This document shows positions 1 to 64,000 of a stretch of DNA of 64,000 nt, one piece after another. The notes beneath the pieces were generated by a model, which made no database searches, had not been told where the DNA came from, and saw only the letters and a list, made by a program, of their open reading frames with translations. The stretch is from Anaerococcus sp. Marseille-Q7828 (GTDB lineage: Bacteria; Bacillota; Clostridia; Tissierellales; Peptoniphilaceae): contig NZ_OX458331.1 of assembly GCF_949769285.1 (NCBI RefSeq), positions 1 through 64,000 of the forward strand, read 5' to 3'. The position numbers and the translations under genes are program-made. Position 1 is the first letter of the stretch. Each line of letters starts with the position of its first letter.

Positions 1-806
1 GATTTGTGGAACATTTCTACGCCTGTTACTACTGCGCTTGATGTTTTTTCTGTTAGGCCTACGATTTCTACTGTGTCGCCTACTTTTAATGTTCCTCTTT
101 CTACTCTTCCTGTTGCTACTGTTCCACGGCCTGAGATTGTCATTACGTCTTCTACTGGCATTAGGAATGGTTGGTCGTTGTCTCTTTCTGGGATGTCAAA
201 GTAGTTGTCTACTTCGTCCATTAGTTGTAGGATTTTGTCTGACCATTCGCCTTCTCCACCTTCTTGTAGGGATTTTAGGGCTGATCCTACTACTACTGGG
301 CAGTTGTCGCCGTCGAATTCGTATTCGTTTAGTAGGTCTCTTACTTCCATTTCTACTAGTTCGATTAGTTCGTCATCGTCTACTTGGTCTTGTTTGTTTA
401 GGAATACTGCGATTTTTGGTACGCCTACTTGTCTTGCTAGTAGGATGTGTTCTCTTGTTTGTGGCATTGGACCGTCTGCTGCAGATACTACGATGATTGC
501 GCCGTCCATTTGTGCTGCTCCTGTGATCATGTTTTTAACGTAGTCAGCGTGGCCTGGTGCGTCGATGTGTGCGTAGTGTCTATTTTCTGTTTCGTATTCT
601 ACTACTGATGTGTTGATTGTGATTCCACGTTCTCTTTCTTCTGGAGCTTTGTCGATGTGTTCGTAGTCTACGAATTCACCTGTACCGTATTTTTTGTTTA
701 GGGCTTGGGTAATTGCTGCTGTTGTTGTTGTTTTACCGTGGTCTACGTGACCGATTGTTCCGATATTAATATGTGGTTTGCTTCTTTCAAATTGTTGTTT
801 AGACAT
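1..806 (-). CDS. tuf: Elongation factor Tu, 3' part beyond window
   Basis: EF-Tu is the GTPase that delivers aminoacyl-tRNA to the ribosome. The minus-strand reading frame starts at ATG 804-806, preceded by an AGGAG site, and stays open to the window edge, so about 268 of roughly 395 residues are visible. The N-terminus reads [20 protein letters not shown] followed by the P-loop GHVDHGKTT; switch [11 protein letters not shown] and the base-binding NKQD motif are present, and the visible part ends within domain 2. It is the last visible gene of the str operon, 19 bases after fusA. The identification is certain; only the C-terminus is missing. Confidence 0.97.
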
Positions 807-825
807 TTTTTTCTCCTCGTATTAA

Positions 826-2898
826 TTATTTATTTAGTACTTCTTCTTTTACTGATTCTGGTACTTGAGCATAGTGGTCAAATTGCATTGAATATGTTGC
901 CCTACCTTGTGTTTTGGAACGTAAGTCTGTTGCGTATCCAAACATTTCTGATAGTGGAATGAAGGCATCTAGTACATGGATACCATCTTTTGGATTCATA
1001 CCATCAATTTTACCACGTCTTGATGAAACGTCACCCATTACATCTCCAAGATACTCATCTGGAGTTGTAATTTCAACTTTTTCAATTGGTTCTAATAGAA
1101 CTGGTTTTGCTTTTTCTACTGCATTTTTAAGACCCATTGATCCTGCTACGTGGAAGGCTACTTCTGAAGAGTCTACTTCGTGGTAAGAACCATCGTATAG
1201 AACAACGTGCATGTCAACCATTGGGTAACCACCAAGGATACCGCTAGCTGCTGCTTCACGTACACCTTCTTCAACTGGTCTGATATATTCTTTTGGTACA
1301 GAACCACCGACAATTTTAGATTCGAATGTGATTCCAGAGCCTTCTTCTCCTGGAGTAACTCTTAGGTGAACATCACCGTATTGACCAGAACCACCAGATT
1401 GTCTTACAAACTTACCTTGTGCTTCTGCTTCAGCTGTGATACCTTCTCTGTAAGCTACTTGTGGGTTACCGATGTTTGCTTCTACTTTGAATTCTCTTAG
1501 TAGTCTATCTACTATGATTTCAAGGTGAAGCTCACCCATTCCTGAGATTATTGTTTGGCCTGTTTCTTCATCAGATCTTGTTACGAATGTTGGATCTTCT
1601 TCAGCTAGTTTTTGTAGACCAATAATCATCTTATCTTGAGATGCTCTTGTCTTTGGTTCTATTGCAACTGAGATTACTGGATCTGGGAATTCCATCTTTT
1701 CAAGGATAATTTGATTTTCTTGATCACATAGGGAATCACCAGTTGTTGTATCTTTAAGTCCTAGTAATGCTACGATATCTCCTGCGTAACCTACTGGAAT
1801 TTCCTCTTGTTTGTTAGAGTGCATTTGCATGATACGTCCAACACGTTCTCTCTTACCTTTTGTTGCATTGTAGATATATGAACCTGATTCTATTGTACCT
1901 GAGTATATTCTTGTATATATTAACTTACCTACATATGGGTCAGTTACAACTTTAAATGCTAATGCTGCTGTTGGTTCATTATCTCCAGGTTTTCTTTCCA
2001 TTACTACTTCTTCATCTTTAGGATCTGTACCTGTGATATATGGTACATCAAGTGGAGATGGCATATATTCAATGACTGCATCTAGCAATGGTTGAACACC
2101 CTTGTTTTTGTAAGCTGAACCTAGTAAGCATGGGAAAATCTTTTGTTCGATTGTTCCTTTTCTGATAGCAGCTTTTATTTCTTCTACGCTTACTTCTTCT
2201 CCTTCAAGATATTTCATCATGATTGTATCATCAACTTCTGATAATTCTTCAAGAAGATTGTTTCTATATTCTTCAGCTGTTTCTTTTAATTCTTCTGGAA
2301 TTTCTGAATAAACTGGGTGAGCACCAAGGTCTTCACTGTTATATGTTACAGCTTCCATTGTAATAAGGTCAACAGCACCTTGGAATTGTTGTTCAGCTCC
2401 TATTGGAATTTCTAGTGGAACTGCGTTTGCTTTTAGCTTATCTTTAATTGTTTCTACTGCCATGAAGAAATCTGCACCAGTAGCATCCATTTTGTTGATG
2501 AAACAAATTCTTGGGATGTGGTACTTGTCAGCTTGTCTCCATACAGTTTCAGATTGTGGTTCTACCCCGCTTTTTGCGTCAAATAAAGCTACCGCACTGT
2601 CAAGAACTCTAAGTGATCTTTCTACTTCTACAGTAAAATCCACGTGTCCTGGAGTATCGATAATATTTATTCTATGGTCTTTCCAAAAAGCTGTGGTTGC
2701 AGCAGAACCGATTGTAATACCACGTTCCTTTTCTTGGTCCATGGAGTCCATTACTGCTGTACCATCATGAGTATCACCAATTTTATAAATTTTACCAGTA
2801 TAATATAGGATTCTTTCTGTTGTTGTTGTTTTACCCGCATCGATGTGGGCCATGATTCCTATGTTTCTAGTATCTTTTAGTGCTACTTGTCTAGGCAT
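826..2898 (-). CDS. fusA: Elongation factor G
   Basis: EF-G is the translocation GTPase of the ribosome. The 690-residue product has the normal family length. The P-loop AHIDAGKTT lies near residue 17, the switch region ERGITI near residue 59, DTPGHVDF near residue 81 and the base-recognition NKMD near residue 135; domains II-V follow without a gap. The start has a strong GGGGG Shine-Dalgarno site. It lies 14 bases after rpsG and 19 before tuf, the usual str operon order, so it is probably co-transcribed from the promoter upstream of rpsL. Confidence 0.98.
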
Positions 2899-2912
2899 TT
2901 ATCCCCCTAAAA

Positions 2913-3383
2913 TTAATATCTGTAGTGTGCAAATGCTTTATTTGCTTCTGCAGCTCTATGCATTTCTTCTTTTCTCTTAACAGCTGCACCAGCGTTGTTA
3001 GATGCATCTAAGATTTCTTTAGATAATCTTTCAACCATAGTTTTTTCACCACGAGCTCTTGAAAAGTTTACTAACCATCTTAAAGCTAAAGTTTGTCTTC
3101 TTTCTGGTCTAACTTCCATAGGAACTTGGTAGTTAGCACCACCGATTCTACGTGCTTTAACTTCAAGTGTTGGCATAATATTTTCCATAGCTTGGTAGAA
3201 TACTTCTAGCGCGTCATTGCCTGTTGTTTCTTCAACGATGTCAAAAGCATCGTAAACAATTTTTGTTGCAAGGCCTTTTTTGCCATCTAGCATAACGTTG
3301 TTGATAAGTTTTGTTACAACTCTATCGTTATACTTAGCGTCAGGCATTACTTCTCTTTTTGGTATATGTCCCTTTCTTGACAC
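2913..3383 (-). CDS. rpsG: 30S ribosomal protein S7
   Basis: S7 nucleates assembly of the 30S head. A longer reading frame with an ATG at 3404 exists, but the GTG at 3381-3383 is chosen because a strong AAAGGAGGG site sits seven bases upstream and the protein then begins [12 protein letters not shown], as S7 normally does, with the usual 156 residues. The family pattern around [14 protein letters not shown] is intact. It is separated from rpsL by an unusually long 139-base spacer, which is where S7 binds to repress translation in the E. coli str mRNA; whether that holds here is unknown. Confidence 0.95.
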
Positions 3384-3522
3384 TTTGCTTCCCTCCTTTA
3401 CCAATTATTAAGTAATATCATTAGTACTCAACTAATCATGTGTTGTTAGTGTGCATGCATATACCGAAATTTATAATCTTTATTTCTATATTATAGGTAC
3501 ATTATGCACTTAGTTTTAGATC
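3384..3522 (-). other. rpsL-rpsG intercistronic spacer
   Basis: A 139-base spacer inside the otherwise tightly packed str operon. On the minus strand an inverted repeat ACTAA-10-TTAGT lies at 3431-3450, followed by the rpsG ribosome-binding site. By analogy with E. coli, where S7 binds the rpsL-rpsG spacer, this could be a translational operator. The sequence evidence is only the length and the weak hairpin. Confidence 0.3.
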
Positions 3523-3936
3523 CTAGTTTTGGTCTTTTTTAGCACCGTATTTAGATCTACCTTGTTTACGTCCGTTTACTCCTGCAGTATCAAGAGTACC
3601 TCTTATGATGTGGTAACGCACACCTGGAAGGTCTTTAACTCTACCACCTCTGATAAGCACAACACTGTGTTCTTGTAAGTTGTGTCCAATACCTGGGATG
3701 TAAGAAAGAACTTCAGCACCATTGGTTAGTCTAACTCTGGCTACTTTACGTAAAGCAGAGTTTGGCTTTTTAGGTGTTACTGTTCTAACTGATGTACAAA
3801 CTCCACGTTTTTGTGGTGATTGGTTAGGAGTTGTTCTACTTTTTAGAGTATTGTAGTTGTAACCCAAAGCTGGAGTGTTTGATTTAGATTTTTCACTTTT
3901 TCTGCTTTTTCTAACAAGTTGGTTAATTGTAGGCAT
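3523..3936 (-). CDS. rpsL: 30S ribosomal protein S12
   Basis: S12 sits at the decoding centre of the 30S subunit. The 137-residue product contains the conserved [11 protein letters not shown] segment with the lysine whose mutation gives streptomycin resistance, so it looks wild type. The C-terminal GRSKYGAKK tail is typical. The ATG follows AAGGAGGTGCATT, a near-perfect Shine-Dalgarno site. It is the first gene of the str operon, transcribed from the promoter at 3996-4024 through a leader hairpin. Confidence 0.98.
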
Positions 3937-3967
3937 AATGCACCTCCTTTTCTTTTAATAATTAATC

Positions 3968-3986
3968 TTGGCGATTCTCACGCCAA
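3968..3986 (-). promoter_or_regulatory. Hairpin in the str operon 5' leader
   Basis: TTGGCG and CGCCAA form a perfect six-base-pair stem around a seven-base loop. It lies directly downstream of the predicted transcription start of the rpsL promoter and about 30 bases before the rpsL start codon. It lacks a U-tract, so it is not an intrinsic terminator; an mRNA-stabilising or protein-binding role is inference. Confidence 0.45.
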
Positions 3987-3995
3987 TACTTAATA

Positions 3996-4024
3996 ACTTT
4001 ACTATGTGTAAAGGCCAGTGTCAA
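3996..4024 (-). promoter_or_regulatory. str operon promoter
   Basis: On the minus strand TTGACA (4019-4024) and TAAAGT (3996-4001) are separated by 17 bases, a good sigma-A type promoter. The expected start is close to 3989, giving rpsL a leader of about 53 bases that includes the hairpin at 3968-3986. Confidence 0.7.
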
Positions 4025-4098
4025 ATAATTTACTTAATTTATACAAATTTAGGGTAATAATTAGAATAATTAACTTCAAAAATCATAAAGGAGTAAAA

Positions 4099-5553
4099 AT
4101 GAACATAGCAGTAGTAGGTTTCGGAGTAGGCGGAGCAAATATTCTAAAAACAATAATCGACCATAAAAACTATAATGACAAGATAAAAATCCATATCTTT
4201 GAAAAAAATGAAGAGCTAGGAGTTGGCCTCGCTTACGCAAAGGATACTAACTACAAACTTTTAAATGTCCACGAAAGGTATATGTCCCTAAATCTAGATA
4301 ATCCTAATCATTTTAAAGACTGGCTTAAGGACAAAAATAAAGATGATAAAAAAATCGAAGGAATGGTCCCAAGAATTGTCTTTGCTTCCTATATAAAAGA
4401 TACTTTTGGTAAATATATGGAAAATGAAAATGTAATTTTTCACCATGCTAAGGTAAAAGACATATATAAAGAAGGATCTACTTTTAGAATCGTAAGTGAT
4501 AAAGGAAATTGTAATGAAGAATTTGACTCAGTCTTTCTTTCCATAGGCCAATCTTACTACAAAGATTCCTACAATTTAAAAGACTATAAAAATTATATCC
4601 ACAATCCTTTCCCATTAAATGAAAAAATAGAGGGAATTAAAGATGGACAAAGTATTGGAATAATAGGAGCAGGACCTACAGCAATTGATATCTATAGGTA
4701 TCTAAGAAATTTCAAAGATGTAACTTACCCCCTATATTTCTTCACCAAATCAAATGGATTTTCTCCTATAGATATTCCTTATTATGTAGATGATGACATT
4801 TGCTCTATCGATGAAAAATGGATAGAAGAAAATAAAGATTATGATGGGTTTGTAGAATTAGAAAAGGTCAAAAAGCAAATCAAAGACGACTTTGCTAAAT
4901 ACGGCCATGACCTCACAGATACTTACAATAAATACAAAGATACAGATATCAACGCCTACAATATGGCCCTAAAAGAAAATGACCTAGGTCTAAGCTTTGC
5001 CCAAACATACACCATGCAATTAACAGGCCATGCGGCCCTAATCTATAATAGCTTAAATGGCCTAGATAAGCTAGAAGTTGACAATAATTATCTAGAAATG
5101 ATTGATTTTATAGTCACAAAAACTCCAACCATCACCATGCAAAATATAGTTGAAGATTACCACAAAGCAAAGATTAAAGTAATCAAAGGAACTAATGATG
5201 TCAAAGTAGATTCAGATGGCAAGTTTGTTGTAACAAGTGATAATGAAGAAGAAATAAAGACAGATGTCATTATAAATGCCCAAGGTTTTGAGAAAAACTT
5301 ATTATCTGCCGTCAACGGCGATATATTATTGGCAAATCTTTATAAAAGAAAATATATAGAAGATGATGTAAATGGCAAGTTTATAAGAGTGGCCTACCCA
5401 TCATATAAGCTAGTTAATAAAAAATTTGGACTTATGGAAAACTTCTACCTCAACGGCATGTGGGCAGGTGGCACAGACGTTTTAAACAACGACCTCAGAT
5501 CGATTATAAAATCAGGCCAATTAGCAGCTTACGATTTTATGGATAAGATATAA
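4099..5553 (+). CDS. FAD/NAD(P)-binding oxidoreductase-like protein
   Basis: The start chosen is ATG 4099, which follows AAAGGAG and puts the dinucleotide-binding loop GFGVGGANIL at the very N-terminus. An upstream ATG in frame at 4018 has no ribosome-binding site. The 484-residue protein has an N-terminal FAD Rossmann motif (residues 1-35), a second GxGPTA nucleotide loop (IGIIGAGPTAIDIYR) near residue 195, and a late INAQGF segment typical of flavoproteins of the FAD-NAD(P)-binding (NAD_binding_9) type. Substrate unknown. It stands alone, divergent from the str operon and ending in a hairpin. Confidence 0.75.
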   Translation: MNIAVVGFGVGGANILKTIIDHKNYNDKIKIHIFEKNEELGVGLAYAKDTNYKLLNVHERYMSLNLDNPNHFKDWLKDKNKDDKKIEGMVPRIVFASYIKDTFGKYMENENVIFHHAKVKDIYKEGSTFRIVSDKGNCNEEFDSVFLSIGQSYYKDSYNLKDYKNYIHNPFPLNEKIEGIKDGQSIGIIGAGPTAIDIYRYLRNFKDVTYPLYFFTKSNGFSPIDIPYYVDDDICSIDEKWIEENKDYDGFVELEKVKKQIKDDFAKYGHDLTDTYNKYKDTDINAYNMALKENDLGLSFAQTYTMQLTGHAALIYNSLNGLDKLEVDNNYLEMIDFIVTKTPTITMQNIVEDYHKAKIKVIKGTNDVKVDSDGKFVVTSDNEEEIKTDVIINAQGFEKNLLSAVNGDILLANLYKRKYIEDDVNGKFIRVAYPSYKLVNKKFGLMENFYLNGMWAGGTDVLNNDLRSIIKSGQLAAYDFMDKI

Positions 5554-5556
5554 ATA

Positions 5557-5575
5557 CCACAGCTTTTAGCTGTGG
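5557..5575. terminator. Hairpin between convergent genes
   Basis: CCACAGC and GCTGTGG pair around a TTTTA loop. The loop overlaps the stop codon of the minus-strand RpiR gene and the stem begins three bases after the plus-strand flavoprotein stop. There is no long U-tract on either strand, so termination may be weak. Confidence 0.5.
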
Positions 5576-6318
5576 CATTCTAAAAATGAAATATACTTTA
5601 AAATCAAAAAATCATTTACAACATAAAACTGAGCGACTGGGGAAATTTTTGTCCTGCTCTCATATTCAAAGACCTCGTGAGTCACAAAGGGAATGCTGTA
5701 GTCAGATATTTGTGATAGTCTATTGTTGGAAAGCTTGGTTACAGATGCTATAATTGGCTTTTCTTTAAGATTATCTATGAAATTTAGTATCTCCTCATTC
5801 TCTCCTGATAAGGAGTAGACAAAGAGTATATCATCCTTTGTTATGAGATCTGTGATAGACTTCGGTGCTGACTTATCAAGCAAAAATACAGCCTTATCTA
5901 CAGTAAGAAAATTCCTTTTTAGCTCATCAGCCGCATTTCTTTGGGTGTAGCCACTGGCTATGGCAAATATTCTGTTAGCCTTATATAATTTCTCATAAAA
6001 TTCATTCAGATTTAAGGCCATCATCATTGACATAGTGAGATTTATGTCGTTTTTTGTGTATTCTATCTCATTTTCGTCAAAATTGCCCACATTAGAAGTT
6101 GACCATTTTACCACATATCTAAGCTCACTAAATCCATCAAGACCGAGTTTCTTAGAAAATCCAACTATAGAAGATGGACTTAAGTCAAGTAGTTCTCCTA
6201 GTTCATTTATATTTTTTTCAATAAACCTTACCTTGTTAATCATAATATATGAATAAATTTTAAGATCGTTTTTATTTAGTTTTTCATAGTTTTCAGTAAC
6301 TAGTTCAGTTAAAATCAT
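5566..6318 (-). CDS. RpiR-family regulator (HTH + SIS), second copy
   Basis: A 250-residue MurR/RpiR-type regulator. The N-terminal helix-turn-helix (about residues 1-75) contains LDLSPSSIVGFSKKLG, the signature recognition-helix pattern. The C-terminal SIS domain (about 100-220), which binds phosphosugars, carries FAIASGYTQRNAADELKR. It starts inside the end of the preceding RpiR gene (14-base overlap), so the two are probably translationally coupled. Two adjacent, divergent RpiR paralogues next to a GH4 phosphoglucosidase and its PTS match glv-type loci, where an RpiR protein (GlvR) controls the operon. Confidence 0.85.
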   Translation of the reverse strand: MILTELVTENYEKLNKNDLKIYSYIMINKVRFIEKNINELGELLDLSPSSIVGFSKKLGLDGFSELRYVVKWSTSNVGNFDENEIEYTKNDINLTMSMMMALNLNEFYEKLYKANRIFAIASGYTQRNAADELKRNFLTVDKAVFLLDKSAPKSITDLITKDDILFVYSLSGENEEILNFIDNLKEKPIIASVTKLSNNRLSQISDYSIPFVTHEVFEYESRTKISPVAQFYVVNDFLILKYISFLECHS

Positions 6319-6967
6319 TCTTTACGGCCTCTTGGTATTTTTTAAAAAAATCCTCCAAATGCTTAGTATATAAGCTTAAGAAATTTATTTCAGATTTTGT
6401 GTCCCTATAATAGATGCTGTAGTCTGCCTTGTAAGCTTTGGTCTGTGGTAGACCAACATTGATTTTTAGGCAATCTGTATTGGCGATTTGTAGCATTAGT
6501 TGCTTGGCCAATGAATCATCAGCAAAGTCTACAATGAAAACTCCAGAATCTTCAAGCATTTCCCCAGTAAAGGCTAGAGTCTCTTCTCCACCACTGTATA
6601 CTTCAGCAAGTATTCCAAGTTCTTCTAGTAAAATTTTGATTGTTTGTTTAATTATATTTTCGTAGCCACCATTGCCATATATCAAAATTTTGTCACAAGC
6701 ATATAATTTTTTAAGAATATTATCTAAGTCTTCATCTAGACTCTCACCAGGACCGGATTCGTTATTACTATCATTTACAAAGAACTTAAGCTCACTATAG
6801 CCAGAGAAACCTAATTTTTTTGAAAATCTCAAAACGCTTGTACGAGATGTGTAGCACTTTTTTGCCAATTCATTGATTGACAAATTATATTCTATGCCAT
6901 TATCTAAAATTTCTTTGGCAATTGTAAGATCGGTTGCACTTAGTTTGTCTTCATTTTCCTTTATCAA
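6305..6967 (-). CDS. RpiR-family regulator (HTH + SIS), first copy
   Basis: A 220-residue regulator, shorter than the usual 260-290 of the family. The HTH pattern CYTSRTSVLRFSKKLGFSGY lies around residues 42-61, and a SIS-like phosphosugar domain follows (ILIYGNGGYENI near residue 92). No ATG is available after the in-frame stop at 6992-6994: the start must be TTG (6967), ATT (6976) or ATC, below a GAGGTGA site at 6987-6993. The TTG is taken here but the spacing favours a start slightly upstream. It lies just after the hairpin that ends the glvA-like gene, so some read-through from the sugar genes is likely. Confidence 0.8.
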   Translation of the reverse strand: MIKENEDKLSATDLTIAKEILDNGIEYNLSINELAKKCYTSRTSVLRFSKKLGFSGYSELKFFVNDSNNESGPGESLDEDLDNILKKLYACDKILIYGNGGYENIIKQTIKILLEELGILAEVYSGGEETLAFTGEMLEDSGVFIVDFADDSLAKQLMLQIANTDCLKINVGLPQTKAYKADYSIYYRDTKSEINFLSLYTKHLEDFFKKYQEAVKNDFN

Positions 6968-7002
6968 ATTTGAAATATCGATACTATCACCTCAAATAAA
7001 AA

Positions 7003-7037
7003 AATCCTATTTGCATACATTATACGCAAATAGGATT
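7003..7037 (-). terminator. Terminator after the 6-phospho-alpha-glucosidase gene
   Basis: AATCCTATTTGC and GCAAATAGGATT form a perfect 12-base-pair stem followed on the minus strand by seven T. The 11-base loop contains TATAAT, so the same DNA could also act as a -10 element or operator for the downstream RpiR genes. The ribosome-binding site of the RpiR gene starts right after the T run. Confidence 0.85.
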
Positions 7038-7050
7038 TGTGCTTCCATTA

Positions 7051-9917
<2,867 letters not shown>

Positions 9918-9931
9918 AGTACCAAAGCCAA

Positions 9932-10006
9932 TTAGTAAAGCGATACTGCAAAAAGCATTACAGGTGTGAACATAGCTCCACCAAACTTCTGGATTTTCTC
10001 CATCAT
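9932..10006 (-). pseudogene. Out-of-frame first 22 codons of the PTS IICB gene
   Basis: ATG at 10004-10006 with AGGAGG upstream encodes MMEKIQKFGGAMFTPVMLF and then AVSLY followed by TAA at 9932-9934. Glv/Mal-type IIC proteins start this way. Inserting one base after codon 21 restores FAVSALLIGFGTLFTTEVIM and joins the frame of the 504-residue remainder. Either a real inactivating deletion or a sequencing error. Confidence 0.8.
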
Positions 10007-10021
10007 ATGTTTTTCCTCCTT

Positions 10022-10035
10022 TGAAAACGAATTTT
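10022..10035 (+). promoter_or_regulatory. Possible catabolite-response (cre) half-site
   Basis: TGAAAACGAATTTT matches the left half of the cre consensus (TGWAANCG) but only poorly the right half. It lies between the -10 box and the ribosome-binding site of the glv operon, where CcpA would block transcription. Weak evidence. Confidence 0.3.
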
Positions 10036-10045
10036 ATTTACTTAT

Positions 10046-10074
10046 ATAATATTATGAGCTCAGAAGATTGTCAA
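10046..10074 (-). promoter_or_regulatory. Promoter of the alpha-glucoside operon
   Basis: Minus-strand TTGACA (10069-10074) and TATTAT (10046-10051) are 17 bases apart. Transcription would start near 10039 and give the frameshifted IICB gene a leader of about 33 bases. The bases just upstream of the -35 box contain a short AACGTT palindrome that could be part of an operator. Confidence 0.75.
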
Positions 10075-10127
10075 CAAACGTTGGTATTTAGGTATTTATA
10101 TCCTACTATCTAAAAATATTTTATTTT

Positions 10128-10141
10128 TGTGAATTTTCACA
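10128..10141. promoter_or_regulatory. Palindrome upstream of tpx
   Basis: TGTGAA-TT-TTCACA is a perfect dyad in the 226-base divergent spacer between the glv operon and tpx, about 90 bases before the tpx start. It resembles Rex (TTGTGAA-N4-TTCACAA) and CRP/FNR-type sites but the centre is two bases shorter than either, so the binding protein cannot be named. Confidence 0.4.
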
Positions 10142-10232
10142 TCAAAAGTATTTCCCAAAATATTTAAAAAATCCTTATATATTTGGGTATAAGTATAAAT
10201 GGAAACTTTTAGATTAAAGGAGAAGATTAAAA

Positions 10233-10730
10233 ATGGATATAACATTCGCAGGAAACAAAGTAAATTTAATTGGAAACGAAATCAAAGTTGGAGATACTGC
10301 TCCAGCATTTAAGGCAACAAAAAACGACCTATCTGAATGGTCTAGCGAAGACAATGAAGGAAAAGTTGTAGTATACTCAGTTGCTCCATCACTTGATACT
10401 AGCGTTTGTGCTTTGCAAGCAAAAAGATTTAACAAAGAAGCAGCAGCTCTTGATGGTGTAAGTGTAGTTACAATCACTGAAGACCTACCATTCGCTCAAG
10501 CTAGATTTTGCTCTAACGAAGATATAGAAAATACAATTATGATTTCTGACTATCAGAATCGCGAGTTTGGTGAAAAATACGGATTTTTGATGAAAGAAAA
10601 TAAATTACTTGCTCGTGGAGTTGTAGTAGTTGACAAAGAAGGCAAAGTTGCTTATGTAGAATACGTACCTGATGTCACAAACGAAGTTGACTTTGACAAA
10701 GCATTAGAAGAAGTTAAAAAACTAATCTAA
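10233..10730 (+). CDS. tpx: Thiol peroxidase
   Basis: Reduces hydroperoxides with electrons from thioredoxin. The 165-residue length is typical of Tpx. The peroxidatic cysteine lies in PSLDTSVC (Cys near residue 56), the resolving cysteine in ARFCSNED (near residue 91), the spacing that defines the atypical two-cysteine Tpx subfamily. An AAAGGAG site precedes ATG. It is monocistronic, with a palindrome upstream and a strong terminator downstream, and probably protects this anaerobe during exposure to oxygen. Confidence 0.96.
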   Translation: MDITFAGNKVNLIGNEIKVGDTAPAFKATKNDLSEWSSEDNEGKVVVYSVAPSLDTSVCALQAKRFNKEAAALDGVSVVTITEDLPFAQARFCSNEDIENTIMISDYQNREFGEKYGFLMKENKLLARGVVVVDKEGKVAYVEYVPDVTNEVDFDKALEEVKKLI

Positions 10731-10742
10731 TAAATTATAATA

Positions 10743-10775
10743 GAGCTTAGGTGGTAAACCTTAAGCTCTTTTTTT
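10743..10775 (+). terminator. tpx terminator
   Basis: GAGCTTA-GG and CC-TTAAGCTC pair with one bulged base, followed by seven T. It begins 12 bases after the tpx stop codon. Confidence 0.85.
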
Positions 10776-10803
10776 ATGAAATAATGATTAACAAAAAAGT
10801 AAA

Positions 10804-10850
10804 GGTGATGTTGCAGAATAAGTAAATCTATTCTGCTCATCACTTTTTTT
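10804..10850 (+). terminator. Second hairpin with T run
   Basis: GGTGATG-TT-GCAGAATA pairs imperfectly with TATTCTGC-TC-ATCAC, followed by seven T. It sits at the truncated edge of the IS relic, just after the tpx terminator, and would block plus-strand read-through into the relic. Confidence 0.6.
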
Positions 10851-10865
10851 CTTGTATATTTGTAT

Positions 10866-12153
10866 AATCCATTAATTTTTGTAGAAGTTTTTAGTATGAG
10901 AATAAATTTTTCCACATTTTCCTTAAAATCTGTATCTGTCCTTGCATCTTATGAATTCTTTACCTTCTTGTGATATGTATTTGTCTTGAGTTTTATCGTA
11001 AATTAGGCTTTTCTTAAAACTTTGTTCCTTTTTATATTTTCGTGTTTTTGATTTTTCGTAGTTTGATGGTTTTATGTAGGATGTTAGATTATGTTCTGCT
11101 AGGTATACTTAGTTTTCTTCGCTTCCATATCCTGCATCTGCTACTATTTTATCTAGTTTGTTTGGATAGGTTTTTTGTAGTTTTTTTAAGAATGGTTTTA
11201 GGGTATACATATCATTTGGATGGTGGGATACATTTTCGCCTATGATGAAGACTGAGGCGCTTGCTAGGTCCTCCACGAGCCGGACGGGCTAGTTCATTGT
11301 AGGCTGGTTTTAGTTGACCGTTTCTCATATGGTCTTCTTTCATTCTCATGAAGGTTGCGTCATGGTCTGTTTTGGAGTAGGAGTTTCTGTTTTCTCCCAT
11401 TATTTCTAGATGTTTCTCGTACGTTTCTAACTTATTTTTCCATTCTTTTAATTGTTCATAGTCTCGTTGAAGGTGATGTTTTCTTTTTCCTTGACCATGT
11501 ACGAAGTTTATTTTCTTTTCTATACACTCTTTACTTACTGGATTAAATACTATTTTTACTACTTCTAATACTTGGGATGGTCTTAAGTCTTTATTTAAAT
11601 CAAAGTGTTTTATTATTTTAATTCTTAGCATTTCTTGCCACTTTTCTATGCTTCCTCTCCGGGCAAAGCTGTATCTGTTGGCATAGGCTTATATTTTTGT
11701 TCCATCTATGTATATACTTGATAGGTCTATTTGATTTTCTTCTATCAGTATATGGACTACTTTATTTAGCAGATTAGGGGCTAGTGTTACTATTTTTTGT
11801 CTAAATCTATTTATTGTTGAGTGATCTGACGGATTTTGCCCATCAAGAAGATATTTTATTCTTAGATTATATTTGCATGATTTCTCTATTTCTCTTGATG
11901 AAAATATTCCTTCAGAGTAGCAGAATATTATTATCTCTAGCATGGTTACTGGATTTACGGTAGGTTTTCTTCCAAATTATGAGTAGACTTTTTTTATTTC
12001 CGTTAGGTCTATCCTTTTGATTATTTTTTTTACAAGCCTTAGTTTAACATCATCTTGAATGTATACTTCTGTATTTATGTTTAATTTTAATTGAATTGTA
12101 TCATTAACTAGTGTAAAGTTAGTTAATGATTATGTATTACTATTTTGTTTCAT
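10866..12153 (-). pseudogene. IS1182-family transposase remnant
   Basis: Reading from ATG 12153, the frame shows DDVKLRLVKKIIKRIDLTEI, then the N-terminal transposase block SREIEKSCKYNLRIKYLLDG and IYIDGTKI, a middle block [20 protein letters not shown], and the catalytic-region ADAGYGSEEN. In-frame stops interrupt it after about residue 7, near 11976 and at 11692; the frame is also broken at 11265-11294 by a GC-rich insert, and again at the EEN motif near 11120. The C-terminus runs out near 10866. Two fragments of 84 and 139 codons remain open but should not be called as genes. Confidence 0.85.
11265..11294 (-). repeat. 30-base GC-rich repeat, copy 1
   Basis: On the minus strand this reads AACTAGCCCGTCCGGCTCGT and continues GGAGGACCTA; 29 of 30 bases match the plus-strand segment 47407-47436. 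It is far richer in GC than its surroundings and sits where the transposase should continue KPAYN-, so it looks inserted into, or substituted in, the IS relic. Confidence 0.8.
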
Positions 12154-12169
12154 AAATACATTGTATGAG

Positions 12170-12205
12170 AAAAAGACGAGGATGTTTAGTTTCCTCGTCT
12201 TTTTT
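12170..12205. terminator. Bidirectional terminator at the IS end
   Basis: AAAAAGACGAGGA and TCCTCGTCTTTTT form a long stem with T runs on both strands. It is inside the IS end, about 50 bases past the stop of the 1334-residue gene, and is that gene's only obvious terminator. Confidence 0.85.
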
Positions 12206-12254
12206 CTATGTTAGGACTTTTGCAAAAGCCCTCTTATTATTATGATATGATTAT

Positions 12255-15200
12255 TTACCCTATATCCCACCATTCTTTCTCACCTTTTGCAATATTTTTG
12301 ATGTAATCAACTACACCATTATCTTTGATCATATCTCTATCTATGAAAAATACCCCTGCAGCTGCTGCAATCATCTTAATTTGACTTGTGTCATCGTGAG
12401 AGTTTGTTGCAACTAGTACAGGTTTGGCATCCATACCAAACTGCTTTGCGTGGTTGTTGATTTCGTATAAGTCTTCATTTCTTATATGTCTTTCAATGGT
12501 CGATATGATTATAGTAGTAAAGCCCTTGGTACATACTATATCCAAGAAGTTTTCTATAGGTAGACTATCTTCCCTATAATCATCGTAGGCTTTCCACCTT
12601 AGGTTTACTCTTAATTTTATCTCATCAAAGTAATCTGCATATTTTAAAAGATCAAAGTAGGTAAAGACCCTGAGTATATTGCCCTTATTTGTATAATTCC
12701 TAAAGAATTCTCTGAAAGCTACATCTCCAAATTCGTAGGAAAATACAACAGACTTATCTTTGGCTTGTACATAGGCTTGATCATTAATTTTGTTAAATAT
12801 TCTAACATTACTTAACTCATTTGATAAGTCATACTCATCCATTATTTCATTGCTTATCTTGGCAAATTCTTTTGGATTTTCTACCTGGTATTCATATTCA
12901 AAAGCTAGTTTATCAGATACTACAAAATAAGAGTATTGATAGTTTTTCTTAGCTATTTCTTTTTTTATTAGATCAAAGCTTAGATTGTATTCGCATATAT
13001 TATTAGATATAAATTTTCCCAGGGCCATAGACATTTGATTATTATAGGAATCAATTTTGATTTTGCCAGGATTTACCGGGAATTCATAATTATAAATTAA
13101 TTCTTCTTTGACCAATTCATCCAATAGATGTTTTAGAGAAAGATATTTGGAAGCATCATTTCTTCTAAATGTAAAATCTCCAACTTCTATCAAAGAATGA
13201 TCTTCTTCTTTTTCAAATTTATCTAAGTTTAATATATAGTCATTTTCGCTATATTTTATTGCACTGGCAAATTGATCCCAATCATTGGAATCTAGTTTTA
13301 GATATGTTTGCCAAATCACTTCATAGTGGTTGATCAACCTAGTGACATTGGTTAGACTTATATTATCATAGACTTGGGCATTGTTTAGGAAGAAGGTCTC
13401 TCCCACAGTAAGTGAAGATCTGACATTGTAAAAGTCCAGAGCCTTGTAGCTTCCATTCCATTTGTTTGATCCAATATATTCGACAAATGGAAGTCCTGTA
13501 AATTCGGATCTTTTACCGTCTAAGTGGCTATTTAGAGTCAAATCAACTAATGAATGTTCCTTATTGTAAAGTTGCATTTTTTCATAAGGAATCACTTCGA
13601 TTTTCATAGATTTTTGCAATCTCTTATTTCTTAAAAAGTTTTCTATCCTATTAATCTTGTTTCTATCAACATCTTCATCTGATAAAAATATGAGTTTTTC
13701 TGGGTCAAATTTGATTGCTGCAATGATATTAGCCCACAGATTTTCATCATCATCTAAAAACGGCTTAAAGATAGTCTTTATATTGTTTGTAGAAATAAAT
13801 GGTATAGAATCAACTATCATGTAATCTATTGCTCTGATATCAAATGTTTGATTTCTCTTAATCAGTAAGTTTAAGTCATCTTTAATCTGATAGTAATCAT
13901 TTGTAAGTATACTCAAATCTGGGTTGGCTTTTTGGAGTATTTCTTCTATGTCATAGGTTAAAAGATTTAAAGTATTGTTTGAATAGTACTCGTTTTCCAT
14001 GATGCTGTAGGACAATTTTACAAGTTTTACCCACAAAGGTCTGAGCTCTTTTAGATATTGGTTATCGTTCCAGAAAGTATTATTCAATATATTTAATATC
14101 CTTGATTTGATTTGCTCTTCCTTGTAGATAGTTTTTTCTTGTATTAAATTGTTGATATGAACGGAAATCTCATCTAATTCGTCGTTTTCTCCCTTTTTGA
14201 CCCTATCTATATGGTTATTGACGATAAGTGGGTGGAATTTGTTTTGGAAGTCTGCATAGGATTTCTGGTCAACATAGGCATAAGAATTTAGCTCAGCTTC
14301 ACTTGGAAGCTTAAAACCTTGAGCTATCATAAATCTATTCCAAGAGTGGTGTTCACATTCAGCTAAAATATCTCTAATATTTAATTCATCTTCATCTTGG
14401 CAAGCCTTTACGACCTTATTATAAAATAAAAATTCTCTATCATCTGTGTCATTCACGCCTGCCATATAAATCAGGTACTCAATGGATAGGGCAACCCTAA
14501 TGGATGATTTTAAATTGTAGAAATCATCCTTTGAGAAGCTTTCCCATATGCTGTTATAGTCAATCCTCTCACCAAAATTCTTCAAGGCATGCAACCTATA
14601 TATACTAAATGCCTTGTCTAAAATCCCATCATGGTGATTTTTGTTTCTGAAGGTCAAAGCTGATGCCAGATCTAGATTATAAAACTCTATATTCTTTCCA
14701 TGCCTTATATCCACTTCGTGGTTATTCCTAGAATAGTTTAGGATAACTCTTTTTTGACCGTCATCTTTAAATTCATTGTATAAGGCATCAGCTAGATTGT
14801 AATAATCGTAACCAGTCTTATCCAAGATCAGTATGTAAGATTGGTCTATTCTTTCTTTTGATGATAGGAAATTTATATATGCATATGCCTGGTCAGTAAT
14901 TTTTTCATTAATATTGCTCATGCTTAATTTGCTATTGAGAGATATTTCTGTAGTTTTTGCCAAAAGAGGGTTTTCTCTTAGCATATCATCATAGAATTTC
15001 TTTGGATTCTTATCATAAAATGATATGTTCAAATCCACTCCTTTTACATTTGCAATAGAAAATATAAAAGAAAATAGAACTCTCGAAATCTCATTGTTGC
15101 CAACTATAGCTACATCCATAGATTTTTTGCCGTCTTTGTCGACTATATAGTTATAAAGTCTCTTATAGTCAAGAAAATATGCAGCGGAAATTATATTGGC

Positions 15201-16259
15201 AAAGTCTTCGTTGTTTCTAAATCTAAGATAACTTTCTATATCGTCAAGACTATTTTTAAAATCATAGGCGCTAATATATCTATGTACTGTAAGTGAGTCT
15301 TGCAGTAATTTTATTATGCCTTCTGTAGCTTTTGATGTAAGCAGGATTTTGTTTGATTTATTGCTTAAGGTATCTTCCAGATTTCTCCTCAGATAATCCA
15401 TATCTTCATTTTCTAGCTCAGTAGGATATCTGTCCATTAGTAGAAAGAAGAAGGTTACCCCCAGCATATAAACATCGATTTCTTCAGTAATGAAAAAATC
15501 TTTTCTATTAGCTATATCTGTTATAAACCTAAGTTCTGGAGGAATGAACGCCCTCTCATTTGGCATAGAAAATTCATTTATATATTCTAGCTCATTAAGG
15601 TCAATAGCCGCATCGAAGTCAAAAAGTTTCACCTTACCGTTGTTATAATCATAGAGAATATTGGCTGGTTTCAAATCCATATATATGATGTCTTTGTTGT
15701 GAAGGTGAACTAATATATCAGCGGTCTGCTTTAATATATCTACTATCCTAATCAAGTCTAGATTGTAATATTTATCAACACTTGTGGCCGTATCAACTTC
15801 GTATAGGGAATAAAGGTAAGAGTTATCAATCTCAACCCTATATGGCCTTACAATCCTGCTTTCCAAATAAGGATCCATATCAAGAATCCTTATGTGCTTA
15901 CTGTAAGCATCTATAAAAGAATTTCGATCTTTTTTTATCCTATCTTCGCTTTCAAAATCTACAGGATCAAAATATAATTCCAATCTATTGAGTGGATTTC
16001 TTTCGGCAGTTATTTTTTCCTCGTCATAATTTGGATAAAACTCTTTCATAATCATCTTCTTTTTTGGTGGGTAAGTATCGTCTACTTCTACCTCATATAC
16101 TAAAGATGATCCTCCTTGGCCGATGAGTTTTTTTACCTCAACCTCGTATTTGACCTCACCCATCATGGATATAATATTAAATTTTTCTCCAACAAGCGAA
16201 GTTCTTTTACTAGTTTGTTCACTTGTATTAATATTTTCTTGTGAAATCAAAGTGTCCAT
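12255..16259 (-). CDS. Protein kinase / Rossmann / RyR-like / Card1(DUF1887)-like multidomain protein
   Basis: A 1334-residue cytoplasmic protein without signal peptide. Residues about 42-345 are a Ser/Thr kinase fold: loop GQGGSS (47-52), Lys72 in MKEFYP, catalytic loop YMDLKPAN (193-200), DFD (214-216) instead of DFG, and IPPEL. Residues 381-540 look like a TrkA-type Rossmann domain beginning VAIVGNNEISRVL. Residues 632-690 contain CEHHSWNRFMIAQGF and FHPLIV, resembling bacterial RyR domains. Residues about 806-970 resemble the CARF-like part of DUF1887/Card1 (ANIIAAIKFDPEKLIFLSD, SLTVGETFFL), and 1180-1334 the Card1 nuclease part (LDIVCTKGF, FGMDAKPVLVATNS), with the usual catalytic lysine missing. 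The domain calls rest on remembered family patterns; the role, possibly in signalling or phage defence, is inference. Confidence 0.7.
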   Translation of the reverse strand: MDTLISQENINTSEQTSKRTSLVGEKFNIISMMGEVKYEVEVKKLIGQGGSSLVYEVEVDDTYPPKKKMIMKEFYPNYDEEKITAERNPLNRLELYFDPVDFESEDRIKKDRNSFIDAYSKHIRILDMDPYLESRIVRPYRVEIDNSYLYSLYEVDTATSVDKYYNLDLIRIVDILKQTADILVHLHNKDIIYMDLKPANILYDYNNGKVKLFDFDAAIDLNELEYINEFSMPNERAFIPPELRFITDIANRKDFFITEEIDVYMLGVTFFFLLMDRYPTELENEDMDYLRRNLEDTLSNKSNKILLTSKATEGIIKLLQDSLTVHRYISAYDFKNSLDDIESYLRFRNNEDFANIISAAYFLDYKRLYNYIVDKDGKKSMDVAIVGNNEISRVLFSFIFSIANVKGVDLNISFYDKNPKKFYDDMLRENPLLAKTTEISLNSKLSMSNINEKITDQAYAYINFLSSKERIDQSYILILDKTGYDYYNLADALYNEFKDDGQKRVILNYSRNNHEVDIRHGKNIEFYNLDLASALTFRNKNHHDGILDKAFSIYRLHALKNFGERIDYNSIWESFSKDDFYNLKSSIRVALSIEYLIYMAGVNDTDDREFLFYNKVVKACQDEDELNIRDILAECEHHSWNRFMIAQGFKLPSEAELNSYAYVDQKSYADFQNKFHPLIVNNHIDRVKKGENDELDEISVHINNLIQEKTIYKEEQIKSRILNILNNTFWNDNQYLKELRPLWVKLVKLSYSIMENEYYSNNTLNLLTYDIEEILQKANPDLSILTNDYYQIKDDLNLLIKRNQTFDIRAIDYMIVDSIPFISTNNIKTIFKPFLDDDENLWANIIAAIKFDPEKLIFLSDEDVDRNKINRIENFLRNKRLQKSMKIEVIPYEKMQLYNKEHSLVDLTLNSHLDGKRSEFTGLPFVEYIGSNKWNGSYKALDFYNVRSSLTVGETFFLNNAQVYDNISLTNVTRLINHYEVIWQTYLKLDSNDWDQFASAIKYSENDYILNLDKFEKEEDHSLIEVGDFTFRRNDASKYLSLKHLLDELVKEELIYNYEFPVNPGKIKIDSYNNQMSMALGKFISNNICEYNLSFDLIKKEIAKKNYQYSYFVVSDKLAFEYEYQVENPKEFAKISNEIMDEYDLSNELSNVRIFNKINDQAYVQAKDKSVVFSYEFGDVAFREFFRNYTNKGNILRVFTYFDLLKYADYFDEIKLRVNLRWKAYDDYREDSLPIENFLDIVCTKGFTTIIISTIERHIRNEDLYEINNHAKQFGMDAKPVLVATNSHDDTSQIKMIAAAAGVFFIDRDMIKDNGVVDYIKNIAKGEKEWWDIG

Positions 16260-16499
16260 TTAGAATTCCTCTCATATCTAGGTCAGTAAATTACCCTTTA
16301 ATTATGAAGTATGTTATAATATAAACATAAGTAAAGAATAAAAATAGTGTTATAATCATTATACAACATTTGTAAGATTTAAGATAGGCAGGCAATTTTC
16401 TACGATAAATTGTTACTAGGAAAATATATATTGATTTTTTTAGTGAATAATATATTTCAAAGAGTATAATTAATACAATAAATTACTAGGGAGGAAAAT
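16260..16499. other. Divergent spacer between the kinase gene and the luciferase-like gene
   Basis: A 240-base AT-rich spacer that must hold both promoters. A TATAAT lies at 16466-16471, about 28 bases before the plus-strand gene, without a convincing -35 box; for the minus strand TTTTTA-17-TATTAT near 16315-16343 is a weak candidate. No RNA gene or operator was recognised. Confidence 0.35.
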
Positions 16500-17501
16500 A
16501 TGAAACTAGGAGTCCATGATTTGATGCTGAAGTCGCGTGGAATGACCAATCAAGAATTTTTTGATGATACGAGAAAATTAGTCCACACTTTAGATGAGAT
16601 GGGATATGAAAGATATTGGTTTGCAGAACACCACGGTTATGAAAGTTTACTTGCCGTAGCTCCAGAAATATTGGCGAGCTATTTTCTAGCAGAAACTAAA
16701 AATATTCATGTAGGTGCTGGTGGTTGTATGATAATGCATTACTCGCCTCTTAAGATAGCAGAAGTTTTTAAAACTATGGCTGAACTAGCACCAGGTAGAG
16801 TTGATATCGGTATAGGAAGAGCTCCTGGAACTGGTGTATCAGAATCACGTGCATTAAATCACAAATTCGAAGATAAATCTCCAGAATTATTTGATGAGAT
16901 TGAAATTATTTTGGATTACCTAGTTGACAAAAAACCAACAGACCCTATCTATAGACACGTAAAAGCTATACCAAACAAAAATGAACAAAAAGTTAATCCT
17001 ACCATGTTAGGTTCTACTGGTAAGGCTGTGGAAAAAGCCGCAGAATTTGGACTACCATACTCTCACGCAAAATTCTTCTTATTTGAAACTCCAGCTGAAG
17101 TTTTCGATACTTACAGATCAAATTTCAAGGCTTCAGAATTTGCTGACAAACCATATACTTCAATGTCTTACAAGATGTTAATCAGTGATGATCAAGATGA
17201 ACTTGAATATTTAGGAAAATCTTTTGAATACTTCCATATCCAACAAACCAAAGGTGATTGGAGTGGAATCCTAGATCCAGAAGAGCTAAAAGACTATCGC
17301 TTTAGCTTAAACGAACAAGCAGTACTAAAAAAAGCCTACGAACAAAGATTCTTACTTAAGGGCAGCAAACAAGAAATAGCTGATATCCTAGAAGACGAAA
17401 TCGAAACATTCTACCTAGATGAAATCCTATGCTTCGCACCAATCTGGGGTATAGACAACAGAATCGCAACATACAAAGCATTAAAAGAAATATTTGAATA
17501 A
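16500..17501 (+). CDS. Luciferase-like (LLM class) flavin-dependent oxidoreductase
   Basis: A 333-residue TIM-barrel flavoprotein of the bacterial-luciferase superfamily, most like the MsnO8 subgroup. Family segments seen are YWFAEHHG (residues 39-46), HVGAGGCMIMHYSPLKIAEV near 75-95 and the FMN-phosphate-binding GRVDIGIGRAPGTG near 100-113. The substrate is unknown and the name luciferase does not imply light emission; such proteins use reduced flavin. GGGAGG precedes ATG. It is monocistronic with its own terminator. Confidence 0.88.
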   Translation: MKLGVHDLMLKSRGMTNQEFFDDTRKLVHTLDEMGYERYWFAEHHGYESLLAVAPEILASYFLAETKNIHVGAGGCMIMHYSPLKIAEVFKTMAELAPGRVDIGIGRAPGTGVSESRALNHKFEDKSPELFDEIEIILDYLVDKKPTDPIYRHVKAIPNKNEQKVNPTMLGSTGKAVEKAAEFGLPYSHAKFFLFETPAEVFDTYRSNFKASEFADKPYTSMSYKMLISDDQDELEYLGKSFEYFHIQQTKGDWSGILDPEELKDYRFSLNEQAVLKKAYEQRFLLKGSKQEIADILEDEIETFYLDEILCFAPIWGIDNRIATYKALKEIFE

Positions 17502-17507
17502 TATAAT

Positions 17508-17546
17508 AATCAACCAGGGTTTTATAAGAATTCTGGTTGATTTTTT
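17508..17546 (+). terminator. Terminator after the luciferase-like gene
   Basis: AATCAACCAG and CTGGTTGATT pair around a 15-base loop, followed by a T run. Confidence 0.85.
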
Positions 17547-17573
17547 ATTTTAAATTCTTTATATTTTATCAAT

Positions 17574-17610
17574 CAAAAATGACCCCAAAATAATAATATT
17601 CTGGGGTCAT
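17574..17610 (-). terminator. rpoBC terminator
   Basis: On the minus strand ATGACCCCA and TGGGGTCAT pair around a loop, followed by TTTTT. It starts about 11 bases after the rpoC stop. Confidence 0.85.
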
Positions 17611-17620
17611 AGAATTTTAC

Positions 17621-20600
17621 CTATTTTTGATATTCTTCTTCTGCCGCTTCTCTTTCTTCCAATTCTTTTAGGTTAAGAGCAATCAGTACATCTTCTGCTT
17701 CTTTTGTCTCATAGTCGATTTCTACGTCGTTGTAGCGTTTCATACCAGTTCCTGCTGGTATTAGTTTACCTATGATGATATTTTCTTTTAGACCCATTAG
17801 GTCGTCAACTTTTCCTTTGATTGATGCATCTGTAAGAACTCTTGTTGTTTCTTGGAAGGATGCTGCTGATAACCATGAATCAGTAGCTAGAGATGCCTTT
17901 GTTATACCAAGAAGTTCTTGGGTATATTCTGCTGGTTTCTTGCCTTCTTCTATCATTTGATCGTTGATCCTATCAACTTCTCTGCGTTCTTGTAGAGATC
18001 CTGGTAGGAATTCTGTATCTCCTGATTCGTCAATTGTAACTTTCTTAAGCATTTGACGGGCAATTACTTCTATGTGTCTGTCGTCGATTTCTACACCTTG
18101 GATTCGGTATACTTTTTGTACTTCTTTGGTGATGTAGTTTTGTACACCAATCTTGCCTAGTACATTTAGTACATCGTGTGGATCTAGGGAACCTTCTGTT
18201 AGTTGGTCACCTTTTTCTACTACATCGCCATCGTGAACAAGTATTCTTGATCCGAATGGGATATTGTATTTTTGTGCATATCCATCTTCAGATAGTATTT
18301 CAACGTCAGTTTTCTTTTCGTTTTGGATAAGTGTTACTGTACCACTGTTTTCTGCAATATAAGCAAGTCCCTTTGGTTTTCTAGCTTCAAATAACTCTTC
18401 TACCCTTGGAAGACCTGATGTGATTCCAACACCTGCTATACCACCTGAGTGGAAGGTACGCATGGTTAGCTGGGTACCTGGTTCACCGATTGATTGGGCA
18501 GCAATGATTCCTACTGCTTCTCCAATATTTACTGGTTTACCAGTTGCAAGGTTTCTACCATAGCATTTTGCACAAACACCGTGTTCTGCCTTACATTCTA
18601 GAACTGAGCGTAGTTTTACTTTTTTAACGCCTGCTGCTACTATTCTATCTGCTGTATCTTCATCGATTAGTTGGTCTTTGTGGGCTAGGATTTCTCCATT
18701 TTCATCTTTGACATCTTCAAATGATGTACGGCCAACTATACGAGTGTATAGATTTTCTACTAATTCATTGCCATCTTTAAATTCGTAGGCTTCGACATAA
18801 CCATTGGTATGGCAATCATCTTCTGTTACTATAACATCTTGAGATATGTCTACCATACGACGGGTTAGGTAACCAGAGTCTGCTGTACGTAGGGCGGTAT
18901 CTGTAAGGCCCTTACGTGAACCGTGTGAAGATATAAAGTATTCTTGTACAGAAAGACCTTCACGGAAGTTTGCCTTTACTGGGATTTCTATTGTTTTACC
19001 ATCGGCCTGACTCATAAGACCACGCATACCACCTAGCTGTCTGATTTGGTTGGTAGAACCACGGGCACCAGAGTCTGCAAAAATCTTGATGTTGTTGTCA
19101 TCTCTTAGGTCTGTTAGTAGAGCGTCTGTTACTTTATCAGTTGTCACTCTCCAAATATCGATAACTTTTTCGTATCTTTCATCATCAGTGATAAGACCAC
19201 GTCTATAAAGTTTTTCGTATCTATCAACTTCTGCATCAGCTTCTGCTATTATATCCCATTTTTCTTTTGGAATATTAACGTCAGCCATGGATACTGTAAG
19301 TCCTGATAGGGTTGAATACTTATATCCTGTTTGCTTGATATAGTCTAGTACTTCAGCTGTCTTGATATTGCCGTGTTTTCTAAAGCATCTATCAACTATG
19401 TCTTTTAGAACTCCAGAGTCTGCTACTTGGTTTATTTCAAGTGAATATGGGTCTTCCTTACGATTTATATATCCCAAATCTTGAGGAATTCCTTCGTTGT
19501 AGATGAATCTACCTACAGAAGATTCTACAATTTTGCCTGAATCTCCGGCATCTTTTTTGATTCTAACACCAATTTTACTTTGGTATTCTACAGCTCCTGA
19601 AAGAAGGGCTTTTTTCATCTCATTGGTTGATTCAAATACCATACCCTCACCCTTGGCACCTTCTTTGATAGTTGTAAGATAATATGCACCAAGAACCATA
19701 TCTTGAGATGGAGTTGTAATTGGCTTACCATCTTTTAGACCTAAGATGTTGTTTGTTGACATCATTAGTAGTCTTGCTTCGATTTGTGCTTCGTTTGACA
19801 GTGGCAAGTGGATAGCCATTTGGTCCCCGTCAAAGTCGGCGTTAAATGCGTTACAAGCTAGTGGATGTAACTTGATTGCCTTACCTTCTACTAGAACTGG
19901 TTCAAATGCTTGTATACCAAGTCTATGTAGTGTAGGGGCACGGTTTAGTAAAACTGGGTGGTCTTTGATTACTTCTTCAAGTACTTCGTATACTCTAGGA
20001 TCTTTCTTTTCTACCATTTTTTTGGCAGCTTTAAGATTGTGAGCCATGCCACGATCTACTACCTTATTCATAATAAATGGTTTAAATAGCTCTAGAGCCA
20101 TTTCTTGAGGTAGACCACATTGGTTAAACTTAAGGTCTGGGCCTACTACGATTACAGAACGACCAGAATAGTCTACACGTTTACCAAGTAAGTTTTGACG
20201 GAAACGTCCAGATTTACCCTTTAGTAGGTCTGATAGAGACTTCATATTTCTGTTTGATGCGCCTGTTACAGCTCGTCCTCGACGGCCATTGTCAATTAGG
20301 GCATCGACAGCTTCTTGGAGCATTCTCTTTTCGTTACGAACGATAATTTCTGGTGCTCCTATATCAAGAAGTCTTTTTAGTCTGTTGTTTCTGTTGATTA
20401 CACGTCTATAAAGATCGTTAAGGTCACTTGTTGCAAATCTACCACCTTCAAGTTGAACCATTGGTCTAAGTTCTGGTGGCATAACTGGAAGTACATCTAA
20501 TATCATCCATTCAGGACGGTTGCCACTAGTCATAAAGGCATCAACAACTTCTAGACGTCTAGAAATTCTAACTTTCTTTTGACCTGTAGCATCTTCCAGT

Positions 20601-21187
20601 TCTTTCATTAGGGTTTCGTATTCTTTTTCTAGGTCAATGTTTGCTAAAAGTTCTTTTACAGCTTCAGCTCCCATTGCAGCCCTAAATTCTGTATCATCTG
20701 GGAATTTTTCTAAGGTATCTTGGTATTCACTTTCTGTGATATCTTGTTTTACCATTAGGTCTGTAGAACCAGGGTTGATTACTACATATGATGCAAAATA
20801 TAGGATTTTTTCTAGTATCCTTGGGCTCATATCCAAGAGTAGACCCATCTTTGATGGAATACCTTTGAAGTACCAAATATGGGAAACTGGAGCAGCAAGT
20901 TCGATATGACCCATTCTTTCACGGCGAACTTTTGCCTTGGTTACTTCAACCCCACATTTTTCACAAACTACTCCCTTGTAGCGGATTCTCTTGTATTTAC
21001 CACAAGAACATTCATAATCTTTTGTTGGTCCAAAGATTTTTTCACAAAATAGACCATCTTTTTCTGGCTTAAGGGTTCTATAATTGATTGTCTCTGGTTT
21101 TTTAACTTCACCATGAGACCAGGATCTGATTTTTTCAGGGGATGCGATTTTCATCCTCATCCCATCAAAAGTTTGTATTTCGCTCAT
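17621..21187 (-). CDS. rpoC: RNA polymerase subunit beta'
   Basis: Largest catalytic subunit of RNA polymerase. The 1188-residue protein has the N-terminal zinc ribbon [14 protein letters not shown] (residues about 60-78), the bridge to [16 protein letters not shown], and the absolutely conserved [12 protein letters not shown] with the three Mg-binding aspartates near residue 450. The trigger-loop region TMRTFHSGG and second zinc-binding site CAKCYGRN are present. The ATG lies eight bases after the rpoB stop, and its GGGAG site overlaps the end of rpoB, so translation is coupled. Confidence 0.98.
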
Positions 21188-21195
21188 AAATCTCC

Positions 21196-24100
21196 CTATT
21201 CTATTTCCTCAATACTAAATCCTTCGTTTTCAGAATCTTCATATAAATTTTCAAATTCTTTTTTTATTAATAAGTCATCTGAAGATTCAAGGTTTTCTTC
21301 ATCGCTGGCTTTTACAGTATCTTCATTTGCTACTTTTTCAGCGTTTTGACTTAATAATTTACTTTGGGATTTAATCTTTGATGCATCTATTTTATCAACT
21401 TGACTGAACCTATCTTGTTCGTCAACATTTTCTTTTATTTCTATAACTGATCCATCATTATCAAGCAATTCAACATCCAAGGCTAGTGATTGTAGTTCTT
21501 TTACTAGTACTTTGAATGATTCTGGTGTGCCTGGTTCTGGTATATTTTCACCTTTTACTATGGCTTCGTAAGTTTTGACACGGCCTGTAACGTCGTCTGA
21601 TTTAACAGTTAGGATTTCTTGTAGGGTGTGGCTTGCACCATAAGCTTCTAGGGCCCACACTTCCATTTCACCAAATCTTTGACCACCAAATTGTGCCTTA
21701 CCACCAAGAGGTTGTTGGGTTACAAGTGAGTATGGTCCAATTGACCTAGCGTGGATCTTCTCTTCAACCATGTGGTGAAGTTTCAGCATGTACATGACAC
21801 CTACAGTTACAGGATTTTCAAAGGCTTCTCCTGTACGACCATCACGAAGTTCGATTTTGCCTGTTTTGTTGATGTATGGAGCCTTAAGTGCTGCTTCTTC
21901 AAGAGCATCTTCTATTTCTGTATCCATTGCCCCATCAAATACTGGTGTTGCAACTTTCCAGCCCATAGTTCTTGCAGCAAGACCCATGTGAACTTCTAGT
22001 ACTTGTCCAAGGTTCATACGACTTGGAATACCTAGTGGGTTTAGGCAGATTTGTACTGGTGTACCATCTGGTAAGAAAGGCATATCTTCTCTTGGCAATA
22101 TACGAGAAACGACACCCTTGTTACCATGGCGACCGCACATCTTATCCCCTACCATGATCTTACGTTTGGTTGCTACATAAACTCTTATTACTTTGTTAAC
22201 ACCTGGAGATAGTTCGTCTCCATCTTTTTTGTCATATTCTTTTACATCTACGACAATACCTTGTTCACCATGTGGTACTTTAAGACTGGTATCGCGTACT
22301 TCACGAGCCTTTTCTCCAAAGATTGCACGTAGTAGTCTTTCTTCTGGTGAAAGTTCTGTTTCACCTTTTGGTGATACCTTACCAACTAGGATGTCTCCAG
22401 ATGTTACTTCAGCTCCGATTCTTATAACCCCGTTTTCATCAAGATTTTTCTTCATATCGTCGCCAACATTTGGTATATCTTTGGTAATTTCTTCTGCACC
22501 AAGTTTTGTCTCACGAGCTTCACATTCGTGTTCTTCTATGTGAACTGAGGTTAGGACATCGTCGATTACAAGCTCTTCGTTAAGAAGCATAGCATCTTCG
22601 AAGTTGTAACCTTCCCATGTTGTAAAGGCTATTAGTATATTTTTACCAAGGGCAAGTTCACCATTTTCTGTTGATGGACCATCTGCAAGGATTTCATTTG
22701 CTTCAACGTGGTCATCAAGTTTTACTATTGGTCTTTGGTTGATTGTTGTACCTTGATTTGCTCTTTCAAATTTTAATAGATTGTATGTTTCTATCTCTCC
22801 ATCGCTGTCTCTTTTGACTTTGATAGTTTGATCACCTACATAAACAACTTTTCCTGCATTTCTTGAAACCACACAAACACCAGAGTCTTTTGCAGCTCTA
22901 TGTTCTATACCAGTTGCTATAATTGGAGCTTCTGATTTTAGTAGTGGTACTGCCTGACGTTGCATGTTGGCACCCATGAGGGCACGAGTAGAGTCGTCAT
23001 TTTCCAAGAATGGAATCAGTGATGCTCCTACCGATACGATCTGTTGAGGAGAAACGTCCATGTATTGGATTTTTTCTCTAGGGTAAATATCATTTTCACC
23101 ATTTAAACCACGGCCTGATACTCTCTCGTTTATAAATCTATCTTCATCATCAAGTGGTTCGTTGGCTTGGGCTATGATATATGAGTCTTCTATATCTGCT
23201 GTTAAGTAGTCTATCTCATCTGTTACATAGCCACCTTCTTTTACAATCCTATATGGTGTTTCTATGAAACCATATTTGTTGATTCTAGCATAGGTTGTAA
23301 GAGATGTGATAAGACCGATGTTTGGTCCTTCTGGGGTCTCTATTGGACAAATCCTACCATAGTGGGAATCGTGAACGTCACGCACTTCAACACCTGCACG
23401 GTCTCTTGACAAACCACCTGGTCCAAGAGCTGATAGTCTTCTTTTGTGAGTTAGCTCACTCATTGGATTTGTTTGGTCCATAAATTGTGAAAGTTGTGAT
23501 GAACCAAAGAATTCTTTTATAACTGCTGTAACAGGTTTGATATTTATAAGTCCTTGTGGTGTTGCTAAATCTGGATCTTGGGTTGTCATTCTCTCACGAA
23601 CAACTCTTTCCATACGAGCAAGACCTACTCTAAATTGGTTTTGAAGTAATTCACCAACACCACGAACCCTACGGTTTCCTAAGTGGTCGATGTCATCAAC
23701 TTCACCTATACCTTCAAATAGGTTGAATTGGTAGTTTACTATAGCAAGTAGATCGCTACGAGTAATATTCTTTGGTGATAATTCTTTCTTTCTCTTAGTC
23801 ATCATGTCAAGAATTTCTTCATTATCACTTGCACTATCAATTATTTCTCTCATAACTGGATAGTAAACTTTTTCTGAGAATTCATCTACGTCATAGTCTA
23901 CATCTGAAAGTTCTTCAAAAGAATTTATATCAACAAAGTGATTGCCAACTATTCTTAAAATTTGGTCTTCACCATCGTTATTTAATTTTTTGATATCTAC
24001 TGAATTAATACCAGAATTTTCAATTGCTATAGCAGTAGCTCTGTCGATAATTTCGCCTTCTTTGATGAATACTTCTCCAGTTTCACCATCGATTACATCA

Positions 24101-24978
24101 CTAGCTGCAATTCTTCCTTCAATTCTTGGCCACAAAGCAAGTTTTAGGTTGTATTTGTACCTACCTACTTTTGCCAAATCATATCTTCTATCATCAAACA
24201 ATAGGTTGTTTATGAGAGTTTGGGAAGATTCTAAACTTGCAGGATCTCCCGGCTTTAATTTTTTATATATTTCGATTAGCGCTTCTTCGCTAGTTTCAGA
24301 ATTCTCTTTTTCTAAGGTTGTTCTAAGATGAGGAGTATCGCCAAGGGCTCTTATAATCTCATCATCACTTTCAAATAATAGGGCACGAACTAAAGTTGTT
24401 GCTGGAAGTTTTCTTGTTCTATCAAGACGAACATTTACAGTATGGCTAGCATCTGTATCAAATTCTATCCAGGCACCCCTATTTGGTATAACAGTTGAAG
24501 AATAAAGCTTATCACCTGATTTGTCAGTTTCTTCTGCATAATAAACACTAGGGCTTCTAACAAGTTGGCTAACTATTACCCTTTCAGCTCCGTTTATTAC
24601 AAAAGTTGCTGAATCTGTCATCATTGGGAAATCTCCCATGAAAACTTCTTGTTCCTTAACTTCTTCTGTTTCCTTATTAATAAGTCTAGCTTTAACCTTC
24701 AAATCTCTTGAATAAGTTGTATCCTTATACTTTGATTCTTGGATAGAATATTTTGTTTCATCATCAAATTCATATCCAACAAATTCAAGAATAAGATTGC
24801 CATTGTAGTCCTCTATTGGAGATATATCCTCTAGGATTTCTCCAAGACCTTCTTTAAGGAACCAGTCATAGGAATCTTTCTGAACTTTTAGCAAATTAGG
24901 TAAATCTAAGACTTGAGGGAATTTAGAAAAACTCACACGCTCAGTTTTTCCAAAATACTCTTTGTGATATTGGGCCAT
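21196..24978 (-). CDS. rpoB: RNA polymerase subunit beta
   Basis: Second-largest subunit of RNA polymerase. The 1260-residue protein carries the rifampicin-pocket segment [20 protein letters not shown] (wild-type pattern), and [18 protein letters not shown] and [20 protein letters not shown] of the core. After the last conserved block it has an acidic, lineage-specific tail of about 70 residues rich in Glu, Asp and Ser ending SIEEIE. Unlike many bacteria it is not preceded by rplJ-rplL: the upstream neighbour is a nitroreductase, and rpoB has its own promoter and leader. Confidence 0.98.
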
Positions 24979-25019
24979 TAATTAAAACTCCTTCACTATA
25001 AAAACACAATAAAAACACA

Positions 25020-25042
25020 AAAGGCTAAGAAAATTAGCCTTT
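25020..25042 (-). terminator. Terminator-like hairpin in the rpoB leader
   Basis: AAAGGCTAA and TTAGCCTTT pair around a five-base loop; the minus strand continues TTGTGTTTTTATTGTGTTTTT. It lies after the consensus rpoB promoter and about 40 bases before the rpoB start, so it would end transcription inside the leader unless bypassed. A second small hairpin (AAATCT-8-AGATTT, 25054-25073) precedes it. This suggests attenuation of rpoBC. Confidence 0.65.
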
Positions 25043-25086
25043 ATGAATGAATAAAATCTATCTGATTAGATTTCTAGCAATGCTTA

Positions 25087-25116
25087 ATTATACCATCTAA
25101 TCTTGGCGTTTGTCAA
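25087..25116 (-). promoter_or_regulatory. rpoBC promoter
   Basis: Minus-strand TTGACA (25111-25116) and TATAAT (25087-25092), both perfect consensus, 18 bases apart. The -35 box overlaps the stop codon of the nitroreductase gene. Start expected near 25080, giving a leader of about 100 bases. Confidence 0.88.
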
Positions 25117-25619
25117 ATATAATTTGTAATTATATTATGGTCTTTACCCTTAAGCTCATCCTCGCTATGGCCTACTATAATACCGCTAACTGGATAGTAA
25201 CCCTCATCTAGCTTGAGCTTATCTATGTATTTGGCGTCTTTGCCTAAGTTATTGACCAGACCTCTGATATAGCAAGAACCAAGATTTAGACTTGTTGCAG
25301 CAAGGGCAATATTTTCCAGAACACAACCTGCATCCTCGTATTTGGAAGTATTGTCTTTGTTAGATGAAAAAATTATAAAGACTGGAGCATTATAAAGAGC
25401 ATCACTTTCCTTGCCAGTAAATTCTTTGTATTCCTCGCTAATCTCTTTTATTAAAGACCTATCTTCTATAACCGTAAGCCTTGATGCATCGTACTGGCCC
25501 ATGGCAATTGGGGCTTTGTTTGCAGCATCAAGGAGTATTTTTATATCCTCCTCACTTATTTTTTCATCTGTGAACTTTCTTGTAGAAACACGTTTACTTA
25601 ATACATCATAAAAATCCAT
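25113..25619 (-). CDS. Nitroreductase-family protein
   Basis: A 168-residue FMN-binding oxidoreductase of the nitroreductase family. The N-terminal block SKRVSTRKFTDEKISEEDI is the classic FMN-phosphate motif (R-x-S-x-R-x-F), and LAATSLNLGSCYIRG near residue 110 is the second conserved block. Small size and the SGIIVGHSED tail fit the NfsA/FRP-like single-domain group. Substrate unknown. It faces a divergent membrane protein gene and its stop overlaps the rpoB promoter. Confidence 0.9.
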   Translation of the reverse strand: MDFYDVLSKRVSTRKFTDEKISEEDIKILLDAANKAPIAMGQYDASRLTVIEDRSLIKEISEEYKEFTGKESDALYNAPVFIIFSSNKDNTSKYEDAGCVLENIALAATSLNLGSCYIRGLVNNLGKDAKYIDKLKLDEGYYPVSGIIVGHSEDELKGKDHNIITNYI

Positions 25620-25727
25620 AAATACCTCACTTTACTATTACTATACAAACAAGATCTAGCTTTTCGAGTATAAATTTTAATTATACCACAAATTAATATT
25701 TTTACTCTAAATAATTCCTATTTATGT

Positions 25728-25733
25728 TATAAT
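25728..25733 (+). promoter_or_regulatory. Extended -10 box before the membrane-protein/fbp genes
   Basis: TATGTTATAAT is a TGn-extended -10 element 18 bases upstream of the start codon at 25752, so the leader would be very short but still includes the GGAGG site. No good -35 box at the ideal distance. Confidence 0.5.
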
Positions 25734-25751
25734 AAAAGTAACGGAGGACTT

Positions 25752-26447
25752 ATGAAAGAATTAGTTAAATTATTTTCTACTATTACCGGTATTTTTAGAT
25801 CGGTAGTTACAATTGTTTTTTTGCTAGCCATAGCTTTTGTAGCCCTAGTTGATGTCAACCTTCTGATGGCTGCAGTTGATATAGCAGGATTTCCTAATAT
25901 AGCAAAAGGACTTATAAAAGCAATATTAATCGGGATTTTTGCGCTTAGTTTTATAATTAATGTCATAATCACAAGACACATCTTTAAGGCAGGGACCACC
26001 GGCAAATACCACATATCAAACCTATGCTTCGCCCTTATTTTTATAATAATCGACGCCTTCATATTTGTAATGTTAAGAGATACAAAGACAATCCTTATTT
26101 ACATTATTATGGCCCTAAACGCACTAATTGTTATAAATTCAATCTTGGGACTTATTGCAAAATCAAGGGGAGCTTACGAAGATGAGCATATCCTAGAAGA
26201 AGATGTCAAACCTAAAGAATATATTGAGTTTGAAAATAAAAATGACGTAGTAAAAGCAAATAACGATAAAATAAAAATTGACGATACAAGCAAAGTGAAG
26301 ACAAGTGACTCTAACTACCAACTTTTGGAAAAAGATAAAAAGATGGTTTATGAAAGCAGTCCAAAAACAAATAAAGACCAGGGGCAAACAGTACGAATAG
26401 CAAAGAAGAAAGAAAAGAAAGAAAATAATGTAGGAGAAGAACAATAA
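25752..26447 (+). CDS. Membrane protein with charged C-terminal tail, unknown function
   Basis: Not recognised. The 231-residue product has four hydrophobic segments (about residues 15-35, 52-72, 84-105 and 110-130) and then a hydrophilic, lysine- and glutamate-rich cytoplasmic tail of about 95 residues ending KKEKKENNVGEEQ. A CGGAGG site precedes ATG. It is 19 bases upstream of fbp and probably co-transcribed, but nothing links it to gluconeogenesis beyond position. Confidence 0.75.
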   Translation: MKELVKLFSTITGIFRSVVTIVFLLAIAFVALVDVNLLMAAVDIAGFPNIAKGLIKAILIGIFALSFIINVIITRHIFKAGTTGKYHISNLCFALIFIIIDAFIFVMLRDTKTILIYIIMALNALIVINSILGLIAKSRGAYEDEHILEEDVKPKEYIEFENKNDVVKANNDKIKIDDTSKVKTSDSNYQLLEKDKKMVYESSPKTNKDQGQTVRIAKKKEKKENNVGEEQ

Positions 26448-26466
26448 AATAAAAAAGGATATAGAA

Positions 26467-28365
26467 ATGGATGAAAGTTATTACAAATTATTAAAAGAGA
26501 ACTACAATTCAAAAAGAGAAGTAAGAAACGAACTAATTTCCCTTAGTTCAAAACTATACCTACCAAAAGGAACTGAGTATTTTTTCTCTGACATCCACGG
26601 TGAGGCAAGTGCATTTTTGCAACTATTAAAGTCTGCATCAGGCAATATCAGGGAAAAAACATCCATAAACTTTGGCGATACCTTGCTTAAAGAAGAACAA
26701 GATAGGCTGACCGAACTTGTTTATAATCCAAAAGAAGTCTTGCACGAATTGGAATTAAAAAACGAGCTTACAGAAGATTTCCTAACTATCAATATCCACA
26801 GGCTCATAAGCTTATTTAGATTTGTATCGACCAAGTACGCCAAAGACTATGTAAAGGAAAAATTCGGTGACTTATTCTCACCGATAGTAGATGAGTTGCT
26901 CTATACCAACGATTCCGAATACAACAAGAAAACCTACTATGATAAACTCGTAGAAAATGTTGTAAAGTATGGGGCCGGTAAAGATTTTATTATACTAATT
27001 TCAACTTTTATCCAAAGAATTAGCGTCGACAAACTACATGTTGTTGGTGATATATTTGATAGAGGACCTGCTCCTCAGGTCATTATAGATGAACTTATAG
27101 GGTTCCCAAATATTGATATTCAATGGGGCAACCATGACATAGAATGGATGGGGGCAGTTTGTGGCAATAAGGCTCTAACAGCTGCCTGCCTTGCAAATGC
27201 CATCCAATACAGCAACTTTGATATGCTAGAAGATGGTTATGGGATAAATCTTAGACCTTTGTATGAATTTGCCATGACAACATACGGCGATGATCCAGCT
27301 GAGATCTTTATGCCAAGGGTTTTTGACAAAAACTTATATGACAATATAAACGATGAAGTTGCTGCAAAAATGTTTAAGGCAATTTCTATAATAAGATACA
27401 AACTTGACGGCAAACTCCTAGAAAGAAATCCAGAATTTAAGATGGATGATAGGAATTTCCTAAGGCATATTGACTACAAAAATATGACCTACAAAGGAGT
27501 TCCTCTAAAAGATACAAACCTACCTACAGTAGATCCAGATGATCCTCTAAAGCTCACACCTGAAGAAGAATGTGTAATATCTGTCCTACAAAAAGATTTC
27601 AAAAGAAGTGTGAAATTAAACAAGCATATCAAGTTCTTATACGAAAACGGCAGCCTATATAAAGTCGAGAATGGTTCTTTATTATTCCACGGTTGTATTC
27701 CACTAAAAGAAGATGGAACTTTCACAGAAATCGAAATAAAGGGCAAAAAATACTGGGGCAAGAGCCTTATGGATAAGCTTGAAGAAATCACTCGCGATGC
27801 TTATTACAAAAATGATGACTACTCCATAGACTTTATCTGGTATCTATTTAACGGCAAATACTCCCCTATCTTTGGCAAATCTCAATTTTCATATTTTGAA
27901 AATTTATTTGTAGATGACAAGAAATTAAGAGAAGAAGTCTACAACCCATATTTCTCACTTTGCAATAAGGAAGAAATTGTGGATATGATCTTGGACGAAT
28001 TTGAAGTCAAAAGCGATAGAAGAAGGATCATTAATGGTCACGTACCTGTAAAAACCAAAAAAGGTGACAGCCCTGTAAAGGCAAAGGGCAAGCTATATGT
28101 CATAGACGGTGGCATATCCAAACCTTACCAAGCAAAAACTGGCATAGCTGGCTATACCTTAGTCTTTAACTCCCATGCAGTCTCCCTTGCAGAACACAGC
28201 AATTACGAGTCGATAACAGATGGAGCTAGCTCTTATAAGCCAAATATCAGAGAAGTTGAAGTCCTTCATCCAAGGATGCTAATCAAAGATACTGACGAAG
28301 GCAAAACAATTCAGGAAAGAATCAAGGTCCTAGAAAAACTATTAGAAAAATACGATAATCTATAG
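26467..28365 (+). CDS. fbp: Fructose-1,6-bisphosphatase, class III
   Basis: Gluconeogenic phosphatase that converts fructose 1,6-bisphosphate to fructose 6-phosphate. The 632-residue length and metallophosphatase signatures FFSDIHGE (residues 39-46), HVVGDIFDRGP (near 198), and WGNHDIEWMGA (near 220) identify the Firmicute class III enzyme (FBPase_2), not the class I or II types. The late NGHVPVK supplies another metal-binding histidine. It is the second gene of a cluster with three small membrane proteins. Confidence 0.96.
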   Translation: MDESYYKLLKENYNSKREVRNELISLSSKLYLPKGTEYFFSDIHGEASAFLQLLKSASGNIREKTSINFGDTLLKEEQDRLTELVYNPKEVLHELELKNELTEDFLTINIHRLISLFRFVSTKYAKDYVKEKFGDLFSPIVDELLYTNDSEYNKKTYYDKLVENVVKYGAGKDFIILISTFIQRISVDKLHVVGDIFDRGPAPQVIIDELIGFPNIDIQWGNHDIEWMGAVCGNKALTAACLANAIQYSNFDMLEDGYGINLRPLYEFAMTTYGDDPAEIFMPRVFDKNLYDNINDEVAAKMFKAISIIRYKLDGKLLERNPEFKMDDRNFLRHIDYKNMTYKGVPLKDTNLPTVDPDDPLKLTPEEECVISVLQKDFKRSVKLNKHIKFLYENGSLYKVENGSLLFHGCIPLKEDGTFTEIEIKGKKYWGKSLMDKLEEITRDAYYKNDDYSIDFIWYLFNGKYSPIFGKSQFSYFENLFVDDKKLREEVYNPYFSLCNKEEIVDMILDEFEVKSDRRRIINGHVPVKTKKGDSPVKAKGKLYVIDGGISKPYQAKTGIAGYTLVFNSHAVSLAEHSNYESITDGASSYKPNIREVEVLHPRMLIKDTDEGKTIQERIKVLEKLLEKYDNL

Positions 28366-28373
28366 GAGATAAA

Positions 28374-28622
28374 ATGGATTTTAAAAAGTCACGAACAATA
28401 ACACTAATACTAGCACTTGTGGGTCTTGCTTTGGTAATAAGGGACTTTGTATTATATCATGGTCAAATGAGAGCCTTATTCTATGTTGGTTGGATACTTC
28501 TCTTAGGAGCATATATCATAGATCACAAATATAAAAGGTGCCCACACTGTGATAGCTACCTTAAAGAAAGTCCTAATGAAAATTCCTACTGCCCAAACTG
28601 TGGCAAGAAAATTTTTGATTGA
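28374..28622 (+). CDS. Small membrane protein with C-terminal zinc ribbon (copy A)
   Basis: An 82-residue protein with two hydrophobic helices (about residues 8-25 and 35-50) followed by a zinc ribbon CPHC-x14-CPNC at the C-terminus. Nine bases after fbp with an AGGAG site, so part of the same transcript. The next gene is a clear paralogue. Function unknown; a membrane-tethered zinc ribbon might bind a protein partner. Confidence 0.8.
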   Translation: MDFKKSRTITLILALVGLALVIRDFVLYHGQMRALFYVGWILLLGAYIIDHKYKRCPHCDSYLKESPNENSYCPNCGKKIFD

Positions 28623-28638
28623 TAAATGAGGAGTAATT

Positions 28639-28884
28639 ATGGACATAAAAAAGGCCAGTAAAATAAACCTTGGATTGGGATTAGTTGGACTTGTCATACT
28701 GGTATATGACTTTTTAACAAATGGAAGACTCTCAATTTATTCAATAATAGTTTTCCTTATACTCTTCATTATTACGCTTATTATTGAAAAGAAATTTTTC
28801 AATTGCCCGTATTGTAATCATCATATCAAAAGAGATGACTTTTTTAGGAAAACTTGCAGAAATTGCGGCAAAGAAATTGATTAA
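28639..28884 (+). CDS. Small membrane protein with C-terminal zinc ribbon (copy B)
   Basis: An 81-residue paralogue of the preceding gene: same start pattern (MD-KK, two hydrophobic helices at about 10-27 and 33-50) and a C-terminal zinc ribbon CPYC-x14-CRNCG. The shared layout implies tandem duplication followed by divergence. GAGGAG site upstream. Last gene before a bidirectional terminator. Confidence 0.8.
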   Translation: MDIKKASKINLGLGLVGLVILVYDFLTNGRLSIYSIIVFLILFIITLIIEKKFFNCPYCNHHIKRDDFFRKTCRNCGKEID

Positions 28885-28885
28885 C

Positions 28886-28924
28886 AAAAAGACGTTGGTA
28901 TAACATCATCCACCAACGTCTTTT
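28886..28924. terminator. Bidirectional terminator
   Basis: AAAAGACGTTGGT and ACCAACGTCTTTT form a 13-base-pair stem with A/T flanks suited to both directions. It separates the fbp cluster from the convergent cyclophilin gene. Confidence 0.9.
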
Positions 28925-28927
28925 AAA

Positions 28928-29449
28928 TTACATTTTTTCTACTTCTGGGTACTCTTCACCGAAAGTATCAACGGTAACTTTTTTCATTTTTTGTTCTTCT
29001 TTTGGTCTATCTGACCTATCTGTTACAGTTTCTGCAATTCTATCAACTACTTCCATACCTTCGATCACTTTGCCAAATGCAGCATAGTCACCATCTAGGT
29101 GTGGACTATCCTTATGCATGATAAAAAATTGGCTACCGGCAGAGTTAGGCATTATAGACCTTGCCATTGATAAAACTCCAGCGCTATGTTTCAGATTATT
29201 TTCGAAACCATTTGAGCTAAATTCGCCTTTGATAGAATATCCTGGACCACCCATTCCTGTTCCCTCTGGGTCTCCACCTTGGATCATAAATCCTTTTATT
29301 ACTCTATGGAAGATTATTCCATCATAAAATCCTTGATTAACTAAGGATATGAAGTTGTTTACTGTATTTGGGGCAATTTCTGGATAAAGTTCAGCTTTTA
29401 TTATATCGCCATTTTCCATTTCAATTGTTAGTATCGGATTATTTTGCAT
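28928..29449 (-). CDS. Peptidyl-prolyl cis-trans isomerase, cyclophilin type
   Basis: A 173-residue single-domain cyclophilin without signal peptide, so a cytoplasmic folding helper. Catalytic and core motifs are FHRVIKGFMIQGGDPEGTG (residues 47-65, with the catalytic Arg), GVLSMAR near 90, and AGSQFFI near 104. AAAGGAG precedes ATG. It is 12 bases after an unknown gene of the same strand and may be co-transcribed with it. Confidence 0.95.
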   Translation of the reverse strand: MQNNPILTIEMENGDIIKAELYPEIAPNTVNNFISLVNQGFYDGIIFHRVIKGFMIQGGDPEGTGMGGPGYSIKGEFSSNGFENNLKHSAGVLSMARSIMPNSAGSQFFIMHKDSPHLDGDYAAFGKVIEGMEVVDRIAETVTDRSDRPKEEQKMKKVTVDTFGEEYPEVEKM

Positions 29450-29461
29450 ATTATTTCTCCT

Positions 29462-30214
29462 TTAATTATCAAAGTCTAGGTCAGAAAATATGATAGATCC
29501 TGGGTTAAAACCTGTGTATTCAGAAATACCATCGTCAAGTTCTATGCGTTTTTTCTCATAGATTTTTCTTTGACTTATACTTTCTGCTACTTGGTTAAAC
29601 TTAGCTATATCAAAATCTTTAATAATTTCATCTGCCTTGAACTTTTCTTTGAATGAATAATTGTTTTTAATAGTAAATTTGTTCTTGGATGAGTTGTATT
29701 TGATAGTAGTTCCATTTATGTCTTCAAGTAGAACAAAGTGGTCATCTTTCTTGTTAAGAGTTGATTTGTTGATTAGAGATGCTATGAGCTTTTCGTCATA
29801 GTCATTTTCTTTGATATCTTTTAGATATTCTATTAGGTAATCTTCTAATTTTTTGCTTTCATTGTTATATTCATTTTTTATTTCAGCTTGGAAATTTTCA
29901 CTAAGTTCTTCAAAATGATCTTCGTCCAGTTTGTAGATATTAAACAATCTTAGTATTTCGTAGTCTAAGCTTAGAGCTGTAATAGAATCTAGATTTTCTA
30001 CAGTCTTCTTGCCATTATAAGCTACAATTTTCCTACCTTCTGTATCTACATATACTTCGCGATTTTTATAGTGAAATTTTATCCTAGAACCCTTGTATTC
30101 AGCTGTATACAAATCTAGAATAAGGCTAATATCTGTTTCGTCATCAGCTAGTAATTTATTAATTTTTGCATTATCGACTAAATCTCTTAAATAGTAATTA
30201 ATATCTTGAGACAT
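29462..30214 (-). CDS. Hypothetical protein
   Basis: Not recognised. The 250-residue product is soluble, acidic and rich in Lys, Glu, Asp and Asn, with no signal peptide or membrane segment. Its middle (about 105-150) is predicted helical, and the C-terminus ends in FSDLDFDN. GGGGG precedes the start. It precedes the cyclophilin gene by 12 bases, so an operon is likely; no motif suggests a function. Confidence 0.7.
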   Translation of the reverse strand: MSQDINYYLRDLVDNAKINKLLADDETDISLILDLYTAEYKGSRIKFHYKNREVYVDTEGRKIVAYNGKKTVENLDSITALSLDYEILRLFNIYKLDEDHFEELSENFQAEIKNEYNNESKKLEDYLIEYLKDIKENDYDEKLIASLINKSTLNKKDDHFVLLEDINGTTIKYNSSKNKFTIKNNYSFKEKFKADEIIKDFDIAKFNQVAESISQRKIYEKKRIELDDGISEYTGFNPGSIIFSDLDFDN

Positions 30215-30295
30215 TCAAAATCCCCCTAATTTTTCATCACTTTGTAACTATTATACTATATATTTGTAAAATCATTGTAAAATCTTTTTTTATTA

Positions 30296-31693
30296 TTAGA
30301 ATAAGAATCTAAAAGGAAATAATAGAATGACCAATAGTAGAGATATCACTTTCTTAGCTGGGCTAGCTTTTTCATAGGCTTTGCCTGTTGAATTTATGAT
30401 TTGTCCATCCTTTTTTACAATGCTAGCATCATCTTGGTAATAAGCAAAATCTTTTTTTATAAGCTTGTTAAAGTCTTTTCCATTTATTACTAACATTAGT
30501 TCCGTATCAATGTAAACCGACCTCATATCCCAATTAAAACTACCCACAGCTGCAAGATCATCATCAATTGTAAAAGCCTTGCCGTGGTATGAGTTTTCCT
30601 TAGAATTCAAAAGTATATTTACACCGAGCGTTTTAAATTTCCTTTTATTGATTAACAAGTCTCCAGTTCCTATCAAATTAGCATTGTTAGCAGCAGAATT
30701 GGTAAATAAACTTGTATCAGCGTTATCGGCTATTTGTTCGATTGTTTCATACATTTTTCTATCAGCTATAAAATATGGGCTGTGGATAGTAACATTATCC
30801 TTTGCATTTAGCATAAGTTTGCTTATTTCATAAAAAGCCTCTGGCTCCTTGCTATAAAAATCTATAGGGTTTGTTATAAGACTTGCCTTATTAATCTTTA
30901 CCGCCTTGTCTTTGTAGTTTATTTTTTCGAAATTTCCTGGATTTTGATTTTTATTAGCCTCATATATATGAATTAGTTCCTTTATCAAAGCATCATTGTG
31001 CCTATTACTTGCAAATATTGCCACCTGATCTAAATCTTGTCCTTTATTATAAACACTGTAAAAATAATCTGTAAGTTCACTTAATACATCCTTATCTCCA
31101 GCTTTTTCCATGTATAATAAAACATCCCAATCATAGCTTTGTTTTTTGTCAGAAATTAAAAATCTATCTTCTAGATTTCTCCCTCCCAAAAATAGAATTT
31201 CATCATCCACTATCATGTACTTATCATGCATTCTGCCATTCAAAGACCGTGGTTTTAAGATTCTTATGGGATTATAAATCTTTATATTCACATTATCAAA
31301 GCTAGCTAGTGCCTTGTAGTAATTGTTTTTGCCAGCATTGACCCAAAGACTGTTACCATCTAGAATGATGTCTATATCTACTCCTCTTTTAGCAGCTTCT
31401 ATTAGGCTTGCCATATAGAGCTTGCCAGACTCATCTGACCTTAACCTATATGAGCCTATTATTAACTTATCCTTGGCATTATCAATAGCCCTTATGCGCT
31501 CAATTCTAGCCTGGTCATTGTCTCTTATGGGGTAAGCATAGGCAATGGAACTATCATTTTGATAAAATTTACCTATATCAAAGTCTTTTTTATATCCTTC
31601 TGATACATCCTTTCGCCATACAAACGGGATAGATGACCCTATTATTATGTATAGGATTATTATTAATATTATCCCGAGTAATTTTTTTCTCAT
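30296..31693 (-). CDS. Phospholipase D-like / cardiolipin-synthase-like protein
   Basis: A 465-residue protein with an N-terminal membrane anchor (about residues 4-24) and a hydrophobic C-terminus (about 447-465). Two HKD active-site motifs are intact: HDKYMIVDDEILFLGGRN near residue 155 and HGKAFTIDDDLAAVGSFNWD near 370. The PLD fold transfers phosphatidyl groups; the gene differs from the canonical Cls at 40290-41882 in lacking its paired N-terminal helices, so it may be a second cardiolipin synthase or a PLD with another substrate. No clear partner genes. Confidence 0.85.
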   Translation of the reverse strand: MRKKLLGIILIIILYIIIGSSIPFVWRKDVSEGYKKDFDIGKFYQNDSSIAYAYPIRDNDQARIERIRAIDNAKDKLIIGSYRLRSDESGKLYMASLIEAAKRGVDIDIILDGNSLWVNAGKNNYYKALASFDNVNIKIYNPIRILKPRSLNGRMHDKYMIVDDEILFLGGRNLEDRFLISDKKQSYDWDVLLYMEKAGDKDVLSELTDYFYSVYNKGQDLDQVAIFASNRHNDALIKELIHIYEANKNQNPGNFEKINYKDKAVKINKASLITNPIDFYSKEPEAFYEISKLMLNAKDNVTIHSPYFIADRKMYETIEQIADNADTSLFTNSAANNANLIGTGDLLINKRKFKTLGVNILLNSKENSYHGKAFTIDDDLAAVGSFNWDMRSVYIDTELMLVINGKDFNKLIKKDFAYYQDDASIVKKDGQIINSTGKAYEKASPAKKVISLLLVILLFPFRFLF

Positions 31694-31743
31694 AATTCCT
31701 CATTTCTATTTACTATAACTTTACTTTTAATAAATGAAGAAAC

Positions 31744-31777
31744 AAAAAAATCTCCAAACCTATAGGCTTAGAGATTC
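31744..31777 (-). terminator. Terminator after the secreted SH3/lysozyme-like gene
   Basis: On the minus strand AATCTC-T-AAGCC pairs with GGTTT-G-GAGATT around TATA, followed by a run of T. Confidence 0.8.
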
Positions 31778-31796
31778 TAAATTACTTATTTAATTA

Positions 31797-32651
31797 TTAA
31801 TACCAACCATTAGCTGCCCAGAATTGTTGAGCTGCTTCCCATGATCCGTATCTTTGTGCAACATAGTTATCAGCTGCTGCTTCTTGTTCAGCTGGTGATG
31901 CGCCATAGTGAACTAGTGATGGGTTTAATTGGTATCTACCGTAGTAACCACCGTTTGGATTGTAAGCTGTGTATGAACCGTTAGATTCTCTTTGAGCTAT
32001 CCATTCTTTTGCCCAGCTTGATGATCCTTGGTATGATTGTTGAGATTGTTGTGTTTGTTGTGCTGGTTGTTGGTAAGTTTGTGTTGTTTCTACATATTCA
32101 TATGTTTGTTTTGGTTGGATAGCTGCTACATTATTATTTGCTTTATTTGTTGTAGCTTGTGTAGCGTATTTGTTTTCGTTAGCTTTTCTAAATGTTTCTA
32201 GTAGGTTGTTGTAAACATAACCTTCTTTGTCATTTACTTTTACTTTTACATAACCATTTTCAGCAACTTCTGTAACTTCTACTAGAGTTCCAGCAGGAAG
32301 TACGCTGATAACTTCAGAGTCTATTGTTGGTTTGTTTCTAAAGTTTGTATCTGTAATAATCTTATCTTCATCTAATATATGGAAGAATCTTTTTGCTACA
32401 TATGCATCTTTACCCTCATAATCTATGTGTAGCCAATCGCCCTCATTAGATTTTATTTGGTATGCTTTTTCTCCATTTGAGATAAGTCCTAATACATTAT
32501 CTCCCATTTTTGCTTCGCTTCTAACATTTACTGCACTTGCTAGTTCTTTGTCGATAATAACCTTAGCTGCATCTGCATCTTTTGCAGAAAATCCAATTAC
32601 ACTTGGTACTATTAGTGCTGCTGCTAGGGCATACTTTTTAAAATTAAACAT
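31797..32651 (-). CDS. Secreted SH3-domain protein with lysozyme/transglycosylase-like C-terminus
   Basis: Start taken at ATG 32651, the codon below AAAGGAA and directly before the signal peptide MFNFKKYALAAALIVPSVIG with an A-x-A type cleavage region; a longer frame starts at 32678. The 284-residue exported protein has two SH3-like modules (about residues 30-90 and 95-155) that usually bind cell wall, a Gln/Thr-rich linker (about 165-215), and a C-terminal domain WIAQRESNGSY...YGRYQLN...YGSWEAAQQFW resembling Apf/SceD-type muramidases. Probably a peptidoglycan hydrolase; a WalR-like site lies upstream. Confidence 0.85.
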   Translation of the reverse strand: MFNFKKYALAAALIVPSVIGFSAKDADAAKVIIDKELASAVNVRSEAKMGDNVLGLISNGEKAYQIKSNEGDWLHIDYEGKDAYVAKRFFHILDEDKIITDTNFRNKPTIDSEVISVLPAGTLVEVTEVAENGYVKVKVNDKEGYVYNNLLETFRKANENKYATQATTNKANNNVAAIQPKQTYEYVETTQTYQQPAQQTQQSQQSYQGSSSWAKEWIAQRESNGSYTAYNPNGGYYGRYQLNPSLVHYGASPAEQEAAADNYVAQRYGSWEAAQQFWAANGWY

Positions 32652-32719
32652 TGATATATATATTCCTTTCATAGTCATAATTGACTTACTCTTCTTAATT
32701 TTCTTATTTTGTAATAATG

Positions 32720-32736
32720 GTTACAAAATATTAACA
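32720..32736 (-). promoter_or_regulatory. WalR-like binding site
   Basis: The minus strand reads TGTTAA-TATTT-TGTAAC, an exact fit to the WalR (YycF) direct repeat TGTWAH-N5-TGTWAH. It lies about 70 bases upstream of a secreted SH3/muramidase-like gene, a typical WalR target class. The consensus is short, so chance occurrence in AT-rich DNA is possible. Confidence 0.5.
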
Positions 32737-32991
32737 GAATGTTTTTTACAAGAGCTATTATACAGGCTAATTGTGTAGAAATTATGTAGCCATTAGAAAA
32801 ATGTGGATATTTTGTAAGCTTTTTATGTATTATTGTTATTTCAACGTTTCCACGCAAAGTGCTTTTTAGATTTTATCATTCATTTAGGCAGAAACTATTA
32901 ATTTTTACTATAATTCATTATTTTCGACAAAATATTCTTGTAACTAGTCAATACGGTAATTGTTACAAATTGTCTATTTTAGGCTAATTAT

Positions 32992-33020
32992 TTGCCCAGT
33001 TTTCTTCTATGTAGTAAAAT
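32992..33020 (+). promoter_or_regulatory. ddl-murF promoter
   Basis: TTGCCC (32992-32997) and TAAAAT (33015-33020) are 17 bases apart, about 30 bases before the ddl start codon. Confidence 0.6.
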
Positions 33021-33051
33021 TTTATATATTAAAGAAGAAAGTGAGATTTAT

Positions 33052-34107
33052 ATGATTAATGTCTATTTGCTTTTTGGAGGTCCATCAAGCGAGCACGATA
33101 TTTCTTTACGAAGTGCCCTAAATATTAGTAAAAACTTAGATAAAAACAAATACAAGCTAAAACTTGTCTACATTGATAAGAAAGGACATTTTTCCGAATG
33201 CTTTTCTTATATAGATACTAATGATGAGTTTTCCTTAGTAAAAGAAACAAATGATAACAAAGCTTTTAGCATAGGGGCTTTCCTCCTAGAATTAAAAGAA
33301 AATGATCCTGCAAATACTGTAATAATTCCTGCTATCCACGGAACATACGGTGAAGACGGTACTATCCAAGGATTTTTGGATTGCATAGGCTACCCTTATA
33401 TAGGAAATGGTCTCCTATCTTCTGCTATATGCATGGATAAGGTTACAAGTAATGATATTTTTTACAAAAATGGATTTAACCAAGCCAAATATCTTTACAC
33501 TTATAAAGAAGGTCTCAATAATGATTTTTTGGAAAAATGTATCAAAGAAATTGGCTTTCCTTTAATTGTTAAGCCATCTGCCAACGGATCTTCTGTCGGC
33601 GTAAGCAAGGTTACAAATAAGGATGAGCTAGAAAAAGCAATAAAGCTCGCCTTAGAATATGACGAAAAGGCCTTAGTTGAAGAGCTTATAGAAGGCCAAG
33701 AGATAGAAATTGCTGTCATTGCCAATGGGGATAGCATTGACGCATCAAAGCCTGCAGCCTACCTTACAAATCACACTTTCCTAGATTATGATGCCAAATA
33801 TTTTGACAAGGAAACTGTCGAACAACTTCCATATAAAATGGATAGTGATGATCAAACACGAGCCATTGAATTTGCCAAAAAATGTTATACAGCAGCCGGT
33901 TGCCAAGGTTTTGCTAGGGTAGATATCTTTTATAGTAAGGATAAAAACCTATATATAAATGAAATCAACACCTTCCCTGGCTTTACACCTACTTCATTTT
34001 TTGCAAGACTTTGTATGCTTATGTATGATGAAAGCTTTTCTCTTATCCTTGATAGGCTAATTGAAGATGGATTAAGGAGATATGATGATAAAAAGAAGAC
34101 TAGATGA
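33052..34107 (+). CDS. ddl: D-alanine--D-alanine ligase
   Basis: Joins two D-alanines for peptidoglycan, using ATP-grasp chemistry. ATG 33052 is chosen: the longer frame from 32992 has no ribosome-binding site, while here MINVYLLFGGPSSEHDISL aligns with the standard N-terminus. The 351 residues include HGTYGEDGTIQGFLD (near 78), the ATP-binding KPSANGSSVGVSKV (near 170) and the Mg-binding INEINTFPGFTPTS (near 302). It overlaps murF by 26 bases, so the two consecutive wall-precursor steps are co-expressed. Confidence 0.96.
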   Translation: MINVYLLFGGPSSEHDISLRSALNISKNLDKNKYKLKLVYIDKKGHFSECFSYIDTNDEFSLVKETNDNKAFSIGAFLLELKENDPANTVIIPAIHGTYGEDGTIQGFLDCIGYPYIGNGLLSSAICMDKVTSNDIFYKNGFNQAKYLYTYKEGLNNDFLEKCIKEIGFPLIVKPSANGSSVGVSKVTNKDELEKAIKLALEYDEKALVEELIEGQEIEIAVIANGDSIDASKPAAYLTNHTFLDYDAKYFDKETVEQLPYKMDSDDQTRAIEFAKKCYTAAGCQGFARVDIFYSKDKNLYINEINTFPGFTPTSFFARLCMLMYDESFSLILDRLIEDGLRRYDDKKKTR

Positions 34108-35464
34108 AATTGCTGCCATGGTCGGTGGAGTTCTTTCTGATCCTGACAAAAAAGACCTTATTATAGAAGGAGTTTCCACAGATTCTAGAACTATTGACGA
34201 AAATAACTTGTACATCCCTCTGGTTGGAGAAGTTTTTGATGGCAGAATCTTCATCAAGGAATGTGAAGAAAAGGGCGCAAGTGCTTTTTTGATAGATGAG
34301 GATTTTAAATTAAATAAAAATATTACTATTCCTTACATAATAGTAGAAGATACCAAAAAAGCCTTAAGAGACTTAGCCAAGGCTTATAGGGACCAGCTTG
34401 ATATAAAAATCGTTGCTATAACAGGTTCTAATGGCAAGACAAGTACCAAAGACATCCTAGCCCAAGTACTTGCTGAAAAGTACAAAGTTCAAAAGACTAT
34501 AGGAAACCTAAACAATGACATAGGAGTTCCAAAAACTTTGCTTGAGCTAAATGAAGATACAGAAATTGGTGTAATAGAGCTTGGCACTGACAATTTTGGA
34601 GACATATCTCTTACAACAAATCTAGTTTCGCCAGATATTGCAGGCATCCTAAATATAGGCGATAGCCACTTACTTAACTTAAAATCTAAAGAAGGCATAG
34701 CAAAGGCAAAGATGGAAATAACAGAAGCCCTAAAAAAAGATGGGGTTTTCATATATAATATAGATGATGAAACTTTAAGAAAAGAAGTTCCAAATTATAA
34801 GCTAGACGTAAGAGTTCTTACTTTTGGTATGGATGATAGTGCAGACTACAAGATTGAAAAAATATCATCTAGCTACCAAGGCATAGAGTTTAGACACGAT
34901 AGTGATATCTTCTCCTTAAAACTTGTTGGAGACCACCAAATCTATAATGCTGGATTTGCAGCTATGGTAGCTTCATTATTGGGACTAAGTACTGAAGAAA
35001 TCCAAAAAGGATTTAGAAAATGCCAATCATCAAAAAATAGGGCCGAGCTCATAGAATTAGATGGTTTTGATATCCTAGATGATGCTTATAAGTCAAATCC
35101 CCAAGCCCTACTAACTGGACTTGATATGACCTATATGCTAAATGGCTACAGCAAAAAAATTGTTGTTTTAGCCGATATGCTTGAACTAGGTGATGATGAA
35201 GAAAGTTTACACTTTGAAATAGGAGAAAAAATCAATCCAAACCAAATAGACTACTGCCTATTCTATGGTCCCCTATCCAAACATATGTACGAAGGAGCCT
35301 TGCAAAATTTCCCAAAATCCAGAGCCTTTTATTTTGAAGATAAGGAAGATATTTGTAACAAGCTAAAACAATTGATAAGCAAATCAACCCTGGTCTTTGT
35401 AAAAGGATCTCACGGTATGCATATGGAAGAAATAATCGAGTGCATCAGAAATCTAAATATATAA
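34082..35464 (+). CDS. murF: UDP-MurNAc-tripeptide--D-Ala-D-Ala ligase
   Basis: Adds the D-Ala-D-Ala made by Ddl to the UDP-muramyl tripeptide. The 460-residue product has the substrate domain STDSRTI (near 31), the Mur-ligase ATP loop AITGSNGKTSTKD (near 113), NLNNDIGVPKTLL, and the late DDAYKSNP motif of MurF (near 338). Start at ATG 34082 below AAGGAGA, inside the end of ddl. Followed after nine bases by a PfkB kinase gene. Confidence 0.96.
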   Translation: MMIKRRLDEIAAMVGGVLSDPDKKDLIIEGVSTDSRTIDENNLYIPLVGEVFDGRIFIKECEEKGASAFLIDEDFKLNKNITIPYIIVEDTKKALRDLAKAYRDQLDIKIVAITGSNGKTSTKDILAQVLAEKYKVQKTIGNLNNDIGVPKTLLELNEDTEIGVIELGTDNFGDISLTTNLVSPDIAGILNIGDSHLLNLKSKEGIAKAKMEITEALKKDGVFIYNIDDETLRKEVPNYKLDVRVLTFGMDDSADYKIEKISSSYQGIEFRHDSDIFSLKLVGDHQIYNAGFAAMVASLLGLSTEEIQKGFRKCQSSKNRAELIELDGFDILDDAYKSNPQALLTGLDMTYMLNGYSKKIVVLADMLELGDDEESLHFEIGEKINPNQIDYCLFYGPLSKHMYEGALQNFPKSRAFYFEDKEDICNKLKQLISKSTLVFVKGSHGMHMEEIIECIRNLNI

Positions 35465-35473
35465 GGAGCGACT

Positions 35474-36406
35474 ATGATTTATACTGTAACCCTAAACCCA
35501 TCAATTGATCTTTTTGTAGAACTTGATGAGCTAACTATGGGTCAAAGAAACAACATATTAGCGGAAAGAACCCTACCAGGTGGAAAAGCCCTAAATGTAT
35601 CTAGAGTCCTATCTGCCCTTAGAATTCCAACTGTTGCCACTGGTTTTGTCGGTGGTTACCAAGGTGAATTCATCAAACAATGGCTTAGAAACGAAGATAT
35701 TACCGCTGACTTTGTCGAAACTGAGGCAGAGAACCGTACCAATATCAAAATTTTTAAAAACAAGGAAGAAACTGTAATCAACTATCCTGGTAAGAGAATA
35801 TCAGCAAAGGAACTAGACGAGCTTCTTTACTACCTATCTAGGGTTAGAGAGGGAGATGTGCTAATCTTTGGTGGTTCTGTACCTCCAATGGAAGAAAGCC
35901 AAAGTAGAGACATCTACGATAGACTTGTATCAGTAGCAACATCAAATAAGGCCAAATTTGTTGCAGACGTGCCAAGCCAATATTTGATGAATGTTGTTAA
36001 GGCAAAACCTGCTCTAGTAAAACCAAACGGCGAAGATATAGAAAGAATTTTCGGTGTAGAAATCGCAGATAGAAATGATTATATACCTTATGGCAAAAAG
36101 CTTAGAGAAATGGGAGCGGAGAATGTAATCATCTCCTACGGAGCCCAAGGCTCTATGCTATTTACCGGAGATAAGGTCTATGGATCAAATGAGATAGACG
36201 ATGGTAGAGAGATCATAAATACAACAGCTTGTAGAGATTCTATGATTGCTGGTTTCTTGGGATCCAAGGTAAAAGATGGCAGCCCAGTAGAAGCCTACAA
36301 GATGTCAATTGCTGCCGCATCTGCTACAGCCCGTGTCCTAGACTTGCCAACTCACGATGAAATTATAGGCATGCTAGATTACGTTAATATCGAAGAAATA
36401 GAATAA
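35474..36406 (+). CDS. PfkB-family sugar-phosphate kinase (1-phosphofructokinase/tagatose-6-P kinase type)
   Basis: A 310-residue ribokinase-fold protein with the FruK/LacC N-terminus IYTVTLNPSIDLFVELDEL and the first PfkB block PGGKALNVSRVLSALRIPT (residues 36-54). It would phosphorylate a hexose phosphate. The second block, which normally reads G-A-G-D around the catalytic aspartate, here reads NTTACRDSMIAGFLGS: the Asp is kept but both glycines of the anion hole are replaced. It follows murF by nine bases, away from any fructose PTS, so the substrate is open. Confidence 0.85.
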   Translation: MIYTVTLNPSIDLFVELDELTMGQRNNILAERTLPGGKALNVSRVLSALRIPTVATGFVGGYQGEFIKQWLRNEDITADFVETEAENRTNIKIFKNKEETVINYPGKRISAKELDELLYYLSRVREGDVLIFGGSVPPMEESQSRDIYDRLVSVATSNKAKFVADVPSQYLMNVVKAKPALVKPNGEDIERIFGVEIADRNDYIPYGKKLREMGAENVIISYGAQGSMLFTGDKVYGSNEIDDGREIINTTACRDSMIAGFLGSKVKDGSPVEAYKMSIAAASATARVLDLPTHDEIIGMLDYVNIEEIE

Positions 36407-36410
36407 ATTA

Positions 36411-36457
36411 AAAATTGCCCCTAAGCTTAACTTTGTGCGAAGCTTAGGGGCAATTTT
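36411..36457. terminator. Strong bidirectional terminator
   Basis: AAAATTGCCCCTAAGCTT pairs perfectly with AAGCTTAGGGGCAATTTT, an 18-base-pair stem with an 11-base loop. It separates the convergent PfkB kinase and uridine phosphorylase genes. Confidence 0.92.
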
Positions 36458-36458
36458 G

Positions 36459-37235
36459 CTAGGATTTTCTCTTATCTTTTTCTATTAATTTTCTCAAGGC
36501 TTCAATGCCTACTTTGATAGCCATTTCTGTGTCGTGGACTACTGGATTTTCTAGGCCCTGTTTTTCTCTTTCTTGGTTTGCCACTACTAAAAAGCAGGAT
36601 CCTGCTCTAACTCTTAGGTAGTTTGCTACTGTAAAAAGGGCAGCAGATTCCATCTCACTTGCAAGAGTTCCCATTTTCACCCAGGCATTCCACTTATTTT
36701 CTAGTTCATAGGAAATAGGCATTTTGTCTGGTTCATGTTGGCCATAGAAGCTATCCTTGCATTGAACTACTCCAACATGACTAGTTAGATTTAATGAATT
36801 AGCAGCATCTTTTAGTGCACTTGTCACTTCAAAATTACTTACTGCTGGAAATTCTATTGGGGCGTATTCGCGGCTGGTACCCTCTGCTCTTATTGCTGCA
36901 TTGGCTATTACTACATCTCCACTTTTTACATCTGTTTGCATGCCACCACAGGTTCCTACCCTGATAAAGGTATGAGCTCCTGATTTGACCAACTCTTCCA
37001 TAGCTATGGCAGCTGATGGTCCACCTATTCCTGTTGATGTTACAGAAACTTTTTCTCCATCAAGATAGCCTGTATAGGTCACATATTCACGTCTATCAGC
37101 AACTAACTTTGGATTGTCAAAATGTGCCGCAATTTTTTCACATCTTTTTGGATCTCCTGGCAATATTACATACTTGCCAATCATATCTTCATTTACACCC
37201 ACATGATATTGGGTGTTATCTTCGCTATAATGCAT
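36459..37235 (-). CDS. udp: Uridine phosphorylase
   Basis: Cleaves uridine with phosphate to uracil and ribose 1-phosphate for salvage. The 258-residue protein shows the nucleoside-phosphorylase family elements [15 protein letters not shown] (near residue 27), [16 protein letters not shown] (near 67), FIRVGTCGG (near 90), and the late MESAALF substrate segment; the [10 protein letters not shown] stretch is typical of uridine rather than purine enzymes. It is eight bases after the dCMP deaminase gene, so nucleotide-salvage genes are paired. Confidence 0.92.
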
Positions 37236-37243
37236 AGTCTCTC

Positions 37244-37690
37244 CTAATCTAAATCTGGCAGTTCAATCTTTTCATAGCTTATATTATTGCGCTCTAGAAG
37301 CTCTATTGCATATTCATCTACCCTATAGGCTTCTCTATAGTAAATCTTTTTTATTCCTGCTTGGATCAAGCTTTTTGTACAGTTTAGGCATGGGAAATGA
37401 GTAACATAAGCCTTGCAACCTTTTACTGAAATACCTTCCTTGGCACAATACAAAAGTGCGTTCATTTCAGCATGGATGGTTGCTATACAGTGGCCATCTC
37501 GCATGGTATGGCCTATCTCATCACAATGAGGATTGCCTTTGATAGAGCCATTGTAACCAGTAGTTACTATCCTATTGTCCTCGTTTACTATCACACAACC
37601 TACATAAGCCCTATCACAAGTGCCACGTTCTGACACTGTGATAGCTAGGTTCATAAAATATTCATCCCAAGTTAATCGATCTTTTGCCAT
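37244..37690 (-). CDS. dCMP deaminase (ComEB-like)
   Basis: Converts dCMP to dUMP, feeding dTMP synthesis. The 148-residue protein has the zinc-binding deaminase motifs [10 protein letters not shown] (His and catalytic Glu, near residue 70) and PCLNCTKSL (two Cys ligands, near residue 98), with an extra Cys/His pair near the N-terminus typical of dCMP deaminases. It sits between an ABC permease gene and uridine phosphorylase with short gaps, suggesting one transcript. Confidence 0.93.
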
Positions 37691-37707
37691 AAAGTTCTCC
37701 TTAAAGT

Positions 37708-38952
37708 CTAAAATTTAAGTCTTACTTTAAATAGAATATCAAATAGTTTTATACTTATCAAGAGTGCAACTACATATATTATAAGCTCTAGTATCATACT
37801 TCCCATACCACTGATTGGAGCTGACCCTATTAAGTATAAAACTGTTGTAAATGATAATATACCCCAAATCTTGGCAATGTATTCAACTGGCTTTGATATT
37901 ATTAGGTAACCAGATTTTTCTGAAGATGACTTGCTGTTGATTAGATAGGCGAGCAAGGTCCAAAGTCCAGCCACTATTATATAGCCTATTATATTTGGAT
38001 AATCCATCTTTACGTTGATTAGGGAGAAAAATGGCTTTAATACGCCTGGTAAATTTTCAACAAATTTAGAAAAGCTACTAGATGCACTGCTTGCAAAATC
38101 CGGAGCAAAAATCATCAAAAATACATCAACTATATATCTTAGTAATTCTATGGATCCTATGGCAATGATTCCAAGGCCAGCGTGACCTAAAAAGTTTCCT
38201 GCAATCATACCTGTAGATACAGTTATAAAACTTGTCGCAAATATTAATAGGATTGATTGTAAGATAGGATCTCCTAATTTTGAAAAATCCATCAAAGGTG
38301 CAAAATCTGATGAGCTAATCATTGCTATATTTAAAAGCAAATTGATTAAAAACATAGCTAGGCCAATTATAAATACAACTAGGGCCTTCATCCAAACTTC
38401 ATCTCTTTTCTTCCATGGAAACATCAAGGTGAAATCATAAAAGGACAATGACTGTTCTAGAGAAGTTATAAGCATAGCTAAGATTGCAACTAGAACTACT
38501 ATACCAAACGCAGTGTCCTCTATATAATAAGTAAAGATATTAGAAACTTCTAAGTTGGATTCTTTGATATTTTGAAAAGTCCTATAATTTGATTCATATT
38601 CCCAAAACTTGGACCCATACTTATTTATGGCCTTATCAGAATAATCATTCCAATCTTCATCAGCAAGATTTTTCATTTCTTCATCTGTAAGGATTCCATA
38701 TTTTTCGGCATATTTATCAGCTATAGTAGAAGCCTCATCCAAATACTCTTTTGTTATTTTACCATCATTATCGATGCTTATATCCAAATCTTCAGCCATG
38801 ACATTTACAGAACCCCTTAGATTTTCTGCTTCATTTTTTAGCCTTGCCCTAGATTGTAAACCGTATGTCATAGCAATCATTAAGGATATCAATAATATCC
38901 AGATTCCATATCTTTTTACGGTAATCTTAAATAAGTTTTTAAAATCACTCAT
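37708..38952 (-). CDS. ABC transporter permease
   Basis: A 414-residue membrane protein. After a first helix (about 15-33) comes an extracytoplasmic or loop segment of about 110 residues, then a set of about five to six more helices from residue 145 onwards. No ATPase motifs, so it needs the partner gene that overlaps its start by four bases. Together with the GntR regulator this forms a YtrA-YtrB-like three-gene module; such modules often export antimicrobials, but the cargo here is unknown. Confidence 0.82.
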   Translation of the reverse strand: MSDFKNLFKITVKRYGIWILLISLMIAMTYGLQSRARLKNEAENLRGSVNVMAEDLDISIDNDGKITKEYLDEASTIADKYAEKYGILTDEEMKNLADEDWNDYSDKAINKYGSKFWEYESNYRTFQNIKESNLEVSNIFTYYIEDTAFGIVVLVAILAMLITSLEQSLSFYDFTLMFPWKKRDEVWMKALVVFIIGLAMFLINLLLNIAMISSSDFAPLMDFSKLGDPILQSILLIFATSFITVSTGMIAGNFLGHAGLGIIAIGSIELLRYIVDVFLMIFAPDFASSASSSFSKFVENLPGVLKPFFSLINVKMDYPNIIGYIIVAGLWTLLAYLINSKSSSEKSGYLIISKPVEYIAKIWGILSFTTVLYLIGSAPISGMGSMILELIIYVVALLISIKLFDILFKVRLKF

Positions 38953-39815
38953 TTTCTAGCTCCTTCTTCTAGGTAGAAGTAATCTTCCACCTTTACTTCT
39001 AGCTTGTCATATTGGACTATCTCAGAATCAGCCAAAAGTTCATCTAAAAATTCGCCCTTAGCATCAATAAGTATGGTATAGACCCTACCAATATTTGATA
39101 TAATGACCGATTTATTTCTTATATTTTCTGGCAATTTATCCTTTACTACAATTTGCAATTTATTTAGTGATAGATTTTCCTCATCGTGAGTCTTGTTCAA
39201 TACTCCCTCTTTTGATAGGTAGTATATCTCATCACAAATACCCGATAGGTCAGAAAGCTCGTGGCTTGATGCAAAAACAGCACAACCCTTATCCCTTGCG
39301 TCTAGTAAGTATTCGATGATGCGACGTCTATTTAGGATATCCATACCATCTAAGACCTCATCGACCAAGATGACCTTGGCATTTGATGCAAGCACACAGA
39401 TAAGACCAAGAAGGTTTTTCTCACCCTTTGAAAGGTTTCTTATATTTGCCTTAGGATTATAAGAAAATTTTCCTATCTCCTCATTGAAAAAATCTTTATC
39501 AAAGGTCGGATAAAGTATTTCATAGTATTCTGGAAGCTGGTCAATCTTGTAATAATTGAAATAATCGAACCTATCTGGCAAATATGCCAAATTCTCTATA
39601 GTCCTAGGATTGATGTCCAAAGACTTGCCATCTATTTTAATTTTGCCTGAATCTTCTTTGTATATACCTGCTATTATCTTAAGTAGAGTAGTTTTCCCGC
39701 TACCATTTCTACCAACAAGTCCCGTTATGATTCCCTCTTCTAGACTAAAAGTTACATTGTCCAAAACTTTATTGTCATCAAAGGCCTTATTTACATTGAT
39801 GGCTTCTACAATCAT
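38949..39815 (-). CDS. ABC transporter ATP-binding protein
   Basis: A 288-residue ATPase with Walker A GRNGSGKTT (residues 35-43), the signature LSKGEKN near 128, Walker B VILVDEVLDGMD near 150 and the H-loop ASSHEL near 183. The C-terminal 80 residues are a divergent extension. It overlaps the GntR gene upstream and the permease gene downstream by four bases each, so translation is coupled through the module. Confidence 0.93.
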   Translation of the reverse strand: MIVEAINVNKAFDDNKVLDNVTFSLEEGIITGLVGRNGSGKTTLLKIIAGIYKEDSGKIKIDGKSLDINPRTIENLAYLPDRFDYFNYYKIDQLPEYYEILYPTFDKDFFNEEIGKFSYNPKANIRNLSKGEKNLLGLICVLASNAKVILVDEVLDGMDILNRRRIIEYLLDARDKGCAVFASSHELSDLSGICDEIYYLSKEGVLNKTHDEENLSLNKLQIVVKDKLPENIRNKSVIISNIGRVYTILIDAKGEFLDELLADSEIVQYDKLEVKVEDYFYLEEGARK

Positions 39816-40177
39816 AAATCTTTACCTGCTCTTTCATATAACTTTATAACATCATCTAGGGTAATGCCTAGATATTTTGCCTCTATAAAATCATCTGTTA
39901 ATTTCTTGTTCAAATCATCTATTCTATCTAGGAATTTCGCGTCATCAAAGGATATAAATGTACCTATTCCTGCCTGAGTTTCGATAATTCCTTGCCTATC
40001 CAACTCTTTAAATGCCTTGGAAACTGTTGCTTGGTTAACTAATAGTTCTCTCGATAGCTCCCTAACTGATGGGAACCTATCGCCATTTCTAAAATATCCC
40101 TTTGCAATAGCTAGCTTTGTTTGATCAACTATCTGCATATAAAGAGGTGTATCCAAATTTGCATTTAATTCAAACAA
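39812..40177 (-). CDS. GntR-family regulator, YtrA type
   Basis: A 121-residue repressor: a GntR winged helix (about residues 10-78, RFPSVRELSRELLVNQATVSKAF) plus a short 40-residue helical tail, the YtrA architecture that usually represses its own ABC transporter operon. An inverted repeat that fits as its operator lies just downstream of the promoter (40193-40215). It is first in the overlapping three-gene module. Confidence 0.92.
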   Translation of the reverse strand: MFELNANLDTPLYMQIVDQTKLAIAKGYFRNGDRFPSVRELSRELLVNQATVSKAFKELDRQGIIETQAGIGTFISFDDAKFLDRIDDLNKKLTDDFIEAKYLGITLDDVIKLYERAGKDL

Positions 40178-40192
40178 TTTGTCCTCCTTTTA

Positions 40193-40215
40193 GTGTAGGG
40201 TATGATGCCATACAC
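40193..40215 (-). promoter_or_regulatory. Probable GntR/YtrA operator
   Basis: GTGTAGGG and CCATACAC pair (seven of eight positions) around a seven-base centre. The dyad covers the bases just downstream of the predicted start site of the GntR-ABC operon, where a repressor would block elongation or initiation. Confidence 0.6.
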
Positions 40216-40226
40216 CTTATAAATAA

Positions 40227-40254
40227 ATTATAGCATCTTTATGTCATTTGTCAA
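40227..40254 (-). promoter_or_regulatory. Promoter of the GntR-ABC operon
   Basis: Minus-strand TTGACA (40249-40254) and TATAAT (40227-40232), 16 bases apart, with TGC before the -10 box forming an extended -10 element. A second TTGACA lies eight bases further upstream. Confidence 0.82.
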
Positions 40255-40264
40255 TTTGTCAAAG

Positions 40265-40287
40265 AAAAAAGAGCACTATAAGTGCTC
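40265..40287 (-). terminator. Cardiolipin synthase terminator
   Basis: GAGCACT and AGTGCTC pair around three bases, followed on the minus strand by six T. It begins two bases after the cls stop. Confidence 0.85.
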
Positions 40288-40289
40288 AA

Positions 40290-41882
40290 TTAAAACAAGG
40301 TTGCAAATGGTTTAGCCACATATCCCACTGCCTTAGTTATCAAAGGTCTATTTTTGGCATCTTCTAGGCTTATCGGACTTCCTATAGAGAAAAATACATC
40401 AAAGTCTTCTTTGATTTGACCAATAGCAGATGTATCTTTCATCCAAACCCCACACTCAAAGTTTAAGTATAAGGCTCTGTAGTCAAGATTGATGGTGCCG
40501 ACAAAGGCATTGGAGTCATCAGATAACCACACCTTAGAGTGGCAAAAACCCGGCGTATACTCATATATTCTCACACCATTTGATATCAAATGTACATAGT
40601 GACTCTTTGCCAAGGCAAAGGCTATTTTTTTATCCGGTATATGAGGCATACAAATCCTAACATCTACCCCTCTTTTTGTAGCATTTGTGATTGCATTTAT
40701 TATCTCATCTTCAAGGATTAGGTAAGGTGTCATAAAATATACATAGTCTGTGGCATTGTTTAGCATAGTTAGGATGGAGTTTTTGGCAAAGTACTCATCA
40801 TCCATTGGACTATCAGAAAATGGTATACATAAACCTGCTCCATCTGGATCAGATTTTCTTGGCAAGTATCTAGCAAAGCTATCCACTTCGTCAGGAGAAT
40901 CCGACCACATTTGTAGAAACATCAAAGTGAGAGATTCTACTGCAGCTCCCTTTAGTCTTAGGCCACAATCTTTCCAATGGCCAAACCTTTCATAGACATT
41001 TATATACTCATCAGCCAAGTTTATCCCACCAGTAAAGGCGTATTCGTTATCTATAACAAATATTTTTCTATGGTCTCTATTGTTGTAGTAGGTTGATACT
41101 ATTGGAATCATTGGTGAAAATACCTTGCATTTTATCCCAAGTGAATTCATCTCTTCAACAAAGTTAGACTTAACCCTTACTAAAGAATTGGTTCCATCAA
41201 ATAAGAGCCTAACTTCTACTCCCTCTTCGACTTTTTTAACCAGTTCTTCAAGGATTGTCCCCCACATATATCCATAAGAAATTATAAATATCTCTATAAA
41301 TATAAAGTCTCTAGCTCCTCTGATAGCTGTTAAGATATCAGCAAAGACATCCTCACCTACTGGATAATATTTTGTGGATGTCTTATCATAGGTCACAAAA
41401 CCACCCAAATCATAAAAATAGTTTTGGTAGTTGTACAATTCCTTGTCATTTTCTTTTAGGTCATATACCAAAGATAAATCTCTGTTATAAAGTTTCCTAG
41501 AAACTCTTTCCATATCTAAGACTCTCTTTTGCTCTTTCCTATAGCCGATGCTAAGGTGGTCAAGCAAGAATACAGCTGTAGAGAAACTTGGAAAGATTGC
41601 AATAAGCATAAACCAAGATATTTTATAAGAAGGGTTTATGGAATCCATATTTAGAATTATAAGCATTATAGCCATTCTTAGTACCGTATCTCCTCCTATC
41701 AATAAAGATACGTCGATATTTATGTAATGGTAGAGGTATACCATAAATCCTATTTGAAGAAGTATCAACAAAATAAATACACCTGCTCTGCTAAATACTA
41801 AAGAAAGCAAGGATTTTTTTGTTTTCTTTACATACTTATTCTCATTTATTTTTTCCATTATCTTTACATATTCATTATTCAT
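40290..41882 (-). CDS. cls: Cardiolipin synthase
   Basis: Condenses two phosphatidylglycerols into cardiolipin. The 530-residue protein has two or three N-terminal membrane helices (about residues 28-50, 60-78 and 88-110) and two PLD motifs, HRKIFVIDNEYAFTGGINL near 265 and HSKVWLSDDSNAFVGTINLD near 445, the layout of bacterial Cls. The first ATG (41882) would coincide with the transcription start of the strong promoter just upstream, making the mRNA leaderless; the ATG of MEKINENK at 41858 is an alternative start. Confidence 0.93.
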   Translation of the reverse strand: MNNEYVKIMEKINENKYVKKTKKSLLSLVFSRAGVFILLILLQIGFMVYLYHYINIDVSLLIGGDTVLRMAIMLIILNMDSINPSYKISWFMLIAIFPSFSTAVFLLDHLSIGYRKEQKRVLDMERVSRKLYNRDLSLVYDLKENDKELYNYQNYFYDLGGFVTYDKTSTKYYPVGEDVFADILTAIRGARDFIFIEIFIISYGYMWGTILEELVKKVEEGVEVRLLFDGTNSLVRVKSNFVEEMNSLGIKCKVFSPMIPIVSTYYNNRDHRKIFVIDNEYAFTGGINLADEYINVYERFGHWKDCGLRLKGAAVESLTLMFLQMWSDSPDEVDSFARYLPRKSDPDGAGLCIPFSDSPMDDEYFAKNSILTMLNNATDYVYFMTPYLILEDEIINAITNATKRGVDVRICMPHIPDKKIAFALAKSHYVHLISNGVRIYEYTPGFCHSKVWLSDDSNAFVGTINLDYRALYLNFECGVWMKDTSAIGQIKEDFDVFFSIGSPISLEDAKNRPLITKAVGYVAKPFATLF

Positions 41883-41888
41883 AATAAT

Positions 41889-41917
41889 ATTATAGCAAAT
41901 TTCACCCTTTAAGTAAA
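41889..41917 (-). promoter_or_regulatory. cls promoter
   Basis: Minus-strand TTTACT (41912-41917) and TATAAT (41889-41894) are 17 bases apart with a TGC extended -10. The predicted +1 falls at or within a base or two of the first ATG. Confidence 0.75.
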
Positions 41918-41965
41918 AGAAAAAAATAGGATAATGAATACTATAGAATAAGGAGTTGGAAAATA

Positions 41966-42739
41966 ATGAGTCAAATATTACTTATAAATGATTTCGTATC
42001 AAGGGGCAAGATTGCTGGCAATATGGTTGATCCTGTTCTATCCCATGCTGGCCATGATGTTTACTTCCTGCCAACCGCTCTGATTTCCCACAACTTTTCT
42101 CTGGGCAATGTAGCAACACTTGATACAAATAAATACATAAAAGATTGTCTAAATGTATGGAAGAAGTTAGATTTTAACTTTGACCTTGTTTTTATTGGAT
42201 ATATAGAAAACATAGAGCAAAAAAATATCATAGTTGATTATCTAAAAACTCTAGCTGACCAAGTTTTAGTAATAATGGACCCTATTATGGGTGATGATGG
42301 GTCCCTTTATCCAGGGCTTGATGATGAGAAAATACAAATATATAAAGAAATCCTAACATATGCTGATATTATCATCCCAAATCATACCGAGGCAAGCCTC
42401 TTAGACTTGGATAATTTTGATGACTTGCTAGAACATAACAAGAAATATGTCATAACAAGTGTAGAAGAAGATGAGAAATCCTACACTTTAGGAATTTCAG
42501 ATAAACTTCATAGAGTTTTTTATGAAAAATTAGATGCAAAATACGCTGGAACAGGAGATCTTTTTGATGCCTTGTTTATAAACAATTATCTAGAAACTTG
42601 CGATTTCAATTTGTCAATTGAAAAAACAGTTGAAGATATGAGCAAGATACTTAGGATGCAAAAAGAGGAATTTGAAGATAATATTTCAATAGCCATTGAA
42701 GCAATCCTGCCAAAGATTGAGGGAGGCTACAATGCTTGA
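41966..42739 (+). CDS. Pyridoxal-kinase-like protein (PfkB/PdxK superfamily)
   Basis: A 257-residue kinase resembling pyridoxamine/pyridoxal kinases. It begins ILLINDFVSRGKIAGN, has MDPIMGDDGSLYPG near residue 108 as in PdxY, NHTEASLL near 140, and the catalytic YAGTGDLFDALF near 195. Vitamin B6 salvage is the likely role; related kinases acting on hydroxymethylpyrimidine cannot be excluded. AAGGAG precedes the ATG. The downstream MATE gene starts inside its last codons. Confidence 0.82.
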   Translation: MSQILLINDFVSRGKIAGNMVDPVLSHAGHDVYFLPTALISHNFSLGNVATLDTNKYIKDCLNVWKKLDFNFDLVFIGYIENIEQKNIIVDYLKTLADQVLVIMDPIMGDDGSLYPGLDDEKIQIYKEILTYADIIIPNHTEASLLDLDNFDDLLEHNKKYVITSVEEDEKSYTLGISDKLHRVFYEKLDAKYAGTGDLFDALFINNYLETCDFNLSIEKTVEDMSKILRMQKEEFEDNISIAIEAILPKIEGGYNA

Positions 42740-44072
42740 AAAAAAATATTACCGCAGGGCCCTATCCATAGCTTGGCCAGCAGTATTTGAATCATTTTTT
42801 ATAGCGCTAGCAGGTATCATAGATACCTTTATGATTTCTGCTCTTGGACCTTCAGCTGTAGCTTCTATAGGTCTTACAACCCAGCCAAAGTTCTTGGCTC
42901 TTACTGTATTTTTTGCAATCACTAGTGCAGTATCAGCCCTAGTTGCTAGGCGTCAGGGTGAGGGAAATAGGGAAAAAGCCAACCAAACCTTGGTTACTTC
43001 TCTACTCATTTCTATGATCTTTGTAGTCATAGTGACAGTTGTTATGGTAGCTTTCGCTGATCCTATCTTAAAATTTGCAGGTTCTACTGAAGAAACCCAC
43101 GAAATGGCCAAGGAGTATTTTGTCATAATAATCCTTGGAACAGTTTTTAATGCCATATGCTGGTGTATAAACTCAGCCCACAGAGGTGCTGGAAACACAC
43201 AAGTTGCCTTTGTAACAAACCTTGTTGCATCAGTAGTAAATATTATCTTTAACTTCCTACTAATCCAAGGAAAGCTAGGTTTTCCTGCTTTAGGAACAAA
43301 GGGAGCTGCTATTGCAACAGTCTTAGGTACCGTTGTAGAAATGATTATGTGCTTTTATTCCCTAAGCAAGCGCAACTCATACCTAAGTTTTAGAGAAATG
43401 AAAAAAGTTCCTATGAAAATTGATAAGACAATTTCTAAGGAAATCTCTAGACTCGGGGTTAATATTTTTATTGAAATTATGTCAATGAGAATTGGATTTT
43501 TCGTTACAGCTCTTACAGCAGCAAGGCTAGGAACAGAAAGCTTCGCTCTCCACAATGTCGGTATGAATTTACTAAGCTTATCTTTCTCCTTTGGAGATGG
43601 GATGAGTGTTGCTGTTATCACCCTCACAGGTAACTCCCTTGGGGCTGGCAACAAAGATGAGGCCATAGTCTACGGCAGGGCCTGCCAGCAAATAGGTCTT
43701 ATAATGAGTTTGACCATATCCGCCATATTCTTTATATTTGGTAGATCGATATTTGGACTATTTTTTGCCGACCAAGCCTTGGCCGACCAAAGCCTTATCA
43801 TTATAAAATACCTTGGATTCATAGTTATAATGCAAGTACTCCAAGTTATCTTTGGTGGTTCACTAAGGTCAGCAGGAGATGTAAAATACACCCTGGCAGT
43901 AGCTATTGTATCTGTATCCATAATCAGAACTGCAGTAACATTGATTACTGTAAATATGTTAAAGCTAGGCTTAGACGGAATCTGGATAGGTATTTTGTCA
44001 GACCAAACCAGTAGATTTATCGGTCTAAGACATAGGTTTAAACAAGGAAAATGGGTAGACCTAAAAATCTAG
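42732..44072 (+). CDS. MATE-family efflux transporter
   Basis: The start at ATG 42732 is chosen because GGGAGG lies just upstream and the protein then begins MLEKKYYRRALSIAWPAVFE, like other MATE proteins; the frame is also open to 42696. The 446-residue protein has about twelve membrane helices in two halves, with the family pattern of paired helices and the SPGS-like GAGNKDEA loop. It would export drugs or metabolites in exchange for Na+ or H+. Overlaps the pyridoxal-kinase-like gene by eight bases. Confidence 0.92.
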   Translation: MLEKKYYRRALSIAWPAVFESFFIALAGIIDTFMISALGPSAVASIGLTTQPKFLALTVFFAITSAVSALVARRQGEGNREKANQTLVTSLLISMIFVVIVTVVMVAFADPILKFAGSTEETHEMAKEYFVIIILGTVFNAICWCINSAHRGAGNTQVAFVTNLVASVVNIIFNFLLIQGKLGFPALGTKGAAIATVLGTVVEMIMCFYSLSKRNSYLSFREMKKVPMKIDKTISKEISRLGVNIFIEIMSMRIGFFVTALTAARLGTESFALHNVGMNLLSLSFSFGDGMSVAVITLTGNSLGAGNKDEAIVYGRACQQIGLIMSLTISAIFFIFGRSIFGLFFADQALADQSLIIIKYLGFIVIMQVLQVIFGGSLRSAGDVKYTLAVAIVSVSIIRTAVTLITVNMLKLGLDGIWIGILSDQTSRFIGLRHRFKQGKWVDLKI

Positions 44073-44080
44073 AATTTAAA

Positions 44081-44137
44081 AAATGACCCAGCTTAGGGAA
44101 GGCAAAATATTGCTTTCCCTAGCAAGGGTCATTTTTA
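44081..44137. terminator. Bidirectional terminator
   Basis: AAATGACCC pairs with GGGTCATTT, and an inner stem TTAGGGAAGGCAA / TTGCTTTCCCTA extends it; T runs follow on the plus strand and A runs precede. It separates the convergent MATE and thiolase genes. Confidence 0.9.
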
Positions 44138-44144
44138 TTTGCTA

Positions 44145-45335
44145 TTAATCTTCCATTCTAATTAGAACTGCATCACCTTGAGCTCCACCAGAGCATATTG
44201 CTGCAACTCCTAATTTAGCATTTCTTTGCTTCATAGCGCTTACTAATTGCATGATAATTCTACCACCTGTAGCTCCTATTGGGTGACCAAAGGCAATAGC
44301 TCCACCATTTACATTTAGTTTTTCATCTGGTATTGCAACGATTTGTTGAGTTCTGTTTACAACCGCTGCAAAGGCTTCGTTTACTTCAAATACATCAATA
44401 TCATCTACAGTAAGGTCATTAGCTTCTAGAAGCTTTTTGATTGATTCTCCTGGTACATCTACTATATATGGTGAATCTTTTGATACCCAAGCTGTATCTA
44501 CAATTGTTGCAAGAGGTTTGATTCCAAGTTCTTCTGCCTTGGCTCTGCTTGCTATAACTAGGGCTGATGCACCATCATTTGTTGCTGGAGCATTACCAGC
44601 TGTTACTGTGTTTTCTTTGAAAAATAAGCCAGATAGTTTTGCTAGAGTTTCTTCTGTTACACCTTTTCTAGGTTGTTCATCCTTGTCAACTATGATTGGA
44701 TCGCCTTTTCTTTGTGGAACTTCAACTGGAACTATATCTTCATCTAGACGACCAGCTTCCATAGCTTCCTCAGCTCTTTGTTGGCTTATTGCAGCCCATC
44801 TATCTTGTTCTTGTCTGCTTATCTTGTACTCAGCTGCTGTTTTACCTGCAGAAGATCCCATGTGTTGGTCATACCAAGGGTCCCAAAGTCCATCTGTTAC
44901 CATGAGGTCCTTAAATTCTGCATTAAACATTCTATGACCCCATCTCATATCTTTACTTGCAAATGGTGCATTGGACATCGATTCCATACCACCCGCAATT
45001 GCAAGGTCGATATTGCCAGCACGAATCATCATATCAGCAAGTGTTACTGCTGTAAAACTTGATGCACAAACCTTATTGATTGTTTGTGAAGGTACAGACC
45101 AATCAATGCCTGCAGCTCTTGTAGCTTGACGGGATGGTATTTGTCCCTCACCAGCTTGCAAAACATTTCCCATAAGCACATAGTCTATATCGCTATCCTT
45201 GATACCAGCCTTATCAATGGCTCCACGGATTGCAATACCACCAAGTTCTGTAGCTTCTAGTGGCCTTAATGCTCCTCCAAATTTACCAAATGGAGTTCTC
45301 GCATAGGCAAGTATAACACTTTCTCTTTTTTCCAT
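44145..45335 (-). CDS. Acetyl-CoA C-acetyltransferase (thiolase)
   Basis: Condenses two acetyl-CoA to acetoacetyl-CoA, the first step of butyrate formation, or runs in reverse. The 396-residue enzyme has the nucleophilic cysteine in NKVCASSFTAV (near residue 88), the GHPIGATGGR histidine motif near 350, and the second catalytic cysteine in ICSGGAQGD near 383. It lies next to the CoA-transferase gene but each has its own terminator or promoter space, so they are probably separate transcripts. thlA or atoB would be the usual name. Confidence 0.95.
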   Translation of the reverse strand: MEKRESVILAYARTPFGKFGGALRPLEATELGGIAIRGAIDKAGIKDSDIDYVLMGNVLQAGEGQIPSRQATRAAGIDWSVPSQTINKVCASSFTAVTLADMMIRAGNIDLAIAGGMESMSNAPFASKDMRWGHRMFNAEFKDLMVTDGLWDPWYDQHMGSSAGKTAAEYKISRQEQDRWAAISQQRAEEAMEAGRLDEDIVPVEVPQRKGDPIIVDKDEQPRKGVTEETLAKLSGLFFKENTVTAGNAPATNDGASALVIASRAKAEELGIKPLATIVDTAWVSKDSPYIVDVPGESIKKLLEANDLTVDDIDVFEVNEAFAAVVNRTQQIVAIPDEKLNVNGGAIAFGHPIGATGGRIIMQLVSAMKQRNAKLGVAAICSGGAQGDAVLIRMED

Positions 45336-45439
45336 AATTCTTAAGCCTTCCTTATATTTTAAAATTTTTATACAATTAATTAACTAGACAGTTACACTAT
45401 ATTACTAAAATAGTTTTTTGCAAACATTTTCACTTAATA

Positions 45440-45451
45440 ATGAATATTCAT
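45440..45451. promoter_or_regulatory. Palindrome upstream of thiolase gene
   Basis: ATGAATATTCAT is a perfect 12-base dyad about 105 bases upstream of the thiolase start. It could be an operator, but AT-rich palindromes of this size arise by chance. Confidence 0.25.
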
Positions 45452-45517
45452 AAAATTATGGTGACCTTGTTTATTATCTAACATTATTTAAAGATAAAAT
45501 AACAATATAAATTCATA

Positions 45518-45550
45518 TAAAAATAGCGAAGTGCATCATATACACTCCGC
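45518..45550 (-). terminator. CoA-transferase terminator
   Basis: On the minus strand GCGGAGTG pairs with CACTTCGC (one G-T pair) around nine bases, followed by TATTTTTAT. It starts about 16 bases after the CoA-transferase stop. Confidence 0.75.
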
Positions 45551-45566
45551 CATTCGTTAGTTTATT

Positions 45567-46907
45567 TTATTTATTTGAAAGTCTCCAAATACCTAGTTTT
45601 TCAGCTTCTTTTATTAGTTCATCTCTATTATCTGGATGAGCTAGTTCTATTAGAGCTTCTGCTGCTTGCCATGTTGATAGGCCTTTGAAATTTTTGATAC
45701 CTTGTTCTGTAGCTATATAGTGAGTATTGCTTCTAACTGCAGTTGCTTGGGTACCTGGCTTAAATGTAGGAACGATATTTGAAATTCTCTTGCCTTCTTT
45801 GTCAACTCTAGAAGATTTAAGGGCAACTATTGAACGACCACCCTTAGATCTATAAGCACCTAGGATAAAGTCAAGAGCTCCACCTGCTCCAGAAATATGT
45901 CTTGTTCCAACTGTTTCAGAAGAAATTTGTCCCCATAAATCTACTTCCATAGCAGTATTTATAGATACAAAGTTATCTAAGGATGCTATGGCATCTATAT
46001 CGTTGGCATAATCTACAGGAACTGCCATAAGTTCTTCGTTGCCATCTATATAGTCATAAAGTTCTTGGCTGCCTGCTGCAAAAGCATACGTTTGGCGTCC
46101 TATATCGTGATTTTTCTTTCTACCTGTAATTTTGCCAGCCATTGCCATATCTACAAAGGAATCCACATACATCTCAGTATGAACACCTAGGTCTTTTAGG
46201 TCTGATTTAGCAATTTCTGAACCTATAGCATTTGGAAGTCCACCTATACCAATTTGTAGGCAGTCGCCATCTCTTAGAAGTCCCACAACGTGTTCAGCAA
46301 CTTGTAGTTCTTCTTCACCAAATTTTGCCTTACCAAGGGTTAGCATATCACTATTTGCTTCGTAAACATAATCAACATCTTTAATATTGATATAGTTTTG
46401 ATATCCACCTAGAGCAACTGGAACATTTTCATTTACTTCAAGTATTATTTTGTCAGCCATTTCAAAAGTAGCCATTGTGTGACTTGCAGATAGGCCAAAG
46501 TTGAAGTTACCGTGTTTATCCATTGGTGCAACTTGGGTTACAGCGACATTTAGTCTTCCAGCATTTTCCCTTACATATCTTGGAAGTTCACTGTATTTGA
46601 TAGGAATGAAGAAAGCGCCATATTTGTTATTGTTTATTAGACTTCTTTCAGTTCCTGATGAGTGCCAAGAATGGTAGATGAAGTGCTCACCTGTTTGGTC
46701 GGCCTCACCTATAGCAAGTTTGTAAGGAACAACCCCGCCTTTTATCTTGACATCGTGAAGTTCATCCACTCTCTTTGCCAAAGCTTCATCAAAAGCCTTT
46801 GCTGTTAGAGCGCACCAACCTATATCTACCCAGTCGCCATCTTTAACCATTCCAGCAGCTTTATCTGCTGTAATTAGCTTCTCTTCATACATTTTTTTAT
46901 AGTCCAT
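45567..46907 (-). CDS. Butyryl-CoA:acetate-type CoA-transferase
   Basis: Transfers CoA between an acyl-CoA and acetate in the last step of butyrate production. Start set at ATG 46907, five bases below GAGGAGAAG; an upstream TTG at 46922 lies inside that site. The 446-residue product is of the acetyl-CoA hydrolase/transferase family: GIGGLPNAIG near 220, and a Glu in SINTAMEVDLWGQI near 318 at the position of the acyl-binding catalytic glutamate. The ALGGYQNYI region matches butyryl- rather than succinyl-CoA enzymes, but 4-hydroxybutyrate CoA-transferase is close. Neighbour of thiolase. Confidence 0.88.
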   Translation of the reverse strand: MDYKKMYEEKLITADKAAGMVKDGDWVDIGWCALTAKAFDEALAKRVDELHDVKIKGGVVPYKLAIGEADQTGEHFIYHSWHSSGTERSLINNNKYGAFFIPIKYSELPRYVRENAGRLNVAVTQVAPMDKHGNFNFGLSASHTMATFEMADKIILEVNENVPVALGGYQNYINIKDVDYVYEANSDMLTLGKAKFGEEELQVAEHVVGLLRDGDCLQIGIGGLPNAIGSEIAKSDLKDLGVHTEMYVDSFVDMAMAGKITGRKKNHDIGRQTYAFAAGSQELYDYIDGNEELMAVPVDYANDIDAIASLDNFVSINTAMEVDLWGQISSETVGTRHISGAGGALDFILGAYRSKGGRSIVALKSSRVDKEGKRISNIVPTFKPGTQATAVRSNTHYIATEQGIKNFKGLSTWQAAEALIELAHPDNRDELIKEAEKLGIWRLSNK

Positions 46908-47020
46908 AATACTTCTCCTCAATTTAAAATCGTTTTCTTATATTTAAATTATATCAAATTGATATTAAATATCAACAAAATACAATTTCTAACAAAGTTT
47001 TATATAGAAATAGATACTTT

Positions 47021-47070
47021 GGCCAGCAAGTGTAAAAACTTTTCATATCTTATTTTCACTTGTTGTGGCC
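47021..47070. repeat. Long imperfect hairpin
   Basis: GGCCA-GCAAGTG-TAAAA at the left pairs with TTTTCACTTG-TTG-TGGCC at the right, giving a 50-base foldback with a few unpaired bases. Confidence 0.6.
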
Positions 47071-47131
47071 TAATAGAAAATAAAGTGACTTGTTCGTTCT
47101 CTACTTATTACTTCATATCAGATATGACAGG

Positions 47132-47183
47132 TTATAAATCGGCCACCCTAGATGATCGATCGTCCTCTCGAAAACCCTCTTGG
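47132..47183 (+). repeat. Direct repeat A of the rlmH spacer
   Basis: Begins TTATAAATCGGCCACCCTAG; the first 23 bases match copy B (47331-47378) at 22 positions and the rest, up to AAAACCCTCT-GGG, aligns with a few gaps. Confidence 0.75.
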
Positions 47184-47324
47184 GCTTGCACGAAAATCGT
47201 AGCTACGCTACTTACCGTGCTTTCGCACTATTTTTCGGCATAAACGTCCGTTTATAGGACATTTATGTGCTTAGTTCTCTAGATTCATTGACAAGATAAA
47301 AGCTTATCAATTCATCTCAGAGAT

Positions 47325-47378
47325 GGCCGATTATAAATCGGCCACCCTAAATGCTGTCCTCTCTAAAACCCTCTCGGG
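47325..47378 (+). repeat. Direct repeat B with perfect hairpin
   Basis: Copy B of the repeat begins at 47331. Its left edge forms a perfect palindrome GGCCGATT-ATA-AATCGGCC (47325-47343), which in copy A has decayed on the left arm. Confidence 0.75.
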
Positions 47379-47406
47379 GTTTTCTCGCTTAGTTTTTCGG
47401 ACTCAA

Positions 47407-47436
47407 AACTAGCCCGTCCGGCTCGGGGAGGACCTA
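47407..47436 (+). repeat. 30-base GC-rich repeat, copy 2
   Basis: AACTAGCCCGTCCGGCTCGG and the following GGAGGACCTA match the minus strand of 11265-11294 at 29 of 30 bases. The flanks of the two copies do not match each other. Confidence 0.8.
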
Positions 47437-47461
47437 CGCTTCTACGTTCGTCTCGAAAATG

Positions 47462-47484
47462 AAAAATGGTCCAGGAGCTCGGAC
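47462..47484 (-). terminator. Possible weak terminator after rlmH
   Basis: GTCC and GGAC pair around an eight-base loop containing GAGCTC; the minus strand then has CATTTTTC. Weak stem. Confidence 0.35.
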
Positions 47485-47516
47485 AAAAATTGCAGTTTCC
47501 ACCCAAGATGCTGGGA

Positions 47517-47999
47517 CTATTTATGGTACGGATGTCCATTTATTATCCTGTAGGCTCTGTATATTTGTTCTGTTAGTATTACTCTCATTAGTTGGTGGGG
47601 GTAGGTCATTTTTCCGAAGGATAGTTTTTTGTTGGATCTTTGGCTTACTTCTTTTGCTAGGCCGTTTGAGCCTCCTATTACGAATACTAGGTTTCTGCCG
47701 AAGCCTTCGGCCATTTCGTCTTCTATGAATTTGGCAAATTCTATGCTGTCCATTTGTTTGCCTAGGATTTCTAGGCTTACTACATAGTCTTCTTTGCTTA
47801 TTTTGCCAAGTATTCTCTCTCCTTCTTTTTCCTTTACTTGCTCTAGTTCTTTTTCTGATAGATTTTCTGCTGCCATTTCGTCTGCTACTTCTATTATCTC
47901 TACCTTGTTGTAAGTTTGCATTCTTTTTAAGTATTCGTCTATGGCATCTTTGTAAAATTTTTCTTTAATTTTTCCTACTGCTATAATTTTTATATCCAT
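47517..47999 (-). CDS. rlmH: 23S rRNA (pseudouridine-1915-N3)-methyltransferase
   Basis: Methylates pseudouridine 1915 in helix 69 of 23S rRNA with SAM. The 160-residue protein is a complete SPOUT enzyme: IAVGKIKEKFYKDAIDEYLKR at the start, FVIGGSNGLA near residue 108, LSFGKMTYPHQLMRVILTEQ near 127 and the terminal INGHPYHK. It is the last gene of a run dinB, YdaT-like, ATP-cone, rlmH with short gaps. Its 3' end is the attachment site for SCC elements in staphylococci, and here is followed directly by the odd repeat region. Confidence 0.95.
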   Translation of the reverse strand: MDIKIIAVGKIKEKFYKDAIDEYLKRMQTYNKVEIIEVADEMAAENLSEKELEQVKEKEGERILGKISKEDYVVSLEILGKQMDSIEFAKFIEDEMAEGFGRNLVFVIGGSNGLAKEVSQRSNKKLSFGKMTYPHQLMRVILTEQIYRAYRIINGHPYHK

Positions 48000-48013
48000 T
48001 TTTGCCCTTAGTT

Positions 48014-48424
48014 CTAGTTGTATTGATTTTGTACGTAGTGGACATAAGAATCATAAATTTGACTGTAGCCTTCATTTACTAAGGCATTTTTGACATATTC
48101 TTTGATTTCATCTGTTCTAAATACTTTTCTATTTCTTTCTTTCATGCTTTTTTCAACATCTTTTATCAATATTTCAATGTCTGATGTGTTTAGTTGTTGC
48201 TTATTTTCATCTGCAGCATTTTTTATGGACCTTATTAGCTTATCAAATGAGTATTCTTCTATGTTGCCACTTCTTTTGATTACAAAAGTCTTATCACTTG
48301 TTGAATTGTCTAGGTAGTTCTTTATTGCATCAATTTTTAGCTTGTCCATCTCTTCTGCTAATTGATCTATGTTGTAGTTTTTGTCTTTTAGGTATTCGTT
48401 TACAATATTACTTAATTCGCTCAT
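48014..48424 (-). CDS. Stand-alone ATP-cone domain protein
   Basis: A 136-residue protein whose residues about 47-132 form an ATP-cone: VIKRSGNIEEYSFDKLIRSI, then RKVFRTDEIKEYVKNALVNEGY and a terminal YVHYV. ATP-cones sense ATP/dATP in ribonucleotide reductases and in NrdR, but neither a reductase nor the NrdR zinc ribbon is attached; the first 45 residues are helical and unrecognised. It overlaps the YdaT-like gene by four bases and precedes rlmH, downstream of dinB, so a nucleotide-sensing role in a DNA-repair operon is possible. Confidence 0.8.
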   Translation of the reverse strand: MSELSNIVNEYLKDKNYNIDQLAEEMDKLKIDAIKNYLDNSTSDKTFVIKRSGNIEEYSFDKLIRSIKNAADENKQQLNTSDIEILIKDVEKSMKERNRKVFRTDEIKEYVKNALVNEGYSQIYDSYVHYVQNQYN

Positions 48425-48849
48425 TTTGATCCTTCCTTTGTCTTTGTTATTACTTTGCTTTGGCGATTTTCTGCTATTTCTTCTGCTCGTTTTTTGGCTG
48501 TTTGCTTTTTATCGTAATAGCCTTCTACTTGGTCTGCTCCCTTTGATTTTACTTGCCACTTTTCCTTATCGTGGTTGTAGGAAACTTCTACATCGGAATC
48601 TTGGAGCCTTGCTCCGCTTTTGCCTTCAGATTTCTTGTGATCTTTCAAATCTTTTTTGCGTATTTGCTCTTTTTCAGCCTTGCTGGCATCACGTGCCCAG
48701 TCTTTGGCTTGGGCTATGGCTATGGCTATAGCATTGTCTTCATCGTAGCCGTCTTCTAGCATAGCATTGGCAATGTCTATTGCCTTATCTCTTACTATCT
48801 TGTCCAAGTTTTTCATCGAGTTTGGATAATTTCTTCTATCAAATACCAT
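48421..48849 (-). CDS. YdaT-like DUF2188 protein
   Basis: The second of two adjacent ATGs (48849) is used because it has better spacing to GAGGTGAG; the first is at 48852. The N-terminal half (YPNSMKNLDKIVRDKAIDIA, then AMLEDGYDEDNAIAIAIAQA) closely resembles B. subtilis YdaT, and the C-terminal half (about 80-140, VSYNHDKEKWQVKSKGADQV) is a DUF2188 domain. Function unknown; YdaT is linked to stress in Bacillus. It is 40 bases downstream of dinB and overlaps the ATP-cone gene. Confidence 0.82.
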   Translation of the reverse strand: MVFDRRNYPNSMKNLDKIVRDKAIDIANAMLEDGYDEDNAIAIAIAQAKDWARDASKAEKEQIRKKDLKDHKKSEGKSGARLQDSDVEVSYNHDKEKWQVKSKGADQVEGYYDKKQTAKKRAEEIAENRQSKVITKTKEGSK

Positions 48850-48889
48850 CATCTCACCTCTTTTGTTTGCTTTATATATTTCTACCCAT

Positions 48890-50131
48890 TTACATATTAT
48901 AATGCCTACTTGGTAGGGTTACTATTTCTGTCATATCACTTGGAAGCCCTATATCTTTCTTGAGGGCTGCAAAGGTTATGGAGTTTTTGCCGTATTTTTT
49001 TCTAATCTTATACAAGCAAGTGTCAACATCTTCACTTTTTTGAAACTTCTCATGGTTTAAAAAAACATCCATTTGGCTGCCTCCCCCTTGGCCTCTAAGG
49101 TTGATGGCACGAATACCCACTGCCCTGACCGGAAAGGCCCAACGGTATTTTTCTTTGAAAATTTCCATGGCTTCTCTTACTAAAATTATTGACGATTGGC
49201 TTGCCATATTTATTTTTTTTGAAAAATTGAAACTTTGAAGCTCGCTGTTTCTTACAAATACTTCCACTCCCATGGCCTCAAGCTCTGCCTCTCTAAGCCT
49301 TCTTGATACAGAAAAGGAAAGTTCTTGGAGGACGTTGAAAACTTCCTCATCACTATTTAAATCTCTCCTTGTTGTAGAACTATTGCCTATGGATTTGATG
49401 GCTTCTTTGTGGTCACGGTCTACAACTGGCCTTATGTCCATACCATTGCAATACTGCCAGAGATAAACACCATTTACACCAAGCAAATTTTTCATAAGTT
49501 TAATCGGCGTCTGGCTAATATCACCCAGAGTAAAGATGCCAATCTTATTTAATTTTCTCTCTGTGGCAGGACCTATACCTACCAAGTCACGAACAGGAAG
49601 TGGCCATACTTTTTCTTTGAAATTTTCCTCGCTTATTACAGTAGTGGCGTCAGGCTTTTTCATATCACTTCCTAGCTTTGCAAAAATTTTACAAAAACTT
49701 ACCCCAACACTTACACTTATGCCTATTTCTTCTTTCATTCTCTTTCTAATCTCTTCTGCTATCTCTTCTCCAGATCCAAATAGGTGGACAGATCCTGTCA
49801 CATCCAAATAGCACTCATCAAGGCCAAAGGGCTCTACCTGGTTGGTGTACTCGTAGTAAAGGGCTCTAGCCATCTTTGAGTGTCTCAAGTACTCTTCATA
49901 ATGGGGTGGAACTATGGTAAGATCTGGACACTTGCTCATAGCCTGCCAAATAGGCTCTCCTGTCTTTACTCCCATCTTTTTTGCCTTCTCGCTTTTGGCA
50001 AGTATTATCCCATGGCGATTTGCTGGATTTCCTGCTACAGCCATTGGAATTCCCTTAAGTTCTGGATTTAACTTTGCTTCTATGGATGCATAGCAAGCGT
50101 TCATATCTGAATGTAAAATTACTCTATTCAT
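48890..50131 (-). CDS. dinB: DNA polymerase IV (Y family)
   Basis: Error-prone translesion polymerase. The 413-residue protein has the catalytic elements HSDMNACYASIEA (metal-binding Asp, residues 7-19), PFGLDECYLDVTGS (catalytic Asp-Glu near 103) and SVGVSFCKIFAKLGSDMKKP (near 137), followed by thumb and little-finger domains. The C-terminal beta-clamp motif is not obvious. AGGAG precedes ATG. It is transcribed from a strong promoter that overlaps an operator-like dyad, facing an XRE/ImmA-like gene pair, and is followed by YdaT-like, ATP-cone and rlmH genes. Confidence 0.95.
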   Translation of the reverse strand: MNRVILHSDMNACYASIEAKLNPELKGIPMAVAGNPANRHGIILAKSEKAKKMGVKTGEPIWQAMSKCPDLTIVPPHYEEYLRHSKMARALYYEYTNQVEPFGLDECYLDVTGSVHLFGSGEEIAEEIRKRMKEEIGISVSVGVSFCKIFAKLGSDMKKPDATTVISEENFKEKVWPLPVRDLVGIGPATERKLNKIGIFTLGDISQTPIKLMKNLLGVNGVYLWQYCNGMDIRPVVDRDHKEAIKSIGNSSTTRRDLNSDEEVFNVLQELSFSVSRRLREAELEAMGVEVFVRNSELQSFNFSKKINMASQSSIILVREAMEIFKEKYRWAFPVRAVGIRAINLRGQGGGSQMDVFLNHEKFQKSEDVDTCLYKIRKKYGKNSITFAALKKDIGLPSDMTEIVTLPSRHYNM

Positions 50132-50198
50132 TAAAAACTCCTATTGATATTCTTAGACTTTGAATGTATAATATAGACAACAAACGACTTTTGAGACT

Positions 50199-50227
50199 AT
50201 TGTAAGACATTTAGAGTCTTATGTCAA
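50199..50227 (-). promoter_or_regulatory. dinB promoter
   Basis: Minus-strand TTGACA (50222-50227) and TACAAT (50199-50204) are exactly 17 bases apart, about 70 bases upstream of the dinB start. The spacer is occupied by the dyad at 50203-50221. Confidence 0.82.
50203..50221. promoter_or_regulatory. Operator-like dyad in the dinB promoter
   Basis: TAAGAC-ATTTAGA-GTCTTA is a perfect six-base inverted repeat with a seven-base centre, filling the -35/-10 spacer of the dinB promoter. It is in the divergent region shared with the XRE gene, so that regulator is the natural candidate binder. No LexA-type (CGAAC-N4-GTTCG) site was seen nearby. Confidence 0.65.
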
Positions 50228-50267
50228 CAGGAAATTTTTAGTCATTAAACGACCATAAGGAGAAACA

Positions 50268-50669
50268 ATGCCATTTGCAAAAAAATTAAAAGAATTAAGA
50301 GAAAGCAAAAATATGACCCAGGAAGAATTGGCGAATTATTGCCAGGTCTCCCTCAAAACTATATCAAGATACGAATCTGGCCAAAGCAAGCCAAGATATA
50401 GGAAGACTTACGATGCCCTAGCAGAAGCCTTGGATACTACCCACGATTATTTGGTGACAGATGAGGAAGACTTCATCCTATCAGCCAGAGAACGCTATGG
50501 CAGTGTTGGAGCAAAAGATGCTGAGGAAATGGTAAGGGGAGTAATAGGTCTTATGGCAGGTGGCGAAGTCCCGGAAAAGGACAAAAAGGCAATACTAGAT
50601 GCCATAAGCGAAGCCTACTATATAGCCAAGACAGAAAACAAAAAATATTCACCAAACAAGGGAAAATAA
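50268..50669 (+). CDS. XRE-family HTH regulator
   Basis: A 133-residue repressor-type protein: Cro/C1 helix-turn-helix in residues 5-62 (KLKELRESKNMTQEELANYC, SLKTISRYESGQSKP) followed by an approximately 70-residue helical C-terminal region. AAGGAG precedes ATG. The ImmA-like metallopeptidase gene begins at the very next base after its stop, the arrangement of repressor/anti-repressor pairs such as ImmR/ImmA and DdrO/IrrE, in which the protease cleaves the repressor after DNA damage. Confidence 0.92.
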   Translation: MPFAKKLKELRESKNMTQEELANYCQVSLKTISRYESGQSKPRYRKTYDALAEALDTTHDYLVTDEEDFILSARERYGSVGAKDAEEMVRGVIGLMAGGEVPEKDKKAILDAISEAYYIAKTENKKYSPNKGK

Positions 50670-51215
50670 ATGCCTGTATCATATGATAAAATTTATTTGG
50701 ATACAAAAAACTTAATAAAAAAACACAAAAGTCGAGATCCCAAAGAAATCCTAGAAGATCGCGGAGTATTTCTCTTGCCTTTTTCTACCAGGACAAAGCT
50801 TTTGGGTATGTATAAGATCATCAAAAGAAACCGCTTTGTTTTCTACAATCCCTATGTAGGAGATCCAATCATAAATATGGTTTTGGCCCACGAGCTAGGC
50901 CACGACTTCTACCACAGGGATGAAGTCAAAGATGGCCTTGCAGAATATCAACTTTTTGATATAAAGACTGATATGGAGATAGAAGCAAATATCTTTGCAG
51001 CACATCTCTTGATAAATGAAGATTCCCTCATAGATGATATAAAACAAGGCTACACCTACAATGAATTGGCAAGTCTTTACGATGTAAACGTAAATCTCAT
51101 GATTTTTAAGCTCAATGAAATGCATAGGATGGGTATGCCTATAGTTAAAAATGAAGCAGACTCAAAGTTTTTTACTCAAATTGATGGCAACAATGAAAAT
51201 TTTGGTAATTACTAA
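50670..51215 (+). CDS. ImmA/IrrE-family metallopeptidase
   Basis: A 181-residue zinc peptidase with the gluzincin motif HELGHDFYHRD (residues about 75-85) and a downstream EIEANIFAAHLL (near 108) that supplies the third ligand, the defining pair for ImmA/IrrE (DUF955). It abuts the XRE gene at its start and overlaps the next gene by one base. The predicted job is cleavage of the neighbouring repressor, which would induce genes controlled by the operator in front of dinB; this is inference. Confidence 0.92.
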   Translation: MPVSYDKIYLDTKNLIKKHKSRDPKEILEDRGVFLLPFSTRTKLLGMYKIIKRNRFVFYNPYVGDPIINMVLAHELGHDFYHRDEVKDGLAEYQLFDIKTDMEIEANIFAAHLLINEDSLIDDIKQGYTYNELASLYDVNVNLMIFKLNEMHRMGMPIVKNEADSKFFTQIDGNNENFGNY

Positions 51216-51757
51216 TGATTGAAAAAACCACAGAACTTGTAAAAGAAATTATAAAAAGAGAAAAAAATATCAATATTGCTGTAGATATGACAGCTGGCAA
51301 TGGTTACGATAGTAAGTTTATTTTGGAAAATCTTAATCCAAAAACCCTCTATGCCTTTGATATCCAAAAAGAAGCCAAGGAAAATACAGAATATCTCATA
51401 GGAAATAGAGATGATTTTAAATTTATCCTAGATAGCCATGCAAATATTGATAAATACATAAGAGAAGAGATTGATTTGGCTGTCTATAACCTAGGTTACC
51501 TGCCAAGAGGAGATAAAAATATCACCACAAAAGAAGATTCTACCCTAGAGAGCTTAGAAAAGGTACTAAATTTACTGGCCAAAAATGGCAAGGTCCTCAT
51601 TACGGTATACCCAGGACATGAGGAGGGTTTCTTGGAAAGTCAAAGCCTAGAAAAATATTTAGGAAATTTAGATCAAAAAGATTTTGTAGTCCTTGAATTC
51701 TCCTACAAAAACCAAAAAAATATGCCCCCATATGTATACATGGTAGGCAAAAAATAA
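51215..51757 (+). CDS. mnmM: tRNA-modifying class I SAM methyltransferase, MnmM-like
   Basis: A 180-residue Rossmann methyltransferase with motif I VDMTAGNGYDSKFIL (near residue 24) and the hallmark NLGYLPRGDK near residue 92, which identifies the YtqB/MnmM group that methylates the wobble uridine in certain tRNAs (5-aminomethyl-2-thiouridine). The C-terminal PPYVYMVGKK is typical. The start codon overlaps the stop of the ImmA-like gene by one base, so it is the third gene of that operon; a link with DNA damage is not obvious. Confidence 0.88.
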   Translation: MIEKTTELVKEIIKREKNINIAVDMTAGNGYDSKFILENLNPKTLYAFDIQKEAKENTEYLIGNRDDFKFILDSHANIDKYIREEIDLAVYNLGYLPRGDKNITTKEDSTLESLEKVLNLLAKNGKVLITVYPGHEEGFLESQSLEKYLGNLDQKDFVVLEFSYKNQKNMPPYVYMVGKK

Positions 51758-51766
51758 GCATAGAAA

Positions 51767-51805
51767 AAGGTTAGCTACATATTTTGTAGACTAACCTTAT
51801 TTTTT
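51767..51805 (+). terminator. Terminator after mnmM
   Basis: AAGGTTAG pairs with CTAACCTT and an inner CTACA/TGTAG extends the stem; six T follow. The stem is also usable for the convergent gene ending at 51804. Confidence 0.88.
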
Positions 51806-52919
51806 AGTCATTTACAACCCTATACTTACCGTCAATCTCTCTAATAACAGATTTCTTAAGTCCAGTATTTATAGTCGAATTTCCCTTTGGTCTATTGATA
51901 TCTTCGTCTATACTTCTTGAAGCTTCCATTTCTCTATCGCTTTTTAGGAAGTAATCATATATTACAAAATCTTCTATATTTTCAACATAGCCATCAGAGA
52001 ATGTTATGGTTGGATCATCCCATGTTGTATCTATGTTAAACCAATATCCATCAATCTTGACCATATTCCAAATATGAGCTTCTCCAGTTTTCTTAGAAAA
52101 ACCAGTCGCATAGCGGACGTCAAGTCCTGCCTTGGTTCCTAGTTTGTCAAATAAAGTCGCATAGGCATTGCAAACGCCACCATTGCCAAATAAGATACTT
52201 GATGGATGGTGGATGGAATATCCTCCGCTCATATCATTACTATCTCCCCTATTGTAAAAGTTCCTTTTTACAATAAAATCGTGGATTTTGAGAGCTTTTT
52301 GATAGTCGCTGTCACTTGAGCTGATATTTTCGCTGACCCATTGGTTGGCAAAATCTTCGACCATTTTCTCTGATTCATTGCCTTCCCTGTAGATTACAGA
52401 ATATGTTGCTGAGTCTACATAAACCTTGCCAGCCTTGGACTTGTTTGGATTGTACTTGGTGGACACATTTGCCTTGTCATACATACTATAGTAAAAATAC
52501 CGGTCTTCTTTGGCAGTTTCCAAGAACCAGTCTGTTAATTGTTTATTATTTGAGTAAGAGTTGACATTTACGACAAATTTTTCATTTCTCTTGTCAAGAT
52601 TTGCCTTGATTTGATTCTTTACCCTTATATTTGTATTGTCCTTTGGTCCGTACTTGCTCTTAAATTCGTATACTTCTTTTAAGATTTCTTCGGATTCGGC
52701 TAGTAGTCTTTGTATCTTGACCCTTGTTTGTCCAGAAACAGTACGCGGGAAATTTTTGAGCAGATATTTCGCTGCCGCAACTTGATATTCTAATGGTGAA
52801 GGATCTAGATTTTCTGCTAGTTCTTCATTTGATATAGCATAGGCATGATTTATATTCATTGAACACCAGCCAAAAGTCATGGCCAGGGATAGGGATAAAG
52901 TTAAAAGCTTTCTTTTCAT
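51804..52919 (-). CDS. Secreted transglutaminase-like protein with N-terminal YPKT-type motif
   Basis: ATG 52919 is chosen, below GAGGAAG; a GTG at 52931 overlaps that site. The 371-residue protein has a signal peptide (residues 1-28, cleavage near NHAYA). Residues about 40-90 carry the motif shared with the next four genes (YQVAAAKYLLKNFPRT...RLLAESEEILKE). Residues about 195-300 are a transglutaminase/protease-like core with the triad Cys in NGGVCNAYATLF, His in EAHIWNMV, and Asp in FNIDTTWDDP. It may cut or crosslink surface proteins, possibly its neighbours; that is inference. It has its own transcript, ending convergently with mnmM. Confidence 0.85.
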   Translation of the reverse strand: MKRKLLTLSLSLAMTFGWCSMNINHAYAISNEELAENLDPSPLEYQVAAAKYLLKNFPRTVSGQTRVKIQRLLAESEEILKEVYEFKSKYGPKDNTNIRVKNQIKANLDKRNEKFVVNVNSYSNNKQLTDWFLETAKEDRYFYYSMYDKANVSTKYNPNKSKAGKVYVDSATYSVIYREGNESEKMVEDFANQWVSENISSSDSDYQKALKIHDFIVKRNFYNRGDSNDMSGGYSIHHPSSILFGNGGVCNAYATLFDKLGTKAGLDVRYATGFSKKTGEAHIWNMVKIDGYWFNIDTTWDDPTITFSDGYVENIEDFVIYDYFLKSDREMEASRSIDEDINRPKGNSTINTGLKKSVIREIDGKYRVVND

Positions 52920-53000
52920 ATACTTCCTCACTAAATTGTTAATTTTACATCATTATATTAAGTATACAATTTTTGTAAGATTTATAAAGGCTTATAAATA

Positions 53001-53022
53001 AAAAATCCCCTTAAAAGGGGAC
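53001..53022 (-). terminator. Terminator of the secreted-protein operon
   Basis: TCCCCTT and AAGGGGA pair on the minus strand and are followed by six T. It lies about 18 bases after the last gene of the four-gene cluster and separates it from the transglutaminase-like gene. Confidence 0.85.
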
Positions 53023-53039
53023 TTTTCACGCTAAATTAA

Positions 53040-53801
53040 TTATTTTTTAAGCTCGCTTAGAACAATTTCAGATTCTTTGATAAGTTCTTTAGATTCTTTA
53101 ATCATTGTTTTTAATTTTTCAGCTACATTTTTCACTGTTTTAGGATAATTTTTTAGTAAGTTTTCTGCAACTTGGATTTGCATTTTATTTTTTTCAATTG
53201 AGTTTTCTAGGTCAATGATACGAGCTTTTCTGTTGCTTTCTTTTACAAAAGTATCAGCTGCATTTTTAAGATTTACGCTAGCTTCCTTTATCTCAGCATC
53301 TGTTGCGTCATCATTATTATAAACATTTAATGCCTTTGCATAAGCCTTACTTAGATTATCATATTCTTTTTGGTTGTATTCGCCTACATCAGACTTATAA
53401 ATAAGGTCTTTAGCTGGGTACATTTGAAGTTTTAGGCTAACTCTTAGTTTTCCTGTTTCTTCTAGTGGATTTGTGGTGTCTTCTATTTGATTTCTAGCTT
53501 CAAATACTTCTTGAGCTGCTGCCTTAAATTGTTCTTCTGTTGTAGACTCATTTTCTAATAATTCTTTTGCATAACCAATGCTTACTCTGTATACGGTTTT
53601 TTCACCATCATTAGCATTTTTGTAGGCATCACTTTCTCTGAAAGTACTATCTTCTCTTACAAATCTGCTTAATGTGTTTTTATAAGTAAGTTCTCCCTGT
53701 GATGCATAGCTTACATTGTCTAAAGAATTGCTAGTAATAGGTCCTAGAAAAGAAAATGATACAGCTAATGCTATAGGCAACACTTTTTTAATATTTTTCA
53801 T
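53040..53801 (-). CDS. Secreted FIVAR-like protein with C-terminal YPKT motif
   Basis: A 253-residue exported protein (signal peptide about 1-33). Two helical modules of FIVAR type follow: about 42-108 (SDAYKNANDGEKTVYRVSIG) and 118-188 (EYDNLSKAYAKALNVYNNDD). Residues 197-250 form the family motif: IQVAENLLKNYPKTVKNVAE with KL-x4-KES after it. No LPXTG or membrane anchor, so the motif may itself bind the cell surface. Last gene of the operon; AAAGGAG at its start. No name known to me. Confidence 0.82.
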   Translation of the reverse strand: MKNIKKVLPIALAVSFSFLGPITSNSLDNVSYASQGELTYKNTLSRFVREDSTFRESDAYKNANDGEKTVYRVSIGYAKELLENESTTEEQFKAAAQEVFEARNQIEDTTNPLEETGKLRVSLKLQMYPAKDLIYKSDVGEYNQKEYDNLSKAYAKALNVYNNDDATDAEIKEASVNLKNAADTFVKESNRKARIIDLENSIEKNKMQIQVAENLLKNYPKTVKNVAEKLKTMIKESKELIKESEIVLSELKK

Positions 53802-53816
53802 TTTATTCTCCTTTTA

Positions 53817-54356
53817 TTATAAAGTTTTTAATAAGGCTTGTGCTTCTTTTACAATGGCATTTGATTCTTCGATCATCTTTAAAAGTTTTGGTCTAACTCT
53901 TTGTACTGTCTTTGGATAATTTTTTAGAAGTGAGTTTACTACTTGTACTTGTAATTGGTTATCACTTATTGCTTTTTCCAAATCTCTTTTTACTTTGATT
54001 TTTTGGGCTATACCTTCTGCTTCCTTGTAGATTGCATTTACTGCATCATTTATCCTCTTTGTCGCTAGCCTTAGATCCTCATATGTGGCATCTTGGCGTG
54101 ATAGTTGAAGTTCTCCATCAGAGATGGCAGCTTCGTATTCACTTTTTAGCCCTTGGCTGGCATAGGAAAAGTAAACTTCAGAATTTACAATCTTTACAGA
54201 AGCATCTACAGCTTTTTGTAGTTCTGCTCTTTGGTTTTCTATAGTATTTACATTTTCTTCAGCAGCATAGGATACGCTGCTTTCATTAAAGCTTGTGGCA
54301 GCTGGTACTAAGATAAGTGCCAAGGCCAAGCTTAGTATTTTGTTTTTTAATTTCAT
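53817..54356 (-). CDS. Small secreted protein with C-terminal YPKT motif
   Basis: A 179-residue exported protein (signal peptide about 1-31, SVSYAA). The middle (about 40-115) is one FIVAR-like three-helix module (AAISDGELQLSRQDATYEDL). Residues 125-178 are the family motif, VQVVNSLLKNYPKTVQRVRP followed by KLLKMIEESNAIVKEAQALL, right at the C-terminus. 15 bases upstream of the next gene of the cluster; ATAGGAG at its start. Confidence 0.82.
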   Translation of the reverse strand: MKLKNKILSLALALILVPAATSFNESSVSYAAEENVNTIENQRAELQKAVDASVKIVNSEVYFSYASQGLKSEYEAAISDGELQLSRQDATYEDLRLATKRINDAVNAIYKEAEGIAQKIKVKRDLEKAISDNQLQVQVVNSLLKNYPKTVQRVRPKLLKMIEESNAIVKEAQALLKTL

Positions 54357-54390
54357 ATTAAACTCCTATCTTAAGTATAGTCTTAGGATA

Positions 54391-55440
54391 TTAGCCTTGA
54401 ACATTTTCAACTTCATCAAGGAATTGTTGGGTTTCTTTTACCAAAGCATCAGATTCTTTTAGTAATTGTTCTAATTTAGGTTTTACACTTTGGATTGTCT
54501 TTGGTTTTGTTTCTAGTAGGTAGCGTAGAGCTTGTGCTTGAATCTTGTGTTCTACTAGAGAATTCCTAAGTTCAACTACTAAAGCCTTTAGCTCCTTATC
54601 TTTTTCGCTATCAACTTTAACTAGTGAATCCTTGGCAGCTTTTAGAGCGTCAAGACTTGTTTGATATTGTTCTTTTGTAGAATTTGTAGAATTTGCTGTA
54701 GTTTGAGCTGCAACTAAAGCTTTTTTAAATACTAGGTAAGATTTTTCAGTATATGAAGCCTTATCAACATTGCCAGCTTCTTTAATTTCTTCTTTGAGAG
54801 CTTCTTTTACTTTGCTAGTACTTTCTACTTCCTCTATAGAAGTACGAGCATCTTTTAATGATTTTAGTGCTTGCTCATATTCTGTTGTTGAAATATTTTC
54901 AAACATACTTAAAGCAGTTTTTGCCATTGAAATAGCTTTTTCATAAGCATTTTGTTGGCTTAAGCTAGCATTCTTGTAGGCATCACTTGCTTTGAAACTA
55001 GCATTTTCATAGAATAAATCTCTAAGTTCCTTAGTATTTACTTCTGTTCCGGTCAAATTATCATAATTATCTAAAACTTCTGACAATTTAGAATTAATTG
55101 TATTAGTTGCTGTATTAAATTCATTGTCAAAAACATAGGATTTAGTATTATCTGGGCTATATTTTTCTATAGTTTTTTCTAGATCGGCAAGACTTCCATC
55201 AAATATATATTTCTTATCCTTATCTGCTTCATTGATGTATTTAACTGATTTTTTTACTTCTTTTAGTTCAGCTAATCTTGCAAGAGCATCTTTATAAGTT
55301 TTCTCATATTTATCTTTGGCTGTCATTGCACTTGTTTGACTTGCATTTGTATCAGCCGCAAATGAAGTTTTTACACTTGGTGTGACTACTGACAATGCAA
55401 GTGCTAAAGCAAGTGCAGGTTTTAATAATTTATTTTTCAT
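54391..55440 (-). CDS. Secreted multi-FIVAR protein with C-terminal YPKT motif
   Basis: Start set at ATG 55440, below AAGGAGAAG, which places the signal peptide MKNKLLKPALALALALSV at the N-terminus; an upstream in-frame start at 55485 lacks a site. The 349-residue protein has an N-terminal helical region, then two FIVAR-like modules (about 145-210, SDAYKNASLSQQNAYEKAIS, and 215-280, SYTEKSYLVFKKALVAAQTT), then the motif (about 287-345, LRYLLETKPKTIQSVKPKLE). The longest member of the cluster. Confidence 0.84.
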   Translation of the reverse strand: MKNKLLKPALALALALSVVTPSVKTSFAADTNASQTSAMTAKDKYEKTYKDALARLAELKEVKKSVKYINEADKDKKYIFDGSLADLEKTIEKYSPDNTKSYVFDNEFNTATNTINSKLSEVLDNYDNLTGTEVNTKELRDLFYENASFKASDAYKNASLSQQNAYEKAISMAKTALSMFENISTTEYEQALKSLKDARTSIEEVESTSKVKEALKEEIKEAGNVDKASYTEKSYLVFKKALVAAQTTANSTNSTKEQYQTSLDALKAAKDSLVKVDSEKDKELKALVVELRNSLVEHKIQAQALRYLLETKPKTIQSVKPKLEQLLKESDALVKETQQFLDEVENVQG

Positions 55441-55516
55441 ATTCTTCTCCTTTTTAATTAAGAGCTTCTTATAATTTGCTAGCATTATACCTTTTGCTAG
55501 CCTAAATGAAAAGCTT

Positions 55517-56002
55517 TTAGTATCTTATCAAATGAGTATATGCTTGTGGTATACGTGGCGGATTTACTTGTAATTTCTCCCCAGTCAAGGAGTAAATCAA
55601 ATCAGCTGCTTGTAATTTTAGTTCGTGAGATTCTATCAAAAGATTGACCAATTTTTCTTCTTTGCCCTTGATAGTTTTTGGATATTTTTCTAGTATTTCT
55701 TCAATAGATTTTACACTTATGTCATTTCTATTAAAAGATTCTTTAAGTTCTGTTATATAGGCTGCTTCTTTTTGAGTTTCTTTTTTGTCTTTAGTTTTGT
55801 CTTCACTTGGCAAAACATCTTTTTCTTTGCTGTCAGATTTTTCAAGACCCGTAAGCTCACTAATTTGATCCATTTGCTCATGAAGTTGATTTAATAGCTT
55901 AAGAGCTTCTGTCTCTGAGGCAAAAGAAGTAGATGGGCTTAATATTGCTAGAGATATGGCACAAGTTCCTACTAGTTTTACTGTATTTTTAAAGTTTTTC
56001 AT
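55517..56002 (-). CDS. Small secreted protein with YPKT motif and C-terminal extension
   Basis: ATG 56002 is used, below AAGGAGCGG; a frame from 56053 is longer. The 161-residue protein has a signal peptide (about 1-28, cleavage at SFASE), a charged Lys/Asp/Glu-rich linker (about 55-80), and the motif at about 82-137 (IEEILEKYPKTIKGKEEKLV). Unlike the other members it has a 24-residue tail after the motif (PPRIPQAYTHLIRY). First gene of the operon, 76 bases upstream of the next. Confidence 0.8.
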   Translation of the reverse strand: MKNFKNTVKLVGTCAISLAILSPSTSFASETEALKLLNQLHEQMDQISELTGLEKSDSKEKDVLPSEDKTKDKKETQKEAAYITELKESFNRNDISVKSIEEILEKYPKTIKGKEEKLVNLLIESHELKLQAADLIYSLTGEKLQVNPPRIPQAYTHLIRY

Positions 56003-56080
56003 AAATTTCCCGCTCCTTAAAATTATATAGATTTCTATTAAAATATTACCCAATATAGTAGCTTTGAAACTTAGAAAGCA

Positions 56081-56106
56081 AAAAAGACCCCAACATTGGG
56101 GTCTTT
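56081..56106 (-). terminator. Terminator after the DUF1659/DUF2922 pair
   Basis: AAAGACCCCAA and TTGGGGTCTTT form an 11-base-pair stem with a two-base loop, followed by T on the minus strand. It separates the DUF pair from the secreted-protein operon. Confidence 0.88.
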
Positions 56107-56112
56107 ATATAT

Positions 56113-56334
56113 CTAGGCTATATCTATATCTTCTTTATTGACTGTTTCGATTTGCGCCTTAGTTTTTGCAGCAATTGGACCGTTTTTGGTCACTAGTACT
56201 TTTGAATTTACAATCTTATCCATGGCAGTTTTCACTTCTTCATTTGCGTATTCTTCCTTTGGATAATCTATTGTAAAAGATTTGGCATTTGCTAGGTCGT
56301 CTTTGAAATATAATTTTAATTTTCTACTTGTCAT
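56113..56334 (-). CDS. DUF2922 protein
   Basis: A 73-residue protein of the DUF2922 family (KLKLYFKDDLANAKSFTIDY, then the VNKEDIDIA end). DUF2922 is usually found next to DUF1659, as here, in Firmicutes. Function unknown; no signal peptide. Gap to the DUF1659 gene is 11 bases with a GAGG site. Confidence 0.85.
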   Translation of the reverse strand: MTSRKLKLYFKDDLANAKSFTIDYPKEEYANEEVKTAMDKIVNSKVLVTKNGPIAAKTKAQIETVNKEDIDIA

Positions 56335-56345
56335 CTATGTCCTCC

Positions 56346-56531
56346 TTATAGTCTTTCTTCCTTGATGAGATAAGCTTCATGTTCATTGCCGCCATTTAAA
56401 CTAGCAAAGGCTTGGGCAAAGACTCTTAGTTGTTCACTTGTGGCTTCTTTATTAATCTTTGAAAATGTCTTTGATACTTTTCTATCAGTATTATCAGCAT
56501 CTGTTACTTTAAATCTGATTTGTAATTTCAT
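56346..56531 (-). CDS. DUF1659 protein
   Basis: A 61-residue protein of the DUF1659 family: FKVTDADNTDRKVSKTFSKI and QLRVFAQAFASLNGG, the pattern seen in YvlD-adjacent and YlmC-type small proteins. Paired with DUF2922 downstream, probably one transcript. Function unknown. GGAGGAAG precedes ATG. Confidence 0.85.
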   Translation of the reverse strand: MKLQIRFKVTDADNTDRKVSKTFSKINKEATSEQLRVFAQAFASLNGGNEHEAYLIKEERL

Positions 56532-56826
56532 TTCTTCCTCCTAATTTTTTTTGTAAGTTGCCTTACACTTGTATATAGAATTTATAGGAGAAAATTCCCG
56601 ACTTATTTTAATTTTTGATAAAAAAATCTGACCCTAAAATATGCTCTTTGATTAAAGCATAAAATGGTCAGATTTTAATTATTCAAGTATAAGCAATCTT
56701 TATATTATTTTTCTTTAAGAAGCTACTTTAGCTACAGCCTTGCATCTACAATCACTTTTTGTGGGCCTATTGGTAAAAGAAAGAACTGTATAAGGCTTAA
56801 ATAGTTAATATTCTTTGCTATCATGC
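56532..56826. other. 295-base spacer
   Basis: Holds the terminator at 56621-56675 and the promoter region for the DUF1659/DUF2922 pair. The remaining 150 bases between that terminator and the end of the epimerase gene contain no open frame or recognisable motif. Confidence 0.5.
56621..56675 (-). terminator. Terminator of the epimerase/DJ-1 transcript
   Basis: AAATCTGACC pairs with GGTCAGATTT, with an inner TATGCT/AGCATA stem, followed by seven T on the minus strand. It lies 150 bases after the epimerase stop. Confidence 0.8.
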
Positions 56827-57828
56827 CTATTTTTGTGTATTAGCCCAGGCCAATGTTTCCTTTAGTACTGCTTCTGTGTCTTCTTCTCTTACCCTAAGTT
56901 CATCAAAAGCCACGTCTGTTGGTAGTCTAAATTCCATAGAGTTTGCCCTTAGCATATTTACTTGGCGAATGCCGTGTTCGACGCCCTTTTTATCTGTAAG
57001 TTCTTGATCTTCTTTGTAGGCTTCTTCCAATTCTTCAAAGCTCATAACTTGAAGCTTTGTTTTCTCTTCTTGACCTAGTTCTTCTACAATCTTTTTGTAG
57101 AAGTCTTCATATGAAATATATCCCGTTGCAAGTGGATAGGTCCTCCTATGTTGGCCATTTTCTAGGGCAGATATGGCAGCTTGTCCTACTTGGTCAGCTG
57201 TAACTGTTGCAGCTCCACCAGAAGTTACAGGCATAAAGTCTTGGCCACGGAGCATATCGACAAACATTGACCATAGAGGAATCTTGCCTTCCATTGTTCC
57301 AAATATATATGGCAGTCTTAGGACAGAAACATTCATTGATCCTTCGCCACCATACATGGCAAGCTTTTCTTGTAGAAGTCTTGTTTCTACATAAGGTTCC
57401 TTGTGGTAGTTGTACTCGCGAAGTTCTGCATTATTTTCGCCAAACTCAGCTGTATAGGAACCAAATACAACGAAGTTTTTGACTCCAGCTTCTTTAGCAA
57501 GACGGGCAAGTCTTTGAGTTGGCAAGACGTTTTTTTCGTAGAAAAACTTACGAGCTGGTTTTTCAGGTACTATCCTCTCATCGACGCCACCAGCATAAAC
57601 AAAACCATCACAATCTTTTAACATGGCAATGATTTCTTGATCAGAAAGATTGAAAAAGTTTGTGATGATAAATTCAACCTTATCTTCTTCTTTAAATTTC
57701 AAATTCTCTGGAAGTTCAACTATATCAACTGTTTTTACGCTATAGCCTCTGTTTACTGCTTCTTTGACGGTATGGTAGCCCAGAAATCCAGCTCCACCTA
57801 GGATAAAAATCTTATTTAATTGTTCCAT
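56827..57828 (-). CDS. NAD-dependent epimerase/dehydratase-family protein
   Basis: A 333-residue extended SDR protein. The NAD loop FILGGAGFLGYHTVKEA is at residues 8-24, and the fold continues through VVFGSYTAEFGE (near 118) with the YVETRLLQEKLA region at the place of the catalytic Tyr-x3-Lys; here the Tyr-x3-Lys itself is not plain, so activity may be altered. Substrate unknown. It is eight bases downstream of the DJ-1/PfpI gene and probably co-transcribed. Confidence 0.85.
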   Translation of the reverse strand: MEQLNKIFILGGAGFLGYHTVKEAVNRGYSVKTVDIVELPENLKFKEEDKVEFIITNFFNLSDQEIIAMLKDCDGFVYAGGVDERIVPEKPARKFFYEKNVLPTQRLARLAKEAGVKNFVVFGSYTAEFGENNAELREYNYHKEPYVETRLLQEKLAMYGGEGSMNVSVLRLPYIFGTMEGKIPLWSMFVDMLRGQDFMPVTSGGAATVTADQVGQAAISALENGQHRRTYPLATGYISYEDFYKKIVEELGQEEKTKLQVMSFEELEEAYKEDQELTDKKGVEHGIRQVNMLRANSMEFRLPTDVAFDELRVREEDTEAVLKETLAWANTQK

Positions 57829-57836
57829 AAATCCTC

Positions 57837-58439
57837 CTAATTATTGTTAATATAATCATAGCTTATATCATAATAAGCTTCCACAGCTTCTTGTTGGGTG
57901 CCCTTTTTTAGTTCTTCTACAGCTTTTTTGCCTTTTAAAATCTCAACTAGTCTCATAGCTAGATATACTGTAGTTGCCGCACCCCTACTAGTTGTAATAT
58001 TGCCATCAGTCACTACTATTTGATCATCAATATAAGCCCCAACATTATCAATATCTTCCTTCATACTTGGAAAAGATGTTGCTTTTTTATCTGCCAAAAC
58101 TCCTGCACGATTTAAAACTATAGGACCAGCACATATTGCAGCTATTACTTTGTTCTTTTGATCAAATTCTTTGATAATATCAATTACACGATTGTCATGA
58201 CGCAAGGTTTCTGCACCCTTTGTGCCACCTGGTACATATAAACCTAGGTAATCATCTATATTGATATCAGAAATGTGCTTATCAGCGCTTATTTTTATAT
58301 TAGATTTTGTGGTAACCGTTAGATCATCCATCACAGAAACAGTGTCGACATCAACGCCTGCCCTGCGTAAGTAGTCGATGACTGTTAGTCCTTCCACATC
58401 TTCAAAACCATCAGCAAGAAAAACAATAAATTTATCCAT
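57837..58439 (-). CDS. DJ-1/PfpI-family protein
   Basis: ATG 58439 is chosen, below GGAAAGG; the frame extends to 58508 but that would add 23 unlikely residues. The 200-residue protein has IVFLADGFEDVEG at the N-terminus (conserved Glu) and the nucleophilic-elbow Cys in VIAAICAGPIVL near residue 100. Members act as glyoxalases, deglycases or chaperones; the role here is open. Precedes the epimerase gene by eight bases. Confidence 0.9.
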   Translation of the reverse strand: MDKFIVFLADGFEDVEGLTVIDYLRRAGVDVDTVSVMDDLTVTTKSNIKISADKHISDINIDDYLGLYVPGGTKGAETLRHDNRVIDIIKEFDQKNKVIAAICAGPIVLNRAGVLADKKATSFPSMKEDIDNVGAYIDDQIVVTDGNITTSRGAATTVYLAMRLVEILKGKKAVEELKKGTQQEAVEAYYDISYDYINNN

Positions 58440-58560
58440 AAGAATCCTTTCCTTTATTTTACATTCTTTTAGAATATATACCCCTTTTGAAATGAAGCTA
58501 TATATCATAGCAAGAACTTTATTATCCTAACGACTTTCTTAATAATCGTCTGCATTGATA

Positions 58561-58598
58561 GTAAAAGAGCCCTTGCACTGATGCAAGGACCCTCTTAC
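58561..58598 (-). terminator. Terminator of the leucine dehydrogenase operon
   Basis: GTAAGAGGG-TCCTTGCA pairs with TGCAAGG-GCTCTTTTAC around four bases on the minus strand, with two internal mismatches and a short T run. It follows the dehydrogenase stop by about 20 bases. Confidence 0.6.
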
Positions 58599-58617
58599 TA
58601 ACGATAATACTTATTTT

Positions 58618-59712
58618 CTATCTTTTTATAGAAGATTTAGATTCTTTTTCGAATATTCCCTTTGTTTTTTCTATGTCTTCTATCCTTCTTTCTGCAAGTC
58701 TATTTGCAGCTACATTTGTAGGAATATCTTCATTTTTGGAAATTTCAAATACTTTTAGGATTTGATCGCCAATTTTGTCTATTTTCTTGTTGGCTCTTTC
58801 TCTATTAAAACCCCCGTATAGTTCATCGTGGCAATGAATTACTCCACCTGCGTTTACTATGAAGTCTGGAGCATAGAGAATACCCTTATCTTTTAACATT
58901 TGACCATGGCGTTCTTCTTTAAGTTGATTGTTGGCAGAACCACATATTATGTTAAATTTCATCAAATCGATTGTTTGATCATTTACTGTGGCACCAAGGG
59001 CACACGGACAATATATATCCCCTTGCCAATCCCACATTTTGTCAGGATCGACTATAGCAAATCCTTCTTTTTTAGCCTTTTCAATCAGTTCTTGGTTGAT
59101 GTCGCATACGGATACATCAGCGCCTTCTTCTTTCAAAAATTTAGCTATTTCGCTACCTACATGGCCAAAACCTTGGATTAGTATTTTCTTATCTTTTAGT
59201 AAGTCATCGCCGTATTTTTCTTTGGCTGAAGCCTTCATAGACATATATACTCCACGGGCTGTGGATGGTGATGGGTTGCCACTAGTGCCTGGCTTCATTG
59301 TTGTTCCAAGTACATAGTTTGTTTCCTGGTATACAAAGTCCATATCTTCTTCGCTTGATCCTACGTCTTCAGCTGTGATATATCTGCCTTCAAGAGAATC
59401 TATATATCGACCAAGAGATCTGAGCATAGCTTCTGATTTTGGATGTTCCTTATCCACCATTACAACTGTTTTGGCACCACCTGCCCAAATACCACAAGCG
59501 GCATTTTTGTAGGTCATGCCACGAGCTAGTCTCATGGCATCTTCAATGGCATCCTCTTCTGAGTCGTATTCCCAAATTCTCATTCCACCAATAGCTGGAC
59601 CTAGAACTGTGTTGTGTATGCAGGTAACTGCACGCAAGCCTGTTTGTACGTCATTCATGAATATTAGTTGTTCAAAATCATGCTCTTGCATTTTTTCAAA
59701 TATATTTGCCAT
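58618..59712 (-). CDS. Leucine/branched-chain amino acid dehydrogenase
   Basis: Start set at ATG 59712: the frame extends further but only this gives the standard N-terminus MANIFEKMQEHDFEQLIF and the typical 364 residues. It deaminates leucine, valine or isoleucine to 2-oxoacids with NAD. Motifs: GPAIGGMRIW (near 38), catalytic-lysine segment CGIWAGGAKTVV (near 73), and NAD loop IQGFGHVGSEIAKFL (near 178). It follows the 2-oxoacid:ferredoxin oxidoreductase genes, so its product feeds that complex. Confidence 0.93.
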   Translation of the reverse strand: MANIFEKMQEHDFEQLIFMNDVQTGLRAVTCIHNTVLGPAIGGMRIWEYDSEEDAIEDAMRLARGMTYKNAACGIWAGGAKTVVMVDKEHPKSEAMLRSLGRYIDSLEGRYITAEDVGSSEEDMDFVYQETNYVLGTTMKPGTSGNPSPSTARGVYMSMKASAKEKYGDDLLKDKKILIQGFGHVGSEIAKFLKEEGADVSVCDINQELIEKAKKEGFAIVDPDKMWDWQGDIYCPCALGATVNDQTIDLMKFNIICGSANNQLKEERHGQMLKDKGILYAPDFIVNAGGVIHCHDELYGGFNRERANKKIDKIGDQILKVFEISKNEDIPTNVAANRLAERRIEDIEKTKGIFEKESKSSIKR

Positions 59713-59758
59713 AGTACACTCTTCTCTCTTTTTATTAAATTGTCGCTGTTTTATATCC

Positions 59759-60889
59759 TTAAAAAGCTGAATATGATTGGTCAGCCCACCATTGTTCTTG
59801 GTGTAATTTTGTGTGTTCGTCAAATTGATCAAAGTGCATTTTTTCCCATTTAATCAACTCAGTATACAATTTCTTTGATTTTTCTTCTTCTACTCTTTCA
59901 CTTGCTTTCTTGTAAAAATCTAGTTCGTTATATTCTATATACAAAGCATTCTTAAGGGCAGATATTATTAGTTCACCTTCAAAGTCATCAGCCTTTGAGT
60001 CTTCAAATATAGCTGTTGTTTGGTAAGCATCATAATTTTGTTCTAGATTATCACTGCCTTCTTCTAAAGAAGCTAGCAAGTCTTTAATATAGCTTACATG
60101 CTCTTCTTCTTGGATAGCTATAGATTCAAATATTGCCTTGTAATCTCCATCTAGTTTTTCGTTAAGTGATTTGTAATAATCAATAGCATTTTGTTCAAAT
60201 TCCAATGCATATCTTGCAGTTGTGATTGGATCATCGAATATAGACTCATCATATTTAAACTTTGCTTCAAACTCCTTGTTTGCAGCAAGGGCAAATGATT
60301 TTGGTGTTTTTCTATATTGATCTTTTTGATTATTATTGCCAGTTTCATTATTTTTAATTAAATTCATTCCTTCATCTAGGGCCTTTTGGTTTGCTGGAAT
60401 CAAGTGTTTTTTCTTATCTCCAAAAACTTTTGTGAAAGCTTCGATGATTGAATCTAGTTTTAGTAAGTTGGTAACTTCAAGAAAAGAACCAAGCATTACC
60501 ATATTTGCCATTTTTATATTGCCAAGTTCTTGGGCTTTACCACTTACAGGAACTTCGTAGATATTGATTTTGTCGTTTTCATAACCTTTTGTATCAATTA
60601 GTGAAGTGTTGATAAATAGATTGCCACCTTCTGATACCTTATCTTTAAATTTGTCAAAAGAAGGTTGGTTCATAACTATCATATCAGTAGCAATATCAAC
60701 GTTTGGAGCTCCAACTGGATCATCTGATATTACTACAGAACAGTTTGCTGAGCCACCTCTCATTTCTGGACCATAGGATGGATACCAAGAAACTTCCTTG
60801 CCTTCTACCATACCTGCATAGGTTATCATTTGACCCATTGCAAGTACACCTTGACCACCAAATCCTGCACATAAAATACGTCTTTGCAT
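59759..60889 (-). CDS. 2-oxoacid:ferredoxin oxidoreductase gamma subunit fused to a ferritin-like domain
   Basis: Residues 1-185 are the gamma subunit of a 2-oxoacid:ferredoxin oxidoreductase (ILCAGFGGQGVLAMGQMITY, then SYGPEMRGGSANCSVVISD). After an Asn/Lys linker, residues about 213-376 are a rubrerythrin/ferritin-like four-helix domain with two carboxylate helices pairs: LEFEQNAIDYYKSL and IAIQEEEHVSYIKD, then YIEYNELDFYKKA and EKMHFDQFDEHTK, i.e. the E...ExxH patterns that bind a di-iron centre. Separate gamma subunits are about 180 residues. The fusion suggests O2 or peroxide protection, or iron handling, at the enzyme; this is inference. Confidence 0.88.
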   Translation of the reverse strand: MQRRILCAGFGGQGVLAMGQMITYAGMVEGKEVSWYPSYGPEMRGGSANCSVVISDDPVGAPNVDIATDMIVMNQPSFDKFKDKVSEGGNLFINTSLIDTKGYENDKINIYEVPVSGKAQELGNIKMANMVMLGSFLEVTNLLKLDSIIEAFTKVFGDKKKHLIPANQKALDEGMNLIKNNETGNNNQKDQYRKTPKSFALAANKEFEAKFKYDESIFDDPITTARYALEFEQNAIDYYKSLNEKLDGDYKAIFESIAIQEEEHVSYIKDLLASLEEGSDNLEQNYDAYQTTAIFEDSKADDFEGELIISALKNALYIEYNELDFYKKASERVEEEKSKKLYTELIKWEKMHFDQFDEHTKLHQEQWWADQSYSAF

Positions 60890-60893
60890 ACTA

Positions 60894-61640
60894 TTACTCC
60901 TTTATTCTTCCTAATGGATAGTAAGGGATCATGTTGTCATCAACCCATTTCATGGCTTCTACTGGTGTCATACCCCAGTTGGTAGAACATGTTGAAAGTA
61001 CTTCAACTATTCCAAATCCCTTGCCTTCTATTTGATATTCAAAGCATTTTTTTATGGCTGCCTTTGCTTTTCTAATTCCTGCTGGAGAGTTTACTGCAAC
61101 TCTTTCTACAAATTTTGCTCCGTCGATTGTAGCAAGCATTTCTGAAACTTTTATAGGTTTACCTGACCAAGCTTCATAACGGCCTTTTGGAGATGTTGTT
61201 GTAACTTGGCCTACTAGTGTTGTAGGTGCCATTTGTCCACCAGTCATACCGTATATAGCGTTGTTGATAAATATTACTGATATATTTTCGCCCCTGTGAG
61301 CTGCATGGACTATTTCGTTGGTACCGATTGATGCTAGGTCTCCATCACCTTGGTATGTAAATACAAATTTATCTGGTTCTACTCTCTTGATGCCTGTAGC
61401 AAGCGCTGGTGCTCTACCATGATCTGCTAGAGTCATATCGAAATTCCAATATGCTGTAGATGGAGCTGCACAACCTACTGGAGCAACACCAACAGTTTTA
61501 CCATCAACACCAAGTTCTACAAGGCATTCAGCTACTAGTTTGTGAACTATGCCGTGTGTACATCCTGGGCAAAAGTGAAGGGGTGTATCTGTTAATGCAG
61601 TTGATTTTTCATAAACCACTTTTTCTTTTACTTCAGTCAT
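60894..61640 (-). CDS. 2-oxoacid:ferredoxin oxidoreductase beta subunit (TPP-binding)
   Basis: The thiamine-diphosphate subunit of the complex, 248 residues. HFCPGCTHGIVHKLVAECL near residue 22 has the conserved CPGCxHG; the TPP-Mg motif is GDGDLASIGTNE near residue 98 with NNAIYGMTGGQ after it. It overlaps the alpha gene by one base, so stoichiometric translation is likely, and the gamma fusion follows in four bases. With leucine dehydrogenase in the operon, branched-chain 2-oxoacids (VOR type) are the probable substrates rather than 2-oxoglutarate. Confidence 0.93.
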   Translation of the reverse strand: MTEVKEKVVYEKSTALTDTPLHFCPGCTHGIVHKLVAECLVELGVDGKTVGVAPVGCAAPSTAYWNFDMTLADHGRAPALATGIKRVEPDKFVFTYQGDGDLASIGTNEIVHAAHRGENISVIFINNAIYGMTGGQMAPTTLVGQVTTTSPKGRYEAWSGKPIKVSEMLATIDGAKFVERVAVNSPAGIRKAKAAIKKCFEYQIEGKGFGIVEVLSTCSTNWGMTPVEAMKWVDDNMIPYYPLGRIKE

Positions 61641-62701
61641 TATTTGCCTCCCAATATTTCCATTGCTTTAACTACTATTTCATTTGCAGTAGGGATCATG
61701 CCACCAAGCCTATTATAGAAGTGAATATTTGCTTTTCCTTCTGCCGCTATTTTTACATCTTCTATCATTTGACCATTGTTTAATTCTACAACTAGTATAT
61801 CTTCACATGGTAAGTTTTTGTAAGAATCAAATGGGAATGGCCATACTGATATTGGTCTAACAAGTCCAACCTTGTAGCCATTTTCTCTTAAGATGTGGAT
61901 GGCTGTCTTTACAATCCTAGCTGTTGATCCATAAGCTGTCAAAACAAGGTCGCAGTCTTCGATACCATCTGTTTCTACTACAACTTCTTTTTCCATAACT
62001 TCTAGGTATTTTTCGTATCTTTTTCTGTTTATCTTTTCAAGTTCTGGAGTTGATAGTTCTAGAGATGTTAAGACATTTCTATGTCCTCTTTGGCCACTAT
62101 TACCATCTGTAACCCAAGGCTTATTAGCTTTGTTTAAAACTTCTTCATTAGGCTCTGGGAATTCTACTGGTTCCATCATTTGGCCAAGCATACCATCTGC
62201 CATTATGAAAGCTGGCATTCTCCACTCATCAGCTTTGTCAAAGGCCTTGATAGTGTAGTCAACAAGTTCTTGGACATTGCTTGGAGCATAGGCTAATACT
62301 CTATAGTCACCATTTCCACCGCCTCTAGTTGTTTGGAAGTAGTCTGTTTGAGAAGGTTGGATTGAACCAAGTCCTGGGCCACCACGCATCATATTTACGA
62401 TAACCATTGGCAAATCAGATCCTGCTGCAGAAGATATACCTTCTTGCATTAGTGATATACCAGGTCCTGAAGATGATGTCATTGTCCTATGTCCTGCAGC
62501 TGCTGCTCCATAAAGCATATAGATAGAAGCAACTTCACTTTCAGCTTGAAGGAAAACTCCTCCTACTTCTGGCAATTTTCTAGCAAAATATTCTGGAACT
62601 TCTGATTGTGGTGTGATTGGGTAACCAAAATAACTTCTACAACCAGCTCTAATTGCAGCTTCTGCTAATGCTTCATTGCCTTTCATTAAAACTTTTGTCA
62701 T
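61640..62701 (-). CDS. 2-oxoacid:ferredoxin oxidoreductase alpha subunit
   Basis: The pyruvate-ferredoxin-oxidoreductase-like N-domain subunit, 353 residues. GNEALAEAAIRAGCRSYFGYPITPQSE at the start, then the TSSSGPGISLMQEGISSAAG segment near 75 and RGGPGLGSIQPSQTDYFQ near 107 are family hallmarks. It forms with the beta, gamma and delta subunits the complex that oxidatively decarboxylates 2-oxoacids to acyl-CoA with reduction of ferredoxin. TTTCCTCC before the start is a strong site on this strand. Confidence 0.93.
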   Translation of the reverse strand: MTKVLMKGNEALAEAAIRAGCRSYFGYPITPQSEVPEYFARKLPEVGGVFLQAESEVASIYMLYGAAAAGHRTMTSSSGPGISLMQEGISSAAGSDLPMVIVNMMRGGPGLGSIQPSQTDYFQTTRGGGNGDYRVLAYAPSNVQELVDYTIKAFDKADEWRMPAFIMADGMLGQMMEPVEFPEPNEEVLNKANKPWVTDGNSGQRGHRNVLTSLELSTPELEKINRKRYEKYLEVMEKEVVVETDGIEDCDLVLTAYGSTARIVKTAIHILRENGYKVGLVRPISVWPFPFDSYKNLPCEDILVVELNNGQMIEDVKIAAEGKANIHFYNRLGGMIPTANEIVVKAMEILGGK

Positions 62702-62710
62702 AGTTTCCTC

Positions 62711-62944
62711 CTATACTAATTTATAAACTGAAATAACTGAGTCAGGGCAAGTTATAGCACAGTTTCCACAAGCTATACAATCATCAGCTCTTACAGCGCT
62801 TGATGGTGAATAACCCTTTGCATTGATAGTATTTAGGTCAAGCTCTAATACATTTTTAGGGCATACACTAACACAAAGACCGCAGCCTTTGCATAGATCT
62901 TTTTCTATTACTACCTTTCCTAGTCTTTTTTTTGTTTCTGTCAT
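62711..62944 (-). CDS. Ferredoxin-type delta subunit, two 4Fe-4S clusters
   Basis: A 77-residue 2[4Fe-4S] ferredoxin with motifs CKGCGLCVSVCP (near residue 18) and CIACGNCAITCP (near residue 57), spaced as in the delta subunits of 2-oxoacid oxidoreductases. It carries electrons from the TPP site to free ferredoxin. Ten bases before the alpha gene; GGAGGAAA at its start. Confidence 0.95.
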   Translation of the reverse strand: MTETKKRLGKVVIEKDLCKGCGLCVSVCPKNVLELDLNTINAKGYSPSSAVRADDCIACGNCAITCPDSVISVYKLV

Positions 62945-62953
62945 ATTTCCTCC

Positions 62954-63637
62954 TTAGCTCATCCAATCTGATCTGAAGTACAAATCGATAGGAAATAATT
63001 TATCTTTAACTTCATTAGAAACATCCGGATCAGATCTCATAGCCTCCGCTAGATCTCTTTTACATACATTGTATCTAAATTCTATGCCAACTCTTTCAGA
63101 AACTTCTTTAACAATGGAATATCCCTTAAGAACATCTTCCATTGATGTGTCCTTCAACATATGAGTATTATTTATCAGTGTATTTGCCTTTATACCACCC
63201 ATCCCTTCTATTTGATTCATATAAGCTATAATAGCATCTGGATTGCTAGTTTCTGGTCTATTGGTATTAATTACAAAAATATTGTCAGTATCTACTAAAT
63301 ATGGACTATAGGTGCGAAGAATCAAGGCTCCTTTTGGATCTCCTCCAACATCCAAGATTGCCTGGTAATCCTTGTTTTGGATAGGCTTTAGGATACTTGC
63401 ATCCAAGGCTGGCACGTCCAAAACATCTTGGTGGCCCCTGGATGATGAATAAACCTCTATACCTTGATCAGCCAAAAAGTCCGTCTTCTCACGCGACCTA
63501 AAATACATATTGATAATATCCAAATCGCAGATAGCAACATTTTTGTATTGCTCTTTCAAATAAAGAGCGTAGTTAATGGAAAATTCAGTCTTGCCACTAC
63601 CAAAATGGCCAAAAACGATATGAATTCTATTTTCCAC
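62954..63637 (-). CDS. P-loop NTPase of the MinD/CobQ type
   Basis: A 227-residue protein with a Walker A IVFGHFGSGKTEFSINYA near residue 8, a CDLDIINMYFRSRE switch-like segment near residue 37, and ILDVGGDPKGALIL near residue 94 as the Walker B-like strand, giving a deviant-Walker SIMIBI ATPase. It is first in the leucine/2-oxoacid operon. Such ATPases often act as maturation or insertion factors for metal cofactors, but its job here is unknown. Confidence 0.85.
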   Translation of the reverse strand: MENRIHIVFGHFGSGKTEFSINYALYLKEQYKNVAICDLDIINMYFRSREKTDFLADQGIEVYSSSRGHQDVLDVPALDASILKPIQNKDYQAILDVGGDPKGALILRTYSPYLVDTDNIFVINTNRPETSNPDAIIAYMNQIEGMGGIKANTLINNTHMLKDTSMEDVLKGYSIVKEVSERVGIEFRYNVCKRDLAEAMRSDPDVSNEVKDKLFPIDLYFRSDWMS

Positions 63638-63699
63638 TTATAACTCCTTTTTAAATATTGGAATCAACTATTTTTATCTTTAAGTATAAGCAATTATAG

Positions 63700-63713
63700 T
63701 GAAAACGTTATTT
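63700..63713 (+). promoter_or_regulatory. Possible cre site in the 2-oxoacid operon promoter
   Basis: TGAAAACGTTATTT fits the cre consensus TGWAANCGNTNWCA except for the last two bases. It lies immediately upstream of the -10 box on the minus strand, so a bound CcpA would compete with polymerase. Shares TGAAAACG with the site before the glv operon. Confidence 0.35.
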
Positions 63714-63807
63714 ATATACTCAAAAAAAATAAGTCAATGAATTTTATATAAGATACAAATAATCACAATAATTAAGTTTAATAATGCAAGCTTACAAGTA
63801 TTAAGAT

Positions 63808-63821
63808 ATTTACCGGTAAAT
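63808..63821. promoter_or_regulatory. 14-base palindrome upstream of the 2-oxoacid operon
   Basis: ATTTACCGGTAAAT is self-complementary over its full length with a GC centre in very AT-rich DNA. An operator is possible; no regulator gene is in the window. Confidence 0.35.
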
Positions 63822-64000
63822 TTTATATGTACTCTCTTTAATGATTTTAATCACCAAGATTAGATTTATTAAGTATTTATAAGCCCTAGATATCCTACTA
63901 GTAATCTATAGCATGCTAAGCAAAATATTCTTAAAGATATTCATAGAAAAATAGTTCAAATTCCTTTTAGCTCTTCTCCACTTTCTAATATTTGTGTAGA

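Follow-up and report, generated by a model that had tools for sequence, protein, structure and literature searches.

A helical hairpin shared by exported proteins of Anaerococcus, probably a means of surface retention

What is the role of a short segment that recurs in five neighbouring genes for otherwise different exported proteins? In the 64-kb window, by which we mean the whole stretch of DNA analysed, five consecutive minus-strand ORFs contain one copy apiece of a module of about 55 aa (Table 1), and all five proteins have a hydrophobic N-terminus. The first-pass annotation had proposed that five adjacent exported proteins share a YPKT motif, one copy each, and the copies do form a family: HMMs built from four copies recovered the fifth in every case, at E values from 1e-8 to 3e-19 in a search of window ORFs of at least 60 aa, and retrieved no sixth window ORF at E <= 1. 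At E <= 10, a 44-row profile matched these five ORFs alone in the window. The residues L, P, T, K, E and S are unchanged across the five copies. Over 209 distinct copies, the proline is the sole near-invariant residue (96%), and YPKT as a whole is not invariant.

Table 1. Features of the module gene cluster.
Feature	Coordinates	Strand	Evidence
P0001, exported transglutaminase-like protein, module right after signal peptide	51804..52931	-	PF01841 E 6.1e-12
P0001 module copy, N-terminal	52647..52811	-	leave-one-out HMM E 1.5e-8
P0001 transglutaminase core, residues 201-301	52029..52331	-	PF01841 match
Terminator-like hairpin separating P0002 from P0001	53007..53019	-	consensus match only
P0002, exported FIVAR protein, module-terminated	53040..53801	-	FIVAR E 7.7e-7
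P0002 module copy, exact C-terminus	53043..53207	-	leave-one-out HMM E 4.4e-17
P0003, exported, FIVAR-like bundle and C-terminal module	53817..54356	-	AlphaFold model
P0003 module copy, exact C-terminus	53820..53978	-	leave-one-out HMM E 3.1e-19
P0004, exported, module near C-terminus	54391..55485	-	FIVAR match below cut-off
P0004 module copy, 4 residues ahead of stop	54403..54567	-	leave-one-out HMM E 8.4e-15
P0005, exported, module then 21-aa tail	55517..56053	-	hydrophobic N-terminus
P0005 module copy, 21 residues ahead of stop	55583..55744	-	leave-one-out HMM E 1.2e-8

The position of the copies was largely as first described: that of the transglutaminase is N-terminal, that of P0005 is followed by a tail, and of the three said to be exact C-termini, P0002 and P0003 are so and P0004 is not. 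The remainder of the proteins, described as FIVAR modules or a protease/crosslinking domain, proved more mixed. P0002 and P0001 answer to that description; P0003 has no Pfam match above cut-off and is FIVAR-like by its model, to which part the structures 2ozn_B and 2jnk fit; P0004 stays below cut-off, and P0005 has no recognised domain.

Could the module mark proteins for covalent cross-linking by the cluster's transglutaminase? The gene for this enzyme adjoins four module genes in the window, and full homologues of P0001 occur in 15 of the 31 Anaerococcus genomes, exclusively carriers of the module (a 16th genome matches through the motif only). We nevertheless consider this reading very improbable: the module has no invariant Lys or Gln, the best columns reaching 51% and 21%, respectively, when one nearly empty end column is left out, and the enzyme match is absent from five carriers (G005, G006, G019, G022 and G023).

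The module did not correspond to a named domain. Pfam-A gave nothing over cut-off on the module in the five window proteins and 44 module segments, and no NCBIfam model over cut-off covered it in the five window proteins and 10 others. At E <= 1 the 44 segments matched 74 Pfam families, including weak matches of coiled-coil type; among the best 25 of these, the best spread was DUF948, with 10 of 44 segments and a best E of 5.3e-4. Coiled-coil families were rejected as the identity of the module, as none matched over cut-off. So was GA (PF01468), which is absent among the best 25 of the 74 families (the last single-member row having an E of 0.027) and whose matches in module proteins fall elsewhere in the same proteins, and so was dockerin, for which 53 module proteins gave no Pfam match and the model shows a plain hairpin. 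A sequence search of solved structures returned no convincing match, the best being a designed coil at E 0.021. No publication on the module came up in the literature searches made for this analysis. The module is not consistently the best-conserved part of its proteins, as judged from identities with A. provencensis and G021; in P0003 and P0001 compared with G021 the reverse holds, the module not being the better-kept part.

AlphaFold and covariation agree in predicting that the module folds into an antiparallel hairpin of two helices, apolar on one side and charged on the other. For the P0003 module the hairpin was modelled at pLDDT 92-97 in blocks of ten residues. The 11 strongest couplings all pair helix A with helix B at i+j 54-63, a band that was set after viewing them, as against 0-5 of 11 in that band in 20 column-shuffled controls, which ignore relatedness. 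Weaker couplings lie off the hairpin band (36-46, 47-56 and some at i+j of about 44). In our own assignment of the heptad register, the apolar share is 0.24-1.00 (mean 0.75) at 'g' positions versus 0.07-0.22 at 'e' positions. Fold comparison gave a rubrerythrin half-bundle, syntaxin 10, MIT and Rex1BD at Z 6.3-7.6 (rmsd 1.6-2.3 over 52-64 residues), matches that reflect a common arrangement and do not imply homology; Foldseek returned nothing for the module at E <= 0.001.

Carriers make up 23 of the 31 Anaerococcus genomes, and the eight non-carriers form one rpoB clade. In 391 genomes of the class, strong matches were confined to Anaerococcus; P0003 had no match in phages and plasmids. Weak matches appeared in 11 of 99 other genomes of the family and in four Anaerococcus non-carriers. 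In all 10 that were read (G003, G008, G009 and G024 of the genus; G060, G069, G121, G131, G133 and G141 outside it; the other five weak matches are in G047, G085, G100, G127 and G138), the match was to the same replication-type protein of 332-333 aa, which adjoins a gene taken for DnaC-like in the two stretches viewed (L256 and L257). These partial matches, at E of about 1e-4 per genome, were the only cytoplasmic ones seen and look like chance. Neither wide occurrence in cytoplasmic proteins nor a Pfam match over cut-off, either of which would have spoken against the first proposal, was found.

Within the 23 carriers we mapped 201 module ORFs. The module lies at most 25 aa from the stop in 164 of them, in proteins of 97-2446 aa; it stands just after the signal peptide in 20 (10 transglutaminases, 7 5'-nucleotidases and 3 CAP-like proteins), is internal and ahead of a NAKTG sortase-type tail in 14, and is placed otherwise in 3. 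By a crude criterion, a secretion-type N-terminus was found in 191 of the 199 module ORFs with complete starts; among window genes the share was 12 of 42, and among neighbouring ORFs 149 of 325. None of the 164 C-terminal module ORFs has a sortase tail by our own pattern (TG box, hydrophobic stretch, basic tail; PF00746-type), nor was an LPXTG tail found on the five window proteins, in line with the first-pass annotation. Because the module occupies the usual place of a wall-attachment signal on unrelated exported proteins, it is probably a means of surface retention. Its extreme C-terminal position in these 164 ORFs would also suit a secretion or chaperone signal read during export, a reading to which we give hardly any weight, given the N-terminal or internal copies in 34 of the 201 and the ordinary signal peptides that the bearers already have.

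The Pfam cargo of 53 module proteins comprises subtilase, pullulanase, G5, 5'-nucleotidase, CAP, PUD, Rib, LTD and transglutaminase domains, with albumin-binding GA in 8 proteins; these 53 yielded no peptidoglycan hydrolase domain and no dockerin or cohesin match. A weak GA match in carrier G021 (1155-1156 kb) falls in a reading frame without the module, and GA is absent by Pfam from L012, where another search had matched.

Some bearers carry anchors of their own. One module lipoprotein was seen in 21 of the 23 carriers (22 lipobox matches, of which one, a P0005-type protein in G044, was false), and one sortase-tailed module protein, its tail nearly invariant, in 14 (20 pattern matches less six false ones, four P0005-type proteins and two transglutaminase ends). 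The lipoprotein was not seen in G004 (86% complete) and G017; the sortase-tailed bearer is absent from the complete low-copy listing of G004, G017 and G022, and in G010 a candidate is interrupted by a contig end. The two genes lie at most 7 kb apart in 8 of 14 genomes and on separate contigs in the other 6 (in G000 the lipoprotein gene is at C1:901493-902053 and that of the sortase-tailed bearer at C1:895021-896394), and the lipoprotein gene is within 8 kb of client genes in 11 of 21. These anchored bearers indicate the cell, and so argue against a plain oligomerisation hairpin that would link secreted proteins into soluble complexes or a biofilm matrix with no cell attachment; the apolar lateral face and the two copies in 17 of the 201 bearers would fit such a hairpin, which we regard as unlikely.

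Homologous subtilases bear either the module or a sortase tail. Those of G023 and G045 end in the module, whereas those of the related genus g33 (G084 and G085) have NAKTG tails, at 38% identity over about 1950 aa across the exchange. Among the NCBIfam models closest to the subtilase and the 5'-nucleotidase, none of which is over cut-off, are LPXTG-anchored families. Neither module nor sortase tail is present on the 2119-aa subtilase encoded in the genome that holds the window, or on those of G012, G013 and G015, and homologues in G101 and G098 terminate, by eye, in apparent CWB2 repeats. A possible GA exchange in non-carrier G008 is a weak case, since a VQTG tail there is parted from the GA region by a run of N and is not in frame with it; the end in G046 is unreadable. 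For the 5'-nucleotidase, the forms of about 515 aa in G024, G012, G013 and G017 belong to another type and do not bear on exchange. The module resembles the LPXTG/sortase signal in its C-terminal place and similar cargo families, but differs in that the TG box, hydrophobic stretch and basic tail are missing in 164 of 164 and that it also occurs N-terminally.

Alternatively, the module may attach straight to a polymer of the wall or a component of the membrane, with the lipoprotein and the sortase-tailed bearer as ordinary clients and the lipoprotein perhaps a membrane-wall tether, for which its acidic linker (66-104 aa, 26-43% Asp/Glu, in 21 of 21) would be long enough. The placement on similar cargo is that of the non-covalent wall-binding repeats (SLH, CWB2, ChW and others), which are likewise short and common to diverse exported proteins (for SLH and CWB2, see in part PMC5817068); the CWB2-like subtilase ends in G101 and G098 would agree with this, and restriction to a genus would suit a genus-specific polymer. 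The module differs from such repeats, however, in lacking Pfam matches to them, in occurring mostly as one copy, in its helical hairpin and in its confinement to one genus. Moreover, no aromatic residue is conserved, its share staying at or below 35% in every column, the 53 proteins scanned lack peptidoglycan hydrolase domains, and a wall-binding module would be superfluous on a sortase-anchored protein. We regard direct binding as possible but doubtful.

We favour, with a probability of about 0.5, the reading that the module retains Anaerococcus proteins on the surface non-covalently, docking helix to helix, its likeliest receptors being anchored copies of the module. Surface attachment is strongly suggested; retention on the cell, and that the anchored copies act as receptors, we infer. 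The first proposal, a surface-attachment or mutual-recognition domain, is partly borne out: as a class of explanation it is well supported, far beyond the five genes, by 201 ORFs that are nearly all exported, mostly carry the module at the sortase-signal place and include anchored bearers, and binding to the cell or to another copy is what it predicts. The hairpin would consist of helix A, a Pro-containing turn and helix B, with one lateral face charged and coevolving and the opposite face apolar, which should accept further helices. Its clients would be proteins that are LPXTG-tailed in other Gram-positive cocci and that bear the hairpin at the C-terminus or after the signal peptide instead. 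Once such a protein has been exported and its signal peptide removed, the hairpin would dock at the cell surface, most likely onto the copies on the membrane lipoprotein and the wall sortase-tailed protein. Yet an apolar-sided hairpin suits any helical partner, and a single anchored copy per kind looks sparse for as many as 24 clients if the assembly stops at pairs.

More tentatively, a self-recognising plug may replace much sortase anchoring, with lipoprotein and sortase-linked hubs seeding a helical lattice of up to two dozen enzymes and adhesins; if true, it would amount to a homotypic analogue of cohesin-dockerin born within one genus. Dockerins have two Ca-binding segments. Dockerin-cohesin systems (the cellulosome; the FIVAR-dockerin NagH of C. 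perfringens) resemble the present one in a terminal docking unit, an anchored partner and a FIVAR neighbour, but here the anchored protein bears the clients' own module. Type IX secretion belongs to another cell type, and its fold is different. Its C-terminal domain is, like the module, a single domain found on many unrelated cargo proteins, according to PMC4560394. The hairpin has so far been seen only in Anaerococcus and is probably an undescribed way to keep proteins on the surface. If so, it would add a new protein-display system to the little that is described of the surface of these human-associated anaerobic cocci, would account for the many Anaerococcus surface-type proteins (albumin binders, some subtilases, 5'-nucleotidase) without recognised anchors, would make much of the surface proteome predictable from a single HMM, and would provide a short helical tag for displaying proteins on the surface.

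Several details of the window cluster remain to be recorded. P0004 likely starts at the Met of MKNKLLKP (position 55440) and P0005 at the ATG at 56002. In P0001, Cys254, His286 and Asp301, read by eye, would form the triad; its AlphaFold model (mean pLDDT 43.8, two sequences) was left out of the evidence. Given the terminator-like hairpin in Table 1, whose consensus had 5 matches against 2.7 expected in shuffles, P0005-P0002 and P0001 may form two units.

Five consecutive minus-strand genes (51804-56053) encode exported products with one motif of about 55 residues in common, as the first-pass annotation (about 50 residues there) had proposed: HMMs built from any four copies recovered the fifth among the window ORFs (E 1e-8 to 3e-19), and no further window ORF at E <= 1. 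That annotation had placed three copies at the exact C-terminus. Two are there, while the third ends 4 residues ahead of the stop; its short-tailed copy (ending 21 residues ahead of the stop) and its N-terminal copy, directly behind the signal peptide of the transglutaminase P0001, both stand. Cell-retention modules at the ends of exported proteins are known as a class, and we put surface retention as the role of this module at a probability of about 0.75. The module proteins would be exported by Sec and then retained non-covalently via a two-helix hairpin.

Coordinates of the module genes and related features (L-handles denote stretches around matches in the genomes compared)
Feature	Location	Strand	Remainder or content	Basis
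P0001	51804-52931	-	transglutaminase core	Pfam
P0002	53040-53801	-	FIVAR	above Pfam cut-off
P0003	53817-54356	-	FIVAR-like bundle	visible in AlphaFold model only
P0004	54391-55485	-	FIVAR	under Pfam cut-off
P0005	55517-56053	-	no recognised domain	Pfam
P0004 C-terminus	54394-54402		KG/QG/RG type
P0005 tail	55520-55582		RIP-x2-Y-x2-LI-like
A. provencensis protein compared with P0004	L048:5083-6183
Sortase-tailed bearer	L013:2022-3395		NAKTG..ASVAYAASK tail
Long intervening protein	L013:5082-8573 (also L055, L338, L339, L340, L088)	+
Subtilase, window's genome	L248:418-6777		FIVAR-like
Gene directly beside that subtilase	L012:848-3661		C-terminal module

The hairpin is seen in an AlphaFold model of the mature part of P0003 (8-row alignment; mean pLDDT 91.2, module 92-97), in which a FIVAR-like bundle is extended by one long helix that breaks at NYPKT and is followed by a second helix. 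Structural superposition pairs residues 85-148 with ordinary antiparallel hairpins (rmsd 1.6-2.3 A), although such matches are common. Covariation over 209 distinct copies supports the hairpin separately from the model: each of the 11 strongest couplings links helix A with helix B, at i+j of 54-63, a band set after the couplings were seen, against 0 to 5 of the top 11 in 20 column-shuffled controls, and four are stronger than any in those controls. We read most of them as an antiparallel coiled-coil core (4-50, 11-43, 8-47 and 22-33 in the top 11; 15-40 weaker), with 12-51 and 19-44 as flanking polar pairs. The opposite side (positions 7, 14, 21, 32, 39, 46 and 53 in our register) is mostly apolar and may be a docking face for further helices; a helical partner suits this side better than a glycan would. 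At no module column does an aromatic residue exceed 35%.

A 44-row profile (E <= 0.001) found matches in 27 of the 31 Anaerococcus genomes and in 11 of the family's 99 other genomes. Four of the former, and the six of the 11 outside that were read, are one 332-aa protein with a partial model match, so the true carriers number 23 of 31. Among 391 genomes of the class (222 genera, at least 3 genomes Anaerococcus) strong matches were confined to Anaerococcus; the three weak matches elsewhere were the same 332-aa protein. In an rpoB tree built from 30 genomes of the genus (all of the 31 but G017, whose gene is split over two contigs), a branch with support 100/100 separates the 8 non-carriers from the rest, which points to one gain or one loss.

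Stretches around listed matches in the 23 carriers yielded 201 module ORFs, with 2 to 26 per genome, numbers that are lower bounds for most genomes; match lists were full for 11 genomes, although the mapping there does not take in every weak row. By a crude hydropathy rule, 191 of the 199 with a complete start have a signal-type N-terminus, against 12 of 42 window genes and 149 of 325 neighbouring ORFs. Measured from the end of the last module, the stop is no more than 10 aa away in 155 ORFs, 11-25 aa in 9 and more distant in 37. The 164 ORFs of the first two groups (C-terminal module; 97 to 2446 aa) all lack a sortase tail. The 37 comprise 10 transglutaminases, seven 5'-nucleotidases and three CAP-like proteins (two just under the Pfam cut-off, the third labelled by eye), all with the module behind the signal peptide, 14 internal-module proteins with NAKTG tails, and three others. 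Two tandem modules directly follow the signal peptide in the 5'-nucleotidases (L049, L057, L066, L074, L104, L177, L258), and tandem pairs likewise occur in the CAP-like proteins (L073, L079, L084).

A Pfam scan of 53 module proteins recognised, among others, Peptidase_S8 with FIVAR, pullulanase (PUD, CBM48, alpha-amylase), G5, 5'-nucleotidase, CAP, PUD, Rib, lamin-tail, transglutaminase and, in 8, GA; many had no recognised domain, and no peptidoglycan hydrolase domain came up. For the subtilase, the top NCBIfam model describes a family of LPXTG-anchored peptidases and falls below cut-off; the 5'-nucleotidase drew 14 listed models, none over cut-off, two of which are for LPXTG or surface-anchored 5'-nucleotidases.

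Two kinds of module protein carry anchors of their own. A short lipoprotein (lipobox, 66-104-aa linker with 26-43% Asp/Glu, terminal module) was seen once, never twice, in 21 of 23 carriers, the two exceptions being G004 (86% complete) and G017. An internal-module protein with a sortase-type tail was seen once each in 14 carriers, a lower bound given partial match lists for G013, G015, G016, G020 and G042; none was found in G004, G017 or G022, and that of G010 is interrupted by a contig end. Its tail, NAKTG-hydrophobic-ASVAYA(A/T)SK(K/R), hardly changes between distant Anaerococcus species, whereas the protein itself varies in length (297-651 aa in the 13 with a complete start). Of the 14 genomes, 8 have the two genes less than 7 kb apart and 6 have them on separate contigs. 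All six intervening stretches read hold a third, long gene, for a possible scaffold of 632-1201 aa with its own VRTG/VKTG-type sortase tail and no module (FIVAR above cut-off in L013, just under in L088). The lipoprotein gene is within 8 kb of genes for other exported module proteins (clients) in 11 of 21 genomes, and in G013, G015, G018 and G041 it heads a window-like cluster with the transglutaminase last. Because one of each is seen per genome, often adjoining one another or clients, the lipoprotein and wall-linked copies would be the simplest receptors, a proposal we make tentatively. As far as literature searches reach, the module family, its hairpin form, the use of one module by clients and anchored bearers and, within the set of genomes searched, its restriction to a single genus are undescribed.

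Other anchors may also take the place of the module. In G023 and G045 it forms the end of the subtilase, while homologues in a related genus (G084, G085; 38% over about 1950 aa) finish in a sortase-type NAKTG tail, and those of G101 and G098, which are more distant, in apparent CWB2 repeats, by eye. Against such an exchange, G012, G013, G015 and the window's own genome have subtilases with neither module nor sortase tail. The window genome's subtilase is 2119 aa long, and the product of the gene directly beside it ends in a module. The GA case is only suggestive: the carrier GA proteins read end in the module, and non-carrier G008 has a GA region and then a VQTG tail, with a run of N between them and not in one frame; in G046 the end is unreadable.

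An A. provencensis contig holds the same five-gene cluster (P0003 95% identical), which places the window in Anaerococcus. P0004 is 93% identical there in the module and 61% in the remainder, against 94-99% outside the module for the four adjoining genes, and its N-terminal part may therefore be diversifying or recombined. The short P0004-type C-terminus recurs in many genomes (for example G000, G002, G011, G013, G015, G016, G018, G020, G021, G041, G042 and G044) and is absent from G004, G005, G006, G010 and G019. The P0005-type tail behind the module is also found in G021 and G044, with a looser version in G018 and G043.
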